Positions 1 to 64,000 of a stretch of 64,000 bases of DNA are shown here, one piece after another. The position numbers and the translations under genes are program-made. The notes under the pieces were generated by a model. It had not been told where the DNA came from, searched no databases, and saw only the letters and a program-made list of their open reading frames with translations. Location of the stretch: the NCBI RefSeq assembly GCF_901538355.1, contig NZ_LR593887.1, positions 4,316,920 to 4,380,919 of the forward strand, in the 5' to 3' direction. Source of the DNA: Tuwongella immobilis. Lineage in GTDB: Bacteria; Planctomycetota; Planctomycetia; Gemmatales; Gemmataceae. Every line of letters starts with the position of its first letter. Position 1 is the first letter of the stretch.

Positions 1-2
1 TC

Positions 3-284
3 GACTTGTGGACCACCGCTTACCACCAAGCCGCCGATGGTGTGTTCCCGGTATTTCGCCCGGAGACGCTGGATGCGATCTATGGCATCCACGGTCTGTG
101 CCGCGAGTTGGCCAAATTGGGTTGGGTGGAGATCGATGGCGACTCGCTCAGGCTGCCTCGCTTTCGGGAACAGTTTGGCTCCGAGGCAAGGCGTCGGGCG
201 ATGGAGTCGCGCCGGAAGGCGAATAGCCGATCCCGCAGCGAGTTACCTGCTTCCCGAAATCCGCGAACCAACCCCGCCGCGTGA
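3..284 (+). CDS. Replisome-organiser-like phage protein, C-terminal part (cut by window start)
   Basis: The frame is open to the window edge, so the true start is upstream; a TTG at position 6 is probably internal. The visible part (DLWT..., GVFP, LAKLGWVEIDGD.LRLPRF, SEARRRAMESRRKA) aligns with residues of the next gene (DLWT, EGVFRYF, LEELGWISFQGN.LKIENF, GARRRALENRRKA). The two are tandem paralogues. The family has an N-terminal winged-helix-like domain seen in phage replication initiators. This copy ends soon after the RRKA block and lacks the long C-terminal extension of its neighbour. Confidence 0.6.
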   Translation, partial: DLWTTAYHQAADGVFPVFRPETLDAIYGIHGLCRELAKLGWVEIDGDSLRLPRFREQFGSEARRRAMESRRKANSRSRSELPASRNPRTNPAA

Positions 285-299
285 AAGGAGAAATACCCA

Positions 300-1397
300 A
301 TGGCACTCGATTGGATGCCGGTGCGGCTCTCCCTCACCAGTGATATGCGAATTCAGCAGATCGCAGCGCAATTGAACGTCACTCGTTATCACGTTGTGGG
401 AGCGTTGATCGATTTGTGGACCAATGCGAACCTTCAGACCATGGAAGGTGTGTTCCGCTATTTCCCGCGTCAGAAGCTGGACATGGTTTATCAACTGCCT
501 GGCTTTGCCCAAGCCTTGGAGGAACTGGGTTGGATTTCATTCCAAGGCAACAGTTTGAAGATTGAGAACTTTGAAGAACACAACGGAAAAGGAGCCCGTC
601 GTCGGGCACTCGAAAACCGCCGAAAAGCGATTAGCCGTGAAAAACAACGAGTCCACAAGACGGCGCAAGATGTCTTCGACGAAGCGGACGAAAATGCGGA
701 CACCCTGACCGATGGTCCGCATGAAGACGGACTGTTTGCGCCCGTGGTGCGGACAGATGCGGACAAAAATGCGGACACATGCGCCTCTCATGCGGACAAA
801 AATGCGGACACATGCGCCCCACATGCGGCAAAAAATGCGGACACATGCGCCTCTCATGCGGACAATCGCGGACGTGCTGCGCCCCAAGAACAACAACAAC
901 AACAATATATACAGAGAGGAAGAATCCTCTCTGTACTCTCCTCTTGCTCGGAGCCGGAACAATCCGGCCCCGAACCAACGCCACCCGCCGCCAAACCGAA
1001 ATCGGTTCCCGGCCTTTGGGGCAAACCACCGATCCAATTCGATCCCGCCCAAAGCACCTGGGTGGGGATCACCGATGCGATTCGCTCATCCTGGGCCGTT
1101 GCCTGCCCAGCGGTGGACATCGATCACGAGTTGGCCAAGTCCGCCACCTGGGTGGCAAGCATCGGCGCGAAGGGCCGGAAGTCAAACTATCGCGCCTTCC
1201 TGACCAAGTGGATGTTGCGATCTCAGGAGCAATCCAGTCGCAAAGGCGGCCAGCCGCCTCGGCAGTCGCTTCCGAAGCCTCCAGGCGACACTTCTCCCAT
1301 CTCGATGAGCCGCGACGAACTACGGGCCGAATTTCGCAAACTCTCCGAATCCGCTCCACCACCGGTTCCCGAAGGAGGTGACGAATGGATGCAATGA
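300..1397 (+). CDS. Phage replisome organiser / replication protein with internal 11-residue repeats
   Basis: 365 residues, starting at an ATG behind an AGGAG ribosome site. Residues 1-115 form the winged-helix-like replication-initiator domain shared with the preceding gene. Residues 155-190 contain three tandem copies of an 11-residue unit (NADTCASHADK type) encoded by perfect 33-bp repeats. The C-terminal segment (DAIRSSWAVACP... GRKSNYRAFLTKWM) resembles the tail of phage replication proteins that recruit a helicase. It probably opens or marks the phage replication origin; no origin iterons were recognised by eye, although the coding repeats themselves could play that part. Confidence 0.6.
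   Translation: MALDWMPVRLSLTSDMRIQQIAAQLNVTRYHVVGALIDLWTNANLQTMEGVFRYFPRQKLDMVYQLPGFAQALEELGWISFQGNSLKIENFEEHNGKGARRRALENRRKAISREKQRVHKTAQDVFDEADENADTLTDGPHEDGLFAPVVRTDADKNADTCASHADKNADTCAPHAAKNADTCASHADNRGRAAPQEQQQQQYIQRGRILSVLSSCSEPEQSGPEPTPPAAKPKSVPGLWGKPPIQFDPAQSTWVGITDAIRSSWAVACPAVDIDHELAKSATWVASIGAKGRKSNYRAFLTKWMLRSQEQSSRKGGQPPRQSLPKPPGDTSPISMSRDELRAEFRKLSESAPPPVPEGGDEWMQ
765..863 (+). repeat. Three tandem 33-bp repeats inside the replication gene
   Basis: Copies start at 765, 798 and 831 (unit begins AAAAATGCGGACACATGCGCC). Nearly identical at DNA level, they keep the reading frame and encode NADTCA-SHADK. Iterated sequences within initiator genes can act as origin iterons in lambdoid phages; that role here is only an inference. 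Confidence 0.85.
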
Positions 1398-2014
1398 GCG
1401 TGCCGGAGTGGTATCTCTCGCTGGTGGAGAAACACCGTGCCTTGCTCCTCGGCGATGCCAAAGCCATCCAGCACTTGCACGCCTGGTTCCAGATCTTTTC
1501 ACGGGCTGCATATACCGAAGCCGAGTTAGCACAAGCATTTGCGGCGATGGAGGCGGATCCACACCGCCCCGGCTGGCGGAAAGAGCAATTGGCCTACATC
1601 CAACGCCAGATTCACCGTCAACGGGATGCCAGTCGGCGCGGTGGCGGTGAGGCCCGCGATGGGCCGAAGTGCCCATTGTGCAACGGGATGGCCGTTGTCT
1701 CGGTGCCGTTCCGGGGCGATGTCCGGGATGGCAATTGGGTGGCTCCATTTCGCCGCGTCACGGTGGCATGCAGTTGCCCCGCCGGCGAGCGAACCGCCCA
1801 GTGGTTCCGCGAGGAAGTCGAGCCCGGCCGCCCCCGATATTCGAAACCGATCATGCGACTCGTGGACTACGAGTTTCGCAATCCGCTCTGGCAGGAGCAG
1901 TTGAAATACCGCGAGGAAGATCTCCTCGTGGAAAGAAAGGTCATTGGACTCACGGAAGAGGCTGATTTCCAGCTTGGAAAGATCGGCCGAATGCCACGAA
2001 AGGAATCGTCATGA
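1385..2014 (+). CDS. Hypothetical phage protein with a zinc-ribbon-like cysteine set
   Basis: 209 residues, overlapping the 3' end of the replication gene by 13 bases, so probably translationally coupled. The N-terminal half is predicted helical (SLVEKHRALLLGDAKAIQ...). Around residues 95-140 a CPLC pair and a CSCP pair frame a short beta-rich segment, as in a zinc ribbon. Position immediately after an initiator suggests a helicase loader or replication accessory role, but I do not recognise the family. Confidence 0.6.
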   Translation: MDAMSVPEWYLSLVEKHRALLLGDAKAIQHLHAWFQIFSRAAYTEAELAQAFAAMEADPHRPGWRKEQLAYIQRQIHRQRDASRRGGGEARDGPKCPLCNGMAVVSVPFRGDVRDGNWVAPFRRVTVACSCPAGERTAQWFREEVEPGRPRYSKPIMRLVDYEFRNPLWQEQLKYREEDLLVERKVIGLTEEADFQLGKIGRMPRKESS

Positions 2015-2051
2015 CCAGAGTTGTGCCAGTGTCTGTTGTTCTGGGGGCCGT

Positions 2052-2384
2052 ATGAGCGAACAGGATCTGGTCAATCTGCTGATTGCCTATTTGCGCCTGA
2101 AACGATGCTTTGTTTGGCGGCAGAACCAAGGTGGCATGCGCGATCGCACCAATCGATTCGTGCGGTTCTGCTCGCAGTCGGGCATCAGTGACATCATCGG
2201 CATGTTGCCCAATGGCCGCTTTCTGGCCATCGAAGCGAAACTGCCAGGAAACAAGCCAAAACCGCATCAGCAAGAGTTTCTTGATGCGGTGAATCTCACG
2301 GGTGGATTGGCCTTGTGCGTCCACTCGTTGGAAGAGCTGCAAACGGAATTGCAGCGCGTCGGAATCGAACCACGGAAGGGGTAA
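2052..2384 (+). CDS. VRR-NUC domain nuclease
   Basis: 111 residues. The segment GISDIIGMLPNGRFLAIEAK followed by H-Q-Q-E-F matches the VRR-NUC fold, a compact PD-(D/E)xK nuclease with catalytic D (SD), E and K (EAK). Stand-alone VRR-NUC proteins are common in phage replication modules, where they are thought to resolve branched DNA. ATG at 2052 is chosen because it begins just before the conserved N-terminal helix; the open frame upstream (from 1944) overlaps the previous gene. Confidence 0.85.
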   Translation: MSEQDLVNLLIAYLRLKRCFVWRQNQGGMRDRTNRFVRFCSQSGISDIIGMLPNGRFLAIEAKLPGNKPKPHQQEFLDAVNLTGGLALCVHSLEELQTELQRVGIEPRKG

Positions 2385-2387
2385 GGA

Positions 2388-2687
2388 ATGGCCTTCGGAA
2401 AGATCGAAATCGGGCAATGGTTCTTCACCGTGTCGCCGTCATTCGCGGTCGAGTCGCATTGCTGCGAACACGTGTTCGACCTCCATCGGGTGGCAATCCC
2501 GACGAATCGCATCATCACCAGCGGCGGTTCAGCTTGGTTTGAGTGCGAGGTGTTCGAGACGTTGGAGCGTGCCCAAGAGTCAGCGCGAGTCGGCTTAGCA
2601 TGCCTGCGCGAACTGCTCGATGCCGCGCAACCGCCAACTACCTGTGGCCATGTCGATCCATATGAACTGGTAGACCGAAACGGTTGA
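2388..2687 (+). CDS. Hypothetical phage protein
   Basis: 99 residues, starting three bases after the VRR-NUC stop with an AAGGGGTAAGGA ribosome site. The middle part alternates hydrophobic residues (EIGQWFFTVSP, AWFECEVFETLERAQ), suggesting a small alpha/beta fold. No recognisable motif. Its tight spacing places it in the replication operon. Confidence 0.5.
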   Translation: MAFGKIEIGQWFFTVSPSFAVESHCCEHVFDLHRVAIPTNRIITSGGSAWFECEVFETLERAQESARVGLACLRELLDAAQPPTTCGHVDPYELVDRNG

Positions 2688-2699
2688 AAGGATGTTCCA

Positions 2700-3185
2700 A
2701 TGAGTTATTCCAGTGATTTCAGCCTGAACCGCATTGCCCGGCAAATCCTGGCGAACAGCATCGAAAAGGGCTTTCGCGCTCGGTGCGAGTCTTGCGGCGG
2801 CAGCGGGCTCGTGCTGTTGCATTCGGACGGCACAAGAACGCAGTGGGAACCGAAGTCCGGCCCACCATCCGAGGGATCATCTCTTTGGGCATGCGGCGCA
2901 TGTCATGGTCGCGGCACGACTGTTGCGAGTCGGCACATTTCCGAGGAAATTGCCCTGATTCACAGCGAGGTCAGCGAGTTATTGGAGTTGGCCCGCATCC
3001 CGAATGGATTGGAGCAGGTTGGCCCTCACATTGGTCTGCCAGCAGGGATGATTGAGGCTGCGGACATCATCATCCGCGTGCTTGACCTGGCCGCAGCACG
3101 CGATTGGGACATGGAAAAAGCAATCCAGGCCAAGGTGAAATACAACGCAAGTCGACCCGTCAAACACGGCAACAAATTGTTCTGA
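2700..3185 (+). CDS. MazG-like NTP pyrophosphohydrolase with N-terminal zinc finger
   Basis: 161 residues. Residues 28-80 carry CESCGGSG and CGACHGRG, a DnaJ-type zinc finger. Residues 85-160 carry the all-alpha NTP-PPase pattern: EEIALIHSEVSELLE, then EAADIIIRVLDLAAARDWDM and K.KYN.SRP.KHGNKLF, with the EExxE and ExxD metal ligands. Phage MazG-like enzymes hydrolyse (d)NTPs or alarmones to keep host metabolism favourable. The DnaJ-like finger in front of the catalytic domain is an unusual fusion and may bind nucleic acid or a partner. Confidence 0.75.
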   Translation: MSYSSDFSLNRIARQILANSIEKGFRARCESCGGSGLVLLHSDGTRTQWEPKSGPPSEGSSLWACGACHGRGTTVASRHISEEIALIHSEVSELLELARIPNGLEQVGPHIGLPAGMIEAADIIIRVLDLAAARDWDMEKAIQAKVKYNASRPVKHGNKLF

Positions 3186-3206
3186 TCAGCTAATCGAGGG
3201 AATCCA

Positions 3207-3770
3207 ATGAGTATCGAAATCGCGTCACGCGATGGGGATCATCGCGCACTGTACGAGTTCATGGACCATCAAATTGCCAATTATCACCCGCATTTAGCGG
3301 AAGCTCATATCATTCTCGGGTTCCATTTTGGCTGGAAGGCCGACGCCGACGGTCGAATCCGATTGATCCAAGTCACTCGGCCAACGCCGCTGGTGACGGC
3401 CATCTCACGTTTTGAGGATGTCGATTTCGTCATCCTGTTCAACGTGGATTCTTTTAGGACGATGACACCGACTCAACGATTGGCATTGCTGGATGAGGGG
3501 CTCTGTCACTGTCGCGGTGGGCTCGATCGCACCGGCTTGGAATCCCCTTACCGAGTCGTCAAACCGGATTTCCTGGGCTTCATTGAAAACGTCAGGCGTT
3601 ATGGGGCTTGGCGGGCAGATCTCATGCTGACCCGCAACGCATTCGGCGGCGAGGAAGTCGGTCTGTTTTCCGACATCGGCAACGAATTGCCCGCGCCGGA
3701 TGAGGATGAGGAAGATTCGGAAGACGATGACAACGATGGCGGGTTCGCCGGGGAGGTTTCCCATGGCTGA
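3207..3770 (+). CDS. Putative phage metallopeptidase-family protein
   Basis: 187 residues. The core (IILGFHFGWKADADGRIRLIQVTRPTPLV... DFVILFN... RLALLDEGLCHC) resembles the putative phage metallopeptidase family, where a (D/H)ExxxH-type helix binds metal. Here the helix reads DEGLCH, so one ligand may differ from the classic HExxH. The C-terminus is very acidic (DEDEEDSEDDDND). The stop overlaps the next gene's start region by 8 bases. Confidence 0.5.
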   Translation: MSIEIASRDGDHRALYEFMDHQIANYHPHLAEAHIILGFHFGWKADADGRIRLIQVTRPTPLVTAISRFEDVDFVILFNVDSFRTMTPTQRLALLDEGLCHCRGGLDRTGLESPYRVVKPDFLGFIENVRRYGAWRADLMLTRNAFGGEEVGLFSDIGNELPAPDEDEEDSEDDDNDGGFAGEVSHG

Positions 3771-4515
3771 ATCGTCAGGCATCGAATGGACCGATGCTAC
3801 CTGGAATCCCCTCACCGGCTGCACCAAGATCAGCGCGGGTTGCGCCAACTGCTACGCGGAACCGCTCTCCCGCCGCCTGCAACTGATGGGATCCGACCGC
3901 TATCACAACGGATTCGAGCTCACCCTGCATGAGCATGTCATTGACTTGCCCATGCGGTGGAAACGACCGCGACGGGTATTCGTCAACTCGATGAGCGATT
4001 TGTTCCACGTGGATGTGCCGACTGATTTCATCCAGCGCGTGTTCGCCACGATGGTGGCCGCGAAGTGGCATCAGTATCAGATCCTGACCAAGCGAAGCGA
4101 TCGACTTTCGGAACTGGCTGGGCAATTGCCCTGGCCGGAACAAATCTGGCAGGGTGTGACCGTCGAGAGCGCGGCATATGTGTCGCGGATTGATCATCTT
4201 CGGGCAGTGCCGGCGATGACCCGGTTCTTGTCGCTGGAACCCCTTCTCGGCCCGATTCCAAATTTGGATCTTTCCGGAATCCACTGGGTGATCATCGGCG
4301 GCGAGTCCGGCAGCCGATCCCGTCCGATCGAACGCGAATGGGTGATCGACATCATCGCCCAATGCGATGCCCAGCAGGTGCCGGTGTTCTTCAAGCAATG
4401 GGGTGGCCCGGCCAAGCATCTTGCCGGCCGCTCGCTGGATGGCCGCACCTACGATGGACTCCCTGCACCGCCGTCTCAGCGCATCGCTCTGCCGACTTTG
4501 TTTCCAGAGGAATAA
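3763..4515 (+). CDS. DUF5131 (phage Gp37/Gp68-like) family protein
   Basis: 250 residues starting at ATG 3763. Hallmarks: GIEWTDATWNPLTGC near residue 5, C.NCYA, RRVFVNSMSDLFH, LTKRSDR, IWQGVTVES and WVIIGGESG. Members are about 250 residues, frequent in phages, and share a fold reminiscent of radical-SAM proteins with clustered cysteines near the N-terminus (three seen here: GC..., GC.NC). The substrate is unknown. The neighbouring DUF4326 and methyltransferase genes suggest a DNA or nucleotide modification block. Confidence 0.85.
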   Translation: MAESSGIEWTDATWNPLTGCTKISAGCANCYAEPLSRRLQLMGSDRYHNGFELTLHEHVIDLPMRWKRPRRVFVNSMSDLFHVDVPTDFIQRVFATMVAAKWHQYQILTKRSDRLSELAGQLPWPEQIWQGVTVESAAYVSRIDHLRAVPAMTRFLSLEPLLGPIPNLDLSGIHWVIIGGESGSRSRPIEREWVIDIIAQCDAQQVPVFFKQWGGPAKHLAGRSLDGRTYDGLPAPPSQRIALPTLFPEE

Positions 4516-4517
4516 TC

Positions 4518-5081
4518 ATGCCAGATCCACGGATTCAATACGTGTTGGATGGGGCCACAATTGTGGCCAATCAACAAAGCAGCGCGGACAAGGAACTGAT
4601 TCGCTGGGCCCGCGCGCGGGGGCTATATGCGCGGATCGACCGCGCAACTCGGTGGGGCAATCCGTTTCGGGTCACTGCGTCGGCACCCCGCGAAGTGGTG
4701 GTAATCCAGTATCTGCATTGGATCGCAACGCAGCGGGAATTGCTGCGGGATCTGCCGCAATTGCGCGGCAAGGTACTCGGTTGCTGGTGCGCCCCAGAAG
4801 CGTGTCACGGGCATGTGTTGCTGGGATTGATTACCAACAACGGCTGGCTGCCGATCGACATCGCTCCGAAGGATGGCACCAGGATTCTGCTATTCCGCCA
4901 ATCTGCCAAACCCGCGGTGCGGATCGGCTTTTGGGATCGGGATCGCCTGTTGTTCCACCGCAATCCTCCACCAACCTGGATTTGCGCTGGATCGGGACAC
5001 GAGTTTGCTCCAGACCAACTGCCAACGCATTGGAGGCCAATTCCCGATCTGCCAAGCAGCCCAACGCAATCTGCTGGCTGA
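4518..5081 (+). CDS. DUF4326 domain protein with C-terminal extension
   Basis: 187 residues from ATG 4518, three bases after the previous stop. The DUF4326 signature is clear: YARIDRATRWGNPF, then LRGKVLGCWCAPEACHGHVLL. A second block (PIDIAPKDGTRILLF ... WRPIPDLP) resembles short phage DUF551-like modules. The cysteine-rich CWC..EACHG site suggests metal or ligand binding. Function unknown; common in phage DNA-metabolism clusters. Confidence 0.75.
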   Translation: MPDPRIQYVLDGATIVANQQSSADKELIRWARARGLYARIDRATRWGNPFRVTASAPREVVVIQYLHWIATQRELLRDLPQLRGKVLGCWCAPEACHGHVLLGLITNNGWLPIDIAPKDGTRILLFRQSAKPAVRIGFWDRDRLLFHRNPPPTWICAGSGHEFAPDQLPTHWRPIPDLPSSPTQSAG

Positions 5082-5178
5082 TCCTGCTGGATCAATCTGC
5101 GACTTGAATTCAGGTGGATTTTGCTTCCCGGTGCCCATGTTCGGGTGCCGGGAGGCAATCGTCAATGGAGCTGTTTCG

Positions 5179-5427
5179 ATGATGTTTATCTGCACTTTGC
5201 ATGGCGATGATGGTGAAGATCCACACGAAATTGATGCGCACAATTCACGTTGGGCAGCGGAAGAATTCGCTGAGCATCTTTTTAATGATCACGACGGATG
5301 GGAATGGATGGAGAATCGAGATCTTAAAGTGGATGTCATCCCCAAATCGGGTGGCGAAATGGAGCAATTCGTAATCGAGATTCGCATGGAACCCGGCTTC
5401 TATGCCAGGAAAGTGGTGAAGCCATGA
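5179..5427 (+). CDS. Small acidic hypothetical phage protein
   Basis: 82 residues starting MMFICTLHGDDGEDPHEIDAHNS. The ATG pair at 5179/5182 is the likely start; the longer open frame upstream overlaps the DUF4326 gene. It is acidic and histidine-rich with no recognised domain. ATGA overlap with the methyltransferase downstream suggests coupled expression. Confidence 0.55.
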   Translation: MMFICTLHGDDGEDPHEIDAHNSRWAAEEFAEHLFNDHDGWEWMENRDLKVDVIPKSGGEMEQFVIEIRMEPGFYARKVVKP

Positions 5428-6215
5428 CCATCATTTCACCGGGCATATACATCGGCGATTGCCTGCAATTGCTCCCGCGCTGGCCGGCGGCGACGATGGA
5501 TCTGATCTTCGCCGATCCACCGTTCAACATCGGTTACGAATATGATCGCTACAACGATCGCCGATCCCGCGCTGATTACTTGCAATGGACCGAAGACTGG
5601 CTCGCCGCCATCAAGCGCATGCTCAAGCCGACCGGCTCCGTCTATGTGGCGATCGGCGATGAATTCGTTGCCGAGCTGAAAGTGCGGTTGGATGCACTTG
5701 GCTTGACGATGCGGAATTGGATCATCTGGCATTACACCTTTGGCGTGAATTGCACTCAGAAATTCAACCGCTCGCATGCTCACATTCTGTATTACGTCGC
5801 TGATCCCAAGCGATTCACCTTCAATGCCGATGCGGTGCGGGTGCCATCCGCGCGCCAGACCGCCTATGCCGACCCGCGTGCCAATCCACGAGGGAAACTT
5901 CCGGACGATACCTGGGTGCTTCGCCCGCAGGCGGATGAGCGTTGTTTCAGCCCGCATGACGATACTTGGGCAGTGTCGCGGGTCTGCGGCACGTTCAAGG
6001 AGCGCACCAATCACCCCTGTCAGATGCCCGAAGCGATCCTCGAGCGCATCCTCCGGGTATCCACCAATCCAGGCGATTGGGTGCTGGATCCATTTGCCGG
6101 TTCCGGAACAACTCTGGCGGTTGCCAAGCGTCTCGGTCGCCAATTCCTGGGATGTGAATTGTCGCCGGATTATGCGTCAGGAATCGAACAGCGGCTTGAA
6201 GCCATCGGCGGATGA
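5424..6215 (+). CDS. DNA (adenine-N6 or cytosine-N4) methyltransferase
   Basis: 263 residues. The catalytic motif DPPF is at residues 31-34 and the SAM-binding motif DPFAGSGTT near residues 225-233. DPPF preceding the FxGxG motif is the beta-class permutation. GDCLQLLP and GDEFVAEL are further expected motifs. No restriction partner is adjacent, so this is probably an orphan phage methylase that shields phage DNA from host restriction. The target sequence cannot be read from the gene. Confidence 0.93.
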   Translation: MTIISPGIYIGDCLQLLPRWPAATMDLIFADPPFNIGYEYDRYNDRRSRADYLQWTEDWLAAIKRMLKPTGSVYVAIGDEFVAELKVRLDALGLTMRNWIIWHYTFGVNCTQKFNRSHAHILYYVADPKRFTFNADAVRVPSARQTAYADPRANPRGKLPDDTWVLRPQADERCFSPHDDTWAVSRVCGTFKERTNHPCQMPEAILERILRVSTNPGDWVLDPFAGSGTTLAVAKRLGRQFLGCELSPDYASGIEQRLEAIGG

Positions 6216-6246
6216 ATCCATTTCTTTCGATCTGACTGGAGAGCAC

Positions 6247-6744
6247 ATGTTTCGGAAAATTTACGATGCCCGAGTCACACCGCCACGAATAGACATCGAC
6301 ATTCTTGCATTCACGCCGCAAGAAGGAATCTGGCAAATCGTGAGATGGATCCAGCGAAAAAATGCGTTTTTCTGCACACACGACTACACGGTTTTGGAAT
6401 CAGAAATCAGCCATTGGATGGAAGTAAGCCCACCAACGGAATCCAATCCAACTGTTGATTTTGTGGTTTTCAATGCTGCCGAGATCCCAATTCCAACTGG
6501 CATCAACGTATTAGCGTTCTGCTCCGTTTATGGCAGTTGGTATCTCGGGGAGCGAACGAAAAACTACCGTGGAGAAGAAGTTTTCTACGTCTATCATTTC
6601 GCTTCTGGCTCCAGCCCCATCAACCTTTACAGCCACTGGATGTATTTGCGCGAGGAAGACAAAAACGAGGCTCATTTCACCGGATTTGATAAGGCAACTG
6701 ACATCGAAAAACGGCTCAATTCGAGCGAAAATAAGGTGATCTGA
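6247..6744 (+). CDS. Hypothetical phage protein
   Basis: 165 residues from ATG 6247 (MFRKIYDARVTPPRIDIDILAF). Rich in aromatic and beta-forming residues, with no recognised motif. The reading frame is open far upstream, but that portion lies inside the methyltransferase in another frame. It sits in a stretch visibly more AT-rich than the structural genes. Confidence 0.5.
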   Translation: MFRKIYDARVTPPRIDIDILAFTPQEGIWQIVRWIQRKNAFFCTHDYTVLESEISHWMEVSPPTESNPTVDFVVFNAAEIPIPTGINVLAFCSVYGSWYLGERTKNYRGEEVFYVYHFASGSSPINLYSHWMYLREEDKNEAHFTGFDKATDIEKRLNSSENKVI

Positions 6745-6755
6745 TTGTTGGCGTC

Positions 6756-6968
6756 GTGAATCTCGTGGATTGTGTTGCACTGGACGATCCCGAGGCTCAC
6801 AGACAATATCCATGGATGAGCAGCCATCCGCATGAAACGTGCCCATTCGCGTGGATCTTGTCAGATGCGCGGCGATTTCGAGAGCCGATTCCTTGTCCCG
6901 GCAAGCTCTCAATTTGGTCCGTTCCTGATCCAATTTTGGATCAGATCAGAGTTCAATTAGAAAGTTGA
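6756..6968 (+). CDS. Short ASCH/PUA-like protein or fragment
   Basis: 70 residues from GTG 6756. The segment CPFAWILSDARRFREPIPCPGKLSIWSVPD matches the C-terminal half of phage ASCH-domain proteins (GPF.W.L...R.L..PIP..G..G.W). Full ASCH domains are about 110-150 residues, so this may be a truncated remnant or the second part of a split gene. ASCH domains bind RNA or modified nucleosides. Confidence 0.45.
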   Translation: MNLVDCVALDDPEAHRQYPWMSSHPHETCPFAWILSDARRFREPIPCPGKLSIWSVPDPILDQIRVQLES

Positions 6969-6976
6969 GGACGACG

Positions 6977-7753
6977 ATGAGCGAAACCAAAACAGATGTG
7001 CAAGTACCATCTTGGTTGGCTTTTTTTGGAAGCATTGTACTCATTTCACTGATTGTATGTTTATATTTTTATTACGCCCACATAAATTTTCCGATCGTTG
7101 AAAAAACAGATTGGGAAAAACGAGGGCAATCTGGTGATTCTTTCGGTGGTCTAAATGCGATTTTTTCAGGATTTGCGTTTGCTGCGCTGATCTTCACAAT
7201 CCTTTTGCAGCGTGCAGATTTGAAAGCAACCAAAATTGAATTGGCCCGCACGGCAGATGCACAGGAAGCATCCCAAAAATCATTTTCCGACCAAGTTCAA
7301 ATCATGAAAGATGCGGTTGAGATTTCGCGGCAATCTGCTCAACTCATGCGACTTCAAGCGACACGACCCCTTGCACATGTGATTGTTTTCGCAGCGTTGA
7401 TTGATCCAAATGCGTTGCGCGATGGATCAAAATCAACAACGTTGCTTTCTCGTTCGATTGCTCTTCGCATTCTCAATAACGGACGTGGACTCGCTCGAAA
7501 TGTTCGGGTTCGGGTTACTTTGCCCGATGAACCAATTTTTCTCGAATTTGGGAATCTAGTTCTCGAAGCCTGTATTCCCAGAACGATTCCATCTTTTGGA
7601 CCGGATACTCCAATTGATATTATGTTACCTTACATTGAACGCCGAACTCCGTCGTCTCCGCGTTCCTACGAGATCGTAGTTCACTGGAACTATGACAACG
7701 GTCACGAAGAGATTTCGAATCAATCGACGATCAATCTTTTCATGTTCGACTGA
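6977..7753 (+). CDS. Two-TM membrane protein (moron-like)
   Basis: 258 residues from ATG 6977 behind a GAGG ribosome site. Membrane segments at about 12-34 and 60-79, a short helical linker rich in Q/S/A, then a soluble domain (RPLAHVIVFAAL... ALRILNNGRGLARNVRVRV...) with a beta-sandwich look. Base composition and codon use are visibly more AT-rich than neighbouring head genes, suggesting a separately acquired cargo gene. A host-envelope role such as superinfection exclusion is possible but unproven. Confidence 0.6.
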   Translation: MSETKTDVQVPSWLAFFGSIVLISLIVCLYFYYAHINFPIVEKTDWEKRGQSGDSFGGLNAIFSGFAFAALIFTILLQRADLKATKIELARTADAQEASQKSFSDQVQIMKDAVEISRQSAQLMRLQATRPLAHVIVFAALIDPNALRDGSKSTTLLSRSIALRILNNGRGLARNVRVRVTLPDEPIFLEFGNLVLEACIPRTIPSFGPDTPIDIMLPYIERRTPSSPRSYEIVVHWNYDNGHEEISNQSTINLFMFD

Positions 7754-7833
7754 TCGACTTTCCCAAGTTCCTCGATGATTGGGCAGGCTCCATTCGTTGC
7801 GGAGATGATCCGGAGTGAGTATGGAGACTCAGG

Positions 7834-8595
7834 ATGCGTGAGGATGCGCTGTTGGATGAGTTGCTGGGGGTGGTGCATGATCCTCGGCAGGTGGCTCGAT
7901 CGCGGAACCGGGGGATTGCGTTGGAGCCGCCGGCGGCCCAGGTGCAGCCGATTTCCAGTCGGCGGTATTTCAACCAGTTGCGTTTGGAGAATGCGGCCAA
8001 GGCGATTCAGCGCTTGCCGGTGCCTGGCGAGATGCACCACCACATTATTACGGGGAATTTCGATTCGTATCTGCTGATCCCGGCGATTCTCGAGCGCGTT
8101 GCCCGCCCGGTGCAGGAGTTGCGGTTGGCCACGCTCGGCTTCAATCGTCGCAATGCCGATGCACTCATCGCCGATCTGCACTCCGAGCGAATTCAGCGGG
8201 CTACGTTGATCGTCTCGGAATACTACCAGGCTTCCGAAGATGCGGAAGTTTGCACGCAGTTGCAAACCGAGTTGGTGCGATATGGAGAACCACGCGGATG
8301 GTTTTTGGCGACGCGTTGCCATGCCAAGATCATCCTCATGCGCTTTGCCGATGGACCGGCATTCGTTGTCGAGTCCTCGGCGAACTTGCGAACGTGCCGA
8401 AGTATCGAGCAATTCACGATTTGCGACGATGGCGAACTGTATTCCTTTCACGCTTCTTGGATGGACCAGCTTTATGGCGACCAGCGAGCATCCGCAGTTG
8501 AATCGGCTGATCCTCTTGATGGTGTCTGGCCTGACCGGGCCGGAACTGACGGCAGCGGCCAGCCGATTGGAGATCCCGGAATCGGAGATCGGTGA
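7834..8595 (+). CDS. Phospholipase-D-like phage protein
   Basis: 253 residues. The block AKIILMRFADGPAFVVESSANLRTCRSIEQFTICDDGELYSFHASWMDQLYG matches the PLD-like proteins often found just before phage terminases (H-x-K-...-ESSANLR.. NIEQ). There is one HxK-like half-site (CHAKI, about residue 167-171), so it may dimerise to form an active site or bind DNA. The last about 40 residues overlap the next gene for 122 bases in another frame. Confidence 0.6.
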   Translation: MREDALLDELLGVVHDPRQVARSRNRGIALEPPAAQVQPISSRRYFNQLRLENAAKAIQRLPVPGEMHHHIITGNFDSYLLIPAILERVARPVQELRLATLGFNRRNADALIADLHSERIQRATLIVSEYYQASEDAEVCTQLQTELVRYGEPRGWFLATRCHAKIILMRFADGPAFVVESSANLRTCRSIEQFTICDDGELYSFHASWMDQLYGDQRASAVESADPLDGVWPDRAGTDGSGQPIGDPGIGDR

Positions 8596-8980
8596 GCTGA
8601 TCGACGAGGCGAGACAACGAATCCGCTTGGCTGCGTCATTCGATCACCACCACGAACTGGGGGTGGCATATACTCGGCTCAATGATTTGTACATTCGAGC
8701 GATCAAGGTGGCAGACTTGAAAACCGCACTCACCGCCCAACGGGATCTGAATCGGCTGTTGGAGTCGCACACCCCGAGCAGCTCAGCAATCGATCCGTTG
8801 GCTGTGGAAGTGGATGCCCGCGAGGAGGTGGAAGCGATCCGATTGCATCTGTTGCCATTGCAGTTGGCATCCCCATCGGCCCCGCTGCGTGAGCATGCCC
8901 GGATTGCGGCGGAGCGGATTCGCCAGCAGTCCGATGCGAGTTGCCAAGTTCCCGCCTCGGCATCGACATTGTCAGAATGA
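8474..8980 (+). CDS. Putative helix-turn-helix terminase-associated protein
   Basis: 168 residues from ATG 8474. N-terminal helices (LNRLILLMVSGLTGPELTAAASRLEIPESEIGELIDEARQRI) resemble a homeodomain-like HTH. The middle (YTRLNDLYIRAIKVADLKTALTAQRDLNRLLE) is found in small proteins next to phage TerS. Its stop overlaps the TerS start by ATGA. It may be a second DNA-recognition subunit for packaging. Confidence 0.5.
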   Translation: MATSEHPQLNRLILLMVSGLTGPELTAAASRLEIPESEIGELIDEARQRIRLAASFDHHHELGVAYTRLNDLYIRAIKVADLKTALTAQRDLNRLLESHTPSSSAIDPLAVEVDAREEVEAIRLHLLPLQLASPSAPLREHARIAAERIRQQSDASCQVPASASTLSE

Positions 8981-9504
8981 GCACGCCACGCAAGAAGCGA
9001 AACGCTGGTGGCCGACCACCCGCACTGACGCCGGAGATTTTGAATCGCACGGTTCAATATCTGCCGGCGGTGCTGTATTTGGAGACGCTGGCGGGGCTGC
9101 TCGAAGTGGATCGCACGACGATGTTTCGCTGGATGCGCCGCGGACGGAAGGAAGCGAGTCGATTGAGCCTGAATTCCAAGGCAAAACCGAAGGAAAGCGA
9201 GCGTCTGTACTTGGAGTTTTACCACGCCATAAAAAAGGGGCTGGCGATTGGTGAACTGAATGCCTTGTTGGCGATCCGACATGCGGCGAATCGAGGATCA
9301 TGGCAAGCGGCCGCTTGGCTCTTGGAACGACGTTATCCGGAACGCTGGGGGCGAGTCGATCGGCAGCCGCCGGAATCGGGGGGCGATGGAGCGACGCGGT
9401 ATGTGATCGTGGAACAAGAACGAGCGAGCCCAACGCATGAAGCCAAATCGTTACCAGCGGAACCGAACCGAGAGCCCACCGCCGAAGGCCCGCCACCGGG
9501 TTAG
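8977..9504 (+). CDS. Terminase small subunit
   Basis: 175 residues from ATG 8977. The N-terminus is an HTH with an AT-hook-like GGRPPALTPEI start, then LAGLLEVDRTTMFRWMRRGRKE. The middle has the ERLYLEFYHAIKKGLAIGELNALLAIRHAAN... WLLERRYPERWG pattern typical of TerS proteins that recognise the pac/cos site. It overlaps TerL by up to 68 bases. Confidence 0.8.
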   Translation: MSTPRKKRNAGGRPPALTPEILNRTVQYLPAVLYLETLAGLLEVDRTTMFRWMRRGRKEASRLSLNSKAKPKESERLYLEFYHAIKKGLAIGELNALLAIRHAANRGSWQAAAWLLERRYPERWGRVDRQPPESGGDGATRYVIVEQERASPTHEAKSLPAEPNREPTAEGPPPG

Positions 9505-10678
9505 TGTGTCGCTGTACCCAGTGCAGCTTGCATTTCGCCGATCGACTGCGCTCTATCGCGGATTCTGCGGCGGCATCGGCAGCGGCAAGTCGTGGGTGGG
9601 TGCGTATGATCTGCTCGCCCGCACGCGGCCGGGCCGGTTGTACTTGGTGGTTGCGCCGAGTTATCGCACCCTCCGCGATGCCACATTCCGGACATTTCGC
9701 AGCATCGCCGAACACACCGGATTTTGGGGGCGATGGCACAAATCCGATTTCGCGGTGACATTGGGCAACACCGCCGAAGTGCTGTTCCGCTCAGCGGACA
9801 ATCCCGAATCGCTGCGCGGGCCCAATGCCAGTGGTGTCTGGCTGGATGAGGCATCGCTCACCGAGCGCGAGGCGTTCACCATCAGCATCGGCCGCTTGCG
9901 CGAAGCAGGCGAACAGGGTTGGTTGTCGGCGACATTCACGCCGAAGGGCCGGCAGCATTGGACCTATGAGCAATTTGCCACCAACCGGCCCAATGTCGCA
10001 CTGTTTCAGGCGAAGTCAGCCGATAACCCATTCCTGCCGACGAACTTCGCCGAGACGACTCGCCAGCAGTATACGAGCCATTTCGCGGCCCAGGAACTCG
10101 ATGCCAATTTCCTTGATCCGGCCGGCGCGATGATGCGGGAGAATTGGTTCCCGGTTGTCGAGACGCTGCCCGAACGGCTCACCGAGGTGCGATACTGGGA
10201 CTTGGCCGCCACCAGCCCGGATGAGGCGGAAGACCCGGACTGGAGTGTTGGCATCCGCATGGGCCGCGCTGCCAACAAGGGGGCGTTTTACATTCGGCAC
10301 ATGGCCCGGTTGCGCGAATCGCCCGCCCAGGTTCAGGCAAAGATCATCGAGACGGCGAAACTCGATGGCAAGAATATCCCGATCGTGATCGAGCGCGAGC
10401 CGGGGAGCGCGGGGAAATCGCTCATCCAATTCTATGCCCGCGAGTTGGCCGGCTGGGTGGTCCGCGAGCATTGTCCCACCGGCGACAAGGTGACGCGGGC
10501 CCATCCGTTCGCGGCGATGGCCGAACAGGGGCTGGTGTACCTCCTGCGGGGGCATTGGAACCGCGATTGGCTGGATGAGATTTCGCTGTTTCCGATGGCC
10601 AAACACGATGACATCGTGGATGCCAGCACCGGAGCATTCCGCGAGTTGGTCGATCGACCGGCGTTCCGACTGATCTGA
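9437..10678 (+). CDS. terL: Terminase large subunit
   Basis: 413 residues. Walker A GGIGSGKS at residues 45-52, Walker B GVWLDEA at 133-139, and coupling segment SATFTPKG near 165. The RNase-H-like nuclease has YWDLAAT near residue 253 and KHDDIVDA near 389. All motor and nuclease motifs are intact. ATG 9437 overlaps TerS; GTG 9506 (VSLYPVQLAFRR) is an alternative start that removes most of the overlap. Confidence 0.95.
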   Translation: MKPNRYQRNRTESPPPKARHRVSVSLYPVQLAFRRSTALYRGFCGGIGSGKSWVGAYDLLARTRPGRLYLVVAPSYRTLRDATFRTFRSIAEHTGFWGRWHKSDFAVTLGNTAEVLFRSADNPESLRGPNASGVWLDEASLTEREAFTISIGRLREAGEQGWLSATFTPKGRQHWTYEQFATNRPNVALFQAKSADNPFLPTNFAETTRQQYTSHFAAQELDANFLDPAGAMMRENWFPVVETLPERLTEVRYWDLAATSPDEAEDPDWSVGIRMGRAANKGAFYIRHMARLRESPAQVQAKIIETAKLDGKNIPIVIEREPGSAGKSLIQFYARELAGWVVREHCPTGDKVTRAHPFAAMAEQGLVYLLRGHWNRDWLDEISLFPMAKHDDIVDASTGAFRELVDRPAFRLI

Positions 10679-10720
10679 TGCGGTTTGGCATGTTCCCCGC
10701 TCATCAGCGATCTTGCCCAC

Positions 10721-12289
10721 ATGGGGAAACGCAGCGCGATCATCCGAGTTTGGGACGCACTTCGCTTTGGCGCAAAAGCGGCGGCAGATGCGTTCCGTAG
10801 CGGGAAATCACCTGGCGAACGGCAGATGGCCGGCATGCTTGGCGGGTTTCGCTACGGCACCACGCTTGGCGGCTGGACCGGCAACCCGCTCGAACAGATT
10901 CGGCACTACAACCACTGGGTTTATCGGGCGATCGATTGCATTGGCCGCATGGTGGCCACGCATCCGCCATCGGTGGCCCGCATCTCCAATCGAGCCGATG
11001 CCCCCAAGGGAATGGGCACCAAGCGCATCAACGCAGCAAATAGCAAGCGGGTACCGATCCACGCTCGGAAAAAAGCACTCACGACGCTGATGCCGCATGA
11101 GGAGCTGGAATACCTCGACAGCAATCACCCACTGGTGCGGTTGCTGCGCGATCCCAACGAACCCGACACCGGCGGTGATCTCTGGCGGGAACTGATTATG
11201 TTCCTGGAACTCACCGGCCTGGGCTATCTGTGGCCCGTCGAAAACGGCGCGGGGCAGGTCTGCGAATTGTGGGTGATGCCATCGCACTGGGTGTTTCCGG
11301 TGAGTCTCGGCAAGGATCGGCTGATCGACTATTACGAGATCCGGCCATTCGACGCCGCTTCTGGTGGCCGGGCTGCTTCGCCGGCGATTTTCGATGCCGA
11401 TGATCTGATTGCGTTCCGCTACAAGTCGCCGCTCTCAAAGACCGGCGGCCATGCTCCGATGCAAGCGGGTGCGGAAATCATCGACGTATACGAATCGATC
11501 CAAGCGAGTCGATTTTTCGCCTGCAAACACGGGGCAAACGTCGGCAGCGTGATCCAAATTCCGACGGACATCAACCCGACCGATCAGGATATTCGCCGCA
11601 TCGAGGAACAGTGGTTTCAGCGATTTGCGGGTGAGACGGGCTTCGATCGGCCGATGATCTTGCCGCCCGGCGCGACCCTGAGCCGGCCGCCGGGCGATCA
11701 CGAATTGGCCTACATCCAGTCGGCCGATCAGATGCGGGACTATGTCCTTGGCATCTGGGGCATCACCAAATCCATCGCGGGATTCGTTGAGGATGTCAAC
11801 CGTGCCGCATTCATCGCGGCGATGTCCCAATTCTGTTCGCATGTGATTAACCCGCGAACGCACTACATCGGCGATGTCCTGAGCGAAAAGTTATGTCCGC
11901 GATTTGACAGCGATTTGCGCGCTTGGTGGGACGATTTGACCCCGAGCGATCCGGATACCGAGCGATCGGATACCGAAATGCTGCTCCGCAACGGCTGCAT
12001 GACGCCGAATGAGGCCCGTTCGCGCTACGGGCTGGAGCCTTACGAGCATGGTGGCGATGATCCGCTGGTTGCGATGGGACTGGCACCGCTGCCGCTGAAC
12101 ACTGGGGAAATCCCCGACGAAACACTCCTGCGCCAGCCTGACCCGCACGCCACATCGGAGACCGACGTAGCCACGGACGCCGACTCCGATGGAGATGGGC
12201 TGGCGCAGGATGCCGACCTCAACGCCGATGTTGCTGCCGCCCTTCGGCACTGGCGTTGTTCACCCAAGGGCCATGGAGCCGAGACATGA
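10721..12289 (+). CDS. Portal protein
   Basis: 522 residues from ATG 10721. HK97-type portal features: NHWVYRAIDCIGRMVA, HPLVRLLRDPNEPDTGGDLWRELIMFLELTGLGYLW, DDLIAFRYKSPLSKTGGHAPMQAGAEIIDVYESIQASRFFACKHGANVGSVIQIP, then the C-terminal NEARSRYGLEPYE. It forms the dodecameric DNA gate at the capsid vertex. The acidic C-terminus (TDADSDGDGLAQDADLNADV) is unusual in composition. Confidence 0.9.
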   Translation: MGKRSAIIRVWDALRFGAKAAADAFRSGKSPGERQMAGMLGGFRYGTTLGGWTGNPLEQIRHYNHWVYRAIDCIGRMVATHPPSVARISNRADAPKGMGTKRINAANSKRVPIHARKKALTTLMPHEELEYLDSNHPLVRLLRDPNEPDTGGDLWRELIMFLELTGLGYLWPVENGAGQVCELWVMPSHWVFPVSLGKDRLIDYYEIRPFDAASGGRAASPAIFDADDLIAFRYKSPLSKTGGHAPMQAGAEIIDVYESIQASRFFACKHGANVGSVIQIPTDINPTDQDIRRIEEQWFQRFAGETGFDRPMILPPGATLSRPPGDHELAYIQSADQMRDYVLGIWGITKSIAGFVEDVNRAAFIAAMSQFCSHVINPRTHYIGDVLSEKLCPRFDSDLRAWWDDLTPSDPDTERSDTEMLLRNGCMTPNEARSRYGLEPYEHGGDDPLVAMGLAPLPLNTGEIPDETLLRQPDPHATSETDVATDADSDGDGLAQDADLNADVAAALRHWRCSPKGHGAET

Positions 12290-12573
12290 GCAATCCCCAA
12301 ATCACTTCCAGTCGCACCGGTGAACAACCAAGTCGCGAGCTGATGGATTCGCTGATCAAACAGATGGAATTGGAAATTGACCGTGCGTTTCGTGGTGGGA
12401 AAAAGGTCGATTTTCACGTGGTACGGCCGGCGAAACCGGCGACGAACCAAGGCGGCTTTGCGGTGAGTCTGCCTGGTTCCGAAACGACTCTGTTCATTTT
12501 CCAGATCGGTGACGCCAAGATTGATCTGGGTGAAATGATCCGGAATATCGCAGCGGGGGCGGTCGCGCAATAA
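12286..12573 (+). CDS. Hypothetical protein between portal and head morphogenesis genes
   Basis: 95 residues, start codon overlapping the portal stop (ATGA). Contains LMDSLIKQMELEIDRAFRGGKKVDFHVVRPA and a beta-rich end. No recognised family. The head-gene position suggests a small structural or assembly protein. Confidence 0.5.
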   Translation: MSNPQITSSRTGEQPSRELMDSLIKQMELEIDRAFRGGKKVDFHVVRPAKPATNQGGFAVSLPGSETTLFIFQIGDAKIDLGEMIRNIAAGAVAQ

Positions 12574-12576
12574 GCC

Positions 12577-13353
12577 ATGCCCATTGATCCCCGCCACGGC
12601 CGACGCATTCCCAGCGGCGCGGGGATCTCCCGACTGCTCCGGGCCGTATTCGCACGCCAATTGCGCGAAGTGCGTGCGGCCATTGCTGCCGGCAACCCCA
12701 CGCCCAATCTCGCACGGTGGAATTCCGTCCTGGTCGATCACATCCAGCCGATGCTGACTCTGCATTGGCACCAGGGTGGCCACGATGCGATTCGCCGCAT
12801 CCGGCAGGCCGTTCGCATCCGCGAGCGGTCTGTTTCCGGAATGCGGCTCAAGTCCGATCCATCGCTGTTGGCCAGTCTCCCACTCGATTTTGACGTATTC
12901 CGGCCACAGGTGTTGCTTGCCATCCAGCAAGCGGCCCTGCAATTCGCAGCCAGCACCAACGCCACCTCCACCCGGCAAATCGATACGGCACGCCAAAAAC
13001 TCCGCGAGGAGTTGGCGGCCGGACTGGAACAAGGCGAGGCGATTGCCCGCTTGTCGCAGCGCGTGCAGAGCATTTTCGTCGATCCGGTGCGAGCCACCTC
13101 CATTGCCATGACCGAGGCGAGCCGGGCCATGCACGCAGGCCAAATCATGGCCGCCAAAGAAACCGGCATCGTCAGCGGCAAGCGATGGCTGGCATCGTCG
13201 GATTCCTGCCCGCGCTGCCAAGCCCTCGACAACCAGGTGGTGGGATTGGATGAGCCGTTCCATGTCGATTCACGCGGTGGCCCGTATGCGGTCATCGATC
13301 ACGCGCCGCTGCATCCGCACTGCATGTGCACCGTCATCGAAGTCTTGTCATAA
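12577..13353 (+). CDS. Head morphogenesis protein (SPP1 gp7 / Mu F-like)
   Basis: 258 residues. The C-terminal module (VRATSIAMTEASRAMHAGQIMAAKETGIVSGKRWLASSDSCPRCQALDNQVV... LHPHCMCTVIEV) is the conserved minor-head domain, with the CPRC and HPHCxC cysteines and histidines. These proteins sit inside the procapsid with the portal and may be ejected with DNA. Confidence 0.88.
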   Translation: MPIDPRHGRRIPSGAGISRLLRAVFARQLREVRAAIAAGNPTPNLARWNSVLVDHIQPMLTLHWHQGGHDAIRRIRQAVRIRERSVSGMRLKSDPSLLASLPLDFDVFRPQVLLAIQQAALQFAASTNATSTRQIDTARQKLREELAAGLEQGEAIARLSQRVQSIFVDPVRATSIAMTEASRAMHAGQIMAAKETGIVSGKRWLASSDSCPRCQALDNQVVGLDEPFHVDSRGGPYAVIDHAPLHPHCMCTVIEVLS

Positions 13354-13365
13354 AGGGGAACCATC

Positions 13366-14580
13366 ATGCCCGACATGCCCGAATCGCCAAAATTGCTGCT
13401 GCCCCCGCAATCGCTGATCTCCGGAGTGGTCAAGGATGCGGTGGTGAGTCTCGACATCGGCAAGATGTCCGCCCAAGCGGTCATCTCCAGCCGGGCCGTC
13501 GATCGGGAATTCGAGATCGTCGAGCCGGAAGCCTTCAGCTTGATCAATTATCGAAAAAATCCGGTGGTGTTTTTCAACCACCAGCAACTCCCGTTTCCGG
13601 TCGGCACCAGCGAATCGCCCGAGAAATCGCTCTCGGTGATGGTGGAGGCCGATCGCGTGTTGGCCACCTGCTATTTCTCGCAGGTGCTCCCCGAGGCGGA
13701 ACTCATCTATCGACTGGTCGAGGAAAAGACGATTCGGGCCACCTCGATCGGCTTTATGTCGCTGGAATCGGTGCGTCTCTCGGATGAAGAGTCGCAGAAA
13801 CTCGGGGCGAAATGGCCCATCTATGTCCACAAAAAGATTGATCTCACCGAATGGTCATGGGTGGGCGTTGGCTGCAATCAGGAGGCGATTTCCCGACATC
13901 TCGCCAATGGCCGAATCGGATCGAAGCAACTCACTCCCGCGCTGATTAAGACGCTGGAACCGTATCGCCTGGAGTCGCCGGCAATGGTGGTGGTCCCTGC
14001 CGATGTTGGCAAGTTCCCCAGGCGGAAATCACAATCCATTCAATCGCAATCCGTCTCCAATCCACCGCAACCCGCGAGCGACATCGCCATGCCCCAAAAA
14101 CCCAAGACTCCAACGACGACCAAAAGCGCGGATGCGGTGCCGCCCGGCGCAACCGCGATGCAAACGCTTTATGCGCTGACCCGGTCTTGTCTCGCCAAGG
14201 TGGATGAACTCATGCCGCTGAATGAACGGCAAGAGATCATCGAGGAGTTGCGATCGTTCCGAAAGCTGAACCGCGAGTACGCCAACGGGCTGATTGAGCG
14301 ATCGGCGAACCTGTACCCGGACATCGAATTCGAGATGGAACTCATCCCGGATGATGATGACAAGGACGACGATAGCGACTCCGACGATGACGATGCGGAC
14401 AAATCGGACGACGCCGACGATGGCGACAAGAGCGGCGATTCGGATGACGATGCCGACGACAAGAGCGATGACTCGGACGACGATGCGAAGTCCGACGATT
14501 CCGACGATGACGAAAAGGCAATCCAATTGCTTGATGCCATCACTGCCAAAATTCTCGGCTCGGCGGCAAAGCTGAGCTAA
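13366..14580 (+). CDS. Prohead protease with acidic scaffold-like tail
   Basis: 404 residues. The N-terminal 180 residues fit the HK97 prohead protease family: SSRAVDREFEIVEPEAFSLINYRKNPVVFFNHQQLP.PVG, then IRATSIGFMSLES and EWSWVGVGCNQEA. Residues 230-310 are a helical scaffold-like linker. Residues 335-385 are a long D/S/K tract (DDDDKDDDSDSDDDD type). Protease and scaffold functions are probably fused, so a separate scaffold gene is not needed. Confidence 0.8.
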   Translation: MPDMPESPKLLLPPQSLISGVVKDAVVSLDIGKMSAQAVISSRAVDREFEIVEPEAFSLINYRKNPVVFFNHQQLPFPVGTSESPEKSLSVMVEADRVLATCYFSQVLPEAELIYRLVEEKTIRATSIGFMSLESVRLSDEESQKLGAKWPIYVHKKIDLTEWSWVGVGCNQEAISRHLANGRIGSKQLTPALIKTLEPYRLESPAMVVVPADVGKFPRRKSQSIQSQSVSNPPQPASDIAMPQKPKTPTTTKSADAVPPGATAMQTLYALTRSCLAKVDELMPLNERQEIIEELRSFRKLNREYANGLIERSANLYPDIEFEMELIPDDDDKDDDSDSDDDDADKSDDADDGDKSGDSDDDADDKSDDSDDDAKSDDSDDDEKAIQLLDAITAKILGSAAKLS

Positions 14581-14613
14581 CCAGCGGTTTTTCCCTCAAA
14601 GACTGGAGACGAC

Positions 14614-16023
14614 ATGCCAAAGCCGAAGAAGAAATCCAGCGGGAAAAAGCCGCTGCTCGACGCGCTCAACCGGCTCAACGATGCGGTGACCCAAGCCACC
14701 GCCAACACCGCCGCAGGTGAACCGGCCCCGACTGCACCGGCAAATCCTGCCGCCGCGAAATCGACGCCGCAATACGCTCCGGGGCAGAATCCCGGCCAAT
14801 TGTTCGGCATCGTCAAGGGTGCGCTGCCGAAGGATTCTGCCCCGTATTCCTACGCGAACATCTATCGTGCGATCGCCGAAAAGGACTGGTCGCACGCCAA
14901 GGGTGAGCGACTGGTGCATGAGGACCTGGTTGCGGCGGGCTTCGCGCTGCCGCAAAACGGCGGCATCCTGGTTCCGCTCGATCCGTATGCGATCGAGCAG
15001 ACGAGCCCCGGCCTGAAGGGGTTGGTTGCCAAGATGGCACTCGGAGCGGCTGCATACGAGGCCGCCGCCAAGAAGGGGGCGAAAGCCCTGTCTGCGTTCG
15101 GCGATGACACGACCGGCGGCGCGTTGGTCATGCCGCAGATGGCCAACAGCATCATCGAGCTGATGCGTCCGCAGGTGGTGGTGGAGCGAGCGGGTGCCCA
15201 GACGATCACGCTGCCGCCCAGCGGCCAACTGGTCATGGCCCGCCAAACCACCGATCCGTCATTCACTTGGATCGGCGGCGAGAACAAGACCATCGCGGAT
15301 TCCGAGCCGAACCTCGGCAATCTGATCCTGTCCGCCAAGCGGGCCGCCGGCCTGGTGGTGATGAGCAACGACTCGCTGCGATACACCAACCCGAGCATCG
15401 AGGTGATTGTTCGCAACTCGCTCGCGGCACGGGGTGCAATCTTCGAGGACAAGGCGTTTCTCGAAGGGGCCGGTTCATCCTTCGAGCCGCGCGGCATCAT
15501 CAATCACACCGGAATCACGCCGCACACCGCCAACACGGTCGGCGCAAACGGGAACACGTTCTCGTTTGAGGATCCGGCGGTGATGATCTCGAAAGTGTTC
15601 GCGGCCAACGATCCCACTGGCCCGACTGCGTTCATTATGCGACCCGAATTGTTCGCCGCGCTGAGCAATCGCCGGGCCGACTCGGTGACCGCCGGCGATG
15701 GCAAGGGTGCATCGCTGTTCTGGTTGACGATGGGCGATCTCGCCAAGGGCTTGCCCGATCGGCTCCGCAACGTCCCGGTGCTGCAAAGCACGCAGATCAG
15801 CAATACCCGCGTGAAGGGGACAGGCACCACCCTGACGTATACCCTGCTCGGGAATTTCCGGCACGCGCTGATTGCTCGGTATGGGGTCATGGAAATGGCC
15901 ATGGACCAATCCGGCAATTACTTCGCCAATGATCAAACCGCGATCCGCTGCATCATGCGGGTCGATTTTGCCCTGACCCAAGAAAAACCGTTCGTATTTT
16001 GCGATCAACTGCTGATCGGATAA
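14614..16023 (+). CDS. Major capsid protein (HK97 fold)
   Basis: 469 residues, following the protease as expected. An A/P-rich N-terminal segment of about 150 residues precedes the phage capsid domain (GGALVMPQMANSIIELMRPQVVVERAGAQ, FTWIGGENKTI.DSEPNLG, LVVMSNDSLRYTNPSIEVIVRNSLA, EDKAFLEGAGSSFEPRGIIN). The N-terminal part would act as the delta scaffold domain cleaved by the protease. Confidence 0.93.
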   Translation: MPKPKKKSSGKKPLLDALNRLNDAVTQATANTAAGEPAPTAPANPAAAKSTPQYAPGQNPGQLFGIVKGALPKDSAPYSYANIYRAIAEKDWSHAKGERLVHEDLVAAGFALPQNGGILVPLDPYAIEQTSPGLKGLVAKMALGAAAYEAAAKKGAKALSAFGDDTTGGALVMPQMANSIIELMRPQVVVERAGAQTITLPPSGQLVMARQTTDPSFTWIGGENKTIADSEPNLGNLILSAKRAAGLVVMSNDSLRYTNPSIEVIVRNSLAARGAIFEDKAFLEGAGSSFEPRGIINHTGITPHTANTVGANGNTFSFEDPAVMISKVFAANDPTGPTAFIMRPELFAALSNRRADSVTAGDGKGASLFWLTMGDLAKGLPDRLRNVPVLQSTQISNTRVKGTGTTLTYTLLGNFRHALIARYGVMEMAMDQSGNYFANDQTAIRCIMRVDFALTQEKPFVFCDQLLIG

Positions 16024-16080
16024 GCCGCATCAACCGTTCCGGGGACTGCCCGAGAGTCCCTGGAACCCACGGGGGACCCC

Positions 16081-16482
16081 ATGAATTTCCAACAGGATCT
16101 GAAGAACGGTTCGCTGATCGGCATGGCCATGTCGCTGGTTGCCCGCACGACGAACGCGGCCGGATCGTCGGTCGATCTGCAAGGTGGTGAGTTGCAGCAT
16201 TCGGCGGTGTTGGTGGCCGGTGCGGTCACCGATGGTACGCACACCGTCAAACTGCAAGAGTCCACCGATGGGACCAACAACTGGGCCGACATCGAGGGAG
16301 CCAGCTTCAGCGGCTTCACCAGCGGTGCCGCTCAGCGAGTCGTGCAAACCATCAATTTCAAGCGTGGAACGCGATTCGTCCGTGCGACGGCCACGGTCGC
16401 AAGTGCCACCAGCGGCGGCGTCTACGGCGTTCTGCTGATCGCCCAGAAGAAAACCACCGGCGGCGATCCGCAACTGACGTAA
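16081..16482 (+). CDS. Probable capsid-associated or decoration protein
   Basis: 133 residues, small, glycine/serine/threonine-rich and all-beta in appearance (SVDLQGGELQHSAVLVAGAVTDGTHTVKLQESTDGTNNWADI). Position directly after the capsid gene fits a decoration protein, but I do not recognise the family. Confidence 0.5.
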   Translation: MNFQQDLKNGSLIGMAMSLVARTTNAAGSSVDLQGGELQHSAVLVAGAVTDGTHTVKLQESTDGTNNWADIEGASFSGFTSGAAQRVVQTINFKRGTRFVRATATVASATSGGVYGVLLIAQKKTTGGDPQLT

Positions 16483-16595
16483 GCCGCAACCGAAATGGGG
16501 GAACGACAGCTCCCAGAAGCCGACTCCGAACAAGTAGGCAAGCCAGCGCGGGAGCGTCTGGCACGGTCGTGACAGCCGGAGAGACGGCGACATCT

Positions 16596-16676
16596 GCCCC
16601 TGTGGCGAAAAGCAAACGCGACCATCCCAAAAATGGTTGTCCATAGGACATGTCGGTTCGAGACCGGCCAGGGGCA
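16596..16676 (+). tRNA. tRNA-Leu(CAA)-like element with aberrant loops
   Basis: Acceptor GCCCCTG pairs perfectly with CAGGGGC (7 bp) and is followed by discriminator A. The anticodon arm ACCAT/ATGGT (5 bp) encloses a 7-base loop with CAA at the anticodon position. A 5-bp variable arm TGTCC/GGACA gives the class II shape expected for Leu. The T arm GTCGG/CCGGC has loop TTCGAGA. Oddities: position 33 is C rather than U, and the D arm is only 3 bp (GCG/CGC) with a loop lacking GG. It is either a degenerate or divergent phage tRNA. It ends just before the 72-residue gene at 16702. Confidence 0.5.
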
Positions 16677-16701
16677 CAAAATTCACGAAAAGGAACACGG
16701 A

Positions 16702-16920
16702 ATGAGCGAAGTGCACGAACCGAAACCCCTCGAAGTTTTGCCGAATAAGGGCAACCTCAAGGTTGGCACGTATCCCGGATTACTCTCGGGAAGCACCATC
16801 AAATCCATGTATGAGGGATTTGAGTACATCCTGCAATTGGAGAAAATCGCCGTCAAAGGCATCAATATCCTCTGCCGGATTGAAGTCACCCAAGAAGAAA
16901 TCGCAGTCTATTTGTCGTAA
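16702..16920 (+). CDS. Small hypothetical phage protein among tRNA-like elements
   Basis: 72 residues from ATG 16702 (MSEVHEPKPLEVLPNKGNLKVGTYPG). No recognised motif; the C-terminal half (YILQLEKIAVKGINILCRIEVTQEEIAVYLS) alternates in a beta pattern. It lies between tRNA-like elements and separates head from connector genes. Confidence 0.45.
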   Translation: MSEVHEPKPLEVLPNKGNLKVGTYPGLLSGSTIKSMYEGFEYILQLEKIAVKGINILCRIEVTQEEIAVYLS

Positions 16921-16924
16921 CTCG

Positions 16925-17013
16925 CCACACGCGGACGGGCAGGCACCGGTGCAAGTCGCAAACAATGCCAACGGCGCGACCCAAGTGCATCCCGTTCGAT
17001 TAGGGGCGTGTGA
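16925..17013 (+). tRNA. Possible degenerate tRNA-like element
   Basis: CACACG and CGTGTG can form a 6-bp acceptor-like stem, with one extra mismatch at the end. A T-arm-like TCCCG-TTCGATT-AGGGG has one G/A mismatch. GTCGC/GCGAC forms a 5-bp stem around a 16-base loop, too large for an anticodon loop. The parts are in tRNA order but the cloverleaf is incomplete. It could be a decayed tRNA or a coincidence. Confidence 0.25.
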
Positions 17014-17019
17014 CATGGC

Positions 17020-17158
17020 GGATGTTTAGCTCAGTCTGGTAGAGCGGCGGGCATCATTTGCCTGCGTCTTTGCGGCCTACTCTGTGACGACCTTGTAGGT
17101 GCGGCAATAACGCGATGCGACGGCTTCGCGTGCGAAGGTTCAAATCCTTCAACATCCA
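17020..17158 (+). tRNA. tRNA-like element, anticodon CAU, with about 68-base insertion before the T arm
   Basis: Acceptor GGATGTT pairs with AACATCC (7 bp), discriminator A. The D arm GCTC-AGTCTGGTA-GAGC is canonical. The anticodon arm GCGGGC/GCCTGC (one G-U) has a 7-base loop ATCATTT, giving CAU with a proper U33 but an unusual U37. The T arm GAAGG-TTCAAAT-CCTTC is perfect. Between anticodon and T arms lie about 68 bases (17066-17133) with their own hairpins (CCTAC/GTAGG, ACGCGA/TCGCGT). That is far longer than any normal variable arm, so it is an insertion or a specialised tRNA-like RNA. Confidence 0.5.
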
Positions 17159-17160
17159 AT

Positions 17161-17249
17161 CCACACGACGCAAACGGCTTGCCGACGCGACACCTAGAAC
17201 CGGATCGCGGCGTAATCAGAGATACCGAGTTCGACTCTCGGCGGGTGGA
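17161..17249 (+). tRNA. Possible degenerate tRNA-like element following the CAU element
   Basis: CCACACG can pair with CGGGTGG with one A/G mismatch. The T arm CCGAG-TTCGACT-CTCGG is perfect, and GCAA/TTGC gives a D-arm-like stem with a 5-base loop. The central stem CGCGA/TCGCG encloses a 14-base loop instead of 7. It begins two bases after the previous element, as in a tRNA array. Likely decayed or atypical. Confidence 0.3.
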
Positions 17250-17293
17250 ATCCGCAATTTCGCGGTGGGAGAAACGACCATGGAGATTGCCGC

Positions 17294-18124
17294 GTGAAAC
17301 GATCGCTGATGATTGCCCGATTTCCGGGTGGAGATGTCGAGCATCCCGATTGCGTCGATTGGCTGTTGCAGGCGTATGCCTGGGCCAAAGATGAACCGAC
17401 GATTTCGGAAATCGGGCTGTGGCGGATGAATGACACGCCGGTGAGCATGAGCCGAAACGCGGCCATCGCCACCGCCCAGCACAAGCATTTTGACTATGTG
17501 CTGATGGTCGATTCCGACATGGCCCCGGATTGCGAACCGGGTGGCAAACCGTTCTTGCCCACCGCGTGGCAATTCGCGTTAGCGCACGATGGCCCCTGTT
17601 TGGTCGGTGCCCCGTATTGTTCCGGGCCACCGATCGAGAAAGCGTTGGCCTATCGCTGGAACGCAGAGCCCAACGGCACGCCGCGCCTGGAGGAATACTC
17701 CCGCGAGGAAGCGGCCCAGCGAACCGGCATCGAGCGAGTCGCCGCGCTAGCCACCGGACTCATGCTCATCGATATGCGGGCGATCGCCAAACTGACGCCG
17801 CCTTACTTCCACTACGAGTTCACCGACTCGCGCCAGGTGCGAAAAGCCAGCACCGAGGACATCGTTTTCACGCGGGATTTGTCAATTGCTGGCGTGCCCT
17901 TGTTCATCAATTGGGAATCTTGGGCAGGCCATTGGAAGGCGAAATTGGTCCGCAAACCGGAGGTGCTGCATGTCTCGGAAGCGCAAAGCCGATTGGCGAC
18001 GCTCCTGCGGACGCGGGAAGCCTCCAACGCACCGGAAGCGATTCCACCAGTCGCGCCAGTGGTGGCAGCGGATCCACCGGAGTCCACCGAACCGCAACTG
18101 AGTCTCCTGGACAGCGGAGATTGA
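17294..18124 (+). CDS. GT-A fold glycosyltransferase-like phage protein
   Basis: 276 residues from GTG 17294. MSRNAAIATAQHKHFDYVLMVDSDMAPD places a DSD (DxD-type) metal site near residue 75, followed by FLPTAWQFALAHDGPCLVGAPYCSGPP. This is a nucleotide-sugar-transferase core. Residues 240-276 are low-complexity (APVVAADPPESTEPQ). It could glycosylate virion or cell-surface components. It is one of three GT-like genes in the prophage. Confidence 0.65.
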   Translation: MKRSLMIARFPGGDVEHPDCVDWLLQAYAWAKDEPTISEIGLWRMNDTPVSMSRNAAIATAQHKHFDYVLMVDSDMAPDCEPGGKPFLPTAWQFALAHDGPCLVGAPYCSGPPIEKALAYRWNAEPNGTPRLEEYSREEAAQRTGIERVAALATGLMLIDMRAIAKLTPPYFHYEFTDSRQVRKASTEDIVFTRDLSIAGVPLFINWESWAGHWKAKLVRKPEVLHVSEAQSRLATLLRTREASNAPEAIPPVAPVVAADPPESTEPQLSLLDSGD

Positions 18125-18127
18125 CGA

Positions 18128-18838
18128 ATGGGGCTGATCTCGCTTGCGGAAGTGAAAACGCGACTCGGTGGCGGCGACACACTGGATGCCGAGGAGGACA
18201 AGCTCCTGGCATTGATTGAAGCCGCCAGCGCAGCTGTAGAGACGTTTTGCCACCGCAAATTCGAGTCAGCCAGCTACACCGAATACCTCGACGGCAATGG
18301 CCGCTCGGATTTGGTGCTCCGCAATCGCCCGGTGCTGAACATCGCCAGTGTGCGAATTGATCCCACCGGAGCCTATGGCGATGGCCCAAATGCGTTTCCG
18401 GCTGACACCGAATTGACCGGCGGGGTGGATTACGTCCTGCCCCGATCGGACAGCACGCATTCTCGATCGGGGCTGCTCAAGCGCATCGGCGGCAGCTTCG
18501 GCGGGTTTTTCAACTCGCCGTATGGTGGCCGTTCCTTCGGCCTAACGCCGATGCGGAGCGGTGCCACCTGGCCGCTGGGTGTGGGCAATATCCGGGTGGT
18601 GTACACCGCCGGCTATGGCGAAATTCCGGAGGACCTCAAACAAGCCGTTTTCACGCTGCTGGCCTGGATGCGCCGCAGCGGCCCACTGGGTGGCGCAACG
18701 CTGACGACGGAGACGCTGGGCGAATACTCGTACACCGTCGGCCAACTGACCAACGCGGCAACCTCGGCATTGTCCACCGTCGGTGAGATGGGGAGCGTGC
18801 GGCAGTTGCTGGCATCGTACAAGGAGTTCAACCTGTGA
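18128..18838 (+). CDS. Head-tail connector protein (gp6-like)
   Basis: 236 residues. N-terminal SLAEVKTRLG....DAEEDKLLALIEAASAAVETFCHRKFE and C-terminal VVYTAGYGEIPEDLKQAVFTLLAWM are typical of gp6-type adaptor proteins that form a ring below the portal. A glycine-rich insertion (GGSFGGFFNSPYGGRSFG) is a lineage-specific extra. Confidence 0.85.
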   Translation: MGLISLAEVKTRLGGGDTLDAEEDKLLALIEAASAAVETFCHRKFESASYTEYLDGNGRSDLVLRNRPVLNIASVRIDPTGAYGDGPNAFPADTELTGGVDYVLPRSDSTHSRSGLLKRIGGSFGGFFNSPYGGRSFGLTPMRSGATWPLGVGNIRVVYTAGYGEIPEDLKQAVFTLLAWMRRSGPLGGATLTTETLGEYSYTVGQLTNAATSALSTVGEMGSVRQLLASYKEFNL

Positions 18839-19176
18839 ATTTCAGTCATTTGCTGAACCAAACGATGACCCCGCAACGGCTGCAATCAACACGGGATGCC
18901 GCCGGCGGTGCAAGCCAAACCTGGACAAATTTGGGGCAAGCGATCCCCTGCCGAATCGAGGATGCCAGCAGCGACGTTGTCGAGCGGTTTGCCATGCAAT
19001 CGCTGACTGTGACGCATCGCATCTTTTCCCGATTCACGGGCCTGCTCGCCGGCGATCGAATCTCCGCCGAGGGGCGATTCTTCTTGGCGCACGCGATCCA
19101 AGTGCGACGGGCAATCGGTGCCATGAGCGAATTTACGGTCATCATCGCCGAGGAGGTGCGAAATGCGAACCCCTGA
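18835..19176 (+). CDS. Head-tail joining / head closure protein
   Basis: 113 residues, ATGA-like overlap with the connector gene. Small beta-barrel-type sequence (IPCRIEDASSDVVERFAMQSLTVTHRIF... GDRISAEGRFFLAHAI) matching the SPP1 gp16/HK97 gp7 type head-closure family in size, pattern and position. Confidence 0.7.
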   Translation: MNFSHLLNQTMTPQRLQSTRDAAGGASQTWTNLGQAIPCRIEDASSDVVERFAMQSLTVTHRIFSRFTGLLAGDRISAEGRFFLAHAIQVRRAIGAMSEFTVIIAEEVRNANP

Positions 19177-19549
19177 GCAAATCGCCGAGGAAGTCGAGCG
19201 GGCCGCCGGGCGTGGACTCACCGCCGCCGCCATCTTTCTCAGCGGGCGAATCAAGGAAGTCGTGTCGGTGCCCGCACCCCGCAAGCGCGTGAAGACCAAA
19301 CGCGGTGGCATTGCCTATCGAGCCGCCACTCCCGCGACTCCGGGAGCACCACCGCGCAAGCTGACCGGGCGATTGCGAGCAAGCATCGGCTACGAGGTGG
19401 CTGTCGATGGCAAGGTCGCCCGCGTGGGCACCAACATGATTTACGCTCGGCGGCTGATCGCCACCAATCATGATTTCTTGACCAACGTGTTGGCGTTGGA
19501 AGCACCGAATTTGGCTCAGATTGTGGGCGAAACGCTGGGGAATTCCTGA
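19163..19549 (+). CDS. HK97 gp10-like tail completion protein
   Basis: 128 residues, overlapping the previous gene by 14 bases. Basic N-terminus, then GAPPRKLTGRLRASIGYEVA..GKVARVGTNMIYARRL, the usual gp10 motif of a small alpha/beta protein that completes the head-tail joint. Confidence 0.75.
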   Translation: MRTPEQIAEEVERAAGRGLTAAAIFLSGRIKEVVSVPAPRKRVKTKRGGIAYRAATPATPGAPPRKLTGRLRASIGYEVAVDGKVARVGTNMIYARRLIATNHDFLTNVLALEAPNLAQIVGETLGNS

Positions 19550-19953
19550 TGGCAGCGACCTTCTTGCAAGCGGTGATCGAGCGACTGGACAGCGTGGCCG
19601 GCCTGCCGACGGTGTATCTCACGGAGGTGCCCGAGGATTCGCCGATGGTGCCATCTGCGGTCGTGATCCATCAGGGCGAAGTGCCCAGCTATCAGGTGCC
19701 GTGCGCCGCTCCGAGCATCGTCACCGGCAAGTTCCTGCTGCGATTTTTCAACCGATCCGCGGTGGATGTCGAGAGTTTGGCCCAGCGCGTGAAGCGTGCA
19801 TTTCTGGAGCCGCTTTCGGTCGGCATCGATGCCAACGTGCGCTGCTATCGAGAGCAATACACGGTCCAAGGGGTGCCCGACCGTGATCAGGAAGGCAAGC
19901 GGGTGTTCATGGCGGCGATGACGTATTCGGCGAAATTCAACGCGGAGGAATAA
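19549..19953 (+). CDS. Tail terminator protein
   Basis: 134 residues. The order after the gp10-like gene, the size and the alternating pattern (FLQAVIERLDSVAGLPTVYLTEV... GKFLLRFFNRSAVDVESLAQRVKRAF) fit the lambda gpU/SPP1 gp17 type tail terminator that caps the tail tube. Confidence 0.6.
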   Translation: MAATFLQAVIERLDSVAGLPTVYLTEVPEDSPMVPSAVVIHQGEVPSYQVPCAAPSIVTGKFLLRFFNRSAVDVESLAQRVKRAFLEPLSVGIDANVRCYREQYTVQGVPDRDQEGKRVFMAAMTYSAKFNAEE

Positions 19954-19955
19954 GC

Positions 19956-20477
19956 ATGGCACAGCGTATCACGGGCAAATTGCGAGTCATCGGCTCTTGG
20001 GATTTCAGCGATGACACGGCCCCCGGCGGCGTCACCGCCAACACGGGATCGATCGATCAGACGATTAACTTGACGGCTGGCACATCCGCCGGCCAAGTCA
20101 ATCGCGTGCTCGCCCGCGCGAACGGATTCACCATTGCAGCGGGTGGCAGCACCACCATCGATCTGGGCGGCACGCTCAAGGATTTCGTAGGCAACAGCAA
20201 CACCATCACCAAGGTGAAAATGGTGGTGTTGCAGCTTGATTCCGCGAATCTGGCTCGTTCCGTGCTGATTGGACCGCACACAACAAACGGATTTGATTCC
20301 TGGTTGGGAACCACGGATGGCAGCGTGCGGGTCAAAAAAGGCGGGATGTTCGCTCTTGGCTGCACCGATGCCGATGGATACTCGGCCAACTCGTCAACCG
20401 AAAACCTCTTGGCAATCACCAATGAGGACACCGTCAATCCGGCGATTTACAAGCTCATCATCGAGGGGGTGGGGTAA
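19956..20477 (+). CDS. Putative tail structural protein
   Basis: 173 residues, beta-rich and threonine/asparagine-rich (TANTGSIDQTINLTAGTSAGQVNRVL... STTIDLGGTLKDFVGNSNTITKVKMVVLQLD). No clear family. The ATG overlaps the next gene. It may be a minor tail or decoration protein. Confidence 0.55.
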   Translation: MAQRITGKLRVIGSWDFSDDTAPGGVTANTGSIDQTINLTAGTSAGQVNRVLARANGFTIAAGGSTTIDLGGTLKDFVGNSNTITKVKMVVLQLDSANLARSVLIGPHTTNGFDSWLGTTDGSVRVKKGGMFALGCTDADGYSANSSTENLLAITNEDTVNPAIYKLIIEGVG

Positions 20478-20857
20478 TGTCATTACAAGGCTACAACGGT
20501 GCGATTGCACTGGATGGCTCGGTGCTTTGCGTCAAGCGAGCCAACGCCAACGAGACGGTTGACGACCTCGATACCACCAGCACTTGCGCGGACACCGATT
20601 CGACTGGCTCGGCATACGAGACCCGCCTCAACGGCGTGAAGCGTCTCGAATTGACGATTGAGGCCGACTTTCCCACCGCCGGACAAGGCGATCCGCCGCT
20701 GGTCGATGCTGGTGGCAATATCGAAATCGTCATGGATGCTGGCTATCAAATCCAAGGCACATTCATGGCAATCGCCTTCACTTATTCGTTTGAAGTGAAG
20801 GGCTTGGTCAGTTACTCGGCCACGTTCAAATCCAACGGCATCTATATTGTGAGCTAA
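20477..20857 (+). CDS. Putative tail tube protein
   Basis: 126 residues (MSLQGYNGAIALDGSVLCVKRANANETVDDLDTTS). Position directly before the tail chaperone pair is the usual place of the major tail tube protein, and the size and beta content fit. Assigned mainly by context. Confidence 0.55.
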   Translation: MSLQGYNGAIALDGSVLCVKRANANETVDDLDTTSTCADTDSTGSAYETRLNGVKRLELTIEADFPTAGQGDPPLVDAGGNIEIVMDAGYQIQGTFMAIAFTYSFEVKGLVSYSATFKSNGIYIVS

Positions 20858-20860
20858 ACC

Positions 20861-21316
20861 ATGGGACAGACCTATCTTGCGGATGCGCTGGCGACCCCGG
20901 AGCAGATCGAATTCGAGGGTATTACTCTCGAATTTATGCCGTGGGATACGCTTGCCGTGATCGCCAATTTCGAGCGATTTGCGATTCGCCAGGCACTGGC
21001 CGAGGTGGACAAACTTCGGCCCGCGCCGGGATCGGATATCACGGATCATGCGCTATTTTCGCAGCTCAAGGACTCGGTTGAGTCCAAGATTGCTGCGGGA
21101 TATTTCCGCTATGGCAACGTCGGGTATTCGCAAGCACAGGCGTCCCCGCTCGGCATGGAAGAGTTGCTCTTTCAGTGCCTTCGCGTCAACCACCCGATCA
21201 TTGATCGGCAATTTGTCAAACGCATGATGGCCAGCGATCAGGCACCGGCCATCCTGGAAGCCTTGCAACGGATCAGCGTTGACCCAAACCGGGGCGCGGG
21301 AGCGAAACCCGCGTAA
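20861..21316 (+). CDS. Tail assembly chaperone, short product (gpG-like)
   Basis: 151 residues. Starts four bases after the tube gene and lies between tube and tape measure, as tail assembly chaperones do. The zero frame crosses a canonical slippery heptamer C_CCA_AAC at 21283-21289 and then terminates at 21314-21316. Ribosomes that slip by -1 continue into the 21289-21666 frame. The short product would bind the tape measure during tail assembly. Confidence 0.75.
   Translation: MGQTYLADALATPEQIEFEGITLEFMPWDTLAVIANFERFAIRQALAEVDKLRPAPGSDITDHALFSQLKDSVESKIAAGYFRYGNVGYSQAQASPLGMEELLFQCLRVNHPIIDRQFVKRMMASDQAPAILEALQRISVDPNRGAGAKPA
21283..21289 (+). promoter_or_regulatory. Programmed -1 ribosomal frameshift site (CCCAAAC)
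   Basis: The heptamer fits X_XXY_YYZ in the exact zero-frame register (codons GAC CCA AAC). The -1 frame has a TGA at 21280-21282 immediately upstream, so it opens only at the slip site. The -1 frame then runs open across the zero-frame stop to 21666. Confidence 0.85.
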
Positions 21317-21666
21317 ACGATCAGCCTGCTCCGTTCGAGGAAATCTATGCTGCTCTCGTCAATGAGCCGTTCCAATTGAGCAAACGCGATATTTTGCGAC
21401 TCACTTGGCGAGAGCTGCGAGATGTCTATTTCCGGCCAAAGAAAGATCAGATTCGGCGTCGGCCGCAAGAACCGGCGGTGATTCAGCAACGAAAACAGTG
21501 GCTCTCAATCGGCTATTACCGCTGCTTGTATGAGCCTGACACCGGGATTGTTCGGCACTTCACCGAGGCGGAATTGTTGGCCCAACTCGAAGCCGCCCAA
21601 GCGGCCAAGCGAGCGAAACAGCGAGACGCCAAGCGAAGAAACCGAACCAAGATCAACAAATCGTGA
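21289..21666 (+). CDS. Tail assembly chaperone, frameshift extension (gpT-like domain)
   Basis: Read after the -1 shift, this adds about 125 residues (PGRGSETR... FEEIYAALVNEPFQLSKRDILRLTWRELRDVYFRPKKDQ) to 143 residues of the short product, giving a fusion of about 268. The extension has the basic C-terminus and helical content of lambda gpT-type domains, which recruit tail tube subunits. A TTG at 21376 could be called as a start, but no ribosome site is evident and the open frame begins exactly at the slippery site. Confidence 0.75.
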   Translation, partial: PGRGSETRVNDQPAPFEEIYAALVNEPFQLSKRDILRLTWRELRDVYFRPKKDQIRRRPQEPAVIQQRKQWLSIGYYRCLYEPDTGIVRHFTEAELLAQLEAAQAAKRAKQRDAKRRNRTKINKS

Positions 21667-21674
21667 GGTGACGC

Positions 21675-24600
21675 ATGGATGAATTCCAACTCGGGTCGGC
21701 ATTCATCCAACTCGAAGTTCGCGGCGACATCGCTCAGGACCTCGAAAAACAGCGGCAGATCGCCGAAGCCAAGCAAAAGCAAATCGACGCCGTTGTCTAC
21801 GGCACACCCACGCAATCGCGGCAGCCTCCGCAACCGGGGGCCGCCGCTCCCACTCCCGCCGCCGCGCCGCAATTGGTCCGAGACGAAAATCGACTGCTTC
21901 AGGAACGCTATGTCCTGATGCAGAAGATCGCCGGGCTGACCACCACGGCGAGCAAGGTGGTCAATCCGTATTCGATTCTCCGCAGCGGCCAATCGCTCAT
22001 CAGCACCATCGAGCAAGCGCGGCAAAGCTATCTGGCCCAAGCCCGGCTGACGCAAGATCGACTCGCACAAGCGAGCCAGATCGCCCGCCCGCGCGTGATG
22101 CCGACCCCCAATCAGCCGACCGGCGAGCCGATCCCGACGCCATCGGTGCTGACCACCGCTCCGCCGGTGCAGGCAGCCACTGCGCCGAGTCGCATTCCGC
22201 CCACGCCCTCAACCGCCATTCCAACTCCCCCGGTTCAATCGGTGGCCCCCGCCACGCCGATCGTTCCGCCGATCGTCCCGCTTCCCACACCGGTGACATC
22301 GGCTCCAACGCCAGCCTCGGCACCGAGTGTGGTTGCGCCGCCCGCGACGCCATTGCCAACCTCAACGGCTGCAACGCAATCCATCATCGCGGCCATCGAA
22401 TCGACACGCGGGAACCGCCCGCCGGAACCGCCTGCGCCGCCCGCGTCGATGGTGCCGACATCGCCCACCCGCCCGCCTGCGCTGCCCACCGCGGTGGTGC
22501 CTCCTGCGATGCCCGCCCGCCTGCCTGCCCTCCCGCCCATGGTGCCTGCCCAGGTGCCTACGCCGGTGCCTGCCCGCTTGCCCATGGTGCCTGCCTCGTT
22601 GCCAATGGCCGTGCCGACGCCGGTGCCCGCGCCGATGCCTGCCCGCCTGCCTCCGAGCTCGGCACCCACGATGGGCAACACGCTCAGCGGAATTCAAACG
22701 CCGTTGCCGGTGAGCATTGTCGAGATCCGAGCACCGTTGCCTGCGAGTCTGCTCCAACGACCGCCCGCCGCCAATGCGAGCAGCCCAACGCAACCCAGCA
22801 ACCGCAATCCCCAATCGCTGCCACCAAGCGGCGAAACTCGAGCGCAACCGCAGGTGATGAAACCAGCGGTGCCGCCGTCTCCAGCTGCGCCGATGCCGCC
22901 AGCGATCAATCGCCCACCAGAGCCGATCGCCCCCGCGATTGTCGAGGCGATTGCCGCTTTGCCCAAGGTGAATCTACCCCCGCCAGCGAACACGAGCGCC
23001 GGTGAGAACCAAGGGAAATCCGGTGGCCGGAATGTGCCGACGGTGGCCAATCCCAATCCTCGAGCGCAACCGACGCCGACGATTCCCGCCAGCCTAACGG
23101 AGATGGTTCAGCCGCCGGGTGGCATGGCCATGGATGGGATGATCCGTGCCTGGTCCGATGCCCGCCGGGCTGAAGCGAAAGAGGACATCGCGTTTGCCAA
23201 GATGGAGACGCGACGATTGGCCGAGGCGATCCGCGCACCAATGCGAGATAGCACCGGTGAGATCAAGGCTACCCGCGCTGAGTTGGCCCGCAATCGGGCG
23301 ATGGAGATTGTCGAGCTGCAAAAGCAACTCCTGCGTCAAAAGCAGATGCTGCGAACGATGGACACGCCGCAGGTGCAAAAAGCCACCACCCAGCGCGAGG
23401 TGGTGCAACAACGGCTCCAGCAGACGAGTTCTCTGCAGCGCATCCGCGAGATGGAGACACAGGCCAAGGTGCTGCAATCGCCGGTAGGACGCAATGCCGC
23501 GACTGCCCAGGCGCTCGAGTTTCAGCAAGCGACGGTCTATAACCTCCAACGGCAGATCGTCTATCAGCAGCAATTGAACCGACTGATCGAATCGCCCGGC
23601 GGACGACAGGCGATTCGCGAGCAAGCCCGGCTGCAGGAAGAATTGGCTGCGGCTCAACGCCGGGGGAACAATGCTACCATCATCGCCGAGCAGGGGCGAT
23701 ATTTGGGCACACTCACGATCCTCAATAGCCGACTGGAAGCGTACCAGAACCGGCTCAAAGCAATTTCAGGACTGGGTGCGACGGCATTTGGGTCCGGGCT
23801 GAGTGCGATTGTTGGACTATCGCGATTGGCGAATCCAGCCGCGTATGAGCGATTCCAATATGCGTTTGCGGACTTGGGAGCCGTCATTGGCCGTGAATTG
23901 GTTCCATACTTGGAGAAACTGACCGCTGGCATTCGCTGGGTCGCCGATTCGTTCGTGCAGCTCGATCCCGCAACTCGCTCATTCATCGGGCGCGCCATCG
24001 TTATCGGCACGGTGATTGGTGGCCTGGTTATGGTTTTGCCGCTGTTGGCTGGTGGTCTTCGGTATGCGACGGTGGCAATGATCGCATTGCGTGCGGCCAT
24101 GACGCTCCTGAGTCGGAACCCCGTACTGGCGGTGACTGGTGCGGTGGTTTCACTTGGCGCTGCGTTCGTTGCTGCCGGGAAGAAAGTCGCCGAATGGGTG
24201 GGACTGACGAAGGGAGGCATGGACGAAGTGCAGAATAAGGCCAAGCAAACCGCGACACTCGACCAACTCTTGCAACCCAGCCTTGCCCCGGCCGATGAAC
24301 TCCAAGACCAGATCACACGCCAGGAGCGCATCGTTGCAGAAACCAAGAAACGGTTGGGCGAATTTCAAATTCCCTTGCCAGCGGGAGAACCGCCCAAAAA
24401 TAATCTGCTTCCCGGGCTGTTGCCGACCACGCCGCGAGTTGTCTCTCCGTTTGCGACCCCCGAGGTCAATCCGGCCAATCGCGTCCAGGTGTACGATCCC
24501 AGCAAGTCCAGTAAGTTGATCGGCTCCCCGGAATATGACTCGGTGGTTGCGGAGAGTCGGCAAGCAGAGCAGCGATTGGAGCAGCTCCAAGCCAAACTCC

Positions 24601-25058
24601 GAGAAATGGCCAAGAAAGATCCCACCTTGCTCAATCGCATGACGGGTCAACCCCAGGCCATGGAGATGTACCGCAATCAATACTATTCCCGATCGGCCAC
24701 CTATCGGGCCGGTGCGACCTTCGGCGATGGCTCCTCGTATGGGGCGGCCGGTCGCGACGCATCGTTTATGGGCGCGGAGCAGTTTTTGAAATCGATCCAG
24801 ATCGATGCCATGAAAGCGCCGATCACGTCCGACCAAATCGCCGAGCGAACCGCGGACAACACCGGCCGCATGGCCAATGACCTGAATGAAATCAAAGGGC
24901 TGTTGCGGCAGAACCTGAACCAATCGCCCACCGGCAGCCTGCGGCCCGCGCCAAGTTCGCCGACCGCTCCGAATTATCTGAATGATCCCAGCCGACCGCT
25001 TTCGGAGCGATTATCGCGAGGCACCATGGGCGAACCACGTGGCACGATCCCGGAGTGA
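21675..25058 (+). CDS. Tape measure protein
   Basis: 1127 residues, the longest phage gene, nine bases after the chaperone. Residues 50-480 are extraordinarily proline/alanine-rich (repeats such as PTPVPARLPMVPASLP). Residues 490-690 are Q/E/R-rich coiled coil. Residues 700-850 hold hydrophobic segments (RAIVIGTVIGGLVMVLPLLAGGL, PVLAVTGAVVSLGAAFVAAG) thought to insert in the host membrane during DNA entry. Length would correspond to a tail of moderate size, if the proline-rich part spans the tube. Confidence 0.85.
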   Translation: MDEFQLGSAFIQLEVRGDIAQDLEKQRQIAEAKQKQIDAVVYGTPTQSRQPPQPGAAAPTPAAAPQLVRDENRLLQERYVLMQKIAGLTTTASKVVNPYSILRSGQSLISTIEQARQSYLAQARLTQDRLAQASQIARPRVMPTPNQPTGEPIPTPSVLTTAPPVQAATAPSRIPPTPSTAIPTPPVQSVAPATPIVPPIVPLPTPVTSAPTPASAPSVVAPPATPLPTSTAATQSIIAAIESTRGNRPPEPPAPPASMVPTSPTRPPALPTAVVPPAMPARLPALPPMVPAQVPTPVPARLPMVPASLPMAVPTPVPAPMPARLPPSSAPTMGNTLSGIQTPLPVSIVEIRAPLPASLLQRPPAANASSPTQPSNRNPQSLPPSGETRAQPQVMKPAVPPSPAAPMPPAINRPPEPIAPAIVEAIAALPKVNLPPPANTSAGENQGKSGGRNVPTVANPNPRAQPTPTIPASLTEMVQPPGGMAMDGMIRAWSDARRAEAKEDIAFAKMETRRLAEAIRAPMRDSTGEIKATRAELARNRAMEIVELQKQLLRQKQMLRTMDTPQVQKATTQREVVQQRLQQTSSLQRIREMETQAKVLQSPVGRNAATAQALEFQQATVYNLQRQIVYQQQLNRLIESPGGRQAIREQARLQEELAAAQRRGNNATIIAEQGRYLGTLTILNSRLEAYQNRLKAISGLGATAFGSGLSAIVGLSRLANPAAYERFQYAFADLGAVIGRELVPYLEKLTAGIRWVADSFVQLDPATRSFIGRAIVIGTVIGGLVMVLPLLAGGLRYATVAMIALRAAMTLLSRNPVLAVTGAVVSLGAAFVAAGKKVAEWVGLTKGGMDEVQNKAKQTATLDQLLQPSLAPADELQDQITRQERIVAETKKRLGEFQIPLPAGEPPKNNLLPGLLPTTPRVVSPFATPEVNPANRVQVYDPSKSSKLIGSPEYDSVVAESRQAEQRLEQLQAKLREMAKKDPTLLNRMTGQPQAMEMYRNQYYSRSATYRAGATFGDGSSYGAAGRDASFMGAEQFLKSIQIDAMKAPITSDQIAERTADNTGRMANDLNEIKGLLRQNLNQSPTGSLRPAPSSPTAPNYLNDPSRPLSERLSRGTMGEPRGTIPE

Positions 25059-25060
25059 GT

Positions 25061-26122
25061 ATGTTCGGCCAACTCATCAATGTTCAAAATCCGATCGAAA
25101 CGCAAGGTTATGGAAACGGTGCGGGGGAGGGATGGGAGGATATTGGCGAAACGCCACAATCTCCCAACGAAGAATTCACCATGGATGGCACCAGCACGCG
25201 CCGTGATTTTCTGGTGCCTTGGCCAGAGCGGTTGAGCTTCACGCGGTCGATGCTGGGTTATCCATTCATGGGCGATGATGGGCTGATGTACCGCAATCTC
25301 CCAGCCGCGCACCCGGAATACTACGACATCGACAATGAGCCCTATTTGTTCGCCACCAAGGTTTCGCTCTCCCCGTTGGCATTTCGTGGCCTCAACAAGG
25401 ATGCGTTTCTATTTGGTGAAGCCGTTGCCAAACACGAATTGGCCCGCATGACCGTTACCTACGAATCCTTGCCGTACCGCGTGCTCTTTCGCAGCAAGTG
25501 CCTAGTGACTGAAACCATCAATAACCAAGCTGTCACGCGGGTGGATGAATCCAAGCGATTCGTGCGGAAACTCTCGAAATCGGCTGGGGAATTCCTCACC
25601 AGCGAAACCGGCCAATGGATCTGGTGGGATGAAGGGGAGCGCGGAGCCGATGGGAAATCCAAGCGATATCCCAAACTCGACGGACAGCCTGTTGCAACTC
25701 GCATTGGTATTTGGCAAGGGCTGCGGCAAATCGCGCACACCTGGTTCGATGTGCATCCCAAGGGTTGGGACCGCGAGCGTGCGGAAAACCTCATTGGTAC
25801 CACCAATGACCGCCCATTCGATGGCTGTGAGCGCGAAACGCTCATGCTCACCGCAGTGAATGTCGTTCCTCGGCAGTCACCAATCGGCATCCCTCTTGAT
25901 GAAGTCACCTTCGAGTTTTTGCACAAGGCCACGGGCATCAATCGCTACCTGCATCCGATCGGAGAGTATTTCACCGTCATTGCCAAGTTCCCGAATCTCC
26001 CGGCACCATTGAGTCAAGAACAGATTGACGCGGGACAATTGGGCGGAATTCGCAAACCCATTTTCCCGGCTGATCTGTCCGTGATCTGGCAACCACCCGC
26101 GCAACCCGCTGGGCCACCCTAA
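25061..26122 (+). CDS. Putative tail-tip/baseplate protein
   Basis: 353 residues from ATG 25061 with GGAG five bases upstream; a GTG at 25055 overlapping the tape-measure stop is the alternative. Sequence is globular and aromatic-rich (YRNLPAAHPEYYDIDNEPYLFATKVSLSPLAFRG... EVTFEFLHKATGINRYLHPIGEYFTVIAKFPNLPAPLS). Position after the tape measure is that of distal tail proteins. The family is not recognised. Confidence 0.5.
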   Translation: MFGQLINVQNPIETQGYGNGAGEGWEDIGETPQSPNEEFTMDGTSTRRDFLVPWPERLSFTRSMLGYPFMGDDGLMYRNLPAAHPEYYDIDNEPYLFATKVSLSPLAFRGLNKDAFLFGEAVAKHELARMTVTYESLPYRVLFRSKCLVTETINNQAVTRVDESKRFVRKLSKSAGEFLTSETGQWIWWDEGERGADGKSKRYPKLDGQPVATRIGIWQGLRQIAHTWFDVHPKGWDRERAENLIGTTNDRPFDGCERETLMLTAVNVVPRQSPIGIPLDEVTFEFLHKATGINRYLHPIGEYFTVIAKFPNLPAPLSQEQIDAGQLGGIRKPIFPADLSVIWQPPAQPAGPP

Positions 26123-26140
26123 TCGAAGGATGTCTCGCTT

Positions 26141-28843
26141 ATGCTTCCCGATCCGATCTATTCCGTTCCTGGAATTCGGCTCGGGAATCGCTTCCTGCCT
26201 CGCCGTGATCCCGGTTGGGAACCGTTCCCCGCTGAACTCATCGAACCCCAGACCATCACCACCGAAGACGGCGAAACCATCCGCGTTTGGCGTTGGCGGG
26301 AGCTCACCTATGCCCCCTACGGCCGCTTGGTGCCGCTGACGCTTGGCCGCTCCGGAGACAAGGACCGCGAGCCGCTGTTTGAGCTATTCGCCCCATGCAA
26401 TGCCCGCCAAGGCGATGTAGTTTGGCCCCAGCCTGCGTTCCTGGAAGCGCTCGATGTGGAAGCCTCGGGCCGACAATGGGTGTTCGATTGCGGATGCTCC
26501 AACGAATGGTTCTTCGCCTGTTTGGGGCCAGAGCAGCAACCGGGCGAATACGGTTGGGCCGAACTGGAACTGACTGCCACCGGCAGCTACCAGTTGCGGC
26601 CCAACGGTCGCATCGGCGGCGAAGGGGGCTATCCGCTTGCCCGCGAATTGGCCGGTGCCACCGGAATTCGCTCGCAGTCGATTGTGTTGATGTTCGCCAC
26701 CCGCGTTCCGGGCGATGTGCCCACCACGCCCGATGATTTTGATGACTTCCTGTCGGAGCCAATCGAATCGCCGCTGGCCAAAGCGATGGAAGTCCGGTTT
26801 CTGACCGGCCGCGAGTTTGGTCGATGTCCGTTGCCACCCACCACCACACTGCCCGGTTGCGCTGGGTTCTGCCGCCAAATTTGGATCGCCAGCGAAGGCA
26901 AATGGATCGTAGTCGAGAACGGTTGCGGCGAAGACTGCGACTGCCAACAGCCATCATTCTGCGGCGACAATGATCAATGTTCGGAAACCCGAACCGCCTG
27001 CACTCGTTCCGTTGCCGAGGCGCCAAATTGTCTCGGAACGGAACCAACAACCTCCGAGGAGGGGACCACCACCACAACAACAACGACGCTCGGCCCAGAA
27101 TGTGTGGCGGGCTGTTGGTGGCGGATGACCCCCCTCGGATGGTTCCCCGTCTCCAACGGATGCACGTCTGAATGCCCGTGTTCGATGCCCAGCTTTTTGG
27201 GCAGTGATTGCGCCGATGCGTATACCCCGTGCCAACTTCCGCCCGGCCCACCGCCGCCACCCGCGTGCGGTGGAGACTGCGAGTGGTATGGGATCGGCAC
27301 CGTTTGGGCAAATCTCTATCGCCGCTGCGGCGGCGGTGCCAACGGCTGCAATTGCGATCCGCCCGCAGGCCCAGCGACCGACTGCGTGCGCGTCATCACT
27401 CCGTGCCGCCCCCCCGCTCCGCCGCCAGGGGTGCCGCCAACTCCGACGCTGCCGCCGCCGACGACGATTTTGCCGCCCCCCGCGCCCAACTGCGGTGGGA
27501 AATGCCTCAATCGCTGGTCAGCCGAATTCAGCGAATGGAACATCACCGAACCCGGATGCGGCGAAGGGTGCGTCTGCCTGGAGCCCCATTACGAGGGCAC
27601 CAGCGATTGCGAGATCGCCGAAACTGGGTGCATCCCGACACCGCCAACCACCGAGCCCGATTGCTCTGGGCCATGCCTGTGGCATGCGCGGATGAATCCA
27701 GTTCCGGAAATCGAGGTACGATTGTCCGTTCCCTGTCCGGAATTGTGTCAATGTGCCATTCCGGAGCGATGGACCCTGAGCAATCGGGATCTCACCGAAT
27801 GGGAAGCCAATCCCTCATTTTGCGTACCCGGTGAGCAAACGACCACCAGCACCACCTTGCCGCTTGATCCCTGTCAAGGGGGATGTCTGTTCCAATTCAC
27901 CGGATACGGCTTGGGTCAGGGCTGGCAGATTTTTTCGTCGAATTGCCTGCCGCAATCGGAAATTCCCTGCTTCTGCAATCTGACCAATCCGCCAGAAAAT
28001 CCATCGTTTGGCACCACGGTTTGGCGGGTCTGTAGTCAGACGGAACCAACAACCACCGCGCCGGAACCGCCGCCGGCATGCACGGTGACGCGCTGCGTCT
28101 ACGGGTATTCTCCCGGCCATCCAGCAGGCCCGAGCAATCCCGCTGACTGGAAGCAATTCGACCCGTGCAAGGACAATGCCGGGGTCATCCGCCCGGATTG
28201 CAACTGCCCGGCCATGACCGAGGAAGATATTCCGGTCAACCCGCCAGGGCAACAGGTGTATTGGGTGACATTCCAGTGCGGTGGAAGCCCACCACCGCCG
28301 CCACCAACGACACCGATGCCGCCCCCAACAACCGTGGCTCCACCGCCAACGACTCCCACGCCGCCGCCAACGACGCCGACCCCGCCACCGACAACGGTGG
28401 CTCCGCCGCCAACGACCCCGACACCACCACCGACAACCCCGACACCACCACCGACAACCCCGACACCGCCACCGACAACCCCAACGCCGCCACCGACAAC
28501 CCCAACGCCACCGCCGACCAGTCCGCCAGGACCGCCAACGACGACGATGCCGCCGCCAACCAGTCCACCACCACCGACAAGTCCGCCGCCGCCGACGAGT
28601 CCGCCGCCGCCGACGAGTCCGCCGCCATCGCCGCCGACCAGCCCACCATTTGGACCACCGACATCCGCCGGCGGAGGCACTGGGACATTCCCGCCGGGTG
28701 GATCATGCAGAGGAGTCTGTGAATGGATCTGGTTCGGATTCTGGGATCAATACGGTGGCGGTTGCTCGTTCGGTTGCGCCTGCCAACCTCCTGGATACGC
28801 GGGGCAATTTGAAGGTGATTACGCGACAACCGTTTGTGTCTAA
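26141..28843 (+). CDS. Cysteine-rich modular tail fibre/adhesin with Thr-Pro linkers
   Basis: 900 residues. After an N-terminal domain of about 235 residues come about eight cysteine-rich modules of 45-65 residues. They share a pattern C-x-G-x-C-x-W..., an aromatic run, GC..x-C-x-C-x-P, C and a final C. Linkers are rich in T and P (EPTTTEE, PPPTTTLPP). Residues about 725-850 are almost pure P/T/S (PPPTTPTPPP repeats), and a last module closes the protein. Paired cysteines suggest disulfides in an extracellular, receptor-binding stalk. The role is inferred from position and architecture. Confidence 0.6.
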   Translation: MLPDPIYSVPGIRLGNRFLPRRDPGWEPFPAELIEPQTITTEDGETIRVWRWRELTYAPYGRLVPLTLGRSGDKDREPLFELFAPCNARQGDVVWPQPAFLEALDVEASGRQWVFDCGCSNEWFFACLGPEQQPGEYGWAELELTATGSYQLRPNGRIGGEGGYPLARELAGATGIRSQSIVLMFATRVPGDVPTTPDDFDDFLSEPIESPLAKAMEVRFLTGREFGRCPLPPTTTLPGCAGFCRQIWIASEGKWIVVENGCGEDCDCQQPSFCGDNDQCSETRTACTRSVAEAPNCLGTEPTTSEEGTTTTTTTTLGPECVAGCWWRMTPLGWFPVSNGCTSECPCSMPSFLGSDCADAYTPCQLPPGPPPPPACGGDCEWYGIGTVWANLYRRCGGGANGCNCDPPAGPATDCVRVITPCRPPAPPPGVPPTPTLPPPTTILPPPAPNCGGKCLNRWSAEFSEWNITEPGCGEGCVCLEPHYEGTSDCEIAETGCIPTPPTTEPDCSGPCLWHARMNPVPEIEVRLSVPCPELCQCAIPERWTLSNRDLTEWEANPSFCVPGEQTTTSTTLPLDPCQGGCLFQFTGYGLGQGWQIFSSNCLPQSEIPCFCNLTNPPENPSFGTTVWRVCSQTEPTTTAPEPPPACTVTRCVYGYSPGHPAGPSNPADWKQFDPCKDNAGVIRPDCNCPAMTEEDIPVNPPGQQVYWVTFQCGGSPPPPPPTTPMPPPTTVAPPPTTPTPPPTTPTPPPTTVAPPPTTPTPPPTTPTPPPTTPTPPPTTPTPPPTTPTPPPTSPPGPPTTTMPPPTSPPPPTSPPPPTSPPPPTSPPPSPPTSPPFGPPTSAGGGTGTFPPGGSCRGVCEWIWFGFWDQYGGGCSFGCACQPPGYAGQFEGDYATTVCV
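28290..28665 (+). repeat. Low-complexity CCACCG/ACAAC-type coding repeat (Pro-Thr stalk)
   Basis: Twelve-to-eighteen-base iterations of CCGCCGCCAACGAC-like sequence encode PPPTTPTPPPTT units, shifting to PPPTSP near the end. It is in frame throughout. Such tracts expand and contract by slippage and would change fibre length. Confidence 0.85.
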
Positions 28844-28858
28844 CCGAGGGAAACGACC

Positions 28859-30685
28859 GTGAAATTGACAATCGGGATGGCGACTTACGATGATTTCGAC
28901 GGTGTTTATCTCACCATCGATTCGATTCTGATGTATCACCCCGAAATCCTTGACCAGATCGAAATCATTGTTGTTGATACGAACTCCAAGAGCGAACACG
29001 GCGAAAAGGTCCGTGACTATCTTGGTGGCGTGCAGCAGCTCATTCGGCATGTCCGATACATCGAGGCCGATCAAGCGGTGGGGACTGCTGCGCCGCGAGA
29101 ATTGGTATTTCGCTTGGCCCAAGCACCTGCGGTGTTGTGCGTGGATTGTCATGTGACGTTCCCTGCCGGGACAATTCAGCGACTCATCGAGGTGTTTGAC
29201 CGCAATCCGGACAGCAAAGACCTCTATTCCGGGCCAACCCTGACCAACTCGCAATCGCTGATGGCAACGCATTTTTCACGCGTTTGGCGCGAGGGAATGC
29301 TTGGCATCTGGGCCAAAGCATGGCAGTCGCCAGACGGTCAACTGGTGACGTTTTCGCCGCTGCAACAGGGGATTGTGGCCATGAATTTGGCCCAAACCAA
29401 GAGCATCGAAGTGTTCCCGGAAATTCCCTGGGAAGGTCACGAATTGCCCATTTGGAATCTGGGCTATCGATTCCCGGAGGAACCAATCGAGATCCCGGCC
29501 ATGGGGCTGGGTGCATTTGCTTGCCGAAAGGAAGCATTCCCCGGATTCAACCTGGAATTTAAGGGTTTCGGCGGCGAGGAGTGGTATCTGCACGAAAAGG
29601 TTCGTCGGGCCGGCGGCAAGTGTATCTACCTGCCGTGGCTGCTCTGGAAGCATCGATTTGGCCGGGTGGGTGGCACGAAGTATCGCAATCTGACCTGGGA
29701 TCGCGTGCGCAACTATGTCATCGGCCACAAGGAATTGGGTTGGCCGCTGCAATCGATCTATAACCATTTTGTGCGAGGAATCGGGATCAAACTCCCCGTA
29801 CACCGATTGCAAGAATCGGATTGGGAAAAGATCCTTGCCGGGCAAGTCGATCCCGATCCGGTGAAGAAAAGCACCTGCGGCGCGTGCCAGGGTAAGGAAT
29901 TTGCCAGCATTGAGGATTGGTTCACGCACGCGCGGGATACCAAATCCGACATCAATCAGCATGTCGAAACGCTGCGCCGATACGCATCCGAAGCCGAACA
30001 CGTCACCGAATTTGGCGTTCGGGCCGGCGTCTCCACGGTCGCATTGCTCGCCGGGCAACCCAAGCGGTTGGTGAGCTATGACGTGAACGGCACCGCTGAA
30101 ATCGAGCATCTGCAACGACTCAAGGGGACTTGCGATTTCGAGTTTCGGATTGGCGATTCACGCACGGTGGATCTGGAGCCGACCGATCTGCTGTTCATCG
30201 ACACCAAGCACACCGCGGAACACCTCTGGGCCGAGCTGCAAAACGCCAAGGGCAAAGTGCGGCGATGGATCATCCTGCATGACACCGAGATTTTCGGCAG
30301 CAAGGGCGAGGATGGATCGCCGGGACTGATGCCTGCTGTCCAGCGTTGGACCCGCGAAAACCGCGAATGGACGGTGATTCGCCATGAGACGCACAACAAC
30401 GGGCTGACGGTGCTGAGCTGCGACAGCCGCGACAAGCAACCACTGCCCAATCTCATGAAAGCCGGCATCAATTTCACCAAGGCGATGGCCCGCCATGTTG
30501 TCGATGGCCGGGTGAAGGTCACCGAAGAACAGTATCGCATCCGCCTGGAAACCTGCGATCTGTGCCCGATCCGCAACGGCGAAAAGTGCGGGCTGTGTGG
30601 CTGCCCGGTCGAAGCCAAGGCACTTCTCCGCAGCGAGGATTGCCCCTCATCGAAATGGCCCGAAATTCCCCGAGAAGGAGCGTAA
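28859..30685 (+). CDS. Glycosyltransferase-methyltransferase fusion with C-terminal Cys cluster
   Basis: 608 residues. Residues 1-260: GT2 domain (LTIGMATYDDFDGVYLTIDSIL, IIVVDTNSK, VLCVDCHVTF, GLGAFACRKEAFPGF, GEEWYLHEKVRRAGGK). Residues 375-500: class I SAM-type domain (VTEFGVRAGVSTVALLAG, LVSYDVNG, DLLFIDTKHTAEHLWAEL, IILHDTEIFG) of the cephalosporin-hydroxylase-like type. Residues 560-605: CDLCPIRNGEKCGLCGCPVEAKA...C, a zinc-binding cluster. It probably modifies a sugar on a virion or surface polymer; the acceptor is unknown. Confidence 0.75.
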   Translation: MKLTIGMATYDDFDGVYLTIDSILMYHPEILDQIEIIVVDTNSKSEHGEKVRDYLGGVQQLIRHVRYIEADQAVGTAAPRELVFRLAQAPAVLCVDCHVTFPAGTIQRLIEVFDRNPDSKDLYSGPTLTNSQSLMATHFSRVWREGMLGIWAKAWQSPDGQLVTFSPLQQGIVAMNLAQTKSIEVFPEIPWEGHELPIWNLGYRFPEEPIEIPAMGLGAFACRKEAFPGFNLEFKGFGGEEWYLHEKVRRAGGKCIYLPWLLWKHRFGRVGGTKYRNLTWDRVRNYVIGHKELGWPLQSIYNHFVRGIGIKLPVHRLQESDWEKILAGQVDPDPVKKSTCGACQGKEFASIEDWFTHARDTKSDINQHVETLRRYASEAEHVTEFGVRAGVSTVALLAGQPKRLVSYDVNGTAEIEHLQRLKGTCDFEFRIGDSRTVDLEPTDLLFIDTKHTAEHLWAELQNAKGKVRRWIILHDTEIFGSKGEDGSPGLMPAVQRWTRENREWTVIRHETHNNGLTVLSCDSRDKQPLPNLMKAGINFTKAMARHVVDGRVKVTEEQYRIRLETCDLCPIRNGEKCGLCGCPVEAKALLRSEDCPSSKWPEIPREGA

Positions 30686-30688
30686 TCC

Positions 30689-31417
30689 ATGCGTAACGTG
30701 ATCTGTGTTTGTCCCACTTTTGGCCGCGCCATGAGCCACCTGCATCTGTTAGAAGAGGCGGTTGGCTGTTTCGCGGAGCAAGATTACGAAGGCCCGAAAA
30801 AGTTGGTCATCATCAACGATGCCCCTGGGCAAACCTTGGTTTGTAGTGTTCCCAACGTCGAAATCATCAATGTCCCGTTTCGGTTCAAGAACCTCGGCGA
30901 CAAGTACAATCACGCGATTGCCACCACAAATTTTGGCCCGCAGTCGAGCGGCGATGATGTGATTCTGCCGTGGGAAGATGATGACTTGGCATTGCCCCAT
31001 CGGATCCGCCAAGCCGTCGAAAAGCTCGAAGAGGCAGGCGGTTACGACTATTGGAATCCGCAGCGCAGTTTCTTTTTGGATCACCGCGGCTTGCACACCG
31101 ATCACACGCATGGAGTATGCCACAACGCCAGCGCATTCACGCGGCATGGCTGGCAAAAAGTCGGCGGGTATCCGCAGACGACCGGCGATCAAGATGCGAA
31201 AATGGATCGGCTGCTGAAACAACGAACACGATACAACCCGATCACGCTGCCGAACGATCCCACCACCTGGAGCTACGTCTATCGCTGGGGGGTTTCGCCC
31301 AATCACCTCAGCAGCGTCCATCCGCACCAAAGCTATTGGGATCGATTGGCGACGATGAATTACTTCCGGGGTGAAGTGCAGATCCAACCGAAGAAACCGA
31401 GCGCATTTCGCTGGTAA
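30689..31417 (+). CDS. Glycosyltransferase family 2-like protein
   Basis: 242 residues, three bases after the fusion gene. NVICVCPTFGRAMSHLHLLEEAVGCF, KLVIINDAPGQTL, NLGDKYNHAI and LPWEDDDLALPHRI place a typical GT2 core with an EDDD metal site. HGWQKVGGYPQTTGDQDAKMDRLL is the acceptor-side region. It acts with the preceding fusion gene, presumably on the same glycan. Confidence 0.8.
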   Translation: MRNVICVCPTFGRAMSHLHLLEEAVGCFAEQDYEGPKKLVIINDAPGQTLVCSVPNVEIINVPFRFKNLGDKYNHAIATTNFGPQSSGDDVILPWEDDDLALPHRIRQAVEKLEEAGGYDYWNPQRSFFLDHRGLHTDHTHGVCHNASAFTRHGWQKVGGYPQTTGDQDAKMDRLLKQRTRYNPITLPNDPTTWSYVYRWGVSPNHLSSVHPHQSYWDRLATMNYFRGEVQIQPKKPSAFRW

Positions 31418-31422
31418 TCCCC

Positions 31423-31647
31423 ATGGAAAAACCGCGACCGCTCCGCACCACCTCCTGCATCCATCTCGTTCCCGGCCCGTTGGCACGAATTGCGCTGCCC
31501 ACCGCAGAATGCAATCACTGCCAACGGGAATGGATCCATTCGTGCCGCCTGCCGGAAATCAAATCTTGCACGCGCTGGCACCGCGTGGAACCGCTCACCT
31601 GCTGCCAGGATTGTGCCCATTATCAGCCCCGTGCACCCAAGGGGTAA
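31423..31647 (+). CDS. Small cysteine-rich protein
   Basis: 74 residues, starting six bases after the GT stop (MEKPRPLRTTSCIHLVPGP). Cysteines form C..C pairs (CNHCQ, CCQDC) as in a zinc-binding knuckle. Unknown function; its resemblance to the C-terminal cluster of the GT fusion suggests a related small adaptor. Confidence 0.5.
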   Translation: MEKPRPLRTTSCIHLVPGPLARIALPTAECNHCQREWIHSCRLPEIKSCTRWHRVEPLTCCQDCAHYQPRAPKG

Positions 31648-31747
31648 GTCGTGGGAGTGGACTCCGATTTGGCAAGTTCCTAGCTGCCGCCGCATGCTGG
31701 ACTCGAAACCCGTTGTTGCCATTCCGCACAACCTTCGAGGGCTTTGC

Positions 31748-32449
31748 ATGCGAACTCTTCTTGCCGCTCTGGTGCTGTCCCTTCTTGGCGGACATGTCCG
31801 AGCGGAACCGCTCATCGAACTGCCGAGAGAACTGAAGGGCCAACCCGGTCGGCTGATCCGCCTGTCGGCGAAGACCGCGCCGGAATGCAAGATCGTCCGT
31901 TGGCTGGTGGCCAGCGAGGATGCCGACGTGATCCCGTTGGGCGATGATGGCAAGTCCGCCATCTTTTCGGCCGCGACTTCTGGCACTTACAAAATCGTCG
32001 CATACACGGCCAAGGGTGACATCCCATCGGAACCCGCTGTCTGCTCGATCACCGTGGGCCAGCCGACTCCACCGGCGCCCCCGACTCCACCCAGACCAGT
32101 GCCGCCGACTGATCCGCTGGCCGCCGAGCTACGGGCATTGCTCGCGGCGGACAGTTCGTCCGAGAAGTCGAAACACGTCGAATCCCTTTGCGAACTGTAC
32201 CGGCAGGCCCAACTCACCGCTGACGATCCTGCGGTTGGAACCGCTGGGGCACTGGCCGAGATCCTTAAGCGTTCCAGCGCGGCACTGGTGCCATCAACCG
32301 CACTGATCGGGGTGCGGAAGCGAGTGTCAGAGGTCCTCGGGGAGTCGCTGCCCAGCAACCCTGCTGAGCGATTGACTGCCGAGTCTCGAACTCGGGCAAA
32401 AGCGGCTTTCGCCCGAGTCCAAAAGGCTCTTTGTGAGGTGACAAAGTAA
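31748..32449 (+). CDS. Exported phage protein with signal peptide
   Basis: 233 residues from ATG 31748. MRTLLAALVLSLLGGHVRA is a clear signal peptide, followed by a small beta domain (EPLIELPRELKGQPGRLIRLSAKTAPECKIVRWLV), a PPAPPTPPRPVPPTD linker and a helical C-terminal domain. Its stop overlaps the next gene's start by one base. The export signal and late position suggest an envelope-acting or host-surface product. Confidence 0.6.
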   Translation: MRTLLAALVLSLLGGHVRAEPLIELPRELKGQPGRLIRLSAKTAPECKIVRWLVASEDADVIPLGDDGKSAIFSAATSGTYKIVAYTAKGDIPSEPAVCSITVGQPTPPAPPTPPRPVPPTDPLAAELRALLAADSSSEKSKHVESLCELYRQAQLTADDPAVGTAGALAEILKRSSAALVPSTALIGVRKRVSEVLGESLPSNPAERLTAESRTRAKAAFARVQKALCEVTK

Positions 32450-33510
32450 TGGCCAAATGGTTCAAAATCCTGGCTGCGATCTTGGGAGCGTTGGCGACGG
32501 CATTGGCAGCATTCGTGCTGACGGTGGCTCCCGTCGATCCCGAACCACTCGCTGTGCCAGGTGCATTCGGTTGGGTCGCTGACCCTGATGCCGTCGCCGA
32601 GGTGGCGAAGGCGCAACCAGCGCCCACCATCGCCCAGACTCCGGCGGGTGGCGTTCCCGTCGAGTCGCTCCCAGACCATGCGTACTTGTGGGAACTCGAA
32701 CGCAACGTGACGGGGCAGAATCCCCCGCCGCAGAATCAAAAATCGGTCGGCTCGTGCGTATCCTTCGGGACCGCCCGTGCAATCGAGCGGACATTGGCTG
32801 GACAACGGCAGGGCGCTCCCCCCGTTCGTCTGGTCGAAGAAGTCATCTACGGCGGCAGCCGCGTCGAGATCGGTGGCGGGCGAATCAGTGGCGACGGCAG
32901 CATCGGTGCCTGGGCCGCTGAGTTCGTCAAGCAGTATGGCGTCTTGGAGCGTGGATCGTATCCCGGATACGACTTGCGATCGTATTCCGAACCGCTTTGC
33001 CGTGATTGGGGCCGTCTTGGTGTGCCCGACCCGCTGGAACCCACCGTTCGCAAGTTCCCGGTCAAGTCGATCACCCAAGTGACGACGTGGGATCAGGCCA
33101 AGCAAGCCCTGGCCAGCCGATATGGCATCGCCATCAGCAGCAGCCAGGGGTTCCAGATGCAGCGAGACTCTCGCGGTATCTGCGGGCCATTTGGCCGCTG
33201 GATGCACTGCATGTGCTTGGATGGATACCATCGGGACGCGGACGGAACCGAGTACGGTCACATCGAGAATAGTTGGGGGCCCGACGCCCACCGTGGCCCG
33301 GTCGGTTGGGGCAACCCATCCACGGCAGGCTTCTGGGCCCGCGCTGATGTCATCGACAAGATGCTTCGCCAGGGCGATTCCTGGGCATTCAGCGATGTCC
33401 AGGGGTTCCCAGCTCGCCTCGACTGGCTATTGATCAACCCCAAGGAGCGTGCATATGCACGCTGTTTCCAAGGCTACGGAACCGCATCATCACTCGAATC
33501 GTTGAGGTAA
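32449..33510 (+). CDS. Papain-like cysteine peptidase (C1 family) with N-terminal membrane anchor
   Basis: 353 residues. An N-terminal hydrophobic segment (residues 5-27) may be a signal anchor. The C1 fold is shown by QNQKSVGSCVSF (Gln95 or 97 oxyanion, catalytic Cys103), WMHCMCLDGYH (His253) and HIENSWGP (Asn274). The triad is complete. It lies between a secreted protein and a holin-like gene at the end of the late operon. Most phage lysins are muramidases or amidases, so a papain-fold enzyme here may cut a proteinaceous envelope, reflecting planctomycete wall structure. That role is an inference. Confidence 0.8.
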   Translation: MAKWFKILAAILGALATALAAFVLTVAPVDPEPLAVPGAFGWVADPDAVAEVAKAQPAPTIAQTPAGGVPVESLPDHAYLWELERNVTGQNPPPQNQKSVGSCVSFGTARAIERTLAGQRQGAPPVRLVEEVIYGGSRVEIGGGRISGDGSIGAWAAEFVKQYGVLERGSYPGYDLRSYSEPLCRDWGRLGVPDPLEPTVRKFPVKSITQVTTWDQAKQALASRYGIAISSSQGFQMQRDSRGICGPFGRWMHCMCLDGYHRDADGTEYGHIENSWGPDAHRGPVGWGNPSTAGFWARADVIDKMLRQGDSWAFSDVQGFPARLDWLLINPKERAYARCFQGYGTASSLESLR

Positions 33511-33515
33511 TCGGG

Positions 33516-34256
33516 ATGAACTTTCTCAGTGGCTACAAGACCTACATCGCCGCTCTGGGACTCGCCGGGCTGGCCCTGTACCAACTCAGCCAGGCCCAAT
33601 TCGAGCTGGCGATGCAATCGTTCCTTGCGGCTCTTGCGGCTGCCGGTTTGCGTGACGCGGTGGCGAAATCGACCCCGCCCACGCAGACCACGAACCCGCC
33701 CAGCTCGCCGAGCGACCCCAACAAAGAGACGATGATTCTCCCCATCCATCCCGTGACTAAGCTGGGTGTCGCGGCAATCGCGGTGCTAATCCTCGGTGGT
33801 CAGGCAATGGCCAGTGACCCGGCCACGCGGGCCAAGGTCGCTTTGGCGTTGGCCCAAGCCCAGGCGAGTTGCACAGACGCCGTGACTGAGGCCAAGCCCA
33901 TAACCATGACCATGACCTACGCCGAAGCACGAGCGGAGGCCATCCGTCAGAACGTGCCACTGATTGTCTGGGTAGGCCAACCTGCCCAGCCGATGAACGG
34001 TGCGATGAGTGTGGCGGTGGATCAATTCGATGGGGCGGATGGCAAAGCTGTTGTGATCGGCAAGCCAGATGCCGGCGATCTGATGCGATTCCGCACCCTC
34101 ACCGGTGAGCGAACCGCATCGCAAGTCCGCTCCGAACTGGATTGCCCGGATGGCAAGTGCAATCTCCCCAGCGCAACCGGCGCGGCTGGCAATGCCGCGA
34201 TCGCTGCGTATGAGTATTGCCCGACCTGTCCGGGCGGTGTTCGCCGCGTGCGATGA
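33516..34256 (+). CDS. Holin-like membrane protein with periplasmic domain
   Basis: 246 residues. FLSGYKTYIAALGLAGLALYQLSQAQFELAMQSFLAALAAAGLRDAV is a typical small phage holin-like N-terminus. A second hydrophobic segment (KLGVAAIAVLILGGQAMA) follows a TTNPPSSPSDP linker and looks like an internal signal peptide. The remainder (YAEARAEAIRQNVPLIVWVG) has a thioredoxin-like start, and CPTC near the end could be redox or metal cysteines. It may be two ancestral genes fused: holin and exported thioredoxin-like protein. Confidence 0.6.
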   Translation: MNFLSGYKTYIAALGLAGLALYQLSQAQFELAMQSFLAALAAAGLRDAVAKSTPPTQTTNPPSSPSDPNKETMILPIHPVTKLGVAAIAVLILGGQAMASDPATRAKVALALAQAQASCTDAVTEAKPITMTMTYAEARAEAIRQNVPLIVWVGQPAQPMNGAMSVAVDQFDGADGKAVVIGKPDAGDLMRFRTLTGERTASQVRSELDCPDGKCNLPSATGAAGNAAIAAYEYCPTCPGGVRRVR

Positions 34257-34285
34257 TCAGCGGTTGAATGATGTGAAATCCCAAA

Positions 34286-34332
34286 CTGCCCGCTGTGACT
34301 CTCGACGAATCGCAGCGGGCAGTGGTATTTTT
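34286..34332 (+). terminator. Rho-independent terminator closing the prophage late operon
   Basis: CTGCCCGCTG pairs perfectly with CAGCGGGCAG over 10 bp, followed by TGGTATTTTT. It lies 30 bases after the holin-like stop. Confidence 0.85.
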
Positions 34333-34481
34333 CTGACGCGATTCTTCGGACATCCAAAGGGTGATATCCGTTCTTGTGCAAAAAACTCGCTCCAATCTTG
34401 ACAATCGCGCAGAGGGTTCGCATATTGGCCATATTATCTGTATGAGAGAAAAGCTATTCAACCATTGAAGAGAGCTGACCC

Positions 34482-34637
34482 ATGTTCGCAGCTTTTTTTG
34501 AGACAATTCACACCCAACCCGGCGGCACTGTCTACATCCCCTGGCAGTTTGACTGGTTGACGATTGGCTTTTATTTGTTTTGTTTCGGAATCGCGTTTAT
34601 TTACCCGTTCTTTAGTGATGCCTTCGAAGATGGCTGA
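34482..34637 (+). CDS. Small single-pass membrane protein
   Basis: 51 residues (MFAAFFETIHTQPGGTVYIP...) with a hydrophobic stretch FDWLTIGFYLFCFGIAFIYPFF. A GAAGAGAGC ribosome-like site precedes the ATG. It lies in an AT-rich gap between terminator and the TIGR03067-like gene and has its own frame without disruptions. Function unknown. Confidence 0.4.
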   Translation: MFAAFFETIHTQPGGTVYIPWQFDWLTIGFYLFCFGIAFIYPFFSDAFEDG

Positions 34638-34734
34638 AAACAGCGTGTAGAATTGCAACAGAAACAACGCGAATACCACTTCTCCCCCTGTTTTCAGGCA
34701 GAGGGAGCCGTTTTTCACCTCCAGGAATCACATC

Positions 34735-35150
34735 ATGATGACCACACGAATGCCCGTCTCGTTCCGCAATGCGGCCATCGCACTCCCGTTTGTCTGCATT
34801 TTTTCCCTGTGCACGATGGCAGAGGGAAAGAAAGCCCCCCTTTTCGCGCGATGGGAATGCGCGAAGATGATCGATGGCGATGGCGAGCGGCCACCCGATC
34901 TATTCCAATCGTTCTCGATCGGAGAGGGGCCGGTTACGCCGCTGATGACCTTGGAAAAAGGGGGTTATCTGCTCCGAATTGTACCGGACAAAACACCCGC
35001 TAAAATCACCCTCTATCGAATCATTGACAACCGCCGGGTCATCCATTACTACGGCATCTACAAATTCCTGGGCGATACTCTTGTCTTGGCATTGTCCGAC
35101 AAGGGCCATCCCGATTCATTTGAGCCGAAAGAAAATGACGGTGTGTATAA
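34735..35150 (+). pseudogene. TIGR03067-like exported protein, 3' end cut off by IS insertion
   Basis: About 138 residues remain. MMTTRMPVSFRNAAIALPFVCIFSLCTMAEG is a signal peptide. The rest (FARWECAKMIDGDGE... YYGIYKFLGDTLVLALSDKGHPDSFEP) has the WxC....dG...Y.l.GdtL.l....P.sFe signature of a planctomycete lipocalin-like family. The frame runs into the IS left end at 35151 and would add foreign residues. The missing C-terminus is not found after the IS right end, so more than a simple insertion occurred. Confidence 0.65.
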
Positions 35151-35213
35151 TGGACCCCGGAAATCGGACCACCGGCTAAGCTACAAAATCCGGCGGTCCA
35201 TGAGGGGGAATCG

Positions 35214-35504
35214 ATGGCGAAAAAGCGGCAGCGGCACTCGGCCGAGTTCAAGGCGAAGGTGGCCTTGGCGGCGCTGAGAGGGGACAAGACGGTCAACGAG
35301 TTGGCCGGACAATTTGGTGTCCACCCGACCATGATCCACGCTTGGAAAAAGCAACTTCTTGATGGAGCGAGCGAGTTATTCGCCAGGGGGACTCCGAAGC
35401 CTGAGCAGTCCGAAGGCCCCGGAACTGGGGAGTTGTTCGAACAGATCGGCCGATTGAAAATGGAACTGGAGTGGATCAAAAAAAAAGCTGAGCGGCTCGC
35501 CTGA
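35214..35504 (+). CDS. IS3-family transposase OrfA (HTH)
   Basis: 96 residues. The HTH (SAEFKAKVALAALRGDKTVNELAGQFGVHPTMIHAWKKQLLDGA) is followed by a leucine-zipper-like helix (TGELFEQIGRLKMELEWIKKKAERLA). It binds the IS ends and partners OrfB. A run of nine A residues at 35478-35486 encodes KKK near the end and could promote slippage. Confidence 0.92.
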   Translation: MAKKRQRHSAEFKAKVALAALRGDKTVNELAGQFGVHPTMIHAWKKQLLDGASELFARGTPKPEQSEGPGTGELFEQIGRLKMELEWIKKKAERLA

Positions 35505-35505
35505 G

Positions 35506-36327
35506 ATGCTCCGGGGGTTGATCGAGCCGAACCACAAGAAATTGAGCGTCCGCCGGCAGTGTGAGTTACTCGGGCTGAACCGCTCGGGATACTACCATGA
35601 GCCGGCCGGGGAGAGTCCTGAAAACCTGGAGTTGATGGGGGTAATCGACCGGATCTACACCGACTCGCCGTTCTACGGATCGCGCAAGATGGCTGTGGAA
35701 TTGAGTCGGCTTTCGGGGCGAGAGATCAACCGAAAGCGGGTCCAGCGACTGATGCGCCAAATGGGCATCGAAGCGGTCTCTCCGAAGCCGAACCCCAGCA
35801 AGCCATGCCGAGGACACCAGGTCTACCCGTACTTGCTCCGAGGCGTCGCCGTCGAGCGGGTGAATCAGGTGTGGAGTGCGGACATCACGTACGTGCCGAT
35901 GCCCCAAGGGTTTATGTACCTGGCGGCCGTGACCGACTGGTACAGCCGGTTCGTGATCGGCTGGAAGTTGTCGAACACGCTCGACGGCTCGTTCTGCCTG
36001 GAACTCCTCATGGAGGCATTGGGAGTTGGTCGCCCCGAGGTGTTCAACACCGACCAAGGGGCCCAGTTCACGGCCCAGGCGTTCACAACCGCCTTGGAGC
36101 AAGCAGGCGTGGCGGTGAGCATGGACGGCAAAGGGCGTTGTCTGGACAACGTGTTCATCGAACGGCTCTGGAGGAGTGTGAAGCACGAGGATATCTACCC
36201 ACGCTGCTACGCGAGCGTTCCCGAGTTGGCCGAGGGTCTCGGGAGATATTTCGAGTTCTACAACCACCGGCGGATCCACCAAGGCTTGGGATACGCCACA
36301 CCAGCATCAGTGTATCATAGGGGTTAG
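35506..36327 (+). CDS. IS3-family transposase OrfB (DDE integrase)
   Basis: 273 residues. HTH_21-like N-terminus (DRIYTDSPFYGSRKMAVELSRL), then the rve core. DDE residues are visible in ADITYVPMPQG (D), FNTDQGAQFTAQAF (D) and DNVFIERLWRSVKHEDIY (E). It begins one base after the OrfA stop (TGA-G-ATG). The frame is +1 (or -2) relative to OrfA, so an OrfAB fusion would need that shift; termination-reinitiation at ATG 35506 is the simpler route. Confidence 0.92.
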   Translation: MLRGLIEPNHKKLSVRRQCELLGLNRSGYYHEPAGESPENLELMGVIDRIYTDSPFYGSRKMAVELSRLSGREINRKRVQRLMRQMGIEAVSPKPNPSKPCRGHQVYPYLLRGVAVERVNQVWSADITYVPMPQGFMYLAAVTDWYSRFVIGWKLSNTLDGSFCLELLMEALGVGRPEVFNTDQGAQFTAQAFTTALEQAGVAVSMDGKGRCLDNVFIERLWRSVKHEDIYPRCYASVPELAEGLGRYFEFYNHRRIHQGLGYATPASVYHRG

Positions 36328-36464
36328 ATAAGCGATCACTGATCAGTATAGCTTAAGTTTCGCACATTTTGGTCTGGCAATTGGGGTCCACTTCAGTGTT
36401 CGTCATTTTCATGCTGCGGCAAAAATGAACGGATGACATGGTCAACGGAAAAGGAGATTGGACA

Positions 36465-38132
36465 ATGCCGGGGAAAAAAAAGACGAGGGATTTCCTTGAA
36501 CGTGGTGTGACGCACGACATTGATGAGGCAGCGCAGCGAATCTTTAAGTCTGCGATTCCCATGCACTGGATTGAGAACAAACTGGTGCGGGACTACGGCA
36601 AGGACTACCTCATTGAGATCTCCAATGCTATCACCCGAGAGATCACGGGCAAAACCATCTATGTTCAACTCAAAGGGGTGGATGGGGCGAATTACCTATA
36701 TGACAGCACCGTGGTTGCTCATAAACTCGAACTTCGCCACTTGACCTACTACTGCGACGAAATCAAGGAGCCGGTGTTTTTGGTTGTCGTGGATGTCCAG
36801 ACTAAGAAAGGTTATTGGCTATTCCTTCAACAGTATCTGGCGAGCAAGAAGGAGTGGCGGTCGCGAAAGACTTATACATTGCACATCCCCGTCGCCAACG
36901 ACTTGGCCGATCACATCAAGTTGGAATCTGAAGCAGACAGGGCGATTAAATACATGCGGATCTTATCGGCAACGACCAGGGAACGGCTGGATTTCGATAT
37001 TCAACAGTTGGAGGCCAAAGACCCACGCTTCCAAGTAATCCCAACAATCACAAGGGAGACTACGAAATATCAACTCAAAGCTCTGAAACCCGTTGCCTTC
37101 AGCCTTACATTGAAGGCTCCCCCCAAGCGAGGCTCCGACTTAGCGGACGATCTGATTGGGAAAGGACAGGCTGTTCCCTTTGCCCCAGGCGAAGTCGAAT
37201 TCACCGGATCGCCATTGTTTGAGGAATTCAATGAGGTTGGAGGGATACTCAGGATTGTACATAAATTTGATGCAACGGTGACGTTGATTTGCTTGGATGA
37301 GGAAGGAAAAGAAGTCGCTCGCAGCATGGAAATCCAAGGCGTTGTTGAAGGTGGCAGAGACGAAAAACACTTCAGGAGCAAGGAATCTCGGTCGCCAGTT
37401 GAGTTTGAGTTCGGCCCATTAACCCAAGGGAAAGGTGGCTCGGTCAAGATTCGCGGCGACAGTAATGTTTGGAAAGACCAACCTCTTCGCTTGGCAAGCT
37501 ACTTCGAGCTAACGCATCGCCTCTTCACTGCCCTAGTCGAACACAATCGGTTGATTGTAGAATGTCACCAGCAAGGCAACCTGATCTTCAAGGTGACAAT
37601 GCGGATGGACAACTTAGAGAAGATCCGACCATTCGTGAATTTCCTCGACGTCCTAGACAAGGCAAGGAAGGTTGCCCGGCACTTCAACCTCAATCCGGTA
37701 TACAGCGAAGAGATCTGGAAAGATGACGAATCTGTCGATGAGATCATCACTGCATACAACGTGGTGTTCAACAACAGTCATCAGGTCAATCCAGAAAATC
37801 ACGTAATCACTGTAACTTTCACTAAATCCGAGGCAGAAAAGATTGTCAAGCAAGATGTGGATTTGGCCGGACTGAAACTGTACACGAGCGTGGACTTCAA
37901 GCTGCCGTTCATGGGGAACCAACTTGCGCTCGGTCGGTTAGCCGTAGAAGCAACGAATGTAAGGATGGACCTGACCGTCGAATCGCTCCAGCAACTACTG
38001 CAGGAGGTTGGTGACGGTGTTAAAATCCCATACGTTTGCTCGAAATCGAGTTCATACGTCCTTCGACAACTTACCGATGCTGAAAAAGAGGATCAACAAG
38101 AAGGCCAGGAGCATCGGGAACAAGCCAATTGA
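36465..38132 (+). CDS. DUF4365 (PD-(D/E)xK nuclease-like) domain protein
   Basis: 555 residues from ATG 36465 with AAGGAG about ten bases upstream. Residues 10-160 match DUF4365: IPMHWIENKLVRDYGKDYLIEIS, GKTIYVQLKG, LTYYCDEIKEPVFLVVVDVQTKKGYWLFLQQYL. The D...E.x(Q)LK set suggests a restriction-endonuclease-like fold. The remaining about 390 residues are beta/alpha mixed and not recognised. DUF4365 proteins often sit in defence islands. Codon usage is more AT-rich than flanking host genes. Confidence 0.65.
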   Translation: MPGKKKTRDFLERGVTHDIDEAAQRIFKSAIPMHWIENKLVRDYGKDYLIEISNAITREITGKTIYVQLKGVDGANYLYDSTVVAHKLELRHLTYYCDEIKEPVFLVVVDVQTKKGYWLFLQQYLASKKEWRSRKTYTLHIPVANDLADHIKLESEADRAIKYMRILSATTRERLDFDIQQLEAKDPRFQVIPTITRETTKYQLKALKPVAFSLTLKAPPKRGSDLADDLIGKGQAVPFAPGEVEFTGSPLFEEFNEVGGILRIVHKFDATVTLICLDEEGKEVARSMEIQGVVEGGRDEKHFRSKESRSPVEFEFGPLTQGKGGSVKIRGDSNVWKDQPLRLASYFELTHRLFTALVEHNRLIVECHQQGNLIFKVTMRMDNLEKIRPFVNFLDVLDKARKVARHFNLNPVYSEEIWKDDESVDEIITAYNVVFNNSHQVNPENHVITVTFTKSEAEKIVKQDVDLAGLKLYTSVDFKLPFMGNQLALGRLAVEATNVRMDLTVESLQQLLQEVGDGVKIPYVCSKSSSYVLRQLTDAEKEDQQEGQEHREQAN

Positions 38133-38455
38133 CAGTGAAGAATTAAGTAGTGGAAATCCCCAGGTTTGACAAACGGCGAAGGTAGTCTAGCTTTTCTAGG
38201 GCCATAGAACCACCAGTCCCCGCCGCTGCAGAGATTGCTCGCAAAGCTCTAAGCCCAAGAACTCGACGCCTGTTCAAAATTCCGGAATCCTGTTGTGAGC
38301 GGTTTTGCGGATCGATAGGCTTCAGCGGTGGAGCCGTGCTCGCTAAGCTGTACCGCGGACACATCCGAACGACGGCGAATACGCCTAAACTCTGGTTCGG
38401 AGATCGACGGCAGAGGCACCGATCAACTCCGACACGTATGGAGGTCTCTTTTCCG

Positions 38456-39448
38456 ATGTCTGAAGTCGCGAGAACAACTTTTGCTTTTGTCGAGGACGGT
38501 GCCGAAGTAGGCTCCTTGACTTTCCGCACACCATTGCTGGAAAAGCCAAGAAGCTTGCCCGGCTTCCCTGGCGAGCAGGATGGTTTTGCGTTGTACCTGG
38601 CAATCAATGGGTTCCCGGTTACTGGAATTGCTTTGCCTGTGGTTCAGGATAAGGTGGATCTGCTAAGAAGCACCCCCCTCGTTTGGCCACTGCAGGTCGA
38701 AGATAAGTCCATCGGAAACAGCTTTATCGTAATTGAGGGGCACTTCCACGCGAAATTCTTCGGAGATGGCAACAGCGGTAAGGGGCGCTTCTTCGCGGAA
38801 TTCTTCGGAGATGGCAACAGCGATGAGGGGCACTTCCGCGCGGAATTCTTCGGAGATGGCAACAGCGGTGAGGGATCCTTCCGCGCGAAATTCTTCGGAG
38901 ATGGCAACAGCGGTGAGGGGCACTTCCACGCGAAATTCTTCGGAGGTGGCAACAGCGGTGAGGGGCACTTCCACGCGAAATTCTTCGGAGGTGGCAACAG
39001 CGGTGAGGGATACTTCCGCGCGGAATTCTTCGGAGATGGCAACAGCGGTGAGGGATACTTCCGCGCGGAATTCAACACGCCAGAAATAGGAATGTGGATC
39101 CACTCAAGGCGAGCGATAGGCATCGCTTTCACTCACATAATCTCGCACACAGTCAATCGTCTGAAATATCAAAAAGATGGAAAATTGTCTGTCTGCCTCG
39201 CAAGAGTGACCTACGACCCACAAATGGCTGCGATGTGCTCGCAGCCATTTCTGAAATTAGCATCGGCTACCGAGATCAACCTGCAGCGTCGTGCGGATGC
39301 ACTGCCGAAAAGTAGCTTTCGCCTCACATTCGACGACAAGGTAGCAGCGAAAGATGTCATATCATTCCTTTTGTTCTTACATGAACATGCAGTGGCAAAG
39401 GGGGGACACGGACTGAGCCTGTCGAGCAAACATGGGGAGGCAGGATAA
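38456..39448 (+). CDS. Protein with seven 15-residue tandem repeats (accessory island)
   Basis: 330 residues from ATG 38456, supported by GGAGG eleven bases upstream; a longer frame opens at 38336. The N-terminal 95 residues are a small domain. Residues 96-206 are seven copies of a 15-residue unit, consensus HFHAKFFGDGNSGEG, arranged like a short beta-helix or solenoid. The C-terminal about 120 residues are globular (RAIGIAFTHIISHTVNRLKYQKDG). The coding repeats are nearly identical at DNA level, so recently amplified. The family is not recognised. Confidence 0.6.
   Translation: MSEVARTTFAFVEDGAEVGSLTFRTPLLEKPRSLPGFPGEQDGFALYLAINGFPVTGIALPVVQDKVDLLRSTPLVWPLQVEDKSIGNSFIVIEGHFHAKFFGDGNSGKGRFFAEFFGDGNSDEGHFRAEFFGDGNSGEGSFRAKFFGDGNSGEGHFHAKFFGGGNSGEGHFHAKFFGGGNSGEGYFRAEFFGDGNSGEGYFRAEFNTPEIGMWIHSRRAIGIAFTHIISHTVNRLKYQKDGKLSVCLARVTYDPQMAAMCSQPFLKLASATEINLQRRADALPKSSFRLTFDDKVAAKDVISFLLFLHEHAVAKGGHGLSLSSKHGEAG
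38741..39073 (+). repeat. 45-bp tandem repeat, about 7.4 copies, coding
   Basis: Unit boundaries at 38741, 38786, 38831, 38876, 38921, 38966, 39011 and a partial at 39056. Differences between units are few (A/G in GGAGATGG versus GGAGGTGG, CAC/CGC/TAC). Phase is kept in the 15-residue reading frame; another frame is also open throughout. Confidence 0.95.
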
Positions 39449-40029
39449 TGTCCGCTCAGCAGCCTCGCCCCCAGCCCCCCCTCGACTTTGATGTGTCTGG
39501 GCTTGACCTGAACGAACTGCTACGGCGTGTTAATGAGTTCATTGTATCGAATGGCGTAGGGATTACGTGCGAATCAGGATCAAATCCTCATTTTCATTTC
39601 CACATTTCTGGAAACATTATGTCGAAGAAAGATGAGACCAACACGCAGTACACTACCACCAACTCAGGATCGATTGGTGCAGTGGCACAGGGGACACAAT
39701 CTTCGGCGACCAATCACGGAGGGGTGGTGCAAAACCAGTCGCTGGGGCAATCGCAAGCCGCTGCGTTGGTTACTGCATTCGCACAACTGTCCGAGTTGCT
39801 CAGTGACCTCAATCTTGGAGATACAAGAAATCTCCAAGAGACCATCAACTCGATTGATGAAGCAAAGAGAGAGGCGTCTGTTGCCGAGTCTCAGAAGAGT
39901 CGGATCGCCACTTTATGGGAGCAGGCGAAGCACTGGATCGACTCAGCACTCTCAGTGGGTATCTTTGCCACAGACAAAGCCGCAATAGTCCGAACTCTCA
40001 TCACAAGGATCACTGAGCTCCTGACCTAA
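39448..40029 (+). CDS. Coiled-coil protein coupled to the repeat protein
   Basis: 193 residues. Its ATG overlaps the previous stop (TAATG), so it is translationally coupled. After a proline-rich start comes LDLNELLRRVNEFIVSNGVGI and a histidine run HFHFHISG. A Gly/Ser/Thr-rich stretch (TTTNSGSIGAVAQGTQSSATN) follows, then a long helix (LVTAFAQLSELLSDLNLGDTRNLQETINSIDEAKREASVAESQKSR) with heptad spacing. The family is not recognised. It is likely a partner of the repeat protein. Confidence 0.55.
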   Translation: MSAQQPRPQPPLDFDVSGLDLNELLRRVNEFIVSNGVGITCESGSNPHFHFHISGNIMSKKDETNTQYTTTNSGSIGAVAQGTQSSATNHGGVVQNQSLGQSQAAALVTAFAQLSELLSDLNLGDTRNLQETINSIDEAKREASVAESQKSRIATLWEQAKHWIDSALSVGIFATDKAAIVRTLITRITELLT

Positions 40030-40163
40030 GAATCGCTGAACTGAACGCTGCACTGACGGCTGATCACCATTCAGCAGAGAAAAGAAAATACAAGCTGGGC
40101 TGAGGCATTTTGTGGAGGGGCTATTACCTTTGATTCCGCAAGACGCCTCAGATAACGAAAACG

Positions 40164-40206
40164 AAAACTCCCGCATCTCTCTTGGTGAAGTGATGCGGGA
40201 GTTTTT
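40164..40206. terminator. Strong bidirectional terminator between convergent genes
   Basis: AAAACTCCCGCATC pairs with GATGCGGGAGTTTT over 14 perfect base pairs, with A and T runs on both sides. It serves the rightward coiled-coil gene and the leftward small gene at 40210. Confidence 0.9.
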
Positions 40207-40209
40207 GGT

Positions 40210-40389
40210 TCATTCGTTCGCCAGGCCATCGAGCAATTCGCCCAGAGCATTGGCGAGTTCGTCATCCTGTTCGGCCATGCTCCAGAGTTCTGCCATCACA
40301 TCCAAGTTGCCCGATTCGATGGCATCAAGATACCGCAGGCAGAGACGATCGATTCGATAGACATCGTTCATTGTTTTCCCCGTTGTCAT
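40210..40389 (-). CDS. Small acidic helical protein
   Basis: 59 residues from ATG 40389, or 53 from ATG 40371 (MNDVYRIDRLCLRYLDAIESGNLDVM...). Helical and acidic (AEQDDELANALGELLDGLANE), in the style of short planctomycete proteins that accompany sigma/anti-sigma pairs. It overlaps the start of the rightward gene at 40388 by two bases. Confidence 0.5.
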   Translation of the reverse strand: MTTGKTMNDVYRIDRLCLRYLDAIESGNLDVMAELWSMAEQDDELANALGELLDGLANE

Positions 40390-40597
40390 GGATCGCCGAT
40401 CTGTGACCGTGAACTTGACCATAGCGATCCTGGCCCGCTTCGGCGTGCGGGATCGGAAAGCCAAGTACCGGGGCTTGTGCGCCCTGGAGGAAGTCGGGCT
40501 GATCGAGGTGTTCCGGGTTCCGCGGAGGAATCCGACCGTGACCATCCTCGACGCCCAAGACCATCAACTTCAACACCCCGCAAGGGAGGAACCATGA
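40388..40597 (+). pseudogene. Winged-helix-like fragment
   Basis: 69 residues: VTVNLTIAILARFGVRDRKAKYRGLCALEEVGLIEVFRVPRRNPTVTIL looks like the C-terminal winged-helix half of a larger regulator. The N-terminal half expected for this type of protein is missing and the start coincides with the divergent gene. It may be a 5' truncated remnant. Confidence 0.35.
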
Positions 40598-40881
40598 TCG
40601 ACCACGAGAGCTACAAACAGTACGAGAAGATGTACCGCGTGACGTGGCGGCAACTGGCCGCAGCCGAGCCAGAACTAAACACGCTATTGGAACAGGCCCG
40701 TGACGCGGGCGGTTGCCGCACCGTCGAGCAAGTGAACGGGAAGTTCAACACGTTCAAGACGCCGATCCACAAGTTGGTCGGTTTCTTCGGCAAGCACAAG
40801 GGGCCCCCGCTGCTCGGCACGCAGGCCGCATACGATGTGGTGACGTGGCGGCTACGAAACGCCATCGCCGGTGATCGGTAA
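40594..40881 (+). CDS. Hypothetical protein
   Basis: 95 residues from ATG 40594 behind AAGGGAGGA, overlapping the preceding frame by four bases. MIDHESYKQYEKMYRVTWRQLAAAEPELNTLLEQA... HKLVGFFGKHKGPPLLGTQAAYDVVTWRLRNAI. No recognised motif; possibly a small DNA- or RNA-binding protein, rich in K/H near residue 75. It is followed by a terminator. Confidence 0.5.
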   Translation: MIDHESYKQYEKMYRVTWRQLAAAEPELNTLLEQARDAGGCRTVEQVNGKFNTFKTPIHKLVGFFGKHKGPPLLGTQAAYDVVTWRLRNAIAGDR

Positions 40882-40906
40882 CTCGCCCAAGCCAGACGTT
40901 CTTCAG

Positions 40907-40942
40907 CCGCGACCGGGAACGAATCGCGGTCGCGGTTTTTTT
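40907..40942 (+). terminator. Rho-independent terminator
   Basis: CCGCGACC pairs with GGTCGCGG, followed by seven T. It separates the small accessory genes from the sigma-factor operon. Confidence 0.88.
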
Positions 40943-41012
40943 CGCGAATCATGTCACGATTCGGGGCGTCCGGTTAAGTAACTGTGGCGGCTGTGGCGTG
41001 GGAGGGGTGAAA

Positions 41013-41528
41013 GTGGACCCAAGTGTCTTGGAGGCAACCCGGTTGTGGACGTTGGCGGTGCCGACCGTCTCGGCGTTCGTCACGTCCCTGGTGCGTGAGT
41101 TTCAGGAACGGGATGACGTGCTTCAAGAGACGGCGGTTGCCGTGTTGGAGTCCTTTGGCCGGTACGACCCGGCGCAGTCGTTCGTCGGGTGGGCCATCGG
41201 GATCGCACGGAATCAGGTGCGGTTGCACTTCCGGCGGAAGAGCCGGGAGCGGATCGCGTTCGACTCGGACGCGGTGGACGCCCTGGCCCGTGCGTTCGTG
41301 GATCAAACGCCCCACGATCCGAGGCTGGACCGACTTGCTGGGTGCGTTGAAGCTCTGGACTCGCGCTCGAAGGAGTTGTGCCGGTTGCGATACGAACAGG
41401 ACTTGAAGCCAGCCAGCATCGGCGAACGGCTTGGGGTGGCCGCGAACGCGGTAGCAAAAGCCCTCCAGCGGGTCCGTGACCGCCTGCGGGAGTGCGTTGA
41501 GCGGAAGGGGATGGAGGCTGGAGCGTGA
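41013..41528 (+). CDS. ECF-type RNA polymerase sigma factor
   Basis: 171 residues if GTG 41013 (VDPSVLEATRLWTLAVP) is the start, seven bases after GGAGG; GTG 40998 gives five more residues. Region 2: VREFQERDDVLQETAVAVLESFGRYDPAQSFVGWAIGIARNQVRLHFRRK. Region 4: RSKELCRLRYEQDLKPASIGERLGVAANAVAKALQRVRDRLRECV. It has the planctomycete ECF style. ATGA overlap couples it to the anti-sigma gene, and it probably drives the whole exported-protein operon. Confidence 0.9.
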   Translation: MDPSVLEATRLWTLAVPTVSAFVTSLVREFQERDDVLQETAVAVLESFGRYDPAQSFVGWAIGIARNQVRLHFRRKSRERIAFDSDAVDALARAFVDQTPHDPRLDRLAGCVEALDSRSKELCRLRYEQDLKPASIGERLGVAANAVAKALQRVRDRLRECVERKGMEAGA

Positions 41529-42487
41529 ACCACGACCTGCGACAACTGGTGAACGGCTACCTCGACGGCGTGCTGACCGAGGAGCAAGAAGGCGAGTTGA
41601 ATGCCTGGGTGAAGGCCGCACCCGAGAACGCGGCGGCGTTCGCGGACATGGTTCGCTTCCACGACCGCCTGCATAACGTCATGCGTATCCAGACGACGAA
41701 TGCGACACCGAATGAACCACAAGCGAACCCGGCACCCACCCGCGAAGCTCGCTTACGTCGTTACTGGCGGCGGGGTGCGTTGGTGAGCGGGTTGGTCGCG
41801 CTCGCCGCTGTCGTGTTCGTCGCCGTCTGGTCGAGTAATCCACCCCAAGCGAGTGCGGCCACGGAACTCGACAGGCTGATCGAAAGGGCCGACGAGGGCC
41901 GCGACCGTTCCTACCGCATCCGCACCCTCGACGCCGCGCCGGAACAGCCCGGGGAACGCCGGCCCCCCATCGACGAAGCCACGCTCCATGTTCGCCAGCC
42001 CGACCAGTACGTTCTGGTTCGGAAGTTCCCCGATGGTCGCCTGTTCGTGACCGGCAGCGACGGGGAGAAGAGTTGGTCGGTGCCGCCGGTCGGGGCGGGG
42101 GCGGTGCGGGTGAGTGGCGACCCGCTGCGGTTCCGGGGGCCGGTGCCGGGCCACCAGCATGGCGTCCCGTTCGCCGACCTCCGCTCCGATCTGGTGCAAC
42201 TCCGCGACGCCTACGTCGTCTCCCCGCTCGGCCAGGACGCCGCCGGAAACCGTGGCCTCCTGGCCGTGAAGAAGTCGGCGGCATATCGGGGGCCGAACCG
42301 GGTGGAACTCTGGTACGACGCGGCCACCGGCGTCATCCACCGAATGGTGTTCGCCGGGATGCCGAAGGCACGAGGCGGTCCCGACAGTGTGGCCATCGAG
42401 CTTCTTGAGCAACGGGAACTCGGCAACGACTTTTTCCGCCATCCGGCGCACCATGCCGCCGACCGGCGGGTGATCGAGGAGGACTGA
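41525..42487 (+). CDS. Membrane-bound anti-sigma factor-like protein
   Basis: 320 residues. N-terminal LRQLVNGYLDGVLTEEQEGELNAWVKAAPENAAAFADMVRFHDRL is the cytoplasmic sigma-binding type domain. A single TM segment lies at residues 83-102 (GALVSGLVALAAVVFVAVW), and a 215-residue periplasmic domain follows. Overlap with the sigma gene fits co-production and sequestration at the membrane until a signal arrives. Confidence 0.8.
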   Translation: MNHDLRQLVNGYLDGVLTEEQEGELNAWVKAAPENAAAFADMVRFHDRLHNVMRIQTTNATPNEPQANPAPTREARLRRYWRRGALVSGLVALAAVVFVAVWSSNPPQASAATELDRLIERADEGRDRSYRIRTLDAAPEQPGERRPPIDEATLHVRQPDQYVLVRKFPDGRLFVTGSDGEKSWSVPPVGAGAVRVSGDPLRFRGPVPGHQHGVPFADLRSDLVQLRDAYVVSPLGQDAAGNRGLLAVKKSAAYRGPNRVELWYDAATGVIHRMVFAGMPKARGGPDSVAIELLEQRELGNDFFRHPAHHAADRRVIEED

Positions 42488-42488
42488 C

Positions 42489-43244
42489 GTGTTGAAATCA
42501 TTCGGACCATTCCTGATCGGGTTAGCGGCATGCGCCCTCACCCTGGCGTCACGCTCGACTGACCTTCCTGCCCAGGACAAAAAGACCGAGGAGAAGAAGG
42601 CGGACAAGAAGGGCAAGGGAGGTCCGCCCGGTCTCATCAAGCCGGCGATGGCCGACACCGTGAAGGGGAACGTCTACGCCGACAACTGGTTTGTCCTTTA
42701 CATCAACGGCAAACTCACGGCTCTCGATCCCATCGACTTCATCCCGCACAACGTCGTCTCGGTCGACATCCTGCCCGAGTACCCGATGACCATCGCGGTG
42801 ATGGCGAAGGACAACGCTGACCCCACGACCGGGCTGGAGTACGGCACTAACATCGGCGACGGCGGGTTCATCCTCAAGTTTGGCGACGGGACGGTGACGA
42901 ACGCTAAGTGGAAGGCGAAGTGCTTCTTTACCGGCCCGCTCGACAAGGACGTGAAGAACCCGAAGGTCAAGCATGATCCGATCCCCGACAACTGGTGGGC
43001 GGTGGACTTCGATGACAGCAAATGGGACACCGCCACCGAGTACGCCGAAGAGCGGGTGAACCCGAAGGAGTCCTTCTACAAGTTCGACTTCAAGGACGCC
43101 AAGTTCATCTGGACCGCCGACCTCGACCTCGACAACACGGTGATCTTCCGCCACCGGGTCGAGAAGCCCAACTGGAAGCCTCGTTGGAACACCAAACCGA
43201 ACCACGACATCTCCGGCGCGCTGCCGTGGAGGGCCGGAAAGTGA
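42489..43244 (+). CDS. Exported protein of the sigma-factor operon
   Basis: 251 residues from GTG 42489. Signal peptide (SFGPFLIGLAACALTLAS), a lysine-rich linker (KKTEEKKADKKGKGG), then a beta-rich domain with several W residues (NWFVLYINGKLTALDPIDFIPHNVVSVDILPEYPMTIAVMAKDN). The domain resembles a carbohydrate-binding or jelly-roll fold, but the family is not certain. It overlaps the next gene by four bases. Confidence 0.65.
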   Translation: MLKSFGPFLIGLAACALTLASRSTDLPAQDKKTEEKKADKKGKGGPPGLIKPAMADTVKGNVYADNWFVLYINGKLTALDPIDFIPHNVVSVDILPEYPMTIAVMAKDNADPTTGLEYGTNIGDGGFILKFGDGTVTNAKWKAKCFFTGPLDKDVKNPKVKHDPIPDNWWAVDFDDSKWDTATEYAEERVNPKESFYKFDFKDAKFIWTADLDLDNTVIFRHRVEKPNWKPRWNTKPNHDISGALPWRAGK

Positions 43245-45136
43245 AAACGTACATCTGGACCGCCCTGGCACTCGCTGCCGCCCTGCTCTCCACCGGCTCC
43301 GTGTCGGCCCACGACGGCGACCACCCCCCGGACATGCGGGTGTGGCGGGACACGGACGGCCTGTTCGAGATTGAAGGCTCGTTCGTGCTGGCCCGCGACG
43401 GGCGGGTGCAAATCCTCAAGCACGGCGGGTCCGTGGTGTGGGTACCGCTCGACAAACTGAGCGAGGCCGACCGCGCATGGGTCCGTGATCGCGTCGAGGT
43501 GATCCGCAGGATCAACGGGGCGTCGCCGGACTCCCGCCCCGACACGCCGTCGCCCGCATCATCCGCAGTGGGGGCCGGCGGGTCCGCCGACCCGACCTGG
43601 GAGGTTGTCGCCGTCTTCGTCGCGGTGATCGTCGCGGCGGCGGCTCGGAAGGCGGTCGGGAACAAGCGGAGCGGCGTGGTCGCCACGGTGCTTGTCATCA
43701 CCGGCGCGGCGGGCGTTCTCGCCACCGCCCAGGACGGCAAGCCGAAGTCGGCGATCCAGACCCACTTCGAGCCGTTCAAGGACAAACTCAAGTTCCGCAG
43801 CGACGACAAGTGGTTCTACGTCGAGTCGAACGGGATGCCCGACCACCCGATGATGGTCGGCATCACGGCGTGGCAACAGCAGTTGCCGATCCCGCAAGCC
43901 TACACGGGGCGGAATGCGTGGCAGATTCCTCTGTTTCCGAAGCTGTCCGACAAGCCCGTGTCGGCGAAGAAGGAATTGTTCCGGGGGGCCATCGCCTTGG
44001 CCGCGAACGGGGTGCCGATCTTCAACCCGATCAAGAACGACGGCAGGACCGACACGTTCCTGGCCGGCGAACTGGACGAGTACGGTGGTCACTGCGGGCG
44101 GGCCGACGACTACCACTACCACACCGCCCCTGTCCATCTGGAGAAGGTCGTTGGCAAGGGCAACCCCATCGGCTACGCCCTCGACGGCTTCCCCCTGTAC
44201 GGCTTCACCGACGCGGACGGGAAGGAGCCGACCGACCTCGACGAGTTCAACGGCCGGACGGAGAAGGACGGCTACCGCTACTACTCGACCAAGAAGTACC
44301 CCTACGTCAACGGCGGGTTGCGGGGTGTCGTCACTGTGAAGGACGACCAGATCGACCCGCAGCCACGGGCTTACTCACCCCGACCTGCCCTCACACCGCT
44401 GCGCGGGGCCAAGATCACCGGGTTCGAGCGGGACGACGACAAGAAGACGGTGACGGTGAAGTACGAGCAGGGCGGGAAGGTCGGTTCGGTGAAGTACACC
44501 GCCGCCGCCGACAGTTACCAGTTCGAGTTCACCGAACCCGGTGGGAAGACGACAACCGAGACGTACAAGGTCCGCGAAGACGGCAAGCGCCCACCGCCCA
44601 AGAAAGACGGCCCGCCGAAGAAAGAAGACCGGCCACCCCCGCCCAAGAAAGACGGCCAACCGCCCAAGGCGAAGGACGGGTTCACACTGTCCAGCCCGGC
44701 CTTCGAGCAAAACGGCAAGATGCCCGCCGAGTTCACTGGTGACGGCGATGGCGTGTCGCCACCGCTGAAATGGTCTGGCGCACCGGACGGAACGAAATAC
44801 TACGCCCTCCAACTGTGGCACAAACCAAAGGCCAACGGCAACGAAGTGAAGTCGTATTGGGTGGTCACGAACATCCCCGCCACCGTCACGGGCCTGGAGA
44901 AGAACAGCAAAGGCGTCGGCAAGGACGGGATCAACGACAAGAAGCGCACCGGCTACGACCCGATGAACTCGAAGGGACCGGGTGCGAAGGAGTACCACGT
45001 CACGCTGTATGCCCTGTCCGCCGAGCCGAAGTTCGACACGGACAAGGTGACACGGGCCGATCTGCTCAAGGCGATCAAGGACATCACCCTCGCCGAGACG
45101 ACGCTCAGTTACACCTACGAACGCAAAGCGAAATAA
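43241..45136 (+). CDS. SHD1-YHYH-PEBP three-domain exported protein
   Basis: 631 residues from GTG 43241. Signal peptide, SHD1-like domain (residues 28-85: DGLFEIEGSFVLARDGRVQILKHGGSVVWVPLDKLS), two hydrophobic segments (about 120-165), then YHYH domain (residues 175-370; CGRADDYHYHTAPVHL near 285-300). A charged PPKK linker leads to a C-terminal YbhB/RKIP-type PEBP domain (residues 480-631; FTGDGDGVSPPLKWSGAPDGTKYYAL, YWVVTNIPATV, EYHVTLYAL). The YHYH and PEBP domains are well supported; their joint role is unknown. Confidence 0.8.
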   Translation: MKTYIWTALALAAALLSTGSVSAHDGDHPPDMRVWRDTDGLFEIEGSFVLARDGRVQILKHGGSVVWVPLDKLSEADRAWVRDRVEVIRRINGASPDSRPDTPSPASSAVGAGGSADPTWEVVAVFVAVIVAAAARKAVGNKRSGVVATVLVITGAAGVLATAQDGKPKSAIQTHFEPFKDKLKFRSDDKWFYVESNGMPDHPMMVGITAWQQQLPIPQAYTGRNAWQIPLFPKLSDKPVSAKKELFRGAIALAANGVPIFNPIKNDGRTDTFLAGELDEYGGHCGRADDYHYHTAPVHLEKVVGKGNPIGYALDGFPLYGFTDADGKEPTDLDEFNGRTEKDGYRYYSTKKYPYVNGGLRGVVTVKDDQIDPQPRAYSPRPALTPLRGAKITGFERDDDKKTVTVKYEQGGKVGSVKYTAAADSYQFEFTEPGGKTTTETYKVREDGKRPPPKKDGPPKKEDRPPPPKKDGQPPKAKDGFTLSSPAFEQNGKMPAEFTGDGDGVSPPLKWSGAPDGTKYYALQLWHKPKANGNEVKSYWVVTNIPATVTGLEKNSKGVGKDGINDKKRTGYDPMNSKGPGAKEYHVTLYALSAEPKFDTDKVTRADLLKAIKDITLAETTLSYTYERKAK

Positions 45137-45156
45137 TGCTTCTTTGAGGAGACGCC

Positions 45157-46548
45157 TTGACTCGCCAACTACTCACGCTGGCCGCGATACTGTTCGTGCC
45201 CACCATACTCCACGCCACAGAGCCGCCGCGCCCGAACATCATCCTGATGCTGGCCGACGATCAGGGGTGGAACGGCACCTCCGTCGCCATGCAACCGGAC
45301 GTACCCAGTTCCAAGAGCGACGTTCACAAGACACCTAACCTCGAAAAACTAGCGGCTCAGGGCATGAGGTTCTCGGCCGCGTATGCCCCGGCCCCGGTTT
45401 GCTCGCCGACCCGTATCAGCATTCTGACGGGTCGCAGCCCCGCCGCACTTCACTGGACGAAAGCCGCTTCGCCCGAGGCTGGCCGCAAGCTGATCGAGCC
45501 TACCAATGTGAAGGCCATCGCCGATGGCGAGACTACGGTCGCGGAACTGCTCCGCACCGCCGGTTACGCGACCGCACACTATGGCAAGTGGCACATCCGC
45601 GGCGGGGGACCGGCCAAACACGGTTACGACGACAGTGACGGCGACACCGGCAACGAGGAGGCGTTCAAATACACCGACCCGAACCCGGTCAACATCTTCG
45701 GCATGGTTAAGAGTGCGACCGCGTTCATGGAGAAGAGCAAGAAGGCCGGTAAGCCGTTCTACATCCAGATGTCGTGGAACGCGCTGCACGCCGCCGGGAA
45801 CGCCAACAAAGCAACGCTCGCCAAGTACGAGAAACTGAACCTCGGCAACGAGAAACGGACTCAAGTCGCAGCTATCACCGAAGACCTCGACACCGGCGTC
45901 GGGGCTCTATTGAAGGCCATTGACGACTTGGAACTGACCGGAACCACCTATGTGATTTACACCTCTGATAACGGCGCAGGGGCCGGCAGTCGCGGGGCGT
46001 TGCACGGCGGCAAGGGCGATGTCTACGAGGGCGGCATCCGCGTGCCGTTCATCGTTCGCGGGCCGGGAGTGAAGGCGAATTTGTGGTGCCACACTCGCGT
46101 TGTCGGGTACGACTTCCTGCCGACGTTCTGCGAGTGGGCCGGCGTGCCCGCCGTGAAGCTGCCGAAAGTGGTCGAAGGCGGGAGCCTCGTGAAGGTAATC
46201 GCGGACGGCAAAGGTGAGGTGAAGCGGCCGCGCGACGGATTGGTGTTCCATTTCCCGCACTACCAGGGCGCCCCCCCCCACTCGGCCATCATCGTCGGCG
46301 ACCTGAAACTCATGAAGTTCTACGAGGACAACCGCGTCCTGCTGTTCGATCTGGCCCAAGACCTGCGCGAGCAGACCGACCTGTCGAAGAAGCGACCAGA
46401 AGACACTGCGAAACTGGAAAAGCAGTTGACGGAGTACCTGAAGGCCGTGGATGCCCAGATGCCGACGCCAAATCCGAAATACGACCCGAAAGCCCCCCCA
46501 CCGCCCCAGAAGAAGAAGGGCAGCAAGAACGACAAGGATACCGAGTAA
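45157..46548 (+). CDS. Sulfatase (formylglycine-dependent), exported
   Basis: 463 residues from TTG 45157. Signal peptide, PNIILMLADDQGWNG with metal-binding D34-D35, and CSPTR at residues 82-86, the C-x-P-x-R sequence converted to formylglycine by a maturase. Further motifs: GKWHI, YTSDNGAGAG, GGIRVPFIVRGPG. Planctomycetes encode many sulfatases acting on sulfated polysaccharides. The lysine-rich C-terminus (PPPPQKKKGSKNDKDTE) is unusual. Confidence 0.93.
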   Translation: MTRQLLTLAAILFVPTILHATEPPRPNIILMLADDQGWNGTSVAMQPDVPSSKSDVHKTPNLEKLAAQGMRFSAAYAPAPVCSPTRISILTGRSPAALHWTKAASPEAGRKLIEPTNVKAIADGETTVAELLRTAGYATAHYGKWHIRGGGPAKHGYDDSDGDTGNEEAFKYTDPNPVNIFGMVKSATAFMEKSKKAGKPFYIQMSWNALHAAGNANKATLAKYEKLNLGNEKRTQVAAITEDLDTGVGALLKAIDDLELTGTTYVIYTSDNGAGAGSRGALHGGKGDVYEGGIRVPFIVRGPGVKANLWCHTRVVGYDFLPTFCEWAGVPAVKLPKVVEGGSLVKVIADGKGEVKRPRDGLVFHFPHYQGAPPHSAIIVGDLKLMKFYEDNRVLLFDLAQDLREQTDLSKKRPEDTAKLEKQLTEYLKAVDAQMPTPNPKYDPKAPPPPQKKKGSKNDKDTE

Positions 46549-46565
46549 CACCGGAGGCCACGGCC

Positions 46566-48020
46566 ATGTTGCGACAGATTTTCGGCTGTGCGGGGTTGTT
46601 CGCTGCGACACTCGTTGCCATTTCTGCCCTGTGCGTTGACGGGGTGCGCGGACAGGACAAGAAAGGTGGCGGGCCGAAGCACGTCTTCGCCGGGATGCCG
46701 CCGGCGCCCCCGTTCAACGTGATCCTCGCCCGCCCCACCGACTTGTCGGTGACGGTCAGCGTGATGGCGTACAAGGATGTGATCGCTCGTATCAGCTACG
46801 GTATGTCATCCGGCAAGCTGGAAAAGCAGACTGATGACCGTCAACTCAAGAAGGGCGAGCCGGTCGAGTTCGTGCTGACCGGACTGGAACCGAACACTCG
46901 CTACTTCTACCGACTGCACACCCGTGATGGCGCGGAGAAGGAGTTCAAGGCCGACGACGAGCGGACCTTCCACACGCATCGGAAGCCCGGCAGTCCCTTC
47001 GTGTTCACGATTCAGTCCGATTCGCACCTCGACCAGAACACCCGCGCGGCGGTGTATGAGCGGACGCTGGCGAACGCCCTGGCCGACAAGCCGGACTTTC
47101 ACATCGACCTGGGCGACACGTTCATGACCGACAAGTACGGCAAGGACTATAAGGCCGCACTGCCGCAGTACATCGCTCAACGGTACTACTTCGGGCGGGT
47201 CGCGCATTCGGCCCCGCTCTTCCTTGTCCTCGGCAACCACGACGGCGAGAAGCGGGACGGCTACGACGGAACCACCGAGTGCATGTCGGTCTGGTCGTGT
47301 CTGAACCGGAAAAAACTGTTCCCGAACCCTTACCCAAACGGGTTCTACACCGGCAACAAGACCGAAGTGAAGCACGTCGGCCGGGTGGAGAACTACTATG
47401 CCTGGGAGTGGGGCGACGCGCTGTTCGTGGCCGTCGACCCGTTCTGGAACTCGCCCCGCGTCGGCAAGAACAACCCGGACGGCAACTGGACCCGCACGCT
47501 CGGCAAGGAGCAATACGAGTGGCTTGCCGCGACGCTCTCCGGGTCGAAGGCGAAGTTCAAGTTCGTGTTCACCCACCACCTCGTCGGCGGGCTGGACGAG
47601 AACAGTCGAGGCGGGAGCGAGGCGGCGACGCTGTACGAATGGGGTGGGAAGGGGAAAGACGGCAAGGACGTGTTCAAGGAGAAGCGACCGGGGTGGGACA
47701 TGCCGATCCACCAACTTCTGACCAAGCACAAGGCGTCGGTCGTGTTTCACGGGCACGACCACTTCTACGCTCATCAAGAACTGGACGACGTGAAGTACGT
47801 CATGGTCCCCCAACCGGGCCACCCTGGTATGGACCGCCTTCGGAATGTTGAGGATTACGGCTACATCCGCGGCGACTTCCTGCCGCCGTCCGGTCACATC
47901 CGCGTGACAGTGGCAGCGGATAAGGCAACTGTCGAGTACGTCCGCGCGTACCTGCCGCAGTCCGAAACGGCGACGCGGAAGAATGGGCAGGTGGGCCACG
48001 CATTCAAAATCGTCCCGTAG
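46566..48020 (+). CDS. Calcineurin-like metallophosphatase (purple acid phosphatase type), exported
   Basis: 484 residues. Signal peptide, fibronectin-like N-terminal domain (VTVSVMAYKDVIARISYG... LTGLEPNTRYFYRLHT), then catalytic metal motifs: SDSHLD, DLGDTF, GNHDGEK, THHLVGG and GHDHFYAH. The set is complete for a dinuclear metal phosphoesterase. Last gene of the ECF operon; probably degrades phosphate esters outside the cytoplasm. Confidence 0.9.
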   Translation: MLRQIFGCAGLFAATLVAISALCVDGVRGQDKKGGGPKHVFAGMPPAPPFNVILARPTDLSVTVSVMAYKDVIARISYGMSSGKLEKQTDDRQLKKGEPVEFVLTGLEPNTRYFYRLHTRDGAEKEFKADDERTFHTHRKPGSPFVFTIQSDSHLDQNTRAAVYERTLANALADKPDFHIDLGDTFMTDKYGKDYKAALPQYIAQRYYFGRVAHSAPLFLVLGNHDGEKRDGYDGTTECMSVWSCLNRKKLFPNPYPNGFYTGNKTEVKHVGRVENYYAWEWGDALFVAVDPFWNSPRVGKNNPDGNWTRTLGKEQYEWLAATLSGSKAKFKFVFTHHLVGGLDENSRGGSEAATLYEWGGKGKDGKDVFKEKRPGWDMPIHQLLTKHKASVVFHGHDHFYAHQELDDVKYVMVPQPGHPGMDRLRNVEDYGYIRGDFLPPSGHIRVTVAADKATVEYVRAYLPQSETATRKNGQVGHAFKIVP

Positions 48021-48178
48021 TGGTCTTGGCACCTATCCGCGTTCCGGCACTGACAAATAGGATCACCGCGCCTTTCGCCCCTCGCCCCGCTTGGTCGAAT
48101 TCCGGGGATTGGGTGAATTCCTGAGCGAATTCATTTAGGCAGTTGGTTGATTCTTGCTCCGCATGGCAGAGTTTCGCG

Positions 48179-48184
48179 GTACAA
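48179..48184 (+). promoter_or_regulatory. -10-like box TACAAT upstream of the AP2-like gene
   Basis: Five of six match to TATAAT, 38 bases upstream of ATG 48223. No convincing -35 at 17 bases. Weak support only. Confidence 0.3.
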
Positions 48185-48222
48185 TAGCAGTGCCCCGGAA
48201 CGACCTGCGAGCGAGGTGCCGA

Positions 48223-48519
48223 ATGCCAGGCGGCTATCGAGTGCGGCCGGTGAATAATCGCAACATCTATCAGGTTGGGTATCGCTTTCGGGTGCGGGTC
48301 CGATGGCGAGGGCGGCTGTACCACCTTGGCAGTTTCGGCACAATTGCCGAGGCCAAGGCATGCCGGAATGAGTGGATGCTCGTCCATCTCGGCCCGCATT
48401 GGCGAGAGATCCAGGCCAGTCATGATCGGTATCGAACGCTGGGCCGCCCGCTCGGCGACGGCAGCCCAAGCGATCCTCGGTTGATCGGCAAAGGCAATCG
48501 ACCGTTCAGCGCTAATTGA
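48223..48519 (+). CDS. Small AP2-like DNA-binding domain protein
   Basis: 98 residues from ATG 48223 with GAGG six bases upstream. NIYQVGYRFRVRVRWRGRLYHLGSFGTIAEAKACRNEWMLVHLG resembles the AP2-type DNA-binding domain seen in phage and homing proteins. The frame extends upstream to 48154, but a TACAAT -10-like box (48179-48184) lies inside that extension, so the shorter start is preferred. Not linked to a nuclease domain. Confidence 0.5.
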   Translation: MPGGYRVRPVNNRNIYQVGYRFRVRVRWRGRLYHLGSFGTIAEAKACRNEWMLVHLGPHWREIQASHDRYRTLGRPLGDGSPSDPRLIGKGNRPFSAN

Positions 48520-49048
48520 TGCTGAACTGGCCGGGGGCCGGGAGATCCCACTCGCCGCGCCCCCAGGCCAATTCTGCTTCGCCCACACAATTCATACGCA
48601 CGCCAAATTGCCCATGCAATCGCATCAGCGATGCCGCCACCAGCGGGACGCAGGATTCCTCTTTGCGGAAGTAACCCAGCATCCGCCGATAGCCCATCGC
48701 CAACCCAGTCCGCCAGGCGGCCAGAAAGAGCAGAGCTTTGGCTTTGTCCGCATTCATCGACCATCCGGCGAGGATTTCCAGGGTGTATCCATTGTCAAGC
48801 TGAGGGATCAACGATTGACCACAAAGGGCCAGTGCTATCGGGTTGTCTTCTGCATCCACGACTTGAATGGCGAAACGAGCCGCTTGCATCACCGCAAGAA
48901 ACGGTTCCATGGGCCAAGGTGACAAACAAACGTCCGCATCATTCCGACGGGCTTGAATACGCGTCAGAGCTTCGGGAAGACTGATCGGCTTGAGTTGGTA
49001 CTTTGGCTGTCGAGGTTGGCGATCGCGGTTTGCGGAAACCATCTTCAT
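48512..49048 (-). CDS. GNAT-like or related phage-type protein
   Basis: 178 residues from ATG 49048 (MKMVSANRDRQPRQPKYQLKPISLPEALTRIQ). The middle (AARFAIQVVDAEDNPIALALCGQ... TLEILAGWSMNADKAKALLFLAAWRTGLAMGYRRMLGYFRKEE) has the layout of a GNAT-type acetyltransferase with a small substrate domain. The family is not certain. It overlaps the AP2-like gene's end by 8 bases (convergent). Confidence 0.4.
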   Translation of the reverse strand: MKMVSANRDRQPRQPKYQLKPISLPEALTRIQARRNDADVCLSPWPMEPFLAVMQAARFAIQVVDAEDNPIALALCGQSLIPQLDNGYTLEILAGWSMNADKAKALLFLAAWRTGLAMGYRRMLGYFRKEESCVPLVAASLMRLHGQFGVRMNCVGEAELAWGRGEWDLPAPGQFSIN

Positions 49049-49130
49049 GGGCAATCCTCGGGACCGTCCGGGGTCAATGGGATTGTACCACACGGCACAG
49101 CAAACCGACACCGCCACCTCCAATCGGAAA

Positions 49131-49406
49131 TCAGTAGCGATAGCTGACATGTCGCCAGCCGTTCGCCTCGACCGTCTTCAGGAATCGCTCTTGCGACTCG
49201 CGGCCGGTGTACTCGACTTCCACCCGCGCTGATTCCCGATCACCCTTCGTCGGGATTCGCTCTTTGCCATGTTCGGTTGCGAATCGGATCGTGTTCGATT
49301 CCGGATCGCGGATGAGATGGATTTTCTCGTAGTTGGCCTTCCCTGCCCACTTGATCCAGACATGCCCCAGGTAGCCGTCGATCTCAGAAAAATCGATCAT
49401 GGACAT
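49131..49406 (-). CDS. Small hypothetical protein
   Basis: 91 residues from ATG 49406 (MSMIDFSEIDGYLGHVWIKWAGKANYEKIHLIRD). Beta-rich, with basic and acidic alternation; no recognised family. A longer frame upstream (to 49451) is possible. It lies 82 bases upstream of the other leftward gene and may share its transcript. Confidence 0.45.
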   Translation of the reverse strand: MSMIDFSEIDGYLGHVWIKWAGKANYEKIHLIRDPESNTIRFATEHGKERIPTKGDRESARVEVEYTGRESQERFLKTVEANGWRHVSYRY

Positions 49407-49549
49407 GACCCCACATATGAACTTGCGAACCCTATGTTCAGATGAACACAAGGAATGTAAATCATGACCATCAAAAGGTCAAGAGTGTGGAAGTGGTTTT
49501 TCAGAAAAAATGATTTGCGTCGGAATTTGCGCCACCGGTTGCGAAACAC

Positions 49550-49572
49550 GCAGTTTTCAGCCTGAAAACTGC
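49550..49572. repeat. Near-perfect 11-bp inverted repeat
   Basis: GCAGTTTTCAG and CTGAAAACTGC, separated by one base, lie directly beside the att-like fragment. It may be an integrase or excisionase arm site, or a terminator without a T run. Confidence 0.7.
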
Positions 49573-49577
49573 AATGT

Positions 49578-49597
49578 TTCGACTCCCGCCGCCTCCA
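49578..49597 (+). other. Displaced 3' end of a tRNA or tmRNA gene (candidate attR)
   Basis: TTCGACT (T loop), CCCGC (3' side of T stem), CGCCTCC (3' side of acceptor) and A (discriminator) appear in order, with no matching 5' T stem or gene body upstream. The sequence is the typical ending of a tRNA or tmRNA. It is followed three bases later by a terminator, as such genes normally are. Integrases commonly use the T-loop-to-3'-end segment as their core, leaving such a stub at the far border of an island. Confidence 0.6.
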
Positions 49598-49600
49598 CTG

Positions 49601-49637
49601 AAAGGCCGCTTGCGATTCGTCGCGGGTGGCCTTTTTT
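49601..49637 (+). terminator. Rho-independent terminator with UUCG-type tetraloop
   Basis: AAAGGCC pairs with GGCCTTT; inside, CTTGCGA pairs with TCGCGGG around loop TTCG; six T follow. It directly follows the RNA-gene stub. Its location inside the longest open frame of the cas fusion argues that the fusion starts later. Confidence 0.88.
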
Positions 49638-49806
49638 CATGGCGTCGTCGTTCTGCGGGGCGAGATTTGTTCGCGCGGGGATGAGGCTTTTTTTCGTTGC
49701 GTTGTCATTGCGTGTCGTGTTGGTTCGTAGCTGGATGGGGGACTGCGCGCCGCGGGTTGGGTGGCCGGCTGGGGTGCGCATCCGTGCAATCAGCGAGACG
49801 AATCGA

Positions 49807-52563
49807 ATGCGGAAGCCATCGCCGATCTTTCGGGTGCGTTGGACGTTGCAACTTCGTGGGCCGCTGATGATGCCGCCGTTGCCGCATGCCGTGCTGTATG
49901 CACTGCTGTGCGAAACCAACCGCGACGACGGGAAACCGCAACTGCCCAGCAATCTGCTGCTCGATGCTCCCGAGCGATCGCGTCCGGAAATGGAGGCCGG
50001 CGAATGCTATTCGTTCGGGGCGACGCTTGTGGATGCCGATCCGCAGCAAGGGAGCCGCCGCTTGTGGGCAATCACCGAGGCGTTGGCGCAACTCGGGCAG
50101 ACGGTGCCCGCGAAGCCGGTGCATCTGGGCGGGAATTTCGATCTGGTCGAAGTCCGCGATTGCGCTTGGAATCGGAACCTGCAGCCGGGCGAGGCGTTTC
50201 AGCCGCTTTCCATGCTGACGATGATGCTGGAATCGCTGCATTTGCAATCGCCGACGGTGACATTGCATTTCCACAGTCCGTTGCGGTTGGCGCGGCCCAA
50301 TTCGGAAGCGCGACCGGGGCACGAATATGCGGACGCCGATTGGTTCCATGCCGGGCAGTTGTTGCGGGCGGTGCAAAAGCGCGTGATGGCGCTCGGGCTG
50401 ATGCCGGCGGATCAGCCGACCTTTGAGGATTCGGCCATCGCGTTGCGTCGCAACCGCTTGCACTGGCTGGATTTGGAATACGGCAACTCCGATCGGCGGC
50501 GGGCGCTGGGTGGTGCGCTCGGTCGCGTGGAATTGCTGGTGCCCGATGCCAAGGCGCGGGAAGCATTGGTCTGGGGGCAGTATGCGCGGGTTGGCAGCAA
50601 TGTGAATTTCGGGTTCGGGAATTATCGCATCGAGGAACTCGGGCCGGATGAGCATGCCTGCGATCGGGCGGTGCCGTTGTTGCATGCCGCCCTGCGAGAT
50701 GCGGATCTGCCCAACGCCATTGCCATCAGCAAAGCCCCGGAACAGGCGACGCTCGAAGCGGCTGCGGCAGCCCGCGATGGGGACTACTCCCCTGCTCCGC
50801 TGCAAGCGCTGACCATCACCGACCCGGATGGCCAACCCCGTCGATTGGGCATTCCGATTGCGCGGGATCGGGCCTTGCAACGGGCGATTCTCGGACGCTT
50901 GAGCCGCCCGGTGGATCTGCTGTTGGAAGCATCATCGTTCGCCTGGCGGCGTGGATTCAGTCGAGAATCGGCGGCCAAACGGATTCAACGGCTCTACCGC
51001 GAGGGATGGGCATATGCCGTGCATGCGGATTTCGACCGCTTCTTCGATTCCATCTCGCTGACCTTGTTGGCCGACCGATTGGAAGCCTGGCTGGGCGACC
51101 GTGCCACCACCGAATTGATCCTGCGCTTGCTCGCGCCCAGCGCGGATTTCGCGGCACCGCCCCCGCGCGCCCTGCCGGATGGCTTGCCGACCGGTGCCCC
51201 GTTGTCGCCGTTGTTGGCCAACTTGCTGCTGGATCACTTCGATGAATCGGTGCGTCGGGCGGGCGGCGAATTGGTGCGATACGCGGATGATTTCCTGATT
51301 CTCACGCATACCATCGCGGAAGCGGAGCAGATGCTGGCATTGGCGCATCATCTGGCGGGGTCGCTGCAATTGCGATTGAACGACGATGCGAAGATTCTCG
51401 ATCTGGGCGAGCCGTTCCGCTTCCTCGGCTTCGATTTCCAGGAACAGGGCACCTGGCAACTGCAATCCTCCGATGGGCCGGTGGAAGTGCCGGATCTCGG
51501 CTGGCGGCAAGCGCGGCGCGAACCGCCGACACTGCATCCTCCATTGCCGGGCGAATCCGAACCACCGCCACCGATTCGCGCGGTGGTGCTGGGGGCGGAA
51601 GTGCAATCGGCGGATGTCGTGGGCGAGGAGTTGCAGATTCGCCGAGAGTTGCTGCCGCAAGTGGAACGGATTCCGCTGGCCGGATTGGAGCAGGTGCTCA
51701 CCGTCGGCCCGATTCCCTGGACCAGCGACGCCCTGGGCAAGCTGCTGCACGCGGAAGTGCCCGTGCAACTGCTCTCCGCCAGCGGCTGGCCATTGGGCGA
51801 ACTGCGCCCCGAAGATGCCGATCTCGAACATCCCGAAGTGCTGCTGGCACAAGCGGATGCGGTGCGTAATCCCACCATTGCACTGGGAATCGCCCGCGTG
51901 TTGGTGCGTGCGAAGATTCGCAACTTTGCCACGCTTTGGGAAGCGCTGGATGCCGAATCGACCGAAGTTCCGCAACGGCTGCGGGCCTGGGCCAACGATG
52001 CGGAACAGGCGCAATCGCTGGAATCGCTGCGCGGGGTGGAAGGGGCGGCGGCCGCGCATTGGTATCGCCATTGGCGGCGGTTTCTGGGTCGCGGCTTCAG
52101 CTTCCCCGGTCGCGTCGCCCCGGATGCCTCCGATCCGGTGAATGTGATGCTCAACATCGCCCATTCGCAATGGTATCGCCAGGCACGGGCTGCCGCACGC
52201 ATGGCCGGTTTGTCCCCCGGTTTGGGCTTCCTGCACAGCAGCGATCGCCGATACGCATCCCTGGCCGCCGATCTGCAAGAGCCGTTCCGCCATGTGGTGG
52301 AACGCGCCGTCTTGCAGGCCACCCGGATGTTGAAGCGAAGTCAATTCGTCGAACGCAGCGATGGCCCGCACAAGCTGCACCTGGAACATCGGGCCGGGCT
52401 GCGCTTCCACGCATTGCTGCAACGCAGTCTGTTGGTTGGTGTCGTCGCTCGGGGCCAAACCGAACCTCGGGCCTGGATTCATCAACTGCTGGCAACCGCC
52501 CGCAGTTTGCGTCGTCACCTGCTGAGTCCTCAAACTCCCTTCGAGGCATTTGAACACGCATGA
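49807..52563 (+). CDS. cas6-RT-cas1: Cas6-reverse transcriptase-Cas1 fusion protein
   Basis: About 918 residues from ATG 49807 (MRKPSPIFRVRWTLQLRGPL); the frame is open to 49510, but that part contains a terminator. Residues 1-285: Cas6, ending in the glycine-rich loop (VGSNVNFGFGNYRIEEL). Residues about 370-560: RT, with HADFDRFFDSI (motif A, about 408), LPTGAPLSPLLANLLL (about 459-475) and YADD at 492-495, all intact. Residues about 590-918: Cas1, with GVEGAAA (E745), GFLH (H810) and ADLQEPFR (D822, E825). Known relatives acquire spacers from RNA as well as DNA, and their Cas6 part cuts pre-crRNA. ATGA overlap with cas2. Confidence 0.95.
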   Translation: MRKPSPIFRVRWTLQLRGPLMMPPLPHAVLYALLCETNRDDGKPQLPSNLLLDAPERSRPEMEAGECYSFGATLVDADPQQGSRRLWAITEALAQLGQTVPAKPVHLGGNFDLVEVRDCAWNRNLQPGEAFQPLSMLTMMLESLHLQSPTVTLHFHSPLRLARPNSEARPGHEYADADWFHAGQLLRAVQKRVMALGLMPADQPTFEDSAIALRRNRLHWLDLEYGNSDRRRALGGALGRVELLVPDAKAREALVWGQYARVGSNVNFGFGNYRIEELGPDEHACDRAVPLLHAALRDADLPNAIAISKAPEQATLEAAAAARDGDYSPAPLQALTITDPDGQPRRLGIPIARDRALQRAILGRLSRPVDLLLEASSFAWRRGFSRESAAKRIQRLYREGWAYAVHADFDRFFDSISLTLLADRLEAWLGDRATTELILRLLAPSADFAAPPPRALPDGLPTGAPLSPLLANLLLDHFDESVRRAGGELVRYADDFLILTHTIAEAEQMLALAHHLAGSLQLRLNDDAKILDLGEPFRFLGFDFQEQGTWQLQSSDGPVEVPDLGWRQARREPPTLHPPLPGESEPPPPIRAVVLGAEVQSADVVGEELQIRRELLPQVERIPLAGLEQVLTVGPIPWTSDALGKLLHAEVPVQLLSASGWPLGELRPEDADLEHPEVLLAQADAVRNPTIALGIARVLVRAKIRNFATLWEALDAESTEVPQRLRAWANDAEQAQSLESLRGVEGAAAAHWYRHWRRFLGRGFSFPGRVAPDASDPVNVMLNIAHSQWYRQARAAARMAGLSPGLGFLHSSDRRYASLAADLQEPFRHVVERAVLQATRMLKRSQFVERSDGPHKLHLEHRAGLRFHALLQRSLLVGVVARGQTEPRAWIHQLLATARSLRRHLLSPQTPFEAFEHA

Positions 52564-52835
52564 GTCGCTACGTCGCTGCCTACGATATTGCTCGCAACTC
52601 CCGCCGCGATCGTGTCGCCCGCATCCTCCGGGAATATGGCCGCCGGGTGCAACGCAGCGTCTTCGAGATCGACATCGACCCCGAAGACCTCAACGACCTG
52701 CAATTGCGGATCGGATCGCTGCTGGCCCGCGATGACCGCTTCGACTTTTTCCCGATTGATGTGCGATTTCCGCAACGTCGGCTGTCGTGGCAACGAAATC
52801 CCCTTGTCGATTCGTGTGTCATTGTGATAGGATGA
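52560..52835 (+). CDS. cas2: CRISPR-associated Cas2
   Basis: 91 residues, ATG overlapping the fusion gene's stop. SRYVAAYDIARNSRRDRVARILREYGRRVQRSVFEIDIDPEDLNDLQ has the Cas2 beta-alpha-beta start with the conserved D (YDI) and R-rich helix. It forms the central dimer of the Cas1-Cas2 integrase. Confidence 0.93.
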   Translation: MSRYVAAYDIARNSRRDRVARILREYGRRVQRSVFEIDIDPEDLNDLQLRIGSLLARDDRFDFFPIDVRFPQRRLSWQRNPLVDSCVIVIG

Positions 52836-53184
52836 TTGTGTTGGAATGATGGTCTGGGCCAGCGAGCGGCATTGTTACCCTCGACCCGCCCGCACCATCA
52901 CCCCAACACCCGGTTGCATCGCTCGCCATGGTTGTGGTGTCGATGCAACCCCCTGACTCGATCGGTGTTGTCGAGGATGCGGCCACGCCCCCAAATGCCC
53001 GGCGTCCGCGGAAACGACCCACCGCCAAGACCACCGTCTCGCTCCCCAATTTTGGAGCCTCGGTGTTGTCGATGAATCGTTCTTTGACATGTGAATCATT
53101 CCACGCAATCCCAAGATGCGACGCAACCGGTTGCCCCGCAACAACTTGCGTTGATCTTCCGCGATATCACACCGACCCCAGTCG
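52836..53184 (+). promoter_or_regulatory. CRISPR leader region
   Basis: No gene is seen in these 349 bases between cas2 and the first repeat. They contain a 10-bp inverted repeat GGTTGCATCG/CGATGCAACC (52912-52950) and a 13-base direct repeat TCGGTGTTGTCGA at 52962 and 53060. The leader side is fixed by the degenerate last repeat at the far end. These repeats are candidate adaptation or promoter motifs. Confidence 0.7.
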
Positions 53185-54746
53185 GTCCCTTGACTCCCGA
53201 ATCCGGCGAGAATTGAAACGGAGGAGGGTTTTCAACTTCGCCGCCAGCAAGCTGGTCCCTTGACTCCCGAATCCGGCGAGAATTGAAACGAGTCAATGCA
53301 GCCAGTGACGCTTGACGCGCGTCAACGTCCCTTGACTCCCGAATCCGGCGAGAATTGAAACAACTTCCCGACCCGTGTCGACGTCCCAAATTTTCACAGT
53401 CCCTTGACTCCCGAATCCGGCGAGAATTGAAACAGCCACCAGGTGGCTCGGACCGTCTTCCGGACGGTCCCTTGACTCCCGAATCCGGCGAGAATTGAAA
53501 CTGCTCTGCCCAGTAATCTGCTAGGATGCCGAGGTCAGTCCCTTGACTCCCGAATCCGGCGAGAATTGAAACGGAGAATTTTCCCGGACATCGTATCGCG
53601 GCGTCGTCCCTTGACTCCCGAATCCGGCGAGAATTGAAACCCGCCCTGACCGCCGTTGGCCACGACGTTGTTAGTCCCTTGACTCCCGAATCCGGCGAGA
53701 ATTGAAACAAATCACTACCCTGTTCGCCGAGAAGGGTATAGTGTCCCTTGACTCCCGATTCCGGCGAGAATTGAAACTATCCTTCTTGCCGTCCTTCTTG
53801 GGCTCGTCCTGTCCCTTGACTCCCGAATCCGGCGAGAATTGAAACGTCTGGAAGTTCTGCTGCTCGAGGTACGGCAAGTCCCTTGACTCCCGAATCCGGC
53901 GAGAATTGAAACGACGAGATTGTGCCGGGATGCAATCTCGGGCAGTTGTCCCTTGACTCCCGAATCCGGCGAGAATTGAAACTCCATCGGGGTTGAGGGC
54001 AAAGCGCCCTCGCCCGTCCCTTGACTCCCGAATCCGGCGAGAATTGAAACAGCGTCGAAGCGAGTTGGTGCGGTGCCACTTGGTCCCTTGACTCCCGAAT
54101 CCGGCGAGAATTGAAACACTGCGGTCTTGATCTGGTCGCGGTGCGGCATCTGTCCCTTGACTCCCGAATCCGGCGAGAATTGAAACAAATTTCTCTTTCT
54201 GACTGCCCGCGTTGTTGGGGGAAGAGTCCCTTGACTCCCGAATCCGGCGAGAATTGAAACCCAGCCAAGCTCTCCCGAAGTAGAACTAAATGCGTCCCTT
54301 GACTCCCGAATCCGGCGAGAATTGAAACCGCCTTTGGCGGCGAGCTTGTCCGGGTCAACGTCCCTTGACTCCCGAATCCGGCGAGAATTGAAACCGACCC
54401 CCTTTCTCGATGACATCGGCCAGATATGGTCCCTTGACTCCCGAATCCGGCGAGAATTGAAACTGAACGTGGCGCGCGGCTGCGGCCCGTCACTGTTGTC
54501 CCTTGACTCCCGAATCCGGCGAGAATTGAAACGAGCCTATGGAGATTCCAATTATCGGGTCAGGTTCTTAAGTCCCTTGACTCCCGAATCCGGCGAGAAT
54601 TGAAACCCGCCCTGACCGCCGTTGGCCACGACGTTGTTGGTCCCTTGACTCCCGAATCCGGCGAGAATTGAAACTCGGGTTGACCGCGTGTTCCGCCTTC
54701 GTCATCTTGTCGTCCCTTGACTCCCGATTTCGGCGAGAATTGTGAC
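53185..54746 (+). CRISPR. CRISPR array, 23 repeats and 22 spacers
   Basis: The repeat is 35 bases: GTCCCTTGACTCCCG, then AATCC, then GGCGAGAATTGAAAC. The final ATTGAAAC would form the 8-base 5' handle of Cas6-cut crRNAs. Repeat starts: 53185, 53255, 53327, 53399, 53467, 53538, 53606, 53674, 53743, 53811, 53878, 53948, 54016, 54083, 54152, 54226, 54294, 54360, 54429, 54498, 54572, 54640, 54712. Spacers are 31-39 bases. Repeat 9 has one change (GATTCC); the last has GATTTC and ends GTGAC, marking the leader-distal end. Spacers 7 and 21 are nearly identical. Confidence 0.99.
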
Positions 54747-55040
54747 AGCGGTAGGGCGATGATTTCGGCACCGATCATGGTGCTGGGTGGTTCTTGATTT
54801 CGGTGCAACGGATGGCGTGTAAGGGCGGTGCGGAAGGTAGATTCGGCTGGTCAATCGGGTCGGCGGGATTCCGTGGGGCGGAAAACGGCGGCGGATTCGA
54901 CTTCTTGCTACAACCGTGCGGTGAAGCTGGTAAAACGATGCGTACCGATGGCTTGCGTCGATTCGGCGGCGGGCAATTCGGGCCGCGTCGACCTGCAAGG
55001 CAGGCTCACCGACGGCTCACACGGGAAGAAGGATCGGATC

Positions 55041-56063
55041 ATGGTGAAAATTGGCTTGGTCGGCGTGGGGTTCATGGGCTGGATTCATTATCTGGCCGCG
55101 CAGAAATTGACCGGGGCGTCGTTGGTGGCGTTTGCGAGTCGGGATGCCACCAAGCGGGCCGGCGATTGGCGCGGGATTCGTGGCAATTTCGGGCCGCCGG
55201 GCGAGCAAATCGATGTCGCCGGGCTGAAGACCTTCGCCACGTTGGAGGAACTGCTGGCCGATCCGGAAATCGATCTGGTCGATTGCTGCAATCCCACCGG
55301 TGCCCATCCCGAAACCGCGATTGCGGCGCTGCGTGCGGGCAAGCATGTGCTGGTCGAAAAGGCGATTGCGCTGGATGTCGCCGATGCGGATCGCATGCTC
55401 GATGCCGCGAAACAGGCCGGCAAGCTGCTCATGGTCGCGCATGTGCTGCCCTATTTTCCCGAATTTCGCTTCGCGGTGGAAACCGTGCAATCGGGGAAAT
55501 ATGGCAAGCTGATCGCGGCCAACTTCAAGCGGGTCATCTCCCAGCCGGATTGGTCCGCCGCCCATGCCGATGCCGCCGCCACGGGTGGTCCATCGGTCGA
55601 TCTGCACATCCATGACACCCATTTTATCGGCTTGCTGTGCGGGGTGCCGAAGGCGGTCTTTGCCACCGGCATTCCCAATGGGCCGATTATCTCGCATGTC
55701 AACACGACGTACATTTATGGCGACCATGGCCCATCGGTGGCGTGCAGTTCCGGTGCGCTGGCGATGAAGGCCCGCGAATTTGTGCATGGCTACGAAATCT
55801 ATCTGGAACGGGCGACGCTCACCTTTGAATCCGGCGTGCAGCCGCTGACGGTGCTGCATGCGGATGGCAGCCGAGACGTTCCCGCGTTGGGCGATGGCGA
55901 CCCTGTGGGCGCATTCACCGCCGAACTGCAAGCGGCAGTCGATGGCGTGCGAACCGGCCAGATGCCCCCTCTGCTCTCTGGCCAACTCGCCCGCGATGCC
56001 CTGTCGCTGTGCCATCTCGAAAATCAGGCCGTGCGAACCGGACAGATTGTCCCGTTTGCCTGA
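55041..56063 (+). CDS. Gfo/Idh/MocA family oxidoreductase
   Basis: 340 residues from ATG 55041. Rossmann start VKIGLVGVGFMGWIHYLAAQK, then DLVDCCNPTGAHPETAIAALRAGKHVLVEKAIAL (the EKP-like motif reads EKA), and GGPSVDLHIHDTHFIGLLCG in the substrate domain. Probably NAD(P)-dependent sugar oxidoreductase. The 294 bases between the CRISPR end and this start hold nothing recognisable except a GAAGAAGGA ribosome-like site. Confidence 0.88.
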   Translation: MVKIGLVGVGFMGWIHYLAAQKLTGASLVAFASRDATKRAGDWRGIRGNFGPPGEQIDVAGLKTFATLEELLADPEIDLVDCCNPTGAHPETAIAALRAGKHVLVEKAIALDVADADRMLDAAKQAGKLLMVAHVLPYFPEFRFAVETVQSGKYGKLIAANFKRVISQPDWSAAHADAAATGGPSVDLHIHDTHFIGLLCGVPKAVFATGIPNGPIISHVNTTYIYGDHGPSVACSSGALAMKAREFVHGYEIYLERATLTFESGVQPLTVLHADGSRDVPALGDGDPVGAFTAELQAAVDGVRTGQMPPLLSGQLARDALSLCHLENQAVRTGQIVPFA

Positions 56064-56186
56064 TTTCGCGACGATGCCATACTTACCCATTCGCAGGCAA
56101 TCGCCGAAAACTTGAGGAAATTTTCTCCATTTTTCAAAATTGCCTGAAGTTTTCGTCCGATTCTGTCGATTCCTCCGAGAGAAGCG

Positions 56187-57359
56187 ATGCGCTCGGAGGA
56201 TTTGACCATGCTGCACTTCCGAATGATGATTCTGGCGGGAATTTGCCTCAGCGGAGGCTCGGGGTGCTTGCGGCACTTCAACGGCGTCGATGCCCCCACC
56301 ACCGAACAGCTCGCCCGCATGGCGACCCCCTCGCATGGGCATCGCAATCAGGTGCATATCTTCCTGTTCAACGGCCTCGATCCGCTCGAAGCCAGCAACC
56401 TTCGCGGTCTGCAAGAGTATCTCGCCACCGCCGGATACACCAACGCTACCTACGGGCAGATCTTCCATGGCGGGCACTTCACGCAGAAGATTGCCACCCT
56501 GCGGAAAGAGAATCCGAATGTTCGCATCGCGCTGATCGGTCACGATGTCGGGGCATCGACCGCGCTGGGCGTCGCGCAACAACTCGCGGAATCCGGCACC
56601 GCCGCCGATCTGTTGGTGCTGCTGGATGCCAAACAAATTGCCAGCACGATCCAATCCTTGCCACGTCTGCCCGCCGCCAAGGTCGTCAACATTCGTTCGG
56701 AATCGTGGATCATCGAGAGCATCGATGTGCCCAACGCGGAGAATGTCGTGCTGCCACGCACGCTGCACGCGGCGGTGCCCACTCACGCTACCACCGTGCA
56801 AGTGTTGACCGAACGCCTGAATGATCTGGCATGGACTGTTCCGCACAGCGAAACCATCGTCGGGCCGGGATTGCCACTGATGGAGACCGCTCCCACGCCC
56901 CGCCCCGTGGTTGCCACCAGCATCTCCCGCAAAGATCCGAAATGGGGCTTTCTCACTCCGCGCACCGGCGGCGTCTCCCCATTTGATGTGCCAACGGTCG
57001 CTGCTCCACCGGCAATTCCCACGATGCCGACGCCGATGCCGCCCGCAATCGCCACCGAGCCGGGCCGCATGCCAATGGGCATCCCGACCGCCACGCCCGG
57101 CCTACCCGGAATGACGGTGCCGAGCATCACGCCGCCGGCGATCACGCCGATTCCGAACGTCCCCGGTAACGTCCCGACAATCACTCCGCCCGCGATTCCA
57201 ACGGCCGCTCCAACGGTGATCCCGACAGGCAACATCGCCCCGCCGCCCGTGACGCCGTCAACCGTGACGCCGCCGATCATCACACCGCCGACCGATGCGG
57301 ACCTGCCACCGGCGCTGTTACCCAGCGGAATCGGCATCGAACCGCCCCGACTACGGTAA
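56187..57359 (+). CDS. Lipoprotein with alpha/beta-hydrolase-like domain and Pro-rich tail
   Basis: 390 residues. The N-terminus ends in a lipobox (LSGGSGC), so it is likely lipidated. Residues 50-220 have an alpha/beta-hydrolase-like look (VRIALIGHDVGASTALGVAQQLA), with GHDVGA in place of the usual GxSxG, so activity is doubtful. Residues 265-390 are P/T/I-rich repeats (MPTPMPPAIAT, ITPPAITPIP). A second ATG at 56208 is possible. Confidence 0.6.
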   Translation: MRSEDLTMLHFRMMILAGICLSGGSGCLRHFNGVDAPTTEQLARMATPSHGHRNQVHIFLFNGLDPLEASNLRGLQEYLATAGYTNATYGQIFHGGHFTQKIATLRKENPNVRIALIGHDVGASTALGVAQQLAESGTAADLLVLLDAKQIASTIQSLPRLPAAKVVNIRSESWIIESIDVPNAENVVLPRTLHAAVPTHATTVQVLTERLNDLAWTVPHSETIVGPGLPLMETAPTPRPVVATSISRKDPKWGFLTPRTGGVSPFDVPTVAAPPAIPTMPTPMPPAIATEPGRMPMGIPTATPGLPGMTVPSITPPAITPIPNVPGNVPTITPPAIPTAAPTVIPTGNIAPPPVTPSTVTPPIITPPTDADLPPALLPSGIGIEPPRLR

Positions 57360-57417
57360 GTTTGCATCCACATTGGAAAGCGAATAGCCAAAACGAAAAA
57401 AATCTCCGAAATTCTGC

Positions 57418-57446
57418 TTGCAAAAAAATCATGCGGGCGGTATTTT
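57418..57446 (+). promoter_or_regulatory. Candidate sigma70-type promoter for truD
   Basis: TTGCAA and TATTTT separated by exactly 17 bases, about 135 bases upstream of the truD ATG. Four of six match at each box. The remaining 220-base gap shows nothing else. Confidence 0.4.
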
Positions 57447-57580
57447 AGATGGTAGATGGAACGCACTGCGAGCCATCTCCAGATGAGGTCGAGAGATATC
57501 GTTGAATTCGAAACTGAGTGGGCGACGGTTTCGGATTCTGATCTCTCGATCTCTTTTTTTCTTTTTGAGCCTGCCCCTCC

Positions 57581-58762
57581 ATGAAAATCAAGCAATCCCC
57601 CGACGATTTCATCGTCGAAGAACTCACCACCCTCACTCCGCTCTCGGATGGCCCATTCGGCCTGTACCGCCTTCGCAAGACCGGCTGGACGACGCCCGAT
57701 GCGCTCAATCTCGTCTGCCGACGCTGGAAGCTCCCCTGGCAGCGACTCTCCTACGGCGGGCTGAAAGATCGCCATGCGATGACCACGCAGTATTTCACCG
57801 TCGCCAACGGGCCGGCTCGCGGCATCAATCAGCAGAATATCCTCGTCGAGTATCTCGGTCGGGCCGCCGAGCCGTATGATTCCTCGTTCATCAAGGCGAA
57901 TCGCTTTCGCTTGGTGGTGCGGGATCTCCGAGATGATGAGACGAACGCCGCGCAAGCCAAGGCGACGGCGATTCGGCATGTTGGCATCCCGAACTACTTT
58001 GACGATCAGCGGTTCGGTTCGGTCTCCGCCGCCGGGCATTTCATCGCGCGGCATTTGGTACTGGGCGATTTCGAATCCGGGCTGAAGCAAGCGCTCACGT
58101 CGGCTTATGCCTTTGATCGTGCCGAGGCGAAGCGCGAAAAGGCGATTCTCCGACAGCATTGGCGCGATTGGCCGACCTGCAAAAGCAAGCTGGATCGTGG
58201 CAACGCTCGCAGTGTCATCGATTATTTGGTGACGCATCCGGATGATTTTCGCGGGGCATTCGGTCGGATTCGCCCGGAACTCGGCGAGTTGTATCTGTCT
58301 GCGTATCAAAGCCACCTGTGGAATCGCACGTTGGCCGGCTGGATTCGCTCCAAGGTGTCTGGCAGCAGTTTGGGCAGCATTGAGCTGCGAACCGGGCCGC
58401 TGCCGGTGCCGCAATCGGTGCCCGCGCCGCTGTTGCCTGATTGGTTTGGGCTGAATATCCCGCTGCCGTCCGCGCGAATGACCTGGGATGCAGAGGCGAG
58501 TTGGGCACCCGCCATGCAATCGGTGCTGAACGCGGAAGGAATCACGCTCGAACAAATGAAGCTGAAGGGGCTGCGTCGCCCGTATTTCTCCAAGGGGGAA
58601 CGCGCAGCCGTCTATCGGCCCGAAGGGTTCTCCCTCATCGCGGATGATGATGATCGGAATTTCGGCGAACGCAAGTTGACGCTGCAATTCGAGTTACCCC
58701 GAGGCAGCTACGCCACCATGCTCGTGAAGTGTCTGCTGGGCACCTCCGAAGGCTTGGATTGA
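57581..58762 (+). CDS. truD: tRNA pseudouridine(13) synthase TruD
   Basis: 393 residues. KIKQSPDDFIVEEL at the start, LSYGGLKDRHAMTTQ with catalytic Asp63, then the TruD insertion (YFDDQRFGSV...HFIARHLVLGDFESGLKQAL) and the C-terminal core (LYLSAYQSHLWNRTLA, KLTLQFELPRGSYATMLVKCLLG). Length is near the family norm. It modifies U13 in tRNA-Glu. Apparently housekeeping. Confidence 0.93.
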   Translation: MKIKQSPDDFIVEELTTLTPLSDGPFGLYRLRKTGWTTPDALNLVCRRWKLPWQRLSYGGLKDRHAMTTQYFTVANGPARGINQQNILVEYLGRAAEPYDSSFIKANRFRLVVRDLRDDETNAAQAKATAIRHVGIPNYFDDQRFGSVSAAGHFIARHLVLGDFESGLKQALTSAYAFDRAEAKREKAILRQHWRDWPTCKSKLDRGNARSVIDYLVTHPDDFRGAFGRIRPELGELYLSAYQSHLWNRTLAGWIRSKVSGSSLGSIELRTGPLPVPQSVPAPLLPDWFGLNIPLPSARMTWDAEASWAPAMQSVLNAEGITLEQMKLKGLRRPYFSKGERAAVYRPEGFSLIADDDDRNFGERKLTLQFELPRGSYATMLVKCLLGTSEGLD

Positions 58763-58780
58763 TTCGCAAAAGAACCGTAA

Positions 58781-58822
58781 ATGATCCGCAGATCCCCCGA
58801 ATGGGAATCATCTGCGGATCAT
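58781..58822. terminator. 13-bp hairpin between convergent genes
   Basis: ATGATCCGCAGAT pairs with ATCTGCGGATCAT. There is no T run on either side, but its position between truD and the leftward gene suggests bidirectional termination or mRNA 3' protection. Confidence 0.6.
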
Positions 58823-58863
58823 GATTCATGCAATCGCGGTCATTTGTTCGACGCATCGCCGCA

Positions 58864-61863
58864 TCATTCGCGGACAATCGCCTCATCCAGATTCATGATC
58901 GCCCGCGCCAAGAGCGTCCACGCCGCTTGTTTCGGGGCATCCGCCGCATTCGGGGCCAATCGCTTGGCTTCGTCGGGCTGTTTGGCCAGTCGTTCGCTCT
59001 GATTCGCCAAAAACGTCCGCAGCGTTTGTTGCTCCGCCGTCGTTGGGAATCGCGTCAGAATGCGGCGAAACAGCATCTCCACCCCGTCGGCATCCGCCAA
59101 TTTGGAAGTCATCACTTCCTTGGCCAATGCTTGCGCGGCTTCCAGAAACACGACATCGTTCAACAAGGTGAGCGCTTGCAACGGGGTGTTCGACACTTCC
59201 CGCCGAGCCACACAGACTTCCCCGCTGGGGCCATCGAATGTCGCAAACGCCGCATACGGGGCCGTGCGCTTGGCGAAGGTATACAGGCCGCGCCGGTAGC
59301 GATCTGGTCCGGTGCTGGTCCGCCAGGCAATCTGACCATACGTCCCTTCGGTGGTGACGCCGGGCGGTTGTGGCGGAAAGACGCTCGGCCCGCCGATGGT
59401 CGGCGTGAGCAGTCCGCTGGCCCGCAGCATCCCATCGCGGATCATCTCCGCTTCCAGCCGCACCCGTGGCCCACGCGCCAACAAGCGATTATCCGGATCG
59501 CGCTTCAGCAGCTCCGCCGTCACCCGCGATTGCTGGCGATAGGTGGCGCTGGTGACCATCAGTCGATGCATCGCCTTCATGCTCCAACCCGATTCCACGA
59601 ATTGGATTGCGAGCCAATCGAGCAATTCCGGGTGGCTGGGGAATTCGCCCTGGTAGCCGAAATCGCCCACGGTCGAGACGATTCCCTTACCGAAAAAGGC
59701 GGCCCACTGCCGATTCATCGTCACCCGACCGACCAGCGGATGATTCGGCGAAACCAGCCACTTGGCAAAGCTGAGCCGATTCTTGGGCCAAGTCGCGGGC
59801 ATCTCCGGCAGCACCGCCAGCGTCGTCGGCTCGACGGCTTCTGCGGGTTGCAGCCATTCGCCGCGATGGTGCAAGAAGGTCTTGCGAGGATTTTCTGCCG
59901 GGCGTTCCTGCATCACCAACGTGTGCGGAAATTCGGGCATCTGCTTGCGAATCGCATCAATCGCCGATCGCTCTTTGGCAATCTGCGGCGCTACTTGCAG
60001 GAACGTCTGGCGAAGCTGCATCCCCTGCTCCGCCGAGCGTTTGTCTGCGGGAATCGCCAGAATCGCCTCGATTTCCGTGGGAAGTTCGCGGGCGGCAAGC
60101 TTGCCAGTCGATTCGGTCAGCCCGAGTCGGAATCGGCCCAAACCCGCCGCATAATGGCGCTCGAACAGCAGCTTGACCCGATATTCTTTGGCTTGTTGGG
60201 CGGACTGGAACGGAAACACGGCCCAATGCGATTGCCCCTGTCGGCCATTGGTGTCCCAACCCGTTTGCGGATTGCCATCAATCGCCGCCGCCGCCGTGAA
60301 GTGGCCATTGGCGTAACTCGCCGTCGCTTGATGCAACGGCACCGGCTTGCCATCCGCCAGCACGGTCACTTCACAAAGCGTGAAACTCCCATAAGGCCCC
60401 TCATAATCGACGCGGCCCGGCCCACCCGCCGGAAGTCGCTCATCGGCCATGGCTTCGATGCGCAGCCCGGTCAACGGCTTGCCATCCGCGGGCAGGACAA
60501 TCTCGTAGGTGTCCGACTTCGTGCTATCCCCCGAGACGAAAATCGAATGATCGGGCTGAATCGTGAGCAACGGCAAATTCGACGAAACCGCCGCCGGTCG
60601 GGGCGTCTGCCACGCCACACTCGCGGGCGTCACCTGCGCCAACCAGTCGGCGAAGGCTTTCTCGTAGGCCGCCTCGCTGCCAAAGGCTTGCGGCAACTCA
60701 CGGGTCATTCGGTCGATTTGTTGCTGCAATTCCTGACGTTTTCGCAGAATTTCCGGACGCTTCAGAGGCAACCGTGGCTCATCGGCATTGTTCAAAAACG
60801 CGAACATCCCGAAGTATTCCCGATGCGTGATCGGATCGAATTTGTGCGTATGACACTGGGCACAACCAACGGTCAGCCCCAGCCAAACCTTCCCCGTGGT
60901 GGCCACGCGATCGGCCATTGCATGATAACGAAATTCGAGCGGATCAATTCCGCCTTCTTCGTTCAGCATCGTATTGCGATGGAACCCCGTCGCCACCCGT
61001 TGCGATTCCGTCGCATTCGGGAGCAGATCCCCCGCCAACTGCTCGATCGTAAATCGATCAAACGGCATATCTCGATTGATCGCATCAATCACCCAGTCGC
61101 GATACGGCCAAATCGAACGCGGGCGATCTTTTTCGTATCCATTCGTGTCCGCATAGCGTGCCAAATCCAGCCACAACCGGCCCCAGCGCTCGCCATAATG
61201 CGGCGATGCCAACAGCCGATCGACGAGCCGCTCCACCGCATCCGGCGAACGATCATTCAGAAAGGCTTCCGTTTCTTCAATGGTCGGCGGCAGGCCAATG
61301 AGATCGTAACTCAGCCGACGAATCAGCGTTGGTCGATCCGCCTCGGGAGCGGGGGTCAGCCCCTCGGCTTCCAGACGTTTTCGCACAAAGGCATCGATGG
61401 GATTGCGCACCCACGCCGCGTCTTTGACCGTCGGCGGAGTCGGTTTCTTCGGTGGTTGAAACGCCCAATGCCCGGGATATTCCGCCCCCGATTGAATCCA
61501 ACGCACGAGAATCGCTTTTTGAGCCGCATTCAACGGCTTTTTCACTTCCGGCGGCGGCATCACCACCGATTCATCCATCTCGTGGATGCGCGCGACCAAT
61601 TCGCTCGCGTCGGGTTTGCCCGGCACAATCGCCAATTCCCCGGACTTCCCCGGCTTCAAGGCGGCATCGCGCAAATCGAGTCGCAGCCCACCTTTGCGAG
61701 TTTTCGCATCCGGACCATGACATTGAAAGCAATGCGAAGACAGAATCGGTCGCACATCACGGGCGAAATCCGGTGCTGGCTCCCCCGCCGCCGCTGACCG
61801 GCCGCAGAAGAACCCCAGAAATAGCCCCATCATTGCGATGCCAAGCCGGGAAGAGTGCATCAT
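58864..61863 (-). CDS. DUF1549/DUF1553 cytochrome c-type planctomycete protein
   Basis: 999 residues from ATG 61863, 130 bases from the divergent csaA. Signal peptide (MMHSSRLGIAMMGLFLGFFCGRSAAA), then PSD1-type haem site CFQCH (C45, C48, H49) in DFARDVRPILSSHCFQCHGPDAKTRKGGLRLD. DUF1549 follows (PVDAF..RLEAEGLTPAPEADR, TLIRRLSYDLIGLPPT), then a central carbohydrate-binding-like region (residues 480-640). DUF1553 closes it (FAKWLVSPNHPLVGRVTMNRQWAAFFGKGIVSTVGDFGYQGE, HPELLDWLAIQFVESGWSMKAMHRLMVTSATYRQ). Function in the periplasm, perhaps polysaccharide breakdown, is unproven. Confidence 0.95.
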   Translation of the reverse strand: MMHSSRLGIAMMGLFLGFFCGRSAAAGEPAPDFARDVRPILSSHCFQCHGPDAKTRKGGLRLDLRDAALKPGKSGELAIVPGKPDASELVARIHEMDESVVMPPPEVKKPLNAAQKAILVRWIQSGAEYPGHWAFQPPKKPTPPTVKDAAWVRNPIDAFVRKRLEAEGLTPAPEADRPTLIRRLSYDLIGLPPTIEETEAFLNDRSPDAVERLVDRLLASPHYGERWGRLWLDLARYADTNGYEKDRPRSIWPYRDWVIDAINRDMPFDRFTIEQLAGDLLPNATESQRVATGFHRNTMLNEEGGIDPLEFRYHAMADRVATTGKVWLGLTVGCAQCHTHKFDPITHREYFGMFAFLNNADEPRLPLKRPEILRKRQELQQQIDRMTRELPQAFGSEAAYEKAFADWLAQVTPASVAWQTPRPAAVSSNLPLLTIQPDHSIFVSGDSTKSDTYEIVLPADGKPLTGLRIEAMADERLPAGGPGRVDYEGPYGSFTLCEVTVLADGKPVPLHQATASYANGHFTAAAAIDGNPQTGWDTNGRQGQSHWAVFPFQSAQQAKEYRVKLLFERHYAAGLGRFRLGLTESTGKLAARELPTEIEAILAIPADKRSAEQGMQLRQTFLQVAPQIAKERSAIDAIRKQMPEFPHTLVMQERPAENPRKTFLHHRGEWLQPAEAVEPTTLAVLPEMPATWPKNRLSFAKWLVSPNHPLVGRVTMNRQWAAFFGKGIVSTVGDFGYQGEFPSHPELLDWLAIQFVESGWSMKAMHRLMVTSATYRQQSRVTAELLKRDPDNRLLARGPRVRLEAEMIRDGMLRASGLLTPTIGGPSVFPPQPPGVTTEGTYGQIAWRTSTGPDRYRRGLYTFAKRTAPYAAFATFDGPSGEVCVARREVSNTPLQALTLLNDVVFLEAAQALAKEVMTSKLADADGVEMLFRRILTRFPTTAEQQTLRTFLANQSERLAKQPDEAKRLAPNAADAPKQAAWTLLARAIMNLDEAIVRE

Positions 61864-61993
61864 CGCAGCATCTCGAATCAAAGCCCCAAAACGATCATCA
61901 GGCGGGAACGAACCCACGAACGCGGTCTCTGCTCTATGATAAACCGTTTCTGCGGGTGGAGATACACGGGACTCCGATTCGAGGTGAAAAATC

Positions 61994-62332
61994 ATGGACC
62001 AGATCAGTTGGAACGACTTTGCGAAAGTCGAAATTCGCGTCGGCACCATTCAAGAAGTCGCACCCTTTCCCAACGCTCGCAAGCCCGCCTATCAACTCCT
62101 CATCGACTTTGGCCCCGAAATTGGACTGCGACGTTCCAGCGCCCAAATCACCGATCGTTACACACCCGTTACACTCATCGGTCGCCAAATTCTGGCAGTG
62201 GTCAACTTCCCAGTGAAACAAATTGCCAACTTTTTCTCGGAAGTGCTCGTACTCGGTCTGCATGACAACGATGGGGCGGTTGTCCTGGTCGGTCCCGATC
62301 AGCCGATCCCGAATGGTGTGAAATTAGCCTAG
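61994..62332 (+). CDS. csaA: CsaA-type tRNA-binding/chaperone protein
   Basis: 112 residues. DFAKVEIRVGTIQEVAPFPNARKPAYQLLIDFG, then SSAQITDRY, VVNFPVKQIANFFSEVLVLG, the compact EMAP/OB-fold tRNA-binding domain of CsaA. Members dimerise and have export-related chaperone activity in Bacillus. Transcribed divergently from the DUF1549 gene. Confidence 0.92.
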   Translation: MDQISWNDFAKVEIRVGTIQEVAPFPNARKPAYQLLIDFGPEIGLRRSSAQITDRYTPVTLIGRQILAVVNFPVKQIANFFSEVLVLGLHDNDGAVVLVGPDQPIPNGVKLA

Positions 62333-62517
62333 AATCAGAAGATTTCATAGCGAACATTCTCGACATTTTGAGATTTCGATCCACTGAAAATCTCCAGTGA
62401 AATGGATACTCCAACGTTCCTAAAGGCAGCCATTCCGTTTAGTGAAACGCTTTCCATGGATTGACGAAAGTCGATTCATAAATCTGAAAAAAATCTCATT
62501 TTTCTCCCCCAATTGCC

Positions 62518-62547
62518 TTTACATCCCGGTAGATGGGAGGCTATCTT
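62518..62547 (+). promoter_or_regulatory. Candidate promoter in the gap upstream of the DUF1559 gene
   Basis: TTTACA and TATCTT are separated by 18 bases, 138 bases before the ATG. The 352-base gap (62333-62684) otherwise holds only AT-rich sequence and no gene that I can support. Confidence 0.3.
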
Positions 62548-62684
62548 TAGCCATGAAGAAGTGATGAAGTGGGAACTCTCCATTCCTCTACTCGCAAGCA
62601 TCCTTCTTGCCATATTCTCTTTTACTCATCGCCGTAACCGTTGATCGGATAGGCTCCCGATCAACTCAGGTAAGGGATCTATTC

Positions 62685-63608
62685 ATGCAGATCACCTCGC
62701 TGCGTCGCCGCGCGTTCACGCTCATTGAACTGCTGGTCGTGATCGCAATTATTGCGATTTTGATCGGTCTGCTGCTCCCCGCCGTGCAAAAAGTACGCGA
62801 AGCAGCCGCCCGAATGACCTGCCAAAATAACATCAAGCAGCTCGCCATCGCCTCGCACAGCTTCGAAAGCGCCATCGGCACGCTGCCCGAAGGCATGCTC
62901 CGCGACGGCTGGGGCCCAATCGCCCAATTGCTGCCGTACATCGAACAAGAAAACCTGTTCCGCCAATTGGTGATTACGCCCAACGCGACCACCAGCTCTC
63001 AGCTGTATTTCTTCAACGGCACCAACCAGACCGCGATGCGGAACTCGATTAAAACGCTCATCTGCCCCTCGACGTTCCCTGGCAGCTCTGCGGAACGTGG
63101 CAATATTGGGATTTACTACGGAACTGCAGGTGTGGATTGGACTCCCGCGAATACGACGTGGGCGAATACGCACCTCGCATTCTCAGGTTCATTTGCTCAA
63201 CAAATGGGCAAAACCAACTACCTGGGTGTCGCCGGTGACTGGCGATATGGCGATGGCTACCGTGGCGTGTTCTACTTCAACCAAAAGCTGATGGTGAACC
63301 AAATCACCGATGGTAGCAGCAACACGATGATGTTCGGTGAAGTTGCTGGCGGTAAGTTCGGTGCGACCACTTCGCCGAACTATTATGCATACAGTTGGGG
63401 TACTAACTCGCTGTTCACAGCCTTTGGTGTGTCGAACGCCATGGATGATTTCGCTGGCGCGGAATTCGCCAGCCGTCACACGCAATTGATTAACTTTGCC
63501 TACGCCGATGGCTCTGTCCGTCCGCTTCGCAACCCGACGAGTGTTGCGTTCCCGCTGCTTGCCGCCATGGCAGGCAAGAGCGACGGCCAGGTCATCAACT
63601 TCGAGTAA
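62685..63608 (+). CDS. DUF1559 protein with prepilin-like N-terminus
   Basis: 307 residues from ATG 62685. [55 protein letters not shown] is the type IV prepilin-like signal and hydrophobic helix typical of this family. The globular part ends with DGSVRPL (H-x-G pattern family variant). Very abundant in planctomycetes; probably surface or pseudopilus-associated. Role not established. Confidence 0.93.
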
Positions 63609-63672
63609 TGCCTCCAAGCCTGGCTCCATGCATATGGATGATCCAGCCTGCGAATTCGGGTTCGATTTCTCG

Positions 63673-63700
63673 TGCGGAACGTGGAAGACCGCGTTCCGCA
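63673..63700. repeat. 9-bp inverted repeat between DUF1559 and lipoprotein genes
   Basis: TGCGGAACG pairs with CGTTCCGCA around a 10-base loop, without a T run. It may attenuate or stabilise the transcript. Confidence 0.5.
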
Positions 63701-63730
63701 TTCGCTTGATCTTCATCGGGAGAGTTTTCG

Positions 63731-63916
63731 GTGACAACTTGGATTCGTCGATTGATGGTGGCGATGGTGTTCGCCAGTGTGATGCTCACCGGGTGCGGTG
63801 GTTCGGATGTGGACGAGAAGCAACCGAAACTCGCTGGCCCGCCTGATCCGCGGATCAAAGGGCCGGCTGCGATTGGTGGCACCAAGGGTGGCACCGGTGA
63901 AGCGACCCTGCCCTGA
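63731..63916 (+). CDS. Small lipoprotein
   Basis: 61 residues from GTG 63731. Basic start, hydrophobic segment and lipobox LTGC, then a short hydrophilic tail (GGSDVDEKQPKLAGPPDPRIKGPAAIGG). Small lipoproteins of this kind often follow DUF1559 genes in planctomycetes, suggesting a shared operon or complex. Confidence 0.75.
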   Translation: MTTWIRRLMVAMVFASVMLTGCGGSDVDEKQPKLAGPPDPRIKGPAAIGGTKGGTGEATLP

Positions 63917-64000
63917 TTCATCCCTCACGGAACGGAATCGTCCGCACCGATTTCGCACATGAGGCTCTCAGTTCCGCCCTTCGAAATGACCCACTTCATT

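What the first reader, a model, noticed from the sequence alone, without database searches (positions are those of the whole stretch)
16596..17249. Cluster of unusual tRNA-like elements between head and connector genes
Two elements have strong tRNA traits: a class II Leu(CAA)-like one with C33 and a bare D loop, and a CAU one with a canonical D arm and T arm but a 68-base structured insertion before the T arm. Two weaker elements lie beside them. Phages use tRNAs to fix codon bias or evade host tRNA cleavage, but a 139-base tRNA-like RNA is not normal. It may be a specialised tRNA mimic or an inserted regulatory RNA.
Basis: partly seen in the sequence, partly recalled or inferred. Interest (0 to 1): 0.6.

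Follow-up and report, generated by a model that had tools for sequence, protein, structure and literature searches.

The report
Phage tRNA with two extra hairpins
A virus dormant in a planctomycete bacterium carries a small row of tRNA-shaped RNAs among its head genes, one of them a complete tRNA with two extra hairpins built in; it looks like one local case of a little-noticed habit of phages of putting structured inserts into their tRNA genes.

Summary
Between the head gene 16081-16482 and 17294 lie a Leu(CAA)-like element (C33, no GG in the D loop), a 139-nt CAU tRNA, a weaker element (17161-17249) and a doubtful one (16925-17014). Acceptor-plus-T-arm units occur nowhere else in the window; shuffles give 0.1 per 64 kb. 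The CAU element is a tRNA core, which ARAGORN names tRNA-Met(cat) once the insert is left out, plus a 65-nt insert between variable loop and T stem. The insert folds into two hairpins, both capped by GACG. A second phage contig (L285) has the same architecture, again with two GACG caps; 0 of 2000 shuffles of either insert give two. The Leu element recurs with 82 identical nt in a second prophage of this genome. Codon compensation is not supported: AUA is 1 of 7,676 phage codons. All elements keep the acceptor/T-arm half better than the decoding half, so I favour operon-embedded tRNA mimics over decoders. Following the insert led to many phage tRNAs with short structured inserts, including a family with a conserved hairpin + ACAGCAA in cultured phages, annotated 'pseudo', 'undetermined' or not at all.

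The parts
16596..16677 (+). Leu(CAA)-like class II tRNA element: C33, D loop without GG, variable hairpin, intact acceptor and T arm
   Evidence: ARAGORN; fold z -3.28; 82 identical nt at L033:19038-19119 in a second prophage of the same genome
16702..16920 (+). 72-codon ORF of unknown function inside the array
   Evidence: sequence; no PHROG or Pfam match
16925..17014 (+). Doubtful tRNA-like element B: acceptor CCACACG/CGTGTGA (6 of 7 pairs), T arm 4 of 5 pairs
   Evidence: sequence; z -0.82 over 16925-17017; acceptor shared with 17161-17249 and L033:18933-19036
17020..17158 (+). 139-nt tRNA(CAU)-like RNA: acceptor 17020-17026/17151-17157, D arm 17029-17045, anticodon arm 17047-17065 (loop AUCAUUU), variable-loop remnant GUC 17066-17068, T arm 17134-17150, A73 17158
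   Evidence: Rfam 46.9 bits; fold z -3.58; ARAGORN tRNA-Met(cat) with the insert left out
17069..17133 (+). 65-nt insert between variable loop and T stem: hairpin H1 17070-17107 and hairpin H2 17110-17131
   Evidence: MFE; same arrangement in L285
17086..17089 (+). GACG cap of H1
17119..17122 (+). GACG cap of H2
17161..17249 (+). tRNA-like element C: acceptor CCACACG/CGGGTGG (6 of 7), T arm 5 of 5, no recognisable anticodon arm
   Evidence: scanner; fold z 0.01
14614..16023 (+). major capsid protein gene, used to find related phages
   Evidence: PHROG 617 E 3e-38; PF05065
17294..18124 (+). gene of unknown function directly downstream of the array
   Evidence: weak PHROG 1574 match, E 1.6e-4
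18128..18838 (+). head-tail connector gene
   Evidence: PHROG 442 E 7e-31

Best explanation
The array is a set of tRNA-shaped RNAs in the late (head) transcript of a planctomycete siphophage. The 139-nt member is a tRNA(CAU) core with a two-hairpin, GACG-capped domain inserted between variable loop and T stem. Shown: the anatomy, its departure from chance, the same two-hairpin domain in a second phage, and the exact recurrence of the Leu element in a second prophage. Inferred: host RNase P and RNase Z cut the units out of the head-operon RNA at the well-kept acceptor/T-arm halves; the insert stays on as an extra domain; and the product works as a tRNA mimic and/or as a cut point between head mRNAs rather than as a decoding tRNA, because the decoding halves are abnormal in every member. 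I cannot name the partner of the GACG loops.
For: Acceptor/T-arm units confined to the array. No sigma-70-like promoter found at 14500-18300, and none of the three terminator-like sites lies in the array on the + strand, so it appears operon-embedded. L285 folds unaided into the same order of arms, scores 65.6 bits with the single-sequence window model against at most 41.5 for any other match, and has two GACG caps; none of 2000 shuffles of either insert has two. Decoding features fail: U37 and a 6-bp anticodon stem in the CAU element, C33 and no GG in Leu, no usable anticodon arm in 17161-17249 (sequence); L285's core gets only an undetermined 2-base anticodon from ARAGORN. AUA is nearly absent from phage genes. 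The Leu element has 82 identical nt in another prophage, whose only other nucleotide similarity to the window over the 40 kb compared is a 2.4-kb stretch at 86%.
Against: The closest relatives by capsid (L198, L199; 53-54%) have no tRNA within the flanks read. Element C folds no better than chance. Elsewhere in phages many inserts interrupt the anticodon arm and would have to be removed for decoding, which argues that inserts may be excised rather than kept. RNase P/Z processing and expression were not tested.
Confidence: 0.47

Rival explanations
1. The 65-nt insert is a removable mini-intron: it is excised at 48/49 and the halves are joined, giving a 74-nt tRNA-Met/Ile2(CAU).
For: Leaving it out gives a core that ARAGORN calls tRNA-Met(cat). 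Many phage tRNAs carry short inserts whose removal restores a full anticodon stem: 39 of 71 score at least 11, against 1.1% of shuffles. The host has RtcB.
Against: No EndA-type endonuclease in the host or in 24 viral records, many of them fragments. The core still has U37, and L285's core has no proper anticodon loop. A variable-region insert need not be removed for folding. The insert lacks the ACAGCAA motif of family X.
Confidence: 0.24
2. The elements are decaying phage tRNA genes, and the insert is debris.
For: Non-canonical C33, bare D loop, acceptor mismatches; C and B fold no better than shuffles; array absent from the nearest capsid relatives.
Against: Leu identical over 82 nt in two prophages. 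CAU acceptor, D and T arms intact with fold z -3.58. The same GACG-capped two-hairpin insert in another phage.
Confidence: 0.17
3. Ordinary phage tRNAs that correct codon bias or replace cleaved host tRNAs.
For: Related phages do carry CAU tRNAs beside the capsid gene: 8 of 70 other viral loci, all CAU. T4-like phages commonly carry a CAU tRNA of the lysidine type (PMC1524935, passages read).
Against: AUA 1 of 7,676, UUG not enriched; abnormal anticodon loops; default ARAGORN does not report the CAU element.
Confidence: 0.07
4. A Y-RNA-like (YrlA) regulatory RNA.
For: Weak YrlA match at 16958-17076, 21 bits.
Against: Gathering score is 69; an ordinary tRNA region in L298 gives 25 bits; no TROVE/Ro60 protein in the host.
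Confidence: 0.02

Closest known systems
Canonical tRNA (Rfam RF00005)
   Same: 7-bp acceptor, D arm with GG, T arm, CAU with U33 in the 17020-17158 element
   Different: 65-nt two-hairpin insert before the T stem, U37, 6-bp anticodon stem; the Leu element has C33 and no GG
L285 element of viral contig IMGVR_UViG_3300031857_001697
   Same: same order of arms, insert before the T stem, two GACG-capped hairpins
   Different: different acceptor, stem sequences and anticodon region; no CAU
Family X inserts in phage tRNAs (defined here; e.g. Aeromonas phage Ahp1_CNU-2021, Synechococcus phages B23 and BUCT-ZZ01)
   Same: phage tRNA with a short structured insert, missed or called pseudo/undetermined
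   Different: insert mostly at anticodon-stem positions 29/30, one hairpin plus ACAGCAA
Cronobacter phage JK004 / L325 / L344 CAU element
   Same: tRNA(CAU)-like with extra hairpins between D arm and T arm
   Different: unrelated insert sequence; CAU loop in the middle hairpin
Group I introns and archaeal tRNA introns (general knowledge; passages of PMC3984707 seen)
   Same: intervening sequence in a tRNA gene
   Different: no Rfam group I match and far shorter; no EndA in the host

Membership tests
Canonical tRNA | Rfam RF00005 gathering score | tested here: met
   CAU element 46.9 against 29 bits; Leu, B and C do not reach it
Canonical tRNA | 7-bp acceptor and 5-bp T stem with TTCRA loop | tested here: met
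   Leu and CAU; C has one acceptor mismatch; B fails one pair in each stem
Canonical tRNA | anticodon loop with U33 and purine 37 | tested here: not met
   CAU element U33 yes, U37; Leu C33 (sequence)
Canonical tRNA | variable region of known class I or II length | tested here: not met
   68 nt between anticodon stem and T stem (sequence)
Canonical tRNA | aminoacylation and decoding | not testable with these tools
   needs RNA work
Removable intron | core folds as tRNA without the insert | tested here: met
   ARAGORN tRNA-Met(cat)
Removable intron | spliced RNA exists | not testable with these tools
   no transcript data
Archaeal-type tRNA intron | EndA splicing endonuclease in the host | tested here: not met
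   PF01974 absent from G000
Group I intron | Rfam match and size | tested here: not met
   no match; insert 65 nt
Family X phage tRNA insert | hairpin + ACAGCAA, position 29/30 | tested here: not met
   motif absent from 17069-17133; position 48/49 (sequence)
Y RNA (YrlA) | Rfam gathering score | tested here: not met
   21 against 69 bits
Y RNA (YrlA) | Ro60/TROVE partner | tested here: not met
   0 matches in the host
tmRNA | ARAGORN or Rfam match | tested here: not met
   none in the window
Operon punctuation by RNase P/Z | processed ends at the acceptor stems | not testable with these tools
   needs 5'/3' end mapping

The most novel reading that the evidence does not exclude
Phage tRNA genes host several unrecognised families of very short (about 40-70 nt) structured insertions, dismissed as pseudo- or undetermined tRNAs: a new class of mini-introns, or of retained tRNA add-on domains. 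The window's GACG-capped two-hairpin insert at 48/49 is the planctomycete-phage family, and the hairpin + ACAGCAA insert at 29/30 is a widespread family in cultured phages.
Probability: 0.4. Interest if true: 0.88.

Novelty: new variant of a known kind. Interest (0 to 1): 0.63.

Why it matters
If the insert is kept, phages have built an extended tRNA mimic with a conserved loop code that should have a specific partner. If it is removed, bacteria and their phages have a way to excise ~65-nt or even ~40-nt introns from tRNAs without the archaeal endonuclease, which would be new. Either answer reclassifies 'tRNA-Pseudo' and 'tRNA-Undet' entries in public phage genomes and can be tested with cultured phages.

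Tried and rejected
Codon compensation rejected on codon counts. YrlA/Ro RNA rejected. Dispersed repeat inserted into a tRNA: no other copy of the insert in the genome. Attachment-site remnant: both tRNA halves are present and the array is internal to the prophage, so not favoured. Misread intron with a different anticodon: ARAGORN's intron mode gives Cys(gca) with a 50-nt intron for the window element, but that ignores the well-formed CAU hairpin. Leads that went nowhere: the exact Leu anticodon-arm pattern in viral contigs gave only this prophage as a tRNA among 9 stretches; the 16-base D-arm pattern in genome contigs was too short, and ARAGORN found no tRNA under the pattern in any of its loci; direct similarity of the whole array in phage records gave only short matches; structure model R1 found no planctomycete relative. 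The genus name Tuwongella was only my guess from genome size; no call establishes it.

Rows dropped before counts: of the 80 matches examined, 39 failed the acceptor/T-stem test (tandem tRNAs, fragments, chance) and are not counted as insert tRNAs; among the 41 kept, L313, L315 and probably L283 look like tandem composites. The 71 tRNAs are those of the fetched loci with at least 6 Watson-Crick and no mismatched acceptor pairs, T[AG] at 8-9, a D stem without mismatch and 104-150 nt; a few tandem composites may remain. Family X rows were chosen by motif and score, so its consensus is partly by selection.

Full report
CHECK OF THE OBSERVATION. Its left part is a siphophage-like prophage, held in IMG/VR as IMGVR_UViG_2883404505_000003; terminase, portal, capsid and connector genes are recognised by PHROGs and Pfam. 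ARAGORN reports one tRNA in the window, Leu(caa) at 16596-16677. Rfam reports one, at 17020-17158, with 46.9 bits. A scanner for an acceptor stem joined to a perfect T arm finds the Leu element, the CAU element and 17161-17249, and nothing else in 64 kb; 20 shuffled windows gave 0.1 on average. The fourth element (16925-17014) fails that test and is doubtful. Folding z-scores are -3.28 (Leu), -3.58 (CAU), 0.01 (17161-17249) and -0.82 (16925-17017).

ANATOMY OF THE CAU ELEMENT. Acceptor GGATGTT/AACATCC, D arm with loop AGTCTGGTA, a 6-bp anticodon stem with loop AUCAUUU, variable-loop remnant GUC, then 65 nt, then T arm GAAGG-TTCAAAT-CCTTC. With the 65 nt left out, ARAGORN calls the 74-nt core tRNA-Met(cat); with them in, default ARAGORN finds nothing. 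The insert folds into two hairpins, each capped by GACG. The anticodon loop has U33 but also U37, and A32 can pair with U38, so decoding is doubtful.

A RELATIVE. A pattern search of viral contigs for a D arm and T arm set far apart brought in L285, a 20.7-kb contig. Its 140-nt element folds without constraint into the same series of arms, with the insert at the same junction and GACG caps on both hairpins, although the stem sequences differ. A covariance model built from the window sequence alone scores L285 at 65.6 bits; the next best match, in two searches covering 104 sources in all, scores 41.5, and ordinary tRNAs reach about 36. None of 2000 dinucleotide shuffles of either insert gave two GACG loops. 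No further relative was found among 397 class and 392 phylum genomes (at most 8 candidates scored per genome), nor with two more targeted patterns. With two sequences a formal covariation test is not possible.

THE REST OF THE ARRAY. The Leu element occurs a second time in the genome, inside another prophage (integrase beside a tRNA-Sec gene in L033), just upstream of a gene that reads like a small terminase subunit (my reading of the ORF; no family search was run). 82 nt are identical while the flanks differ; the only other nucleotide similarity over the 40 kb compared is 2.4 kb at 86%. Directly before that copy is a 104-nt element with 7/7 acceptor and 5/5 T-stem pairs. Its acceptor CCACACG is also that of the two weaker window elements (the 16 genome-wide matches of that loose pattern hardly exceed the 12 of the control, so the pattern alone proves nothing).

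CONTEXT IN RELATED PHAGES. Of 71 viral loci with a related capsid gene, the window's own copy apart, 8 of 70 carry an ARAGORN tRNA, all eight CAU and all a few hundred bases upstream of the capsid gene; several are near-identical. One planctomycete genome locus shows the same (L168). None of these has the insert, and the closest relatives L198 and L199 have no tRNA in the flanks read.

FUNCTION. Codon supply is unlikely: AUA occurs once in 7,676 codons of 22 phage ORFs, and UUG is not enriched over nearby ORFs (those nearby ORFs were picked by length and may include wrong frames, so only the phage count is firm). The scan found no promoter-like site and no + strand terminator-like site in the array, which suggests co-transcription with the head genes. 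Across the elements the acceptor/T-arm half is well kept and the decoding half is not. From general knowledge, that half is what RNase P, RNase Z, the CCA enzyme and EF-Tu read. I therefore favour tRNA mimics cut out of, and perhaps dividing, the late transcript, with the two-hairpin domain retained. The mini-intron reading is the main rival.

THE WIDER PATTERN. The wider set of fetched loci gives 71 long tRNAs. Leaving the insert out restores the anticodon arm well (score at least 11) in 39 of 71, against 1.1% of shuffles, and at least 13 in 21 of 71, against 0.07%. In one family (21 rows, selected by motif) inserts of 38-57 nt sit mostly at positions 29/30 (14 of 21) and share a hairpin followed by ACAGCAA or ACTGCAA. 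Relatives occur in Synechococcus phage B23 ('tRNA-Undet-???') and BUCT-ZZ01, Aeromonas phage Ahp1_CNU-2021 ('tRNA-Pseudo'), Aeh1 and phiAS5, and probably Vibrio phage 6E35.1a ('tRNA-OTHER'; similarity only). A second group (L325, L344, Cronobacter phage JK004) has a CAU loop in the middle of three hairpins. In 294 genomes of the host's phylum a similar pattern finds only the window element as an insert tRNA; the other nine matches begin as ordinary tRNAs, one of them with masked bases. No EndA was found in the host or in 24 viral records, many of them fragments; RtcB is in the host and in 4 of the 24.

LITERATURE. Eight searches of the held library listed no paper whose title or abstract start describes short inserts in phage tRNAs. 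Passages read: PMC1524935 (Aeh1: three predicted tRNA pseudogenes in its table, no group I introns, CAU tRNAs of lysidine type), PMC4177764, PMC9897764, PMC3984707. Preprints and most subscription journals are not held, so absence in print is not shown.

VERDICT. It is a new variant of a known kind (a phage tRNA with a conserved structured insert), most likely a tRNA mimic; the decay reading is not excluded. The strongest reason for interest is the wider pattern that it opened.

Noticed in passing
L286, L309, L318, L319, L333, L345, L353, L359, L360, L361, L363, L377, L396, L399, L424, L437 and others: Phage tRNA genes with 38-57-nt inserts, mostly at anticodon-stem positions 29/30, sharing a short hairpin and ACAGCAA/ACTGCAA; leaving the insert out restores the anticodon arm. 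Cultured phages carry them as 'pseudo' or unannotated tRNAs.
   Followed up: partly
L325:1077-1203, L344:8173-8299, L425 around 1500-1625 (Cronobacter phage JK004): Conserved tRNA(CAU)-like family with three hairpins between D and T arms and motif AAGG.TCATAACCC...TATCTCAT, unannotated in JK004.
   Followed up: partly
L379:1505-1637, 1642-1778, 1838-1974; L297:155-289 and 1926-2059: Different tRNAs within one phage contig share an insert ending with a motif like GTCATGAGCCTACAAGC (L379) or CATACA(A/C)GCT (L297), as if one insert had spread.
   Followed up: no
L290:7954-8087, L298:1735-1868, L300:10760-10893: Another insert family in tRNA-rich phage arrays (CTTTTTTCCC...AAGGTGACG...GGCTTACTTCGAT).
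   Followed up: no
L035:810-1767 (own genome, about 6.68 Mb): Array of nine ARAGORN tRNAs with odd features on the host chromosome, including a 68-nt Met(cat) form.
   Followed up: no
L036:1144-1255 (own genome, about 5.83 Mb): 112-nt tRNA-like element with a 14-bp hairpin in place of the anticodon arm; fold z -4.52, Rfam 27.7 bits, just below the cut-off.
   Followed up: partly
L033:7901-9246: A second prophage apparently integrated at a tRNA-Sec gene, with an integrase ORF reading towards it.
   Followed up: no
L231:8110-8184, L233:9662-9736, L236:867-939, L252:3874-3946, L261:1294-1367, L168:3178-3252: CAU tRNAs just upstream of the capsid gene in related phages; several have a C.C mismatch at 1-72, reminiscent of initiator tRNA.
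   Followed up: partly
L281:1093-1209: YrlA (bacterial Y RNA) match of 38.6 bits, E 2.9e-5, below gathering, in a viral contig.
   Followed up: no
L242, minus strand, about 1865-1910: Possible acceptor + T-arm minihelix, GACCTAG...CTAGGTC with only about 14 nt before the T arm; may be an attachment site.
   Followed up: no
window 31875-34323: 2.4 kb at 86% identity with the second prophage of the same genome.
   Followed up: no

What the first reader, a model, noticed from the sequence alone, without database searches (positions are those of the whole stretch)
49807..54746. Cas6-RT-Cas1 fusion with cas2 and a CRISPR array, no effector in view
The fusion has an intact YADD RT motif, intact Cas1 residues (E745, H810, D822) and a Cas6 glycine loop, so it could both process crRNA and take spacers from RNA. 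Such fusions are known, usually near type III genes. Here the right flank is ordinary chromosome and no Cas10, Csm/Cmr or Cas7 is within 14 kb left or 9 kb right. The locus may rely on a remote effector or be a stand-alone adaptation unit in a planctomycete.
Basis: partly seen in the sequence, partly recalled or inferred. Interest (0 to 1): 0.85.

Follow-up and report, generated by a model that had tools for sequence, protein, structure and literature searches.

The report
Spacer-capture module with a remote effector
This is a bacterial immune-memory module that can probably copy RNA into DNA memories; its destroying partner is not next to it but 2.3 million bases away on the same chromosome, an arrangement already known for this kind of module.

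Summary
In detail: an intact Cas6-RT-Cas1 fusion (49807-52563), cas2 (52560-52835) and a 23-repeat CRISPR array (53185-54746), with no effector in the window or 20 kb beyond either end. The genome (one contig, 6.69 Mb, family Gemmataceae by inference) settles the puzzle. It holds one Cas10 and one complete type III-B operon (cmr1-cas10-cmr3-4-5-6, a CARF/HEPN protein, csx15) 2.31 Mb away, with no array, cas6 or cas1 within tens of kb. The two loci are complementary halves. Relatives of the fusion mostly sit beside III-D, sometimes III-B, effectors; the window's sister (53% identity) sits beside III-D. So this looks like an adaptation module parted from its old effector and served by a III-B effector in trans. 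The window spacers are nearly all antisense to coding sequence (18-20 of 21-22; p 0.0001-0.0015), as type III RNA targeting needs, which argues against a dead or effector-less unit. Scattering is general here: the type I-G operon also lies about 2.2 Mb from its 204-repeat array. Effector-less RT-cas loci acting in trans were proposed in 2017 (about half of RT-cas loci), so this is a new member of a known kind.

The parts
49807..52563 (+). Cas6-RT-Cas1 fusion protein, 918 aa (upstream in-frame start at 49510 is probably not used)
   Evidence: Pfam/PADLOC/NCBIfam, PDB homologue 7kft, AlphaFold plus Foldseek, 11-way alignment
50263..50625 (+). Cas6 domain core matched by Pfam (the domain as a whole spans about 49807-50680)
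   Evidence: PF10040 at residues 252-372 of the 1017-aa ORF
50821..51435 (+). reverse transcriptase domain with YADD
   Evidence: PF00078; Y492 A493 D494 D495 conserved
51625..52380 (+). Cas1 domain with E745, H810, D822
   Evidence: PF01867; residues invariant in 11 homologues
52560..52835 (+). cas2, 91 aa, overlaps the fusion by 4 nt
   Evidence: PF09827 E 1e-15
52836..53184 (+). presumed leader between cas2 and the array
   Evidence: position; the degenerate repeat is at the other end of the array; inference
53185..54746 (+). CRISPR array, 23 repeats GTCCCTTGACTCCCGAATCCGGCGAGAATTGAAAC, 22 spacers; the repeat occurs nowhere else in the genome

Best explanation
The locus is an intact adaptation and crRNA-processing module of the Cas6-RT-Cas1 kind. 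RT-Cas1 with Cas2 takes spacers from RNA (or DNA) of invaders and puts them in the adjoining array; the Cas6 domain cuts the array transcript into crRNAs with a 5' AUUGAAAC handle. These crRNAs are loaded in trans into the only type III effector of the genome, the III-B Cmr complex encoded 2.31 Mb away, which lacks its own array, Cas6 and adaptation genes. Cmr then recognises invader transcripts complementary to the spacer and, through Cas10 cyclic oligoadenylate, switches on the neighbouring CARF/HEPN protein. Shown: gene content, intact motifs, absence of any other Cas10, complementary absences, antisense orientation of spacers. Inferred: RNA-templated acquisition, Cas6 cutting, loading into Cmr, signalling.
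For: Genome-wide search finds RAMP (Cas7-like) genes only at 2.051-2.058 Mb and Cas10 only at 2.0527-2.0541 Mb. NCBIfam names the operon Cmr1, Cas10/Cmr2, Cmr3 (below cut-off), Cmr4, Cmr5, Cmr6, TIGR02221 and Csx15; Cas10 keeps GGDD and the TIGR02221 protein keeps RNACAH (R-x4-H, HEPN-like). No array in 40 kb round it and no cas1/cas6/RT in about 79 kb. The window array ends in ATTGAAAC, the same 8-nt handle as two other arrays of the genome and as the array beside a III-B-linked relative, L083. Spacer strand test with a 3-periodic coding model (82% correct on held-out gene fragments): 18-20 of 21-22 window spacers antisense in several model variants, p 0.0001-0.0015; shuffled spacers about 50%. 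Arrays of relatives with effectors in cis lean the same way (confident antisense, 14 sense, summed). Precedent: effector-less RT-cas loci are common and proposed to act in trans (PMC5513706); a III-B complex uses crRNAs of another system in Marinomonas, and type III spacers must be antisense (PMC5576922).
Against: No protospacer was found, and no expression or binding data exist. In ten other Gemmataceae genomes this Cmr type occurs without the fusion, so the pair is not obligate; there Cmr often coexists with type I-G-like cas1 genes. The genome holds two other TTGAAAC arrays and two other cas6 genes that could be Cmr's older partners. The fusion's sister pairs with III-D, not III-B. The strand test was devised after looking at the spacers and rests on one array of 22.
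Confidence: 0.72

Rival explanations
1. Cmr works mainly with the genome's other arrays (480 kb, 839 kb, or the large I-G array at 5.94 Mb) and the stand-alone cas6 genes; the window locus is a recently arrived module whose crRNAs reach Cmr little or not at all.
For: Two other arrays end in ATTGAAAC, one beside a stand-alone cas6; relatives of that cas6 in G001, G006 and G068 sit beside another RT-Cas1 type, and G001 also has Cmr elsewhere. The I-G array leans antisense too (119-127 of 201-203). In G016 the Cmr operon lies beside an array with an I-G-like repeat.
Against: The window array has the strongest antisense orientation of the genome's arrays, so an RNA-targeting effector appears to use it or to have shaped it; only one type III effector exists. 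This rival and the best explanation can both hold in part.
Confidence: 0.15
2. Stand-alone memory or recording unit without interference, or a relic that has lost its III-D effector and no longer works.
For: No effector within the window or 20 kb on each side; the sister fusion in G018/L088 has III-D genes next to it.
Against: All RT and Cas1 motifs are intact, repeats are nearly identical, the spacers show strand order that a passive array would lack, and a type III effector is present in the genome.
Confidence: 0.08
3. Assembly artefact that parted an adjoining effector operon from the locus.
Against: One contig of 6.69 Mb with continuous chromosomal genes on both sides; the Cmr operon also lies among ordinary genes; related Cmr operons in ten other Gemmataceae likewise show no adaptation genes in the stretches held.
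Confidence: 0.02

Closest known systems
Cas6-RT-Cas1/Cas2 of Thiomicrospira (PDB 7KFT/7KFU, PMC8102632) and of Marinomonas mediterranea MMB-1
   Same: Same three-domain order, adjoining cas2 and array, intact RT and Cas1 motifs, same predicted fold.
   Different: Window protein is a divergent planctomycete branch (about 21% identity in the fold match); the MMB-1 module belongs to a type III-B operon with its effector and array (PMC5576922), whereas here the effector is 2.31 Mb away.
Effector-less RT-cas loci (Silas et al. 2017, PMC5513706)
   Same: [quoted passage not shown] about half of RT-cas loci are so.
   Different: Here the whole genome was searched and the single candidate effector named, and spacer strand supports use.
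RT-CRISPR clade 8B (Toro et al. 2017, PMC5541045): Planctomycetia and Proteobacteria; clade 8 holds most Cas6-RT-Cas1 fusions
   Same: Taxon and architecture fit.
   Different: Membership was not tested with that paper's reference sequences.
Locus in G018/L088 (Planctomycetota MAG, same family)
   Same: Sister fusion (53% identity over the Cas1 part, 100/100 support), own array.
   Different: III-D-type effector genes directly downstream.

Membership tests
Cas6-RT-Cas1 adaptation modules | Cas6, RT and Cas1 domains in this order in one chain | tested here: met
Cas6-RT-Cas1 adaptation modules | intact RT (F/YADD) and Cas1 (E, H, D) catalytic residues | tested here: met
Cas6-RT-Cas1 adaptation modules | active Cas6 (catalytic loop) | tested here: inconclusive
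   glycine loop kept; N-terminal His loop shifted; Thiomicrospira uses R37 (PMC8102632)
Cas6-RT-Cas1 adaptation modules | adjacent cas2 and CRISPR array | tested here: met
Cas6-RT-Cas1 adaptation modules | spacer acquisition from RNA | not testable with these tools
   needs an acquisition assay
Type III-B system encoded in one locus | cmr effector genes adjoining the adaptation genes | tested here: not met
   none in window plus 20 kb each side
Type III-B system split over the genome | complete cmr1-6 with Cas10 elsewhere, lacking array, cas6 and cas1 | tested here: met
Type III-B system split over the genome | window crRNAs loaded into Cmr | not testable with these tools
   needs co-purification of crRNA; antisense spacers are indirect support
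Type III-D system | Cas10d, Cas5 and Cas7 of III-D kind beside the fusion | tested here: not met
   present in relatives, absent here
RT-CRISPR clade 8B | placement in the published RT tree | not tested
   reference sequences not at hand

The most novel reading that the evidence does not exclude
The near-uniform antisense orientation of the window spacers comes from oriented, RNA-templated integration by this fusion rather than from later selection. That would be an orienting mechanism not seen in Marinomonas, where the bias is only moderate (PMC5576922). The module would feed a III-B effector taken on after loss of a III-D partner.
Probability: 0.15. Interest if true: 0.6.

Novelty: new member of a known kind. 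Interest (0 to 1): 0.36.

Why it matters
It is a clean, whole-genome example of an RNA-capable spacer-capture module parted from its effector, in a bacterium where CRISPR parts are widely scattered. [quoted passage not shown] The strand test on spacers is a cheap way to ask whether an orphan array is in use even when no protospacer is known.

Tried and rejected
Protospacers: two spacer cores in viral contigs gave no exact match, the repeat itself gave none there either, and blast of the array on the own genome gave no convincing self-target (best 27 nt at 93%; read, judged chance). Loss of the Cas6 catalytic His was considered and not claimed, since relatives vary at the same place. The crRNA handle as a marker of III-B against III-D is suggestive only: ATTGAAAC in 2 of 7 III-B and 0 of 12 III-D loci, not significant. 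A first codon-only strand model was weak (69% correct) and was replaced. A decayed III-D operon near the locus was sought by tblastn and not found. The effector label does not cluster on the RT-Cas1 tree.

Full report
OBSERVATION. The ORF at 49510-52563 (best start 49807, where relatives begin) encodes Cas6, RT and Cas1 domains in one chain. Cas2 overlaps its end. An array of 23 repeats follows at 53185-54746. The best solved relative is the Thiomicrospira Cas6-RT-Cas1; the AlphaFold model has mean pLDDT 83 and pTM 0.58. The YADD aspartates and the Cas1 residues E745, H810, D822 are invariant in 11 homologues. The Cas6 glycine loop is kept, while the His loop near the N-terminus is shifted. 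Neighbours are ordinary: YHYH/PBP protein, sulfatase and phosphoesterase on the left; oxidoreductase and TruD on the right. No effector gene is found in the window plus 20 kb on both sides.

THE GENOME. The window lies at 4316920-4380919 of a single 6,690,754-base contig. RAMP proteins occur only at 2.0515-2.0582 Mb and Cas10 only at 2.0527-2.0541 Mb. The operon reads cmr1, cas10, cmr3, cmr4, cmr5, cmr6, TIGR02221, csx15. Cas10 has GGDD; the TIGR02221 protein has an R-x4-H motif typical of HEPN RNases. There is no array in the 40 kb round it and no cas1, cas6 or RT gene in about 79 kb. It is therefore a III-B effector without the parts that the window holds, and the window holds those parts without an effector.

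OTHER CRISPR PARTS. A pattern scan for TTGAAAC-ended arrays finds three: 480 kb, 839 kb and the window. All end in ATTGAAAC. A stand-alone cas6 lies beside the 839 kb array and another at 3.824 Mb. A complete type I-G operon lies at 1.428-1.436 Mb without an array in its surroundings, while an array of 204 repeats of the I-G kind lies at 5.9429-5.9579 Mb, about 2.2 Mb away round the circle if the chromosome is circular. So both systems of this genome are parted from their arrays; separation is the rule here.

RELATIVES. Full-length fusions related at 30-42% occur mainly in Planctomycetota. Where enough flank is held, most adjoin III-D-type effectors (G190, G256, G431, L084, L100), and one adjoins III-B (L083). 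The window's sister, G018/L088, adjoins III-D. In the family, the same Cmr type occurs in ten other genomes, none with this fusion. None of their Cmr stretches (6-20 kb) shows cas1, cas6 or RT genes, and one has an array with an I-G-like repeat. Hence the fusion probably came with, and lost, a III-D partner, and now shares a chromosome with an unlinked III-B effector. The change of partner fits the lack of link between RT-Cas1 tree and effector type reported by Silas et al. (PMC5513706) and seen again here.

IS THE ARRAY IN USE? Type III crRNAs must be antisense to their RNA targets (PMC5576922). I trained a 3-periodic coding model on genes of this genome; it names the coding strand of 32-37 nt gene fragments correctly in 82% of held-out cases. 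Reading crRNA direction from the repeat end (handle ATTGAAAC) and the degenerate distal repeat, 18-20 of 21-22 window spacers look antisense, p 0.0001-0.0015 in the model variants tried, against about 50% for shuffled spacers. With 82% accuracy this is what a wholly antisense array would give. Reverse-complement readings such as VKIWDVDTGREV (WD40-like) illustrate it. Arrays of relatives with an effector in cis lean the same way, less strongly. Small I-G arrays of relatives do not, though the large I-G array of this genome leans antisense (63%). The test was devised after looking at the spacers, n is small and no protospacer is known, so it is support and not proof. Both selection by Cmr and RNA-templated acquisition could cause it.

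MECHANISM AND RIVALS. The best account is that the fusion and Cas2 capture spacers, Cas6 makes crRNAs, and Cmr uses them in trans. Steps shown: parts, motifs, complementary absences, single Cas10, spacer strand. Steps inferred: RNA capture, cutting, loading, signalling. Rivals: Cmr mainly served by the other arrays; a unit without interference; misassembly. The first may hold in part, the second is disfavoured by the spacer strand and intact motifs, the third has no support.

NOVELTY. About half of RT-cas loci lack effector genes and were proposed to act in trans (PMC5513706). Clade 8B of Toro et al. includes Planctomycetia, and most clade 8 members are Cas6-RT-Cas1 fusions (PMC5541045). Use of foreign arrays by a III-B complex is shown in Marinomonas (PMC5576922). 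The finding is real and tidy but a new member of a known kind.

Noticed in passing
G000:C1:5942866-5957854 (L207, L208), outside the window: Array of 204 repeats (ATTTCCACAGACAAAAATCTGTGGCCGAATTGAAGC, minus strand) with no cas genes found near; its repeat is of the type I-G kind, and the I-G operon lies at 1.428-1.436 Mb.
   Followed up: partly
G000:C1:5942866-5957854, the same array: Spacers of this presumably DNA-targeting I-G array lean antisense to coding sequence (119-127 of 201-203 in different models, p 0.0004-0.01), which could mean that Cmr uses I-G crRNAs too.
   Followed up: partly
G000:C1:480147-481390 (L079): Array of 16 repeats without cas genes found near. Spacers 8 and 10 both read on the reverse strand as M-x-YVSYLVHQD, so they seem to target one gene in two variants, both antisense.
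   Followed up: no
L070 9658-11193 (838 kb) and L073 10190-11182 (3.824 Mb): Two stand-alone cas6 genes, one beside an array. Relatives in G001, G006 and G068 lie divergently next to another type of RT and Cas1, so this genome may have lost that adaptation gene.
   Followed up: partly
53185-54746, spacers 7 and 21: Two spacers are identical except for the last base (CCGCCCTGACCGCCGTTGGCCACGACGTTGTT A/G): duplication or repeated capture of one target.
   Followed up: no
L184-L194: Cmr operons of ten other Gemmataceae genomes show no cas1, cas6 or RT gene in the stretches held; one (G016) lies beside an array with an I-G-like repeat.
   Followed up: partly
38753-39036: Short tandem direct repeats with period about 45 in the window; not a CRISPR array by spacing.
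   Followed up: no
43022-45136: Protein joining an SHD1 domain, a YHYH domain and a phosphatidylethanolamine-binding-like domain.
   Followed up: no
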